Source: a virus. From it: a stretch of DNA of 23,141 nucleotides. Where the stretch lies: positions 1 through 23,141 of the IMG/VR virus record IMGVR_UViG_3300021389_000161, one strand, 5' to 3'. The translations under genes and the position numbers were made by a program. Below, piece by piece: positions 1 through 23,141 of the stretch. The notes below the pieces were generated by a model, which worked only from the letters and a program-made list of their open reading frames with translations, was not told the DNA's origin and did not search any database. Position 1 is the stretch's first letter. The number at the start of each line of letters is the position of its first letter.

Positions 1-1
1 G

Positions 2-2167
2 GCTTTAGCAACAAATACAACAGCATCAAACAATACAGCAGTTGGTTATTTTGCCTTATTATCAAACACCACAGGTACAGGAAACGTAGCTGTAGGCTCG
101 GGTGTTTTAGACGCTAATACTGACGGAGATTACAACGTAGCAGTTGGTAATGGTGCTTTAGGCTCTGAGACAAGAGGTAACTTTAGTACAGGTATAGGGC
201 ATGGTGCGCTTAATAGCCAAAACACCACTAATGATACTGATATGTACAATACAGCGGTTGGATATTTGGCAGGTACATTAGTAACCACAGGCATTCAAAA
301 TACGCTCATTGGTGGTCTTGCGGGGGATGCTCTTACTGATGCTGATTACAATGTTGCAGTTGGTTATGCAGCACTTACTACAGACACCCTTGGCAGTCGC
401 TCTGTTGCTATTGGTTATGAGGCGTTAGAGAACCAAAATTTTACCTCAGCAACAAATTCCTACAATGCGGCGATGGGTTATAACGCTGGTAAAAACGTAA
501 CCACAGCAACAGGCGTAACCTTAATTGGAGGCTTGGCGGGTGATGCGATTACTACAGGCGCTAATAATGTCGCAGTGGGTAATTATGCTTTAAGTGGTAC
601 AACTACAGGTGCTCAAAACACAGCGGTAGGTACACAAGCATTATTAAACAACACTACAGCAAATGATAATACTGCTGTGGGAATGAACGCTTTATTCGCA
701 AACACCACAGGTACTTTTAATGTTGCAGTAGGTTCAACATCACTAGATGCAAATACTACAGGTTCTAATAACAACGCTTATGGTTATGGAGCTTCAGGTG
801 CCAACACTACAGGCGCACATAATAATTCTTTTGGTACATTAGCTTTAGCTGCTTGTACAACTGGTGGCTATAACGTAGCTATGGGTAGTAATGCTTTAGC
901 TGGTACTACTACAGGTGTCCAAAATGTAGGTCTTGGACATGGTGCTTTAGCAGCAAACACTACAGCATCTAACAACACTGCTGTTGGTTTTGAGACTTTG
1001 AAGTCAAACACTACTGGCACAAATAACACGGCGCTAGGAAGTGAGGCGTTAGAACTTAACACTACAGGCATTCAAAACACCGCCGTGGGTGCTCTATCTT
1101 TAGACGCTAATACCACAGCGTCTTACAACACTGGCTTTGGTTTTGGAACTTTAAGCGCAAACACCACAGGCGCTTCTAATGTTGCGGTGGGTAATAATGC
1201 AGGAACCGCAGTAACCACAGGCATTCGTAACACCCTCATTGGTGATCTTGCAGGGGATGCACTAACAGACGCTGATTACAATGTTGCACTAGGACAACAA
1301 GCAATAACTTCAGATACTTTAGGTAGTTATACTACAGCTATTGGTTATGGTGCTTTAAACGATCAAAACTTTACAAGCGCAACAAATACTTACAACACCG
1401 CTGTTGGTGCTTTAGCAGGTGGAGCAGTAACCACAGGTGTAAACAACACATTCGTGGGTGGTCTTGCAGGTGATGCTACTGATGATGGTGATAACAATAC
1501 GGCTATGGGATGGGCCGCATTATCTTCAAATTGTGGTGATGCCAATACTGGTATTGGTTTTGGTGCGTTAAATGAGTGTACTGGTGCAGATAATACTGCT
1601 CTTGGAGCTACTGCGGGAAATAGGATAACCAGTGGTACTAACAATATGATGTTAGGACATGACTCAGGAGAAACTGGAAGCCCCGGCGGCAACATGACTT
1701 CGCAAGACAATAGGATAGTTTTAGGCGATGAAAATATTACTAATGCTTACATACAGGTAGATTGGACAGTATCCTCTGATGCGCGAGACAAAACAGACTT
1801 CACAGCCCTAGACCTTGGCTTAGACTTTGTAAAAGCTCTAGCACCTGTTACCTACAAGTGGGACAAGCGTAGCAAGTATGGCGATAAGTCTGCTGAAGAC
1901 TACGATCTTAACGCACAGACCCCAGACGGAACTCACAAAGAAGATTGGTTGGACATTGGCTTTAAAGCGCAAGAAGTTGAAGCCCTTGAAATTGCCGCAG
2001 GGTACACAAAAGAAAACAAAACTAACCTAGTCTCTAGCCACACAGATGACGGTAAGCAGATGGGTCTACAGTACAGCAAGTTTGTACCAATCCTTGTCAA
2101 AGCTATCCAAGAGCAACAAGCTCTGATTGAATCATTAACCGCCCGTATTGAGGCACTAGAATCTTAA
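2..2167 (+). CDS. Tail fibre / receptor-binding appendage with S74 chaperone, 5' partial
   Basis: The frame is open from base 2, so the gene begins before the window; ATG 242 is an internal methionine. Upstream of it the frame already encodes the same repeat type (for example NTAVGYFALLSNTTG), so translation surely starts earlier. Most of the protein is 17-residue repeats of the form G-x-x-A-L-x-x-N-T-T-G-x-x-N-x-A-V, a fibrous trimeric-adhesin-like pattern. From about nt 1772 the C-terminus matches the Peptidase_S74 intramolecular chaperone: SSDARDKTDF, APVTYKW, GFKAQEVE, QYSKFVPILVKAIQEQ and a final coiled coil. In this family the chaperone trimerises the fibre and cleaves itself off just before the Ser of S-D-x-R-x-K, here codon 1775-1777. 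Likely role: host recognition at the virion surface. The S74 assignment is strong; whether this is a fibre or a spike is inferred. Confidence 0.9.
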   Translation, partial: ALATNTTASNNTAVGYFALLSNTTGTGNVAVGSGVLDANTDGDYNVAVGNGALGSETRGNFSTGIGHGALNSQNTTNDTDMYNTAVGYLAGTLVTTGIQNTLIGGLAGDALTDADYNVAVGYAALTTDTLGSRSVAIGYEALENQNFTSATNSYNAAMGYNAGKNVTTATGVTLIGGLAGDAITTGANNVAVGNYALSGTTTGAQNTAVGTQALLNNTTANDNTAVGMNALFANTTGTFNVAVGSTSLDANTTGSNNNAYGYGASGANTTGAHNNSFGTLALAACTTGGYNVAMGSNALAGTTTGVQNVGLGHGALAANTTASNNTAVGFETLKSNTTGTNNTALGSEALELNTTGIQNTAVGALSLDANTTASYNTGFGFGTLSANTTGASNVAVGNNAGTAVTTGIRNTLIGDLAGDALTDADYNVALGQQAITSDTLGSYTTAIGYGALNDQNFTSATNTYNTAVGALAGGAVTTGVNNTFVGGLAGDATDDGDNNTAMGWAALSSNCGDANTGIGFGALNECTGADNTALGATAGNRITSGTNNMMLGHDSGETGSPGGNMTSQDNRIVLGDENITNAYIQVDWTVSSDARDKTDFTALDLGLDFVKALAPVTYKWDKRSKYGDKSAEDYDLNAQTPDGTHKEDWLDIGFKAQEVEALEIAAGYTKENKTNLVSSHTDDGKQMGLQYSKFVPILVKAIQEQQALIESLTARIEALES
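281..547 (+). repeat. Fibre supra-module, copy 1 (267 bp; copy 2 at 1211-1477)
   Basis: This 89-residue block runs from VTTGIQNTLIGGLAGDAL to LIGGLAGDA. It matches 1211-1477 at a constant 930-bp offset with no gap; by hand count 63 of 89 residues are identical. It contains two LIGGLAGDA-type motifs 216 bp apart and does not follow the 17-residue register of the shaft between the two copies. Confidence 0.85.
578..1189 (+). repeat. Twelve tandem 51-bp (17-residue) coding repeats
   Basis: Taking the Gly that opens each unit as anchor, the unit beginning GNYALSGTTTG starts at 578 and the unit beginning GNNAGTAVTTG starts at 1190. This is exactly 12 x 51 bp with no indel. The conserved core is A-L-x-x-N-T-T-G/A-x-x-N-x-A-V-G. 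The DNA of the units is diverged (TTA/TTG/CTA, ACC/ACT), so the repeat is held mainly at protein level. It forms the central shaft of the fibre. Confidence 0.9.
1211..1477 (+). repeat. Fibre supra-module, copy 2 (267 bp; copy 1 at 281-547)
   Basis: This is the second copy of the 89-residue block, from VTTGIRNTLIGDLAGDAL to FVGGLAGDA. Its two LIGGLAGDA-type motifs are again 216 bp apart. Together with copy 1 it brackets the 12-unit shaft, giving a symmetric module-shaft-module layout before the S74 domain. Confidence 0.85.
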
Positions 2168-2180
2168 AAGGAGATAAACA

Positions 2181-2426
2181 ATGGAAGACCGAACAGCAGA
2201 ACAACTAGCACAAGACTACTCAGCAATGGGTGACAGTGTAGCTCTTATCAACGCGATTATCGCAGGCGACTCTATGGCAGAAGATTCTGCCGAAGACCGT
2301 CAAGACTGTGTTGACCGCAACACTCAGCACCTTGAGCTTATGGTTGCTAAAGAAGATTGGGGTAGTGAAGACATGACCGCTGCTAATGCTGCTATCAGCT
2401 CAGGTAATGGCTACACCGCGTCTTAG
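2181..2426 (+). CDS. Small acidic protein of unknown function
   Basis: The product has 81 residues and is strongly acidic, with one basic-acidic central stretch (VDRNTQHLELMVAKEDW). There is no membrane segment or signal peptide. A strong Shine-Dalgarno sequence AAGGAG (2168-2173) lies 7 bases before the ATG. It directly follows the tail fibre by 13 bp, and the lysis-region genes follow it. I recall similar small proteins next to fibre genes in marine phages, but I know no function. Its place after the fibre would allow a fibre-assembly or accessory role; that is inference only. Confidence 0.75.
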   Translation: MEDRTAEQLAQDYSAMGDSVALINAIIAGDSMAEDSAEDRQDCVDRNTQHLELMVAKEDWGSEDMTAANAAISSGNGYTAS

Positions 2427-2433
2427 AAGGAAG
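2427..2433 (+). promoter_or_regulatory. Shine-Dalgarno deciding the start at 2442
   Basis: AAGGAAG lies immediately after the TAG of the upstream gene. It is 8 bases before ATG 2442 but only 2 bases before TTG 2436, so the ATG is the better start. Confidence 0.6.
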
Positions 2434-2441
2434 CCTTGGTA

Positions 2442-2876
2442 ATGATTGCAGAGCTTGTCGCTTTCAATGCTGCTTTTGGAGTAGTCAAGCAGCTCATTGG
2501 AAACGGCAAGGACTTGCACGATTGTTTCGGCCAGATAGGCCAGATGGTCAATGCTAAAGAAGATCTAAAGGCTAGGCAACAAAAGAACAAGAAGTCTTTA
2601 TTTAGCAGTGACATTGAAGAGTTTATGGCTCTTGAGCAAATAGCTAAGGCAGAGCAAGAGCTGCAAGATTTTATGCTATATCATGGTAGGGCTGGATTGT
2701 GGGACGACTTTATTGTGTTTCAAGCTAAGGCTCGCAAGGCGCGATTAGAGGCTAAGAATGCACACGCAAAGAAGATAAACCAGCGGATGCACTACGCAGG
2801 TCTTGCAGTTGGATGTATCTTGGTTGCTGTCGGGCTATACGCCTGCTTCACAATAATATATGCGGTTGTGAAGTAG
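2442..2876 (+). CDS. Helical protein with C-terminal membrane anchor, lysis region, unknown function
   Basis: The product has 144 residues from ATG 2442. The first two thirds are charged and helical (VNAKEDLKARQQKNKK, FMALEQIAKAEQELQDF). Near the C-terminus, from about residue 116, lies one strong membrane span (YAGLAVGCILVAVGLYACF and onward) with only a few residues after it. The topology is therefore a large helical domain tethered by a tail anchor. It sits upstream of the holin and lysozyme genes, so a role in lysis or in the cell envelope is plausible. I do not recognise a named family. A spanin is less likely, because there is no N-terminal anchor and no lipobox. TTG 2436 is possible as a start but lies too close to the ribosome-binding site. 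Confidence 0.65.
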   Translation: MIAELVAFNAAFGVVKQLIGNGKDLHDCFGQIGQMVNAKEDLKARQQKNKKSLFSSDIEEFMALEQIAKAEQELQDFMLYHGRAGLWDDFIVFQAKARKARLEAKNAHAKKINQRMHYAGLAVGCILVAVGLYACFTIIYAVVK

Positions 2877-2878
2877 GT

Positions 2879-3031
2879 ATGGACGTACTAGACGCTATTG
2901 GGGCAATATGGCCCATCGCCTTGGGATTTGTAACCTTGGTTATCGTGCTTGCCAAGATGCACGCTGATATCGAGCAGATTAAGGAGAAGATCCGAATACT
3001 GTTTGAGCTGTGGAATAATCGAAATAAATAA
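2879..3031 (+). CDS. Small single-span membrane protein, possible holin accessory
   Basis: The product has 50 residues from ATG 2879, two bases after the stop of the previous gene. The frame is open further upstream to 2813, but that part lies over the membrane span of the preceding gene and reads as an unlikely Cys/Arg-rich segment. The protein has an acidic N-terminus, one membrane span (about residues 9-26, IWPIALGFVTLVIVLAK) and a charged amphipathic C-terminal helix (DIEQIKEKIRILFELW). This layout is common for small phage lysis proteins such as pinholins, antiholins and anchors. The ribosome-binding site is weak (GTAGGT), which suggests coupling to the upstream gene. Exact function unknown. 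Confidence 0.6.
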   Translation: MDVLDAIGAIWPIALGFVTLVIVLAKMHADIEQIKEKIRILFELWNNRNK

Positions 3032-3034
3032 ACT

Positions 3035-3039
3035 AGGAG
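3035..3039 (+). promoter_or_regulatory. Shine-Dalgarno deciding the start at 3045
   Basis: AGGAG lies 5 bases before ATG 3045. The frame is open back to 2949, but that part runs over the preceding small gene and has no such site. Confidence 0.6.
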
Positions 3040-3044
3040 TAGGT

Positions 3045-3305
3045 ATGAGTGAGCAGCAAGAGCAGCAACCCGTAATTCTGACCATCGACGATCAGGAGTA
3101 TGACGTAAATGAACTTGGTAACGACACCAAAGTGCACTACGTCGAAGTGGTTAACCTGCGTAAACAGCTTGCTGATTTGCAGAATCAAATTGCGGCAGCA
3201 CAGCAGCAAAGTATTAACTTACAGGTTGCATTAGGCTTCCGTGAAAACGCTCTGCGTGAATCAATCCAAGTGGTTGAAGAACCTGAAGCAGAATTGGTGA
3301 ACTAA
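3045..3305 (+). CDS. DUF6447-like small coiled-coil protein
   Basis: The product has 86 residues. The N-terminus (VILTIDDQEYDVNELGND) followed by a Gln/Ala-rich coiled coil (LRKQLADLQNQIAAAQQQ) matches my memory of the DUF6447 pattern: a short beta segment 'xLTIDGxEYDxxxL', then one helix that probably oligomerises. There is no membrane segment. The family's function is unknown to me; its members occur in marine phages and bacteria. Its stop shares a base with the next start (TAATG), so it is probably co-translated with the lysis genes. The family call is from motif memory and not from a search. Confidence 0.65.
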   Translation: MSEQQEQQPVILTIDDQEYDVNELGNDTKVHYVEVVNLRKQLADLQNQIAAAQQQSINLQVALGFRENALRESIQVVEEPEAELVN

Positions 3306-3505
3306 TGGCCGAGACTCATGCCAGCAAAGCGTTAAAGAAGATTGAGATTCATGAGGCTGAATGCAGCCTGCGGTACGAGTCAATTAAAGAGCGGTTAGAC
3401 TCCGGGTCACAACGCTTTGATAAGTTAGAGCGAATGATCTGGGGTATCTACCCCGTCATGATTGCTTCTTTAATAGCCATCGTTGGCTTGGTAATAGCAC
3501 AATGA
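3305..3505 (+). CDS. Small coiled-coil protein with C-terminal membrane span (XhlA-like topology)
   Basis: The product has 66 residues. A charged amphipathic helix (ALKKIEIHEAECSLRYESIK, then RFDKLERMIWG) is followed by one membrane span at the extreme C-terminus (YPVMIASLIAIVGLVIAQ). This is the topology of XhlA / hemolysin-type accessory lysis proteins and of some single-span holins. The start overlaps the upstream stop (TAATG), and the stop overlaps the start of the 3TM holin (ATGA at 3502). That suggests translational coupling with the holin and a role as its partner or regulator. Family assignment rests on topology and position only. Confidence 0.6.
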   Translation: MAETHASKALKKIEIHEAECSLRYESIKERLDSGSQRFDKLERMIWGIYPVMIASLIAIVGLVIAQ

Positions 3506-3978
3506 AATTTGACGCAATTAAAGGATTAATCGGTACGTTAGCCCCTACTATTGGGAAGGCGCTCGGTGGGCCTTTAGGTGGTGCTGCGGCACAAACAATC
3601 GCCAGTGTGCTTGGCTGTAAGACTGACGAAAAATCAATCACTACCGCAATCCAAGCGGCAACCCCTGAACAGCTTGCAGACATCAAGAAAGCTGAACTCG
3701 GTTTCAAGACCAGAATGAAGGAGCTGGATGTAGATGTTTTCAAACTTGAAACAGATGATATCCAGAATGCGCGAATGGCTTTCAAAGGTGACTGGACGCC
3801 AAAATTTATTGCGGTTGCTTGCGTTCTATTCTTCGGAGGTTACATCGCGCTGGTCACGCTACAAGACCCTGTTGCTACAGACAATGGCATTGTTAATCTT
3901 GTGCTTGGTTATTTGGGTGGGATCGTCTCATCTATCATAAGTTTTTATTACGGGGCTTCTCACAAGCATGACGAATGA
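3502..3978 (+). CDS. Holin, 3TM / GTA-holin-like family
   Basis: The product has 158 residues. A Gly/Ala-rich N-terminal hydrophobic segment (residues 8-38, with GKALGGPLGGAAAQ) is followed by a charged linker (TPEQLADIKKAELGFKTRMK). The motif DDIQNARMAFKGDWTPKFIA leads into two strong membrane spans at about 102-120 and 130-151. This layout fits the 3TM holin family (PF11351-like). Holins form lesions in the inner membrane at a set time and release or activate the endolysin. The gene overlaps both neighbours by 4 bases (ATGA) and is directly upstream of the lysozyme, which supports the call. Confidence 0.82.
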   Translation: MKFDAIKGLIGTLAPTIGKALGGPLGGAAAQTIASVLGCKTDEKSITTAIQAATPEQLADIKKAELGFKTRMKELDVDVFKLETDDIQNARMAFKGDWTPKFIAVACVLFFGGYIALVTLQDPVATDNGIVNLVLGYLGGIVSSIISFYYGASHKHDE

Positions 3979-4400
3979 TGCGATTAGTTAATATGCTAAA
4001 GCGGCACGAAGGCGTTAGAGATAAGGTCTATATGTGCTCTGCTGGGTACGAGACCATTGGCGTTGGTAGGAATATCAGTGAATCTGGCCTTGGACTTTCT
4101 GATGACGAAATAGAATATTTGCTAGTTAATGATATTAGACGCTGCCGAAAAGAGCTAACCCAAGAGTATGAATGGTTCTCAAGTTTAGACAGCGTGCGTC
4201 AAGACGCCATAATCGACTTGTCATTCAATCTTGGACAGACCAAACTTAGAACATTCGTCAAAGCTCTTGGCCATATGGCTACTGGTAATTACGAGGAAGC
4301 TGGACAAGAGTTTTACCGTAGTCGCTGGGCTGAACAGGTTGGCGACCGCTCATTAGAAATTTGCCAGATGATTAGCTCTGGAGAATATCAGGTTAGATAA
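3975..4400 (+). CDS. Endolysin, T4-type lysozyme (glycoside hydrolase family 24)
   Basis: The product has 141 residues, a little shorter than T4 lysozyme. It should cleave the MurNAc-GlcNAc bond of peptidoglycan. The catalytic segment HEGVRDKVYMCSAGYETIGV aligns with T4 lysozyme as E12 = E11, C21 = D20 and T27 = T26. This fits the phage lysozyme pattern E-8aa-(D/C)-5aa-T, so Cys replaces the usual Asp. The later core DAIIDLSFNLG and the RSRWAEQVGDRS motif are also present. There is no signal peptide or membrane segment at the N-terminus, so export should depend on the holin just upstream (ATGA overlap). MM at the start leaves two choices three bases apart. Confidence 0.92.
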   Translation: MMRLVNMLKRHEGVRDKVYMCSAGYETIGVGRNISESGLGLSDDEIEYLLVNDIRRCRKELTQEYEWFSSLDSVRQDAIIDLSFNLGQTKLRTFVKALGHMATGNYEEAGQEFYRSRWAEQVGDRSLEICQMISSGEYQVR

Positions 4401-4401
4401 A

Positions 4402-6282
4402 ATGCCTTTACAAAAATTTATATTTAATCCAGGTATAAACAAGCAGGGAACTAGCTACACTGCGGAAGGAGGCTGGTTTGATGGCAATCTTGTTAGGTTT
4501 AGAAAAGGATTTGCTGAAAAGATAGGCGGTTGGGAAAAATATATATCTGTCTCTTATGAAGGAACTGGCAGAAAGCTACACGCCTGGGTTGACTTAGACG
4601 GCACAAAGCTTCTTGGACTAGGAACTCGATACAAGCTGTACATCCAGGAAGGTTCTAGTTACAACGATATCACCCCTATAAGAAAGACTTCTGCTGCAGG
4701 CGCTGCGACCTTTGCCGCTGTCAATGGTTCTTCAACCTTAACGATCACTGATTCAAACCATGGCGCAAACATAAACGACTTTGTTACTTTTTCAGATGCA
4801 GCGTCATTAGGCGGAAACATTATTGCAGACGTTTTAAACCAAGAATATCAGATTGTTTCAGTCCCAACGACAAACACCTATACCATCACGGCAAAAGACA
4901 CAGATGGCGCTACAGTCACGGCTAATGGCAGTGATACTGGTAATGGCGGATCTTCTACTGTTGCTGCGTATCAAATAACAGTTGGTCTAGATGTCTTTGT
5001 TGACGGTACAGGTTGGGGTGTTGGCGGATGGGGCTCTGGAACTTGGGGTTCAACTAGCTCTTTAACAGATGCAAACCAGCTTCGGCTGTGGTCTATGGAT
5101 AACTTTGGTGAAGATCTGTTTGCCTGCCCAAGAGCTGGAGGACTTTACTATTGGGATAAGTCTAACGGACTTAATACTAGGGCTGTGGCGTTAAACTCTT
5201 TGGCTGGCTCTAACCTTGCGCCGACAAAAGGACTTCAAGTTCTTATCTCTGACGTTGATCGACACGCTATTGTATTAGGCGCAGATCCTATTGTTTCTGG
5301 AATAAGAAACGGTGATATTGATCCGTTACTTGTAGCATTTTCTGACCAAGAAAACATTTCAGACTGGGAGCCGAGATCCGACAACACAGCAGGGTCTTTA
5401 AGATGTTCTGCTGGATCTGAGATTATTGGCGCTGTAAGAGCTAGACAAGAAACTTTGATCTGGACTGACGTTGCGCTTTATAGCCTACAGTTTATTGGAC
5501 CGCCGTTAACCTTTGGCCTTAATCTTTTAAACGAAGGCGTAAGTTTGATTGGACCAAATGCAATGGTTAACTCTCCATCTGGAATATTCTGGATGGATAA
5601 GAAAGGATTCTACAGGTATAACGGATCTGTTGAGCCCGTTCCTTGCACTGTACATTCTTACGTTTTTGATAACCTTGACGAAGGACAATCTTTTCAAGTT
5701 GTCGGTACGTTGAACAAGCAGTTTGATGAGGTTAGCTGGTTTTATTGCAGCCTTGGCGCCACTGCCGTTGATCTTTATGTGACATTTAACTATGTAGAAA
5801 ACACTTGGTCTATTGGTCAGCTATCTAGAACAGCTTGGTTGGACGAGGGTATCTTTAATCTTCCAACTGCTGCTGGTAAGTATGGCGACACGCCGTACTT
5901 ATACTCTCATGAGATTGGCTATAACGCGGATGGCGAGCCAATGGATAACGTTTTTGTTCAGAGTGCTGATTTTGACATAGGCGAAGGTGAAGACTTTCAG
6001 TTTATTAAACGTTTTATCCCTGATGTTAAGTTTCAAGGATCTGGTTCTGACCAAACGATTAACGTTCAGATCAAGACAAGAGACTATCCTGGGCAGAGCT
6101 TTACAACAGATCAGACATCGTCATTCACAAGCACTACTAACAAGATAGATATGAGAGCTAGAGCAAGACAGGCGGCTCTTCGATTTGAATCTGATGATGA
6201 TGGCACAAATACTCAAAAGATAGATGTTGGCTTTAGGATTGGGGGAACGCGATTAGATATACAACCTAATGGTCGCAGATAA
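4402..6282 (+). CDS. Tail / DNA-stabilisation protein, P22 gp10-like, with inserted beta domain
   Basis: The product has 626 residues. The N-terminus (FIFNPGINKQGTSYTAEGG, WFDGNLVRFRKGFAEKIGGW) is a signature I associate with phage stabilisation / tail hub proteins related to P22 gp10, which close the head-tail channel. Residues 100-190 look like an inserted beta-barrel of the FCCH type found in other phage tail proteins (STLTITDSNHGANINDFVTF, then YQIVSVPTTNTYTIT). A Gly/Trp stretch (GWGVGGWGSGTWG, 204-216) follows, then a long beta-rich region with a conserved-looking EIIGAVRARQETLIWT and FWMDKKGFYRYNG. The gene starts one base after the lysozyme stop. The N-terminal signature is clear; the link to gp10 is moderate. 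Confidence 0.6.
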   Translation: MPLQKFIFNPGINKQGTSYTAEGGWFDGNLVRFRKGFAEKIGGWEKYISVSYEGTGRKLHAWVDLDGTKLLGLGTRYKLYIQEGSSYNDITPIRKTSAAGAATFAAVNGSSTLTITDSNHGANINDFVTFSDAASLGGNIIADVLNQEYQIVSVPTTNTYTITAKDTDGATVTANGSDTGNGGSSTVAAYQITVGLDVFVDGTGWGVGGWGSGTWGSTSSLTDANQLRLWSMDNFGEDLFACPRAGGLYYWDKSNGLNTRAVALNSLAGSNLAPTKGLQVLISDVDRHAIVLGADPIVSGIRNGDIDPLLVAFSDQENISDWEPRSDNTAGSLRCSAGSEIIGAVRARQETLIWTDVALYSLQFIGPPLTFGLNLLNEGVSLIGPNAMVNSPSGIFWMDKKGFYRYNGSVEPVPCTVHSYVFDNLDEGQSFQVVGTLNKQFDEVSWFYCSLGATAVDLYVTFNYVENTWSIGQLSRTAWLDEGIFNLPTAAGKYGDTPYLYSHEIGYNADGEPMDNVFVQSADFDIGEGEDFQFIKRFIPDVKFQGSGSDQTINVQIKTRDYPGQSFTTDQTSSFTSTTNKIDMRARARQAALRFESDDDGTNTQKIDVGFRIGGTRLDIQPNGRR

Positions 6283-6611
6283 TGGCTAAGATACTTAATA
6301 CGGCACTGCCGTTTGCCAACTCTGAGACTGTTGGCAGGGATGTATTTAACAAGGCGATCAGGCTTATAGAGCTTAATTTAAATGCGTATGATCCAAGCGC
6401 AACGCCTCAGTTTACAAATCAAAGCATATCGGAATTACAGTTTAACGCAGGCGATGTCATTTGGAATCTAAGTATAAATGCCCTGCAAGTCTATACTGGC
6501 AATGAGTTTGTAAACATATCAACGCCATCGACCGCTGGCCTACAGGGATCTACCGGCGTTGGAGAAGTTCAGGTTATAACTAATGGTTCTATAACTGTGG
6601 GTATTGATTAA
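6282..6611 (+). CDS. Small virion-type protein, unknown function
   Basis: The product has 109 residues. A helical N-terminus (GRDVFNKAIRLIELNLNAYD) is followed by a beta-rich part (VIWNLSINALQVYTGNEFVN). A Gly-rich C-terminus ends VQVITNGSITVGID, a phrase common in small marine phage structural proteins. It is linked by TAATG overlaps to the gp10-like gene before it and to the 38-residue ORF after it. The setting suggests a tail or neck component made together with the gp10-like protein, but I cannot name it. Confidence 0.65.
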   Translation: MAKILNTALPFANSETVGRDVFNKAIRLIELNLNAYDPSATPQFTNQSISELQFNAGDVIWNLSINALQVYTGNEFVNISTPSTAGLQGSTGVGEVQVITNGSITVGID

Positions 6612-6727
6612 TGAATGATATAAAGAGAGTTGATTCTATCGTTAAAGCACCACCACCTCAGTATGTAAAACCTAGAGGTTTCTCTAGCATGTTGCCTAAC
6701 AAAAGACCAGTAACTAAGATAAACTAA
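6611..6727 (+). CDS. Tiny 38-residue ORF, basic, Pro-rich
   Basis: ATG 6611 to TAA 6725-6727 encodes 38 residues that begin MNDIKRVDSIVKAPPPQYVK and end KRPVTKIN. It fills the only gap between two genes exactly. Its ATG shares a base with the upstream stop and its stop shares a base with the downstream ATG (TAATG both times), the pattern of real coupled genes in this block. It is basic, with no membrane segment and no recognisable family. It may be a small virion or assembly peptide. Confidence 0.6.
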   Translation: MNDIKRVDSIVKAPPPQYVKPRGFSSMLPNKRPVTKIN

Positions 6728-7212
6728 TGACAGCTACAGCAACCAAAAAAGATCCAGCAAAGTGGGCGGCAGCTAAGTCCAGAGCCAAGGCTAAGATGGG
6801 TGGCAAACACTCTGCTCGAGCAATGCAACTTGCTGTAAAGTATTACAAAGGTTCTGGTGGTACTTACTCAGGCCCGAAGAAAAAAAGTAGTAACAAACTT
6901 TCTCAGTGGAGCAAGCAGGATTGGGGAACAAAGTCTGGCAAGCCGTCTACGCAGGGACCTAAAGCTACCGGCGAGCGGTACTTGCCCAAGAAAGCAAGAC
7001 AGGCGCTATCGAGCCAAGAGTATGCGGCAACGACTAAGGCTAAGAGAGAGGACACAAAATCTGGCAAGCAGTTCTCATCACAGCCTAAGAAGATTGCTGA
7101 TAAGACAAAGAAGTACAGGACCGCAAAAGATGGCGGGTTCTTTACTAAGAGCAACCATCGAGGCTGCGGTGCTGTTATGCCAGGTAGAAGAAAGAAGACA
7201 AGGTATTCTTAA
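6727..7212 (+). CDS. DUF5872-type highly basic protein
   Basis: The product has 161 residues and is very rich in Lys and Arg. It carries the DUF5872 signature almost throughout: KDPAKWAAAKSRAKAKMGGK, HSARAMQLAVKYYKGSGGTY, LSQWSKQDWGTKSGKPSTQG, then KATGERYLPKKARQALS. A C-terminal extension, KDGGFFTKSNHRGCGAVMPG followed by RRKKTRYS, resembles a short tail I recall from other marine phage proteins. The family has no proven function that I know. Its strong positive charge and its place among virion genes suggest a nucleic-acid-binding protein packaged with the DNA. It overlaps both neighbours by one base (TAATG). Confidence 0.82.
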   Translation: MTATATKKDPAKWAAAKSRAKAKMGGKHSARAMQLAVKYYKGSGGTYSGPKKKSSNKLSQWSKQDWGTKSGKPSTQGPKATGERYLPKKARQALSSQEYAATTKAKREDTKSGKQFSSQPKKIADKTKKYRTAKDGGFFTKSNHRGCGAVMPGRRKKTRYS

Positions 7213-7547
7213 TGTTTAAGCGTCATGTGCAAAACTTTAGGGTAGGTGGTGCCGCTAAGAAGAATAGAGGCAGGCCGATTAGGCGCACTACTTCTGGAAG
7301 TAAGCCTAATTACCGACAGACGGAAGAAGGCGCTGGCATGACAGAGGCTGGGGTTAGAGCGCATAAACGCGCTAATCCTGGTAGTAAATTGCAGACCGCT
7401 GTTACAGAGAGCAAGCCTACAGGCAAGAGAGCAGCTAGAAGAAAATCATATTGCGCGAGGTCCGCTGGACAGATGAAGCAGTTTCCAAAGGCAGCGAGAA
7501 ACCCAAACTCTAGATTGCGTCAAGCAAGACGCCGATGGAAGTGTTAA
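7212..7547 (+). CDS. DUF6321-type highly basic protein
   Basis: The product has 111 residues and is extremely basic. The C-terminal part matches the DUF6321 pattern: EGAGMTEAGVRAHKRANPGS, KLQTAVTESKPTGKRAARRK, SYCARSAGQMKQFPKAARNP and NSRLRQARRRWKC. The N-terminal 35 residues are a basic, Gly-containing linker (GRPIRRTTSGSKPN). Function is unknown to me; DNA or RNA binding is a reasonable inference from charge. It forms a pair with the DUF5872 gene just upstream, and the next gene starts directly after its stop. Confidence 0.82.
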   Translation: MFKRHVQNFRVGGAAKKNRGRPIRRTTSGSKPNYRQTEEGAGMTEAGVRAHKRANPGSKLQTAVTESKPTGKRAARRKSYCARSAGQMKQFPKAARNPNSRLRQARRRWKC

Positions 7548-9458
7548 ATGAGTATTCGTAAGTTACCTATAAAGATGATGGCTGGTGGTCATATTGGTAG
7601 TCACCTTGGCGGAACGCCAAATTTAAGTTCGGGTCGAATGATGGCAAACCTTGGCGGTGGCGATATAATTGGGGGTGGCTCCATCGGAGGCTCTTTACGA
7701 ACTGGCGATATTGGAAGAATTGGGAGTTTTTCTGATATCGCTGGATCTTCAGACTGGGGAAATTTTTTTGGCGGACTGCCAGGTGCAAGCTTAGGAAACA
7801 TTGGCGGTACACTAGGCGTCCCCACCGCATCACAGTTTTCTGGTAGCGGACAACTTCCATTGAACGTTGATATGCCATTTAGCCATATTAACTTTGACGA
7901 AGGCCCTCAGATTAGCGACTTTGATCGTAATGAGGATGGCGAAATAAGCGACGAAGAGCGTTCTGAATTTCAAAAAGCGATGAGCATCTTTATCGCACAA
8001 AATAATCAGGCAAGTGACCCTGCTGTTACTGATAACTTCTCCAGCCCAGTTACCAAGGACGAAGAAAGACCGGTAAAAGAGCCTGGAGAAGATGACGCAA
8101 ATTTTCTAGAAAGACTTGCCGCTTGGGCAAGAAGATTATTTGGAGGCGAAGGTAACATTCAGATAGGCGGGATCCCTAACTTTCCAGGTGGTGGATTTCC
8201 AACGTTTCCATTACCAGGTAGCGGCAATCCTCGCGGTGGTGGCACACCCACGCCTACACCGACACCCACACCGACACCTACGCCTGACCCTGATCCTCCG
8301 CCTACTACGCCCGTTACACCGACACCCACGCCTGATCCTGACCCAGTAGGCGATGGAACTGGCGGTGGTACGACCACTGGCCCTATAGATAATGGTACAG
8401 GCGGAGGCACCACAACCGGTCCTATAGACACTGGCACGGGTGGTGGCACAGGTGGTGGTACAGGTGGCGGGACTCCTAATGACCCAATAGATCGAAGGGA
8501 TGGCCCTAACGATCAACGCCCTAATGACGAGCCAGTATACATACCTCAATTTCCAGACTTGCCTTCCGGCGGGAATAGATCTGGAACTCAAACTGGAGGA
8601 GGCACAACTATGCCGACAGATAAAACTCAACCCAAAGATTTGCAGTTAGCTGCTCGTAATGCGGCTATGAATGTTTATAACGATCCTGCAAACTTTGAGC
8701 GGTTTGCGCCAAGTCCTTTGCAAACAATGGATTCTCGATACAGGGGCATCTCTAGCTTTCTACCTTCCGGTGAGATCACGCCTTACGGCATGAACTACCA
8801 AGGGCTTGAGGGTATGCAGTATGCAAACTATGGCGGTGGCAGACCGTTGCAAAGCTCTGGTCCTTTAACAACTTATCAAAGACCCTCGACAGGTGGTGGC
8901 ACAACAGGTGGTGGCACAACAACGCCCCCTGGAGATACGGACACGGGCTTACCGAGAGACGATATCGATTCTGATGTTGAGATTCAAACAGACGATTACT
9001 ATGAATCCATTTATCCTAAACCTGTCCGGTCTGACTTTCCGCCTTTTAGCGGAAGAGGTCAGATGGCTTCTCAAAAAGAATACGAAACCGCTTTAGAAGA
9101 ATGGGAGCAGCGAAAAAAAGATTTTGATAGGTCTATTTCAGAAATCAGCGGGGGAGGACTTGGCGAGTTAGGGATTGGCGGTATCGGATCTTTAGGTAGT
9201 ATTGCTGGATTTAGCGCAGGTGGATCTACTGACTTCCCAAGAAAGAACGGACAAATATCCGGCCCTGGCACTGAAAGATCTGATGACATTCCGGCCATGT
9301 TAAGCGATGGTGAGTTTGTTGTTAACGCTAAAGCAGTTCGAGGAATAGGCGATATGATGGGCGCTGATGGCGGCAAACACGATCAAAGACGAGAAGGCGC
9401 ACGGGCTATGTATGCGCTTCAGAAGATGGGCGAAAAAGCTGCGGGGATGTCACGATGA
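7548..9458 (+). CDS. Gly/Pro/Thr-rich virion protein with EF-hand-like loop and GEFVVNAKAVR tail
   Basis: The product has 636 residues. It starts with a Gly-rich part (1-120) and then a perfect 12-residue EF-hand loop, DRNEDGEISDEE (126-137), followed by a helix. A Pro-Thr tract (about 233-265, TP repeats) and Gly-Thr repeats (about 270-310, GTGGGTTTGPID twice, then GGGT runs) form a long flexible linker. The C-terminus (572-601) carries GPGTERSDDIPAMLSDGEFV then VNAKAVRGIG, a motif widespread at the ends of marine phage virion proteins. There is no signal peptide. GGAAG at 7536-7540 is a fair ribosome-binding site. The role is probably structural; the exact part of the virion is unknown. Confidence 0.75.
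   Translation: MSIRKLPIKMMAGGHIGSHLGGTPNLSSGRMMANLGGGDIIGGGSIGGSLRTGDIGRIGSFSDIAGSSDWGNFFGGLPGASLGNIGGTLGVPTASQFSGSGQLPLNVDMPFSHINFDEGPQISDFDRNEDGEISDEERSEFQKAMSIFIAQNNQASDPAVTDNFSSPVTKDEERPVKEPGEDDANFLERLAAWARRLFGGEGNIQIGGIPNFPGGGFPTFPLPGSGNPRGGGTPTPTPTPTPTPTPDPDPPPTTPVTPTPTPDPDPVGDGTGGGTTTGPIDNGTGGGTTTGPIDTGTGGGTGGGTGGGTPNDPIDRRDGPNDQRPNDEPVYIPQFPDLPSGGNRSGTQTGGGTTMPTDKTQPKDLQLAARNAAMNVYNDPANFERFAPSPLQTMDSRYRGISSFLPSGEITPYGMNYQGLEGMQYANYGGGRPLQSSGPLTTYQRPSTGGGTTGGGTTTPPGDTDTGLPRDDIDSDVEIQTDDYYESIYPKPVRSDFPPFSGRGQMASQKEYETALEEWEQRKKDFDRSISEISGGGLGELGIGGIGSLGSIAGFSAGGSTDFPRKNGQISGPGTERSDDIPAMLSDGEFVVNAKAVRGIGDMMGADGGKHDQRREGARAMYALQKMGEKAAGMSR
8242..8475 (+). repeat. Low-complexity Pro-Thr and Gly-Thr coding tract
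   Basis: The first part encodes repeated Thr-Pro and Asp-Pro pairs from (ACACCN)-type units, and the second encodes GTGGGTTTGPID twice followed by GGGT runs. It is a linker inside the 636-residue protein. The same base composition opens long antisense frames over this stretch, and these should be ignored. Confidence 0.8.
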
Positions 9459-12400
9459 GTGAAACAGTATTAACTGATCAGGAACAACCATATGTTCTTC
9501 CGAGTGCTTCGCAGCAGTATTATGATCCTGCGGTAGAGCTTACCTCAAGGAACCTTTTGGCGAGTTACTTCGGAACGCCTGATCAACCAGGTTTAATAAA
9601 CCAGCAGATTCCCATTCCGATTCAGCAAGTCGCTGGTCTTTCTCCGCTTGAAATACAAGCTAGAAATGCAGCGCAAGGACTTGGTGGATTTGGTGGCCAA
9701 CTTGCTGAAGCGGAAAGAATGTATCGTCAGTCTGGGCAAGGATTCGATCCCGGAACGGCTGGTATCTATGGAGATCCTCAAGCTCGAGCTTTGTATATGC
9801 AAAGCATTGGCGCTTATGATCCAACCATGGGGCAACAGTTTCTCGACGCCGAAGGGCGATCAATGATGCGAGGTGCATCTCAAGAGTTAGGTGATCTTTC
9901 TAGAAAAATACCCGGGCAAATTAATCTTGCTCAAGCTGGTATGCGAGAAGGCGAAGATTTAATTAGACAAGGCGCTGCAAGCTCTGCCGATGAAGCTGCG
10001 ATAGCTCAGAGAATGGCTTTAATGGCCTCTGGTAGGGTTGGAGGTCAAGCTGACACTGGCCAAATGGCAATGAATCGAGCTGCTTCTAATATAGGTACTG
10101 GTGTATCGCAAGCGAAGACAGAGTCTCGATACCAAGAAGGTCAAGCTCAGTCTGAAGCTGAAAATTTAAGAAAGCAGTTACAGGGATTTGGTGACCAAGC
10201 CGGTGCAGGTGCTCGGCAAGGAGAGGCTCAAATACAAAGCGCCTTAAAAGATGTTCGACCAGAAGTATTAAGAGGACAAGCTCAAGCAACTGCGGCAGAA
10301 CAAGCAGCTATTCAATCTGCTCAAAGTCTTTCTTCACAGCTCGGAACTATCGGTAGAGAAGCTGGAGCAGGCGCTAGGCAGGGTGAATCTCAAATTCAAT
10401 CTGCCTTAAGAGGTGTTCGACCTGAAGTCTTAAAAGGACAAGCTCAAGCAACTGCCGCAGAGCAAGCGGCTATAAGCTCTGCTCAAAGTCTTTCTTCACA
10501 ACTTGGAACCATAGGTAGAGAAGCTGGTGCAGGTGCTCGACAGGGAGAGGCAGCTATCGCTGCAGCTTCAAGAGGGATTAGGCCAGAAGTTTTGAGCGGT
10601 CAAGTTCAGGCAACTGCTGCAGAGCAAGCGGCCATTCAATCTGCCAAAAGTCTTTCTTCACAGCTTGGAACCATAGGTAGAGAAGCTGGAGCAGGCGCTC
10701 GACAAGGAGAGGCTCAAATACAAAGCGCCTTAAGAGATGTTCGACCCGAGGTATTAAGAGGACAAGCTCAAGCAACTACCGCAGAACAAGCGGCTATAAG
10801 CTCTGCCAACACATTATCTTCTCGGCTGGGGCAAATAGGAAAAGAAGCCGGTGCAGGCGCTCGACAAGGAGAGGCAGCGATAGCTGCAGCTTCAAGAGGT
10901 ATAGGTTCTCAAGTTGGAACGGCTCAACAAAGAGCTTTAGAGGCGACAACAAGGGCAAGGGCTCAAACAGCTCAAGCTGGAAGGCAGTTAGAAAGTGCTG
11001 GCGAATCATCTAGAAAATACGCTCAAGAAGGCATAGCTGCATTAAAAGGAACTGGCGCTCAATTTGATCCATCTACTATTGATAGGTTTATGGATCCGTA
11101 TACTCAAAACGTAATTGATGCTGAACAGGCAGAGATTGAAAGGCTTGGTAACAAGCAGAGGCAACAGGCAAAAGCTCAAGCCATTCAATCTGGTGCTTTT
11201 GGTGGATCTAGAGGCGGCATTGAGCAAGCTGAGATCGGTAGAAATATCTTGCAGCAGCAGGCTAAAACTGGTGCTCAATTAAGATCTCAAGGCTATCAGC
11301 AAGCGGCGCAACAAGCGCAGCAATCCTTTGAGCAAGCTCAAGGCCGTCAGCAAAACCTTGGACAACTGACCTCATCCCTTGGCCAAGCTGGCGCAGGAAC
11401 TCAATTACAAGCAGCACAAGCGGCAGGAAACTTAGGCTTATCTGCGGAAGAGCTGGCTCAGTCTGGCGCATTCCAGGGCGGTCAACTTGGTATGACAAGC
11501 AAGATGAACGAAGGTCAGCTTGCTGAACGAGCGGCAAACCTTGGTATTAGCACTGATCAGCTTAGATCTCAATTAGAAGGTCAAGGTCAAGCTGCACAAA
11601 TGGCTGGACAACAGATGGCTCAACGAGGAGCTTTAGATCGCTCTCAGTTAGGTATATCAGGCTTACAAACTCAATCTCAGTTAGCTGAAAGAGCAGCTAA
11701 CCTTGGAATTAGTACTGATCAATTACGATCTCAGATGGCTCAACAAGGTCAAGCATCTGAAGCCAGTTCTCAACAGATGGCGCAAAGAGGAGCATTAGAT
11801 AGAGCGCAGCTTGGCATGACAGGTCGAATGAACGAAGCTCAACTCGGAGAACGTGCAGCAAGCTTGGGCATAAGTACCGATCAATTAAGATCTCAATTAT
11901 CAGGTCAAAGTCAACAAGCAGAAATGTCGTCACAGCAGATGGCGCAAAGAGGAGCATTAGATCGTTCTCAGTTAGGAATGACTGGGCAAATGAATCAAGC
12001 TCAACTTGCTGAAAGAGCAGCTAACTTAGGCATTAGTACCGATCAATTAAGATCTCAATTATCAGGTCAAAGCCAACAAGCAGAAATGTCGTCACAGCAG
12101 ATGGCTCAAAGAGGAGCATTAGATCGTTCTCAGTTAGGTATATCAGGCTCACAAACTCAATCTCAGTTAGCAGAACGTGCCGCTAATCTTGGAATCAGCA
12201 CTGATCAGTTACGCGCTCAACTAGCGGGTCAAGGTCAAGCTGCTACTCAGCAAGGCCGACAGATGAGCCAAACAGGCGCATTCCAAAGAGCCCAAACAGG
12301 TACGCAGGGCCAGCAAGCTCAAGCAAACATTGCCAATCAAGCCGCTCAATTGGGTATCTCTACAGCGGAACTTCAAGCGCGGTTGGGTCAACAAGCATTT

Positions 12401-13072
12401 AGCACGGCTCAATCTCAAGGTCAGGCTGGGATGCAAGCTGGTAGAGATATCGGTAGCTCTGCTGCTCAACGTGGTCAGCTTGGCATGCAAGGTATTGGCG
12501 CTCAAATAGGCGCTGCTGGCCAACGTGCAGACATTGGTCAAGGCATGGCCTCTCAGTACGGCCAAGCTCAACAGATGGGCATGGGCAGTTATGAAGACCA
12601 AATGCGTAGGATGCAAGGCGCAGCAAGTGGTATGTTTGGTCAGACGCAACAACAGTATGGGACCGCCCTTAATGCATACGGCGCAAGTGGATCTGCACAA
12701 CGAGGAGGCGCTGCGGGTATTGCCGGACTTGGTCAGCAAGGATACAACATGCTTACAGGTCAGATCGGAACCATGGCAGGGCTTGGACAGACTGGTCGAG
12801 GCATTCAGGATCGCGCTTATGGCAATCAGTATACTGCTGCGACACAGATGGCTGATGAGCCGTACATGAGATTACAGCGTGGCCAGCAAATGCTTGGCGG
12901 ATTGGCTGGATACTTGCCAACATACTCAAGCGGGTATGGTACTCAGTCTAATCAAGTTGGGGCTTATCAAGATCCAAGCACAGCCGCTAAGATTGGTGGT
13001 TACTTAGGATTAGCAGGCCAAGGTTTAGATTTTTATAATCAATATCAAAACCGCAACAACCAGGGAGGATAA
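9455..13072 (+). CDS. Large Gln/Ala-rich repeat virion protein (1205 residues)
   Basis: The N-terminus (DPAVELTSRNLLASYFG, then VAGLSPLEIQARNAAQGLGG) and a central segment (FDPSTIDRFMDPYTQNVIDA at 537 onward, SGAFGGSR at 579-586, IEQAEIGRNILQQQ) are patterns I know from marine phage structural proteins. Between and after them lie two tandem repeat families, A (nt 10199-10921) and B (nt 11522-12493), both with 54-residue units. The C-terminal 230 residues are Gly/Gln/Tyr-rich (YGQAQQMGMGSYEDQMRRMQ). No membrane segment is evident. The layout suggests a long helical internal or tail-channel protein, perhaps ejected with the DNA or acting as a scaffold. It starts in a 4-base ATGA overlap with the previous gene. 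Function is inferred. Confidence 0.75.
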   Translation: MSETVLTDQEQPYVLPSASQQYYDPAVELTSRNLLASYFGTPDQPGLINQQIPIPIQQVAGLSPLEIQARNAAQGLGGFGGQLAEAERMYRQSGQGFDPGTAGIYGDPQARALYMQSIGAYDPTMGQQFLDAEGRSMMRGASQELGDLSRKIPGQINLAQAGMREGEDLIRQGAASSADEAAIAQRMALMASGRVGGQADTGQMAMNRAASNIGTGVSQAKTESRYQEGQAQSEAENLRKQLQGFGDQAGAGARQGEAQIQSALKDVRPEVLRGQAQATAAEQAAIQSAQSLSSQLGTIGREAGAGARQGESQIQSALRGVRPEVLKGQAQATAAEQAAISSAQSLSSQLGTIGREAGAGARQGEAAIAAASRGIRPEVLSGQVQATAAEQAAIQSAKSLSSQLGTIGREAGAGARQGEAQIQSALRDVRPEVLRGQAQATTAEQAAISSANTLSSRLGQIGKEAGAGARQGEAAIAAASRGIGSQVGTAQQRALEATTRARAQTAQAGRQLESAGESSRKYAQEGIAALKGTGAQFDPSTIDRFMDPYTQNVIDAEQAEIERLGNKQRQQAKAQAIQSGAFGGSRGGIEQAEIGRNILQQQAKTGAQLRSQGYQQAAQQAQQSFEQAQGRQQNLGQLTSSLGQAGAGTQLQAAQAAGNLGLSAEELAQSGAFQGGQLGMTSKMNEGQLAERAANLGISTDQLRSQLEGQGQAAQMAGQQMAQRGALDRSQLGISGLQTQSQLAERAANLGISTDQLRSQMAQQGQASEASSQQMAQRGALDRAQLGMTGRMNEAQLGERAASLGISTDQLRSQLSGQSQQAEMSSQQMAQRGALDRSQLGMTGQMNQAQLAERAANLGISTDQLRSQLSGQSQQAEMSSQQMAQRGALDRSQLGISGSQTQSQLAERAANLGISTDQLRAQLAGQGQAATQQGRQMSQTGAFQRAQTGTQGQQAQANIANQAAQLGISTAELQARLGQQAFSTAQSQGQAGMQAGRDIGSSAAQRGQLGMQGIGAQIGAAGQRADIGQGMASQYGQAQQMGMGSYEDQMRRMQGAASGMFGQTQQQYGTALNAYGASGSAQRGGAAGIAGLGQQGYNMLTGQIGTMAGLGQTGRGIQDRAYGNQYTAATQMADEPYMRLQRGQQMLGGLAGYLPTYSSGYGTQSNQVGAYQDPSTAAKIGGYLGLAGQGLDFYNQYQNRNNQGG
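10199..10921 (+). repeat. Repeat family A: 162-bp (54-residue) units, four full plus one partial
   Basis: With AGAGARQGE as anchor, units start at 10199, 10361, 10523, 10685 and 10847. Each interval is exactly 162 bp. Unit content is AGAGARQGEAQIQSALRDVR, then PEVLRGQAQATAAEQA, then a Ser/Gln-rich helix ending LGTIGRE. Units 1 and 4 (AQIQSALxDV) resemble each other most, as do units 3 and 5 (AAIAAASRGI), which suggests that a multi-unit block was duplicated. Confidence 0.92.
11522..12493 (+). repeat. Repeat family B: 162-bp (54-residue) units, about six
   Basis: With AERAANLGISTDQL as anchor, units start at 11522, 11684, 11846, 12008, 12170 and 12332. All five intervals are exactly 162 bp; the last unit (ANQAAQLGISTAEL) is diverged. 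The rest of the unit reads SQQMAQRGALDRSQLGM with a Gln-rich segment before it. Stretches of two units (about 11880-11972 and 12042-12134) differ at only a few bases, so duplication is recent. A shortened related unit precedes the array (GNLGLSAEELAQSGAFQGG). Confidence 0.92.
13063..13068 (+). promoter_or_regulatory. Strong Shine-Dalgarno for the 645-residue protein
   Basis: GGGAGG lies 8 bases before ATG 13077 and partly inside the end of the upstream gene. It is one of the strongest sites in the late block, so this gene is probably translated independently and not only by coupling. Confidence 0.6.
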
Positions 13073-13076
13073 AGTC

Positions 13077-15014
13077 ATGAACCGACAAGATATGATGTAC
13101 CGTCCAGAAATCTATGACCGTCCTATGTTTCAGACACCGCAGACCCGCCAAGGTAGCGGTATCATGGCGGGTGTTGCGCCTGTTCAAGGGTTTGAAGATG
13201 GCGGTCTTGTTGCTGAAGACTTCTTCTCTATGGAGCAGACTGAGCAAGGTTCTGGAATGAACCTTCGAGACTTGACTAACATTATCTTTGATCCGTCAGA
13301 CCCTCTTGATTATATGACCATGGGGCTTCTTTCGTTTCCGCCAGCCTATGCTGCTGCAAAACTAATGAAGGCTGGCGTCAAAGGATCCAAGCTTGTAAAT
13401 CAAATGGAAAAGTTTGACACCTTAAAAGACGCCGCCGGTACAGGTGCTAAATCTGCTGGGGCGTTTGAAGGCGTTAGGCTTGCCGGAGAAGTTCCAAGGT
13501 TATTTGAAGATGAAGAACCGCAGTTTTCAGATGAAGTTATGGAGGTTGCTAGTGCTATTAGCAACCTTCGACAGAAGCCAGATCCTGATGCTATTAGAGC
13601 AAGAGTCGCTGAATCATATGGCGATGACTTTGCCGCCCAGGTAATGGCCGCGCAAGGATTTGCGAATGGTGGCATTGCATCAATCGTTCCTAAGTTTGCG
13701 GGAGGATCTCTTGGCGGTGTTTTAATCGATAGCATACTCTTCCTTAAGAAATCAGGTGGCCCTTGGATTGAAAAGACGCTTGATGCGTTGAAGCGGGGCG
13801 AGATTGACGCTGAAGATGCAAGAAGTCTTGATCTTCCCGAGGACCTTATACAAGGCAGTGTTGGTCTTAAGGGAGGAATAGATGATATGGGCGGGGTTTT
13901 GTCACCGGCAAATGTAAGAAGAGCTGGTGATGATATTCCTGAGTTTGAAGATGATGTTATTAGAAGTGCTGAACAATCTCTTGGTGCAGGAGGCAGGAGC
14001 CCTCTTGATAATATTCCTGACGTTCAAGATGATGTTATGAGAAGCGCAGATGACTTGATTCCTCCCGATATTCCGATGATGGATCCTAGTGCTAGGCGTG
14101 GTATAGAGATGCTTGATCCTGGCGCTCCTAGACCAAGAGTTAGATCTGGAGATAGACCCGATGTCGAGATGCAAGACCCAGGCATACCTCTTGATCGTTC
14201 TGGAAATGTAATCCCTATGGCCTCTTCTTCGGAGCGAGCTGCCGCAGCAGCAGGCGGTACACGCGCAGCAAGAGGCGGCATAGAAGCATTAGCCAAGCCG
14301 CCACTGACAACAAAACAGAAAGCTGCATTAACCGCCGGAACAGTTGGCGGAGGAGCGGGAATAGCACTTACTGCCGCAAACTTTCTTGGCGACGATGAAG
14401 AAGTTGTAGATCAAGCGGCAATAGATGCTCAAGCGGCTGCTGCTGCCCAAGCTACAATAGATGCCCAAGCCGCTGCAGAAGCTTCGATAACGGAACCACC
14501 ACCAACGCCGCCAGAACCCAGCTTTCTTTCTAAAGCTGGTGATGTTGTTGGCGGTCTTCTTGCCGATAAGAAGCTTCGAGCTGGCTTGATAAGAGCCTCT
14601 AAGCCGACAGAAGGCTTTGTGCCTAGAAGCTTTGCTGCTGATGTATACGAAGGCGGGCGAGACTATGAGATTGAGCAGGCCAAGCTTAAGAATTATGAGC
14701 AGGCTGGCAAGACGGCTATGGAAAAGAACTATGAGCTTATAAAATCTATAAACCCAGGAATAAAAGACGAAGAAGCTTTAAGTCTTTTACTGAAGTCCTC
14801 AGACGGTAAAGAAGCCTTCAGGGCCAGCTTGTTTACAGCCGCTTACAAAAACCCTTTGTTAGTTGATGCAAATGGTCAACTTAAGCCTGGGACCGTTGAA
14901 CAAATAGAAGATACTGTAAATTCTGCTTATGGAGGAGAGAAAAAGGCAGATCCTAGTACATCTGGTGTGGGATCTCAAACTAGAGTCACATTGCCAGGAG
15001 CTTCCGCAACCTAA
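13077..15014 (+). CDS. Large virion-associated protein, unknown function (645 residues)
   Basis: The N-terminus (NRQDMMYRPEIYDRPMF, GFEDGGLVAEDFFSMEQ) and an internal FANGGIASIVPKFAGGSLGG are Gly-rich phrases common in marine phage virion proteins. Residues about 65-100 contain a hydrophobic helix (DYMTMGLLSFPPAYAAAKLM). The middle (about 275-400) has loose acidic and proline repeats: DDIPEFEDDVIRSAEQ, then DNIPDVQDDVMRSADD, then three MxDPxxxR-type phrases. A Gly/Ala hydrophobic segment (AALTAGTVGGGAGIALTAAN) is followed by an Ala-rich helix (QAAIDAQAAAAAQATIDAQA). The C-terminal part is helical and charged. The repeats and membrane-active-looking segments fit an internal or ejection protein. 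It ends in a TAATG overlap with the 1372-residue gene. Confidence 0.65.
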   Translation: MNRQDMMYRPEIYDRPMFQTPQTRQGSGIMAGVAPVQGFEDGGLVAEDFFSMEQTEQGSGMNLRDLTNIIFDPSDPLDYMTMGLLSFPPAYAAAKLMKAGVKGSKLVNQMEKFDTLKDAAGTGAKSAGAFEGVRLAGEVPRLFEDEEPQFSDEVMEVASAISNLRQKPDPDAIRARVAESYGDDFAAQVMAAQGFANGGIASIVPKFAGGSLGGVLIDSILFLKKSGGPWIEKTLDALKRGEIDAEDARSLDLPEDLIQGSVGLKGGIDDMGGVLSPANVRRAGDDIPEFEDDVIRSAEQSLGAGGRSPLDNIPDVQDDVMRSADDLIPPDIPMMDPSARRGIEMLDPGAPRPRVRSGDRPDVEMQDPGIPLDRSGNVIPMASSSERAAAAAGGTRAARGGIEALAKPPLTTKQKAALTAGTVGGGAGIALTAANFLGDDEEVVDQAAIDAQAAAAAQATIDAQAAAEASITEPPPTPPEPSFLSKAGDVVGGLLADKKLRAGLIRASKPTEGFVPRSFAADVYEGGRDYEIEQAKLKNYEQAGKTAMEKNYELIKSINPGIKDEEALSLLLKSSDGKEAFRASLFTAAYKNPLLVDANGQLKPGTVEQIEDTVNSAYGGEKKADPSTSGVGSQTRVTLPGASAT

Positions 15015-18000
15015 TGATTACTGTAGATTTGCCTGACGGAAGATCAGTTGATGTCGATACGGATGATAAAGCTTTTGCTTTAAAATCTGCTCAAAATTTT
15101 TACGACAACAATCCTATACAGGAAAGAGCAGTTGAATTTGGTGAAGAAGATGTTTCCGCTCCAGGAGAAATAGCTAGAGCCATAGGCGCTGGATTGGTTG
15201 GCGGGGTTGAAGGACTTGCAAGCTTCCCTGCGGAGATAATTGATTTCGTTTCTGATGGAGAAACAAACCAAGCAGAAACGGTTAGAGAGTTTTATTCGCA
15301 GTTCAAGCCAACAACATCAACCGGCTTAGGTGAAGCTGTTAAGTTTCTTACTCAGTTCGCCGTTCCAGGCGGACTAGCTGCAAAAGCTGCCAAAGCATAC
15401 AAGCTAGGTAAAGCAGGACAACTTGGCGCGTTTGGCGCTGCTGATGTACTGGCAACAACACCTGACGTTGAGACTCTAGGTGACTTTTTTGATGGAGGAC
15501 CTACCAAAAGAATAGATACGGATCAGTTAGAAGGATCTGAAAGAGCTGCTGCAGAACTAACCAACAGGCTAAAGGTTGCTGCTGAAGGTGCAGCTATAGT
15601 TCTTGGTGCTCCAAAAATTCTAGGTTTAGCTGGCGCTGGAATTGGCGCTACTGCTGACGCAGTTTCAAGAACTTCAATGGCTCAGAAGGCTGCTCAAAAA
15701 GCTGAAAGCGCATTGAGTGCAGTCAAAGATAAGGAAACCTTATACAAATTAACTGGAGTTAATTCGGGATTAGAAAATCCTCAACTTCGAAAGAGAATGA
15801 TTGATAAGGCATACTCTAAGTTAAAGAATAACTTTACGTTTCAGGGCGAAATGCCAAATGAAGTGGCAAAGCAGCTTGATGCTATAAAGTTGCAGCAAGT
15901 ATCTTCTGACAATCAGTTTGCAAGAAACAGCTTTGAAGAAATAGACAATGGATTAAAGTCGTTAAAGAAGGCTGGCAAGCTTAACGCTGAAGATGAAAGA
16001 TATGCATTAAACGCTCTCAATGACTTTATGTTTGCTGAACCCAGAACGATAGGCGGTAAGACTGTAAGTCGAGAGCTTGTCAGACAGCAAGGAAGAAGCA
16101 TTCTTGAAAGCCTTGATAAAGAGATAGCTTCATCTGATATGAAGTCTTTGTTCGGCAAAAAAGATTACAGTCTTTTAAGATCAGCTGAAGATTTCAGAGG
16201 GTATATAGACAATCTTTCTACATCTCTTTCAAAAGAAGATCAGTTCCTTGATCCAGATCTTAACAAGGCTTTGGTAAAAGCTATTGGGGAAACAAACCAA
16301 AAATATTATGGCACTAGGCTTTATAGAACCATTAAGTCTTCTCAAGAATATGTTCCCAGCATGGAACAAATAAAAGCAGCTCAAGAAGAGATAATTGAAG
16401 CAAGCAGGCAGGCGGGTGATGAGCTAACTCCGGATCAGGCTTTATCTCAACTAAACGTTATGAGAAGTAACGTTCAGTTTTCAAATGCAAAGATGAAACC
16501 TAACATGATGTTTGAAGAAGAAACATTAAAGGGTGTAAAGCAAGGAGTTTTGAAAAACAAGAAGTTGGATAATCTTCCAGCTATTAGAGACTTCTTGGGA
16601 GAATACTCTGGCGGATCTGATGTCATCGGAAGAGTCCGAAAGGACGGAACTTCTTACGAAGATGGCGTCATTAGGCAAAGAAGTTTAGAAGAACAAAGGA
16701 TTGGGTTGAGAACTAAAGCCGTTGAAACTGTTGATGTGATATCAAAGCAGTTGTCTCAAGCAAGTTATTTTAAAAATCTTCTTAAGTACAATGATTCTTT
16801 GCCTCCTGAAAGCAAGTTCATACTTGATAACGTTCAGATTACTCGGCCAGAAGACCTTGGTGCTTACTCTAGGATTGGCTTTAGTTCGCCAGATCCAACT
16901 GGAGAAATAACAGAATCAATGAAGATGAGGTTTGGCCCACTTGCAGGAAAGTACGTCAAGAAAGATTACTTAAGAGCCCTTGAGGATGCTAAAACAACCT
17001 TGGGAGATGGCCCTTTAAATAAACTGTATGCAACCTTTCTCGGGATAAAAGGTATGTCCCAGGTTGCAAAGACGGTCTACAGTCCTATTACCCAGATAAG
17101 AAACGCTACGACTGCAGCTTTCTTCGCGTTAAAGAATGGCAATTTTGGAAATGGCGAAACGTTATTAAACTCCATGCAAACAGTCTTAAGTCAAATAGGC
17201 CAAAGAAAAGTTGGTGAAGGACTAAGTCTTCCAGGAAGTATTGATAAAGGATTAAGTCTTCCAAGAAGTAACGCCAAGGCCGGTTCAAAACAAGCCATTG
17301 ATGAGTATTACAGAAAGATGATTGAGCTTGGAATTGTTAATTCCAACGCAAAAATGGGTGAGTTTGAAAGTCTTTTCAAGGATGCTTTGCAGGCCAAGAG
17401 TGGCGTGCTTGGTGGTAACATCATGAGAAAAGTTCTTAGCGCAGCGGAGAACACTCAAAACAGATTTTCTGGAAAGTTATACCAAGGATCTGATGATGTT
17501 TGGAAAATATATAGCTATGAGATGGAGCTTGGCAGACTAAGAGATGCCTTTAGCAAGAGCCCGACTAACATACCTGTAACCGATGCTCGAAACATTATTG
17601 ATTTGCAACAGTCTGGGTTAACGCCAAGTCAGCTTAAGGGCGATCAACTTGAAAACTTTCTTCAAAGAGAAGCTGCCGAGATCGTAAAGGATACAGTGCC
17701 TAACTACGCTAGGGTTCCTGAGTTCATTAAAACTTTAAGAAAAGCTCCTTTAGGAAACTTCATTGCGTTTCCTGCTGAGATAATCAGAACCAGCGGAAAC
17801 GTAATTGGTCGGTCGATTAAAGAATTAGCAAGCGAATCTCCAGAGATTAGATCTATTGGCATGAGGCGTTTAATGGGAAGTCTAGCTGTAGATGGCGGCA
17901 TAGCTGGCGGTCTTTCCGCTTCTGCAATGATGCTCACTGGATCTTCACAAGAACAAGTAGATGCTTTTAAAAGATCTTTTGCTCAAGATTGGGAAAAGAA

Positions 18001-19132
18001 TGCAACACTTATACCAATCGCTTCTGACAAGGACGGCAATGTCACGGAGGTTTACAATTTTTCTTACACAAACCCATACGACTATCTTACTAAGCCAGCA
18101 AGAGCTGCATTTAATGCTGTTAATAATGGCATTACAGCAGAAAAAGATCTTTCAAATATAGCTCTTGATGCAGCCTGGGAAAGTAGTGGTGAGTTCTTTT
18201 CTCCGTTTTTCAGTGAGTCAATTATTACTGAAAAAATATTAAATCTTGGACGAAACAAAAACGCTTATGGCGGTCAGATATATAACGATGCGGACCCACT
18301 TGGGTTAAAGGTTTCAAAAGGATTCGCTCATTTTGCAGAAGGTTTAACTCCAGGCATAAGCCCAATATCTCTTAAGGGAGATGTGTCTAGTCCGGCTTAT
18401 ATTGGTTACGATGTAAAGGATTTTCCAAGGGCCATAGGTCAGGCTTTGGGCGCAGACGCAATGTCCGGTGTTAACAAAAGAGGTGTTAGGATTGATGCTG
18501 CGGGTAAGTTTGTTGAAGCTTTAAGCGGTGTTAAAACCATTAAGCTTGATATAGAAAAAACCCTACAGTATAGAGGGTACGAAGCCGCTCGACAGGTAAG
18601 AGAAGCCTCTAGGATCTTTAACCAGGTCGCAAAGTCTAGAGGAAAAGTCGAAGCTTCGGCTGTAACTAAAGCTTATATTCTTGCTAACGAACAAAGGTTT
18701 AAAGCATTGCGAGACCTAAGCGTTGCTATCGATGATGCAGAAAAACTTGGCATTGATAAGCCTAGTATTTACAAGTCTTTATCTAAAGCCAAGACGCCTC
18801 ATATTCCTGAACTGTTTGCAAAACAATTTGTTCCATTCTTCCCAAGCAGTCAGACAATTTCAGAAGCTATTAGAAGCGATAGCAATAAAGTTTCAAACCC
18901 ATTTGACATGACGGCTATAGGATCTAGTCTTGCAGATTTTTCTAAGATGAGATACACGCCAAAAGCTGTTGAAGAAAGACAACAACAGATGGCACAACCT
19001 CCGGGCTCCATCATGCCGCCACCTATTCCTGGTGCTGTACCACCGCCTTCACCTCCGCCACCTCAATCATTATTTAACCGTGGCATAGAAGCACTGCGAG
19101 ATATAGAATTAGATAAACTAATGGGTTCCTAA
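15014..19132 (+). CDS. Giant putative internal virion / DNA ejection protein (1372 residues)
   Basis: The N-terminus ITVDLPDGRSVDVDTDD resembles the short ubiquitin-like N-terminal module of other phage ejection proteins. Gly/Ala-rich hydrophobic segments occur at about 52-75, 188-216 and the 950s (LAVDGGIAGGLSASAMMLTG). Three conserved-looking motifs lie in the second half: SPITQIRNATTAAFFALKNG (from residue 690), YQGSDDVWKIYSYE (about 823-836) and APLGNFIAFPAEIIRTSG (from 911). I recall these together from large marine phage proteins. The C-terminus is Pro-rich (PPPIPGAVPPPSPPPPQ). Size and place at the end of the virion gene block match T7 gp16-type proteins, but I see no clear lytic transglycosylase motif. 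Function is inferred. Confidence 0.65.
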   Translation: MITVDLPDGRSVDVDTDDKAFALKSAQNFYDNNPIQERAVEFGEEDVSAPGEIARAIGAGLVGGVEGLASFPAEIIDFVSDGETNQAETVREFYSQFKPTTSTGLGEAVKFLTQFAVPGGLAAKAAKAYKLGKAGQLGAFGAADVLATTPDVETLGDFFDGGPTKRIDTDQLEGSERAAAELTNRLKVAAEGAAIVLGAPKILGLAGAGIGATADAVSRTSMAQKAAQKAESALSAVKDKETLYKLTGVNSGLENPQLRKRMIDKAYSKLKNNFTFQGEMPNEVAKQLDAIKLQQVSSDNQFARNSFEEIDNGLKSLKKAGKLNAEDERYALNALNDFMFAEPRTIGGKTVSRELVRQQGRSILESLDKEIASSDMKSLFGKKDYSLLRSAEDFRGYIDNLSTSLSKEDQFLDPDLNKALVKAIGETNQKYYGTRLYRTIKSSQEYVPSMEQIKAAQEEIIEASRQAGDELTPDQALSQLNVMRSNVQFSNAKMKPNMMFEEETLKGVKQGVLKNKKLDNLPAIRDFLGEYSGGSDVIGRVRKDGTSYEDGVIRQRSLEEQRIGLRTKAVETVDVISKQLSQASYFKNLLKYNDSLPPESKFILDNVQITRPEDLGAYSRIGFSSPDPTGEITESMKMRFGPLAGKYVKKDYLRALEDAKTTLGDGPLNKLYATFLGIKGMSQVAKTVYSPITQIRNATTAAFFALKNGNFGNGETLLNSMQTVLSQIGQRKVGEGLSLPGSIDKGLSLPRSNAKAGSKQAIDEYYRKMIELGIVNSNAKMGEFESLFKDALQAKSGVLGGNIMRKVLSAAENTQNRFSGKLYQGSDDVWKIYSYEMELGRLRDAFSKSPTNIPVTDARNIIDLQQSGLTPSQLKGDQLENFLQREAAEIVKDTVPNYARVPEFIKTLRKAPLGNFIAFPAEIIRTSGNVIGRSIKELASESPEIRSIGMRRLMGSLAVDGGIAGGLSASAMMLTGSSQEQVDAFKRSFAQDWEKNATLIPIASDKDGNVTEVYNFSYTNPYDYLTKPARAAFNAVNNGITAEKDLSNIALDAAWESSGEFFSPFFSESIITEKILNLGRNKNAYGGQIYNDADPLGLKVSKGFAHFAEGLTPGISPISLKGDVSSPAYIGYDVKDFPRAIGQALGADAMSGVNKRGVRIDAAGKFVEALSGVKTIKLDIEKTLQYRGYEAARQVREASRIFNQVAKSRGKVEASAVTKAYILANEQRFKALRDLSVAIDDAEKLGIDKPSIYKSLSKAKTPHIPELFAKQFVPFFPSSQTISEAIRSDSNKVSNPFDMTAIGSSLADFSKMRYTPKAVEERQQQMAQPPGSIMPPPIPGAVPPPSPPPPQSLFNRGIEALRDIELDKLMGS

Positions 19133-19136
19133 TCTA

Positions 19137-19565
19137 TTGTTACCACAACGTAAAAAGAAGACCGGAAAATACTTTGCTCAGAAGGTAGAGTACGATGGCA
19201 TCAAGTTTGACTCAAAGCTTGAAGCTGCAAGATACAAGATCCTGAAAGGCAAAGAGGAAGATGGCGAGATCGAACAGGTCGAAGTCCAGGTTCCTTATCA
19301 TTGCGTGGTCGAAGGCAAGAAGATCTGCAAGTACATCGCAGACTTTAGGTACTGGTGCAAGGACCAGTATGTCGTGGAAGACACCAAGGGCATCGTGACC
19401 CAGATCTTCTCCCTAAAAAAGAAACTGGTCGAAGCACTCCACCCCGGCGTCATTGTTCACATCATTAAAGACCCAAGAGAATGGCCAGCTAGAACGGTAT
19501 CCGATCCTCATCCATCACATGCACAGCTACGAACTCAGCATCAAAGTTCTCCCGAATGTGATTAG
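19137..19565 (+). CDS. DUF1064 family PD-(D/E)XK endonuclease, TTG start
   Basis: The product has 142 residues. Motifs are GIKFDSKLEAARY (E29), YIADFRYW (D69) and VVEDTKGIVT (D82-x-K84), the order expected for the DUF1064 branch of the PD-(D/E)XK fold and comparable to E20, D55, E65 and K67 of T7 endonuclease I. The likely role is cleaving branched or junction DNA during recombination or packaging. TTG 19137 is the only start codon between the in-frame stop at 19119 and the conserved KYFAQKVEYDG segment; no clear ribosome-binding site is seen. Residues 118-142 are encoded in the 77-bp overlap with the convergent exonuclease gene and look non-conserved. Confidence 0.82.
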   Translation: MLPQRKKKTGKYFAQKVEYDGIKFDSKLEAARYKILKGKEEDGEIEQVEVQVPYHCVVEGKKICKYIADFRYWCKDQYVVEDTKGIVTQIFSLKKKLVEALHPGVIVHIIKDPREWPARTVSDPHPSHAQLRTQHQSSPECD

Positions 19566-20577
19566 GCCCCATCATTAAATCAGGATCGAAGTTAGCCTTC
19601 GACAGTTCTCGCAATTCGGGACTGCTAAATGACTGTTTGTCAAGCCCTTTAGATACCGTATTAAAGAACACAACTATTCCTGATTGATAAGCGATCTTAT
19701 CCTCAGTGCTCTTCTCTGGCAGATGATCCGCAGGAACCAGAGCAGGCATCCATAGGTGGTCCTTACAGCCGTTCCTTTGATCATCGAGTGTAAGGTTCTT
19801 GCCAAACCTAAAGCATCGCCAGACGGCTCCATTGGACTCCGTGATCGCCTTAGAACTCTTACAGTTCCGGCAGTTAACGGACGCTGGTAGTCGCTTGCCA
19901 AGATAGACATCTCGATACACCGACGATTCATTCTTCAATCGCCAATCCTTTTCGTTCATGCCATCACCTGGCGCGTCACTAGCGATGATCCGCTTGGCTT
20001 TCTCCTGTGCCTGATCCCAGATCTCAGGGTTGTAGTCAATGATCTCAGAGTAGATCTCGCTGTTGTTTTTGTTGACCACCACAGCAAGCGTCTTCTTGAC
20101 ACCAAAGATCCCCATGTAAGAGTGGATCTGCCACTGATATGTCTTACTCCATCCCTGATAGTCGGCCAGCTTGCACAGTTCCTTAAACCGTTTGTCGTTG
20201 GCGCTCTTGACCTCGAGCAGCAGAACTTCTTCCATTGCTTCTGGCAGAACCTTTCTGACAAACCCATCGCAGGAACCAGAGAAGTGTCCGCCAAGGGCGC
20301 TTGCACGATACTGCTTGCCATCTTTGTCAACCGGAGAAACGCCAATGACATTGGTGCTCTTGATGTAGTCAACGACTTGATCCTCGATCCGATTGCCCAG
20401 ATCAAAGAGCCTAAGCATTCTGCCGTCAAAGCTGGAGCTTAAGCACCAATGAAAGTTGAGCCAAATCTTTCTCTCATCATCATCGCCAATACCACTGAAC
20501 CCCATGTGTCCACGGTTCCTGTCGTTCTGCTCTGAGATAACTTCATCTATCCTGTTAAATATTGATGCCGATAACAT
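19489..20577 (-). CDS. PD-(D/E)XK exonuclease (RecB/YqaJ/Cas4-like fold)
   Basis: The product has 362 residues. Catalytic pattern: GSCDGF (D104), LLLEVKSAND (E122-V-K124) and YQWQIHSYMG (Q150-xxx-Y154), as in RecB-type nuclease domains. The N-terminal GFSGIGDDDERKIWLNFHW (27-44) matches the family's 'S-x-IG-x-x-C-x-R-x-x-W' segment, but the usual Cys is an acidic residue. A C-terminal cluster, C236-x2-C239, C255, C271-x2-H274, may bind zinc. The enzyme probably resects double-stranded ends for recombination or replication, working with the helicase and the DUF669-like protein. Its start overlaps the helicase end by 23 bp; its own 3' end overlaps DUF1064 by 77 bp, tail to tail. Confidence 0.85.
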   Translation of the reverse strand: MLSASIFNRIDEVISEQNDRNRGHMGFSGIGDDDERKIWLNFHWCLSSSFDGRMLRLFDLGNRIEDQVVDYIKSTNVIGVSPVDKDGKQYRASALGGHFSGSCDGFVRKVLPEAMEEVLLLEVKSANDKRFKELCKLADYQGWSKTYQWQIHSYMGIFGVKKTLAVVVNKNNSEIYSEIIDYNPEIWDQAQEKAKRIIASDAPGDGMNEKDWRLKNESSVYRDVYLGKRLPASVNCRNCKSSKAITESNGAVWRCFRFGKNLTLDDQRNGCKDHLWMPALVPADHLPEKSTEDKIAYQSGIVVFFNTVSKGLDKQSFSSPELRELSKANFDPDLMMGPNHIRENFDAEFVAVHVMDEDRIPF

Positions 20578-22237
20578 TCCAGTATTTCCCCTCTTTCTTT
20601 AAGTTTATTTCGCGCACTTCGTCGAAGGCGCCCCCTTCATTGATTAGCCTAACAGCTTCATCTATATCTCTTGGGACATAAATGTTTTGGTTCGACATGA
20701 TCTTCCACTTCATAGCTGCCATCTCACCGGCCTTACCGTACATACCCACCATGAGCGCGGTTGACTGAGGCCAGTAAGCACCTTGACATGAGAAGTCAAC
20801 GCTAAGATAAGCATTACCATTCTTTGAGATCTTCTTCTTGGCGAGGACCGAAGTCACTGTGTCTGTTCTGTAAACAGACTTTGCTGATTCAGGGATCTCA
20901 TCTGAAAGGACATACCCTTCAACAGATTCGTCTGTTTCAACCAAGTCTGGCGGACCACCTGGCCCTGGTTTAGCCCCAACCATTAAATCTAATTCGGGAA
21001 GTTCTTCTGCGACAGGCTTGGCCGCATCACACGCAATGCAATGGCTGTACTCAATGTCATTGACACTAAAGCATTCATTGCAGATCCAAATCGCATTTCC
21101 TTCTATTGTTGCTGATCTTTTTGGTGTTGCAGTGTCAATGCAACCATGCCGGTCCATGTTGCCGCCGTAGTCTAGAAGCAAGCAATCTTCTTTGTCAGGC
21201 CAGGTACGCATACCCCTGCCACATATCTGGACATAGAGCCCGAGCGACTTGGTCGGACGTAGGATCGCAATGCAATCAGTCCTTGGCGCATCCCAACCTT
21301 CCGTCAAGACCGCGACATTACAAAGCGCGTTAATATCTCCCCGCTCAAAGCTGTCAAGAATACTTTGCCTTTCAGCCTTGGGCGTTTCACCTGTCACAAA
21401 CGCAGCCCTGATACCAGAGCGTCTTAGAAACATGCACATCTTTTGAGCATGAAGAACGGTCACACAAAAGAATACAGTGCTGGTTCTGCCTTTGAGATAA
21501 GCCTTCTCAAGCCAGTCTTGAATGATGTTATAAATAGTCTTATCGACCATTGCCAGCTCTTCTAGATCTGACTCACGATAATCACCGCCCTTAAACTTAA
21601 GCCTAGCCTTGCTCGCATCAATGACAGCTTCCTTGGCTACAGCAAACGCTGACAACCGGCACAAGTACTTATCCTTGATGAGCTCAGGGATGGTTACTGA
21701 GTGGGCAATGCCCTCAAAGAAGTGATCCTTTTTCCCATAGATGTAGCCTTGCCCCATCCGGTATGGCGTAGCGGTTACACCCAAGACCTTTGGACACCCG
21801 ATCTCTTCGAAGTGATTGATGATCTTCCGGTATCTACTATCCAAGTCTGGGCCTACATGGTGGGCCTCATCGATGATGATGTAGTCAACCGGCAATGATT
21901 TATCAAGCCTTGTCCTAGAGGCCAGCGTATCTCGGCTGGCGATTATGATTGGCGCGGTGTTATCAAATCTTTTTAAGCTTGCAGCGAGCACACCGCAGGG
22001 TGCATTCGGCCAAACTGCTAGAAGCTTTTCTTCCGCTTGTGATATGAGTTCTTGCCGGTGAGCAATGATTAAGAATCTGCTAGAGGGATTCCGATTGTAA
22101 AGCTCTTGGATTAGCGTAGTGAATACAACGGTCTTACCAGCTCCGGTAGGGAGCACGATGAGTGGGTTTGTAATCTTCTTATCTAACCAACAGAGAGCTT
22201 TGTCTAAAGCTTTTTTCTGGTAGTTTCTGAGTTCCAT
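20555..22237 (-). CDS. DEAH superfamily 2 helicase with zinc ribbon and C-terminal extension
   Basis: The product has 560 residues. Motifs in order: LRNYQKKA (3-10), Walker A PTGAGKT (30-36), DEAH (123-126), VTATP (154-158), VAVLTEGWDAP (308-318) and QICGRGMRT (337-345). These fit a RecQ/UvsW/RAD25-type ATP-driven DNA helicase or branch-migration enzyme. After the motor comes a zinc ribbon, C386-x2-C389-x10-C400-x2-C403, and an extra domain of about 110 residues (VTSVLAKKKISKNGNAYLSV and onward). I recall similar C-terminal domains in other phage DEAH helicases. The ATG shares a base with the stop of the 87-residue gene (TAATG). The likely role is unwinding or remodelling replication and recombination intermediates. 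Confidence 0.95.
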   Translation of the reverse strand: MELRNYQKKALDKALCWLDKKITNPLIVLPTGAGKTVVFTTLIQELYNRNPSSRFLIIAHRQELISQAEEKLLAVWPNAPCGVLAASLKRFDNTAPIIIASRDTLASRTRLDKSLPVDYIIIDEAHHVGPDLDSRYRKIINHFEEIGCPKVLGVTATPYRMGQGYIYGKKDHFFEGIAHSVTIPELIKDKYLCRLSAFAVAKEAVIDASKARLKFKGGDYRESDLEELAMVDKTIYNIIQDWLEKAYLKGRTSTVFFCVTVLHAQKMCMFLRRSGIRAAFVTGETPKAERQSILDSFERGDINALCNVAVLTEGWDAPRTDCIAILRPTKSLGLYVQICGRGMRTWPDKEDCLLLDYGGNMDRHGCIDTATPKRSATIEGNAIWICNECFSVNDIEYSHCIACDAAKPVAEELPELDLMVGAKPGPGGPPDLVETDESVEGYVLSDEIPESAKSVYRTDTVTSVLAKKKISKNGNAYLSVDFSCQGAYWPQSTALMVGMYGKAGEMAAMKWKIMSNQNIYVPRDIDEAVRLINEGGAFDEVREINLKKEGKYWNVIGINI

Positions 22238-22500
22238 TAGTGAACTATTCCTTCTCCTGTTATGCCGTTAAGCAAGTTGACTGAAACCTTCTCTTTAATA
22301 CTTTGAATCGATTTATCAACGCTCTCATGATCAGCGAATGTGTATGCGTGTATGAGTGAGTAAGTGCTCATGACCTCTGATATAGCTTCTAAGGTGTAGT
22401 CTTTTTCGACCATGGCCCTAAGCCAATACTTTAGATTCTCATAAACAGCTTCCATCTCCTCATTGCTAAAGGTTATTTCTATCTGGTCTATCTCGTCCAT
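22237..22500 (-). CDS. Small acidic protein in the replication operon, unknown function
   Basis: The product has 87 residues and is mainly helical (SNEEMEAVYENLKYWLRAMV, then EAISEVMSTYSLIHAYTFAD), acidic, with no membrane segment and no zinc motif. AGGAGA (22506-22511 on the plus strand) is a good ribosome-binding site 5 bases before the ATG. The gene is the first after the 153-bp gap and is coupled by TAATG to the helicase, so it may be a helicase partner or a regulator. I do not recognise a family. Confidence 0.75.
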   Translation of the reverse strand: MDEIDQIEITFSNEEMEAVYENLKYWLRAMVEKDYTLEAISEVMSTYSLIHAYTFADHESVDKSIQSIKEKVSVNLLNGITGEGIVH

Positions 22501-22618
22501 GTATCTCTCCTAATAAGGGGTGATCCGTTGCGACTACTGGTGGATCAAGCCAGTGTAAGAAGGTTTTTATACCCCAAGTCTTTTGAAAAGTTTCGTCAGG
22601 TCAAGCCTTCTCAAATAC

Positions 22619-22645
22619 TTTTCACCCTTTTCACCCTTTTCAGGG
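22619..22645. repeat. Three tandem 9-bp repeats (TTTTCACCC, TTTTCACCC, TTTTCAGGG)
   Basis: The units lie at 22619-22627, 22628-22636 and 22637-22645. The third differs in the last three bases, and this change creates the inverted repeat with the second unit. They lie 8 bases beyond the stop of the DUF669-like gene. The iteron-like pattern could be a protein-binding site. Confidence 0.75.
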
Positions 22646-22647
22646 TG
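22632..22647. other. Short perfect hairpin CACCCT-TTTC-AGGGTG
   Basis: It has a 6-bp stem and a 4-base loop. In the minus-strand transcript it follows the DUF669-like stop by 6 bases. No T-rich tract follows in that direction, so a rho-independent terminator is not supported. It may be a 3' RNA hairpin or part of the repeat-based binding site. Confidence 0.5.
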
Positions 22648-22653
22648 CATTTC

Positions 22654-23141
22654 TTACGCTGACCAGTTCGAAGTCTGGACTGCTGGTTGTGCAACAGGCT
22701 GTGCTACGGGTTGTGCAGGCTGTGCCTGTGCTACCTTGGCTGGCAAGAAGCTCTTAATGCGAGCCTTGGGATCCGGATACTCTGGATTCTTAGACTGCTC
22801 AATGTCAGTCACAACATTGACCGGCGTGCTCATCACAGAGTTCACAAGGGCGGACCCGAGAACCTGATTCACATCGCCACCGGCAGAGGCAACGAAGCTT
22901 TTGAGCCGAGCCTTGCCGACATTTGAACTGCCGGTGATGACAAAGTTCTCCCACAAGCGCATGTTTGCATGGCTTGGCCCGAGGATCTTGAACTCAAACG
23001 CAAGAAAAACATTACCTGCCTTCGAGGTCTTCTCCTCGTACTTGACCGCCTCAACGATGTACTCACCTGGTGGGACAGGACCGTTGTCCGTCATCCCACC
23101 GCCTACTTCGACTGCGCTCCAGTCAATACCTTGATCTAATA
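22654..23141 (-). CDS. DUF669-like single-stranded DNA-binding / recombination protein, 5' partial
   Basis: The frame stays open from ATG 23094 to the window edge and reads LDQGIDWSAVEVGGG just before it. This is typical of the N-terminal part of the DUF669 family, so the true start is very likely outside. Visible motifs are PPGEYIVEAVKYEEKTSKAG, VFLAFEFKILG, MRLWENFVITGSS and ARLKSFVASAGG, the family's order. The family is found beside phage helicases and exonucleases and is thought to bind single-stranded DNA. The C-terminus is a flexible Ala-Gln-Pro linker (AQAQPAQPVAQPVAQPAVQ) ending in NWSA. It is the most upstream gene seen in the minus-strand replication operon. Confidence 0.78.
   Translation of the reverse strand, partial: LDQGIDWSAVEVGGGMTDNGPVPPGEYIVEAVKYEEKTSKAGNVFLAFEFKILGPSHANMRLWENFVITGSSNVGKARLKSFVASAGGDVNQVLGSALVNSVMSTPVNVVTDIEQSKNPEYPDPKARIKSFLPAKVAQAQPAQPVAQPVAQPAVQTSNWSA

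Follow-up and report, generated by a model that had tools for sequence, protein, structure and literature searches.

Two repeat arrays with a shared 54-residue period as probable paired legs of a helical hairpin in a candidate podovirus DNA-ejection protein

Why do two repeat families that are unrelated in sequence share the same indel-free period within one protein? This question is raised by a gene of a 23,141-nucleotide stretch of viral DNA (hereafter, the window), in which a single ORF (P0001; positions 9455–13072, plus strand, as are all features below) encodes a protein of 1,205 aa containing both repeat arrays. An earlier note had described two repeat families with an exact period of 54 residues, or 162 bp, and the results of TRF and of self-scoring by lag agree with this description. 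TRF detected a period of 162 at 10197–10875 (4.2 copies, 0% indels; array A) and at 11511–12211 (4.3 copies; array B). In the A region, the mean BLOSUM62 self-score was 3.42, 3.47 and 3.08 at lags of 54, 108 and 162, respectively, and at most 0.22 at all other lags, while in the B region it was 2.37, 2.17 and 1.97 at the same three lags and 0.5–0.6 at the best others, which were again multiples of 18. The division of the B unit into 18-residue parts, also noticed earlier, was confirmed, and lags of 18, 36, 54 and 72 are seen repeatedly in the family. Array A (10199–10846, aa 249–464) consists of four 54-residue units, each opening with AGAGARQGE, followed by a partial copy of 18 residues that extends to 10900. 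Array B (11522–12331, aa 690–959) consists of five units with degenerate flanks, and, if extended to its previously assigned end, 12493, it includes a degenerate sixth unit.

The composition of the arrays is rich in Q, A, G and S. The assemblies L001 and L002, which share >99.6% identity with the window, carry both arrays unchanged. The copies of a unit differ mostly at third codon positions, with a dN/dS of about 0.10–0.20 in array A and 0.12–0.26 in array B. Because these differences lie mainly at silent sites, the 54-residue period is maintained by selection on the protein.

Each array lies within a longer segment, here termed leg A (9848–11188, aa 132–578) and leg B (11213–12535, aa 587–1027). 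Four viruses (L003, L004, L005 and L007) are mostly 92–98% identical to the window in the aligned neighbouring DNA, and their arrays differ. Compared with the window, L005 has four units fewer in array A and four fewer in array B (−216/−216 residues), and both L004 and L007 have 270 residues fewer per leg; L003 retains two A units, and the contig ends within its leg B. A −54/−54 change was also found between near-identical viruses. Unit number shifts within nearly one virus, but by equal amounts in both arrays. The collapse of repeats during assembly is an unlikely source of the missing units, as the copies are only 59–85% identical in DNA, two assemblies agree on the long state and likewise on the array-less state, and such collapse is not expected to take equal lengths out of two arrays.

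Fixed anchors served to measure leg lengths in 208 related loci. The length of leg A (LA) was taken from AGLSP..QARN to FDPS..F[MQ]DP, that of leg B (LB) from QLTGSLGQAG to Q.LG..[FY]..QM, and the C-terminal part was followed to P[FY]MR.QRG. LA ranged from 129 to 478 residues and LB from 53 to 402 residues across the related loci, and the difference LA−LB was 76 in 61 of the 64 distinct proteins. A difference of 77 was found in one protein, with small indels near its N-terminal anchor, and two proteins, L136 and L141, were off by 36 residues. Leg A of L136 is 100% identical to that of L078 (LA/LB of 147/71), with leg B nearest to that of L050 (183/107); leg A of L141 is 100% identical to that of L150 (183/107), with leg B nearest to that of L191 (147/71). 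Since each leg matches a different lineage, these two proteins look like recombinants or assembly chimeras joined in the conserved core. This core (11063–11362 in the window, from the FDPS anchor to the QLTSSLGQAG anchor) was 100 residues long in all 156 loci in which it could be measured. The C-terminal part, located in the segment at 12569–13069 that would form the base of the hairpin (aa 1039–1205; the PYMRLQRG anchor in the window), was 97 residues long in 143 of 143 measurable loci. With relaxed anchors, 13 length pairs were obtained, one of which (176/100) shows a 7-residue deletion per leg relative to its sister at 183/107.

Coupled leg changes among the relatives amounted to 7, 18, 36, 54, 61, 72, 216 and 270 residues. 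This range does not support a match of the repeats to the pitch of DNA, as suggested earlier, or a special value of 54. The changes of 7 to 72 residues are all sums of 7- and 11-residue steps, which hold a helix roughly in phase. On a tree of 61 proteins built from the gapless conserved parts (363 columns), LA had to change 25 times, LB 26 times and the pair 27 times; these counts of independent changes assume the gene tree, and recombination may inflate them. The sequences are mostly metagenome contigs. Because the pair needs 27 changes, compared with 25 and 26 for the single legs, nearly every length change was joint. When only well-supported branches are counted, 11, 8 and 5 changes are still needed for the three commonest length classes. 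Equal legs are required, while the absolute length is not and is under loose control, as indicated by the difference of 270 residues per leg between near-identical viruses. Our literature search turned up no description of coupled legs in the ejection proteins of phages, though this does not prove that none exists.

The positions of the length changes were also coupled. In comparisons between sisters, the indels of the two legs lay about equally far from the core; for example, L055 differs from L042 by two 36-residue insertions per leg, which are mirrored (185 and 91 in leg A, 165 and 83 in leg B). The implied mirror centre, about 42 residues past FDPS, is the GAFGGSR motif, in which G, F, GG, S and R are invariant (SGAFGGSR, aa 579–586; 11189–11212 in the window). 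AlphaFold2 was run on the array-less L004 protein and on aa 1–1199 of the window protein. Both models, of low confidence (pLDDT 59–60, pTM 0.26–0.28) and with leg-to-leg contacts not directly visible, show legs that are mostly helical and a break exactly at GAFGGSR (309–315 in L004; 579–586 in the window). The helices predicted in leg A span residues 132–248, 256–372, 385–530 and 549–578, and array B was modelled as helix-break-helix units of locally high pLDDT, not as one straight helix. A Foldseek search with both low-confidence models gave no significant match.

When the window protein is folded at i+j of about 1165, the LGIST breaks of array B (aa 697, 751, 805, 859 and 913) meet the AGAGARQG starts of leg A (465, 411, 357, 303 and 249), and under the same mirror, segments of leg A from other lineages fall into one shared pattern. 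Covariation between the legs was assessed within 66 residues of the tip, where indels are few. With a sequence weighting of 0.90–0.95, 44–46% of the top 50 pairs lay at equal distance from the tip, compared with 21% expected, and register 0 ranked 1 of 58 (2 of 58 at the strictest weighting, 0.80); taken alone, this signal is weak, as it comes from 10–35 effective sequences. Covariation out to 100 residues was set aside, since the coupled indels would themselves generate a signal at that range.

We consider it quite likely that arrays A and B pair with each other as the two legs of a mostly helical, antiparallel hairpin, that the protein serves in DNA ejection, and that the leg lengths must match. 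From a conserved N-terminal base, the chain would run up leg A, turn at GAFGGSR and run down leg B to a conserved C-terminal base. With the two legs side by side, a change in one would need a residue-for-residue match in the other, and A and B would share their period because the arrays lie opposite each other. The 54 residues would represent the lateral unit of this lineage, with one break per leg per unit (AGAGARQG in A and LGIST in B) and the breaks placed opposite. A straight, fully helical leg of 505 residues at 1.5 Å per residue would measure about 76 nm. Because this exceeds the typical head interior for a genome of 50–60 kb, the leg must bend or not be one straight helix, and the break predicted in each 54-residue unit would permit bending.

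The length law by itself cannot tell pairing within one chain from pairing between chains, and the legs might instead pair between subunits, in an antiparallel dimer or a larger bundle. We regard this arrangement as unlikely, as both the helix break and the mirror centre coincide with an invariant loop rich in glycine, as expected for a tight turn, and even the minimal homologues of 278–294 aa keep the order of base, leg, GAFGG-like turn, leg and base.

The role of the hairpin protein was approached through its neighbours and homologues. The window is a fragment of a marine podovirus, in which a gene for a P22 gp10-like phage stabilization protein (4402–6282), a marker of a short-tailed tail module, precedes a cassette of large proteins. 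This cassette includes a 636-aa protein (7548–9458), which has a C-terminal motif in common with tape-measure PHROGs and has a syntenic counterpart in phage DSL-LC04, named there 'tail tape measure protein'; the hairpin protein; a 645-aa protein (13077–15014), matched in place by a protein of equal length (645 aa) in DSL-LC04; and, as the last member, a 1,372-aa protein (15014–19132), for which HTVC027P has a related putative structural protein and DSL-LC04 a syntenic one named 'DNA transfer protein'. In the favoured reading, the virus is a P22-like podovirus and a relative of the HTVC023P group.

The window protein itself had no match in PHROGs at E≤0.001 and matched no Pfam family. The whole protein found nothing among phages by tblastn, the low-complexity filter having probably hidden the matches, while the core alone found two phage records, including gene 42 of CV-1-33 (E 7e-7). 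Its relatives matched PHROG 4287, annotated 'DNA ejection protein' (L042, 2.8e-14; HTVC023P, 2.3e-10; DSL-LC04, 6.9e-9; CV-1-33, 4.6e-5; phiM5, 6.5e-91), and in the homologues of DSL-LC04, HTVC027P, HTVC023P, CV-1-33 and phiM5 the match extends over all or most of the protein. The membership of the window protein in PHROG 4287 is based on these relatives, on core similarity and on synteny. The position in an internal-virion cluster after the gp10-like gene is the same in DSL-LC04, HTVC027P and phiM5, and the phiM5 homologue is the only one recorded, in a note to its entry, as found in the particle proteome. The best explanation is that the hairpin protein is an internal-virion (DNA-ejection) protein, its internal location and ejection being suggested by its homologues.

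The layout is the same in the homologues of HTVC023P, HTVC027P, DSL-LC04, CV-1-33, ct7 and phiM5, with legs of 56–117 residues to the tip. The members of PHROG 4287 (phiM5 gene 27, HTVC023P gp81, HTVC027P gp83 and the 294-aa protein of DSL-LC04) resemble the window protein in the GAFGG[S/G/T]R-like tip, in the base-leg-tip-leg-base order, in matched legs (a−b of −37 to −42) and in placement within the internal-virion gene cluster. In contrast, their legs are short and without long tandem arrays, while that of the window reaches 505 residues with its 54-residue units. Over this range of leg length, from 56 to 505 residues to the tip, a−b was −37 to −46 in the distant homologues (with end anchors picked by eye for those furthest removed) and −51 in the window.

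An external fibre or tail needle is also unlikely. In many relatives, the hairpin base is followed by a Peptidase_S74 chaperone, which is typical of tail fibres, and the needle gene of P22 comes after gp10. However, PHROG 4287/6121 is annotated as a DNA ejection or virion structural (head) protein, and the genes downstream of this one have been annotated as internal virion or DNA transfer proteins. Peptidase_S74 is the only Pfam family matched in the relatives, except in ct7, where the sequence after the hairpin holds Peptidase_S74 and an SLT transglycosylase, with HNH_repeat below the cut-off. This SLT fusion, which also speaks against a fibre, would fit a protein that aids the crossing of the cell wall.

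The earlier note had suggested a length-measuring rod. A long, mostly helical rod and a meaningful shared period are supported by our results, but measuring is not, as viruses that are 94–98% identical in neighbouring genes hold 4+5, about 0+1 or 0+0 units, with differences of up to 270 residues per leg. Because the arrays vary to this extent, no fixed dimension governs the length. A tape-measure-like ruler, with repeats that define a fixed virion dimension and a unit number that scales with it, is therefore very improbable. Siphophage tape measure proteins do resemble the hairpin protein as long virion proteins with 11- and 18-residue repeats of variable copy number (PMC3271669), and the 636-aa neighbour carries the motif in common with tape-measure PHROGs. 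However, a siphophage tape measure is a single rod, the total length of which sets the tail length, while the hairpin protein has two coupled legs, the equality of which is conserved, and belongs to a virus with a short-tailed, gp10-like module. Also very improbable is a reading of the arrays as an alpha-solenoid or as a pair of unrelated spacers of low complexity that expanded by chance with the same period, since, despite the helix-break-helix units modelled in array B and the Q/A/G/S-rich composition, this reading predicts independent leg lengths, to which coupling over about 25 changes is strongly contrary, and the dN/dS of 0.1–0.26 indicates selection on sequence.

A parallel to a hairpin with matched legs comes from the cytoplasmic hairpin of bacterial chemoreceptors (MCPs), the heptad classes of which differ by symmetric indels in both legs in the account of Alexander and Zhulin given in PMC5907407. 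The MCP hairpin resembles the hairpin protein in its conserved tip and in equal, mirrored length changes in both legs, while its quantum is 7 residues, compared with mostly 18, 36 or 54 (also 7 and 61) in the hairpin protein with its high-identity tandem arrays. We found no homology to the MCP signalling domain in the Pfam matches of the window protein and its relatives. The proteins of the T7 (gp15/gp16) and Phi-M1 ejectosomes are internal, are ejected and build a trans-envelope conduit, as is known for podoviruses in general (PMC8954989, PMC11440229), and the same role is proposed here. No sequence relation to these proteins was detected, the family profile having no match in the PDB by hmmsearch at E≤0.1. 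A phmmer match to the designed circular tandem repeat protein 8etq was taken as a reflection of helical-repeat composition.

Podovirus ejection proteins are poorly understood and are often absent from virion structures. In the most likely role, several hairpins would leave the head with other ejection proteins and join a trans-envelope DNA conduit, with leg length setting the reach under loose control. More tentatively, and with some doubt on our part, several hairpins may form an adjustable helical barrel that takes phage DNA across the envelope, its length being retuned by evolution, from one near-identical virus to another, through the simultaneous gain or loss of matched units of 54 (or 18/36) residues in both legs and perhaps tracking the geometry of the host envelope. 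With about 25 changes and legs of 56–505 residues, the length law provides a structural model from sequence alone, and it raises the evolutionary question of how two separate 162-bp arrays in one gene shift by equal numbers of units. The hairpin family is present in many marine phage contigs. In a search of genome contigs, one contig of a Maricaulis MAG was also matched.

Only two proteins, encoded by the related loci L136 and L141, had clearly unequal legs. In both, legs from different lineages were combined, with the joint located within the conserved core around the hairpin tip, and these proteins look like either natural recombinants or assembly chimeras.

The Peptidase_S74 chaperone, normally found on trimeric fibres, was located C-terminal to the hairpin in relatives (L042, L016 and L055), while the window protein and its relative in L004 were devoid of this domain. 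Because of this usual association with trimeric fibres, the presence of Peptidase_S74 on relatives may hint at the oligomeric state. Peptidase_S74 was also observed as the C-terminal domain of a tail-spike-like ORF (2–2167), incomplete at the window start, which carries numerous short repeats (NTAVG..AL.xNTTG).

Roseobacter phage CRP-902 gp34 (L085, 14080–15522) is possibly related to the hairpin protein: it has a GGAFGSR motif, preceded by 12-residue repeats and followed by six repeat units of 18 residues (RFGAEDVMRGQFMEDRQA). Comparison of gp34 with PHROGs gave no matches. A Maricaulis sp. MAG contig (L214, 4395 bases) was the only bacterial genome contig found to encode a relative, possibly representing a hint of the host or a phage contig binned into this MAG.

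The C-terminus of the 636-aa neighbour (9150–9458), GPGTERSDDIPAMLSDGEFVVNAKAV, matches a motif that ends many tape-measure PHROGs, yet the phage appears short-tailed; a similar motif is also present in proteins of DSL-LC04 and HTVC027P. Near the window end, a short tandem repeat, CTTTTCACC (22618–22642; 2.8 copies, 100%), lies between annotated minus-strand ORFs.
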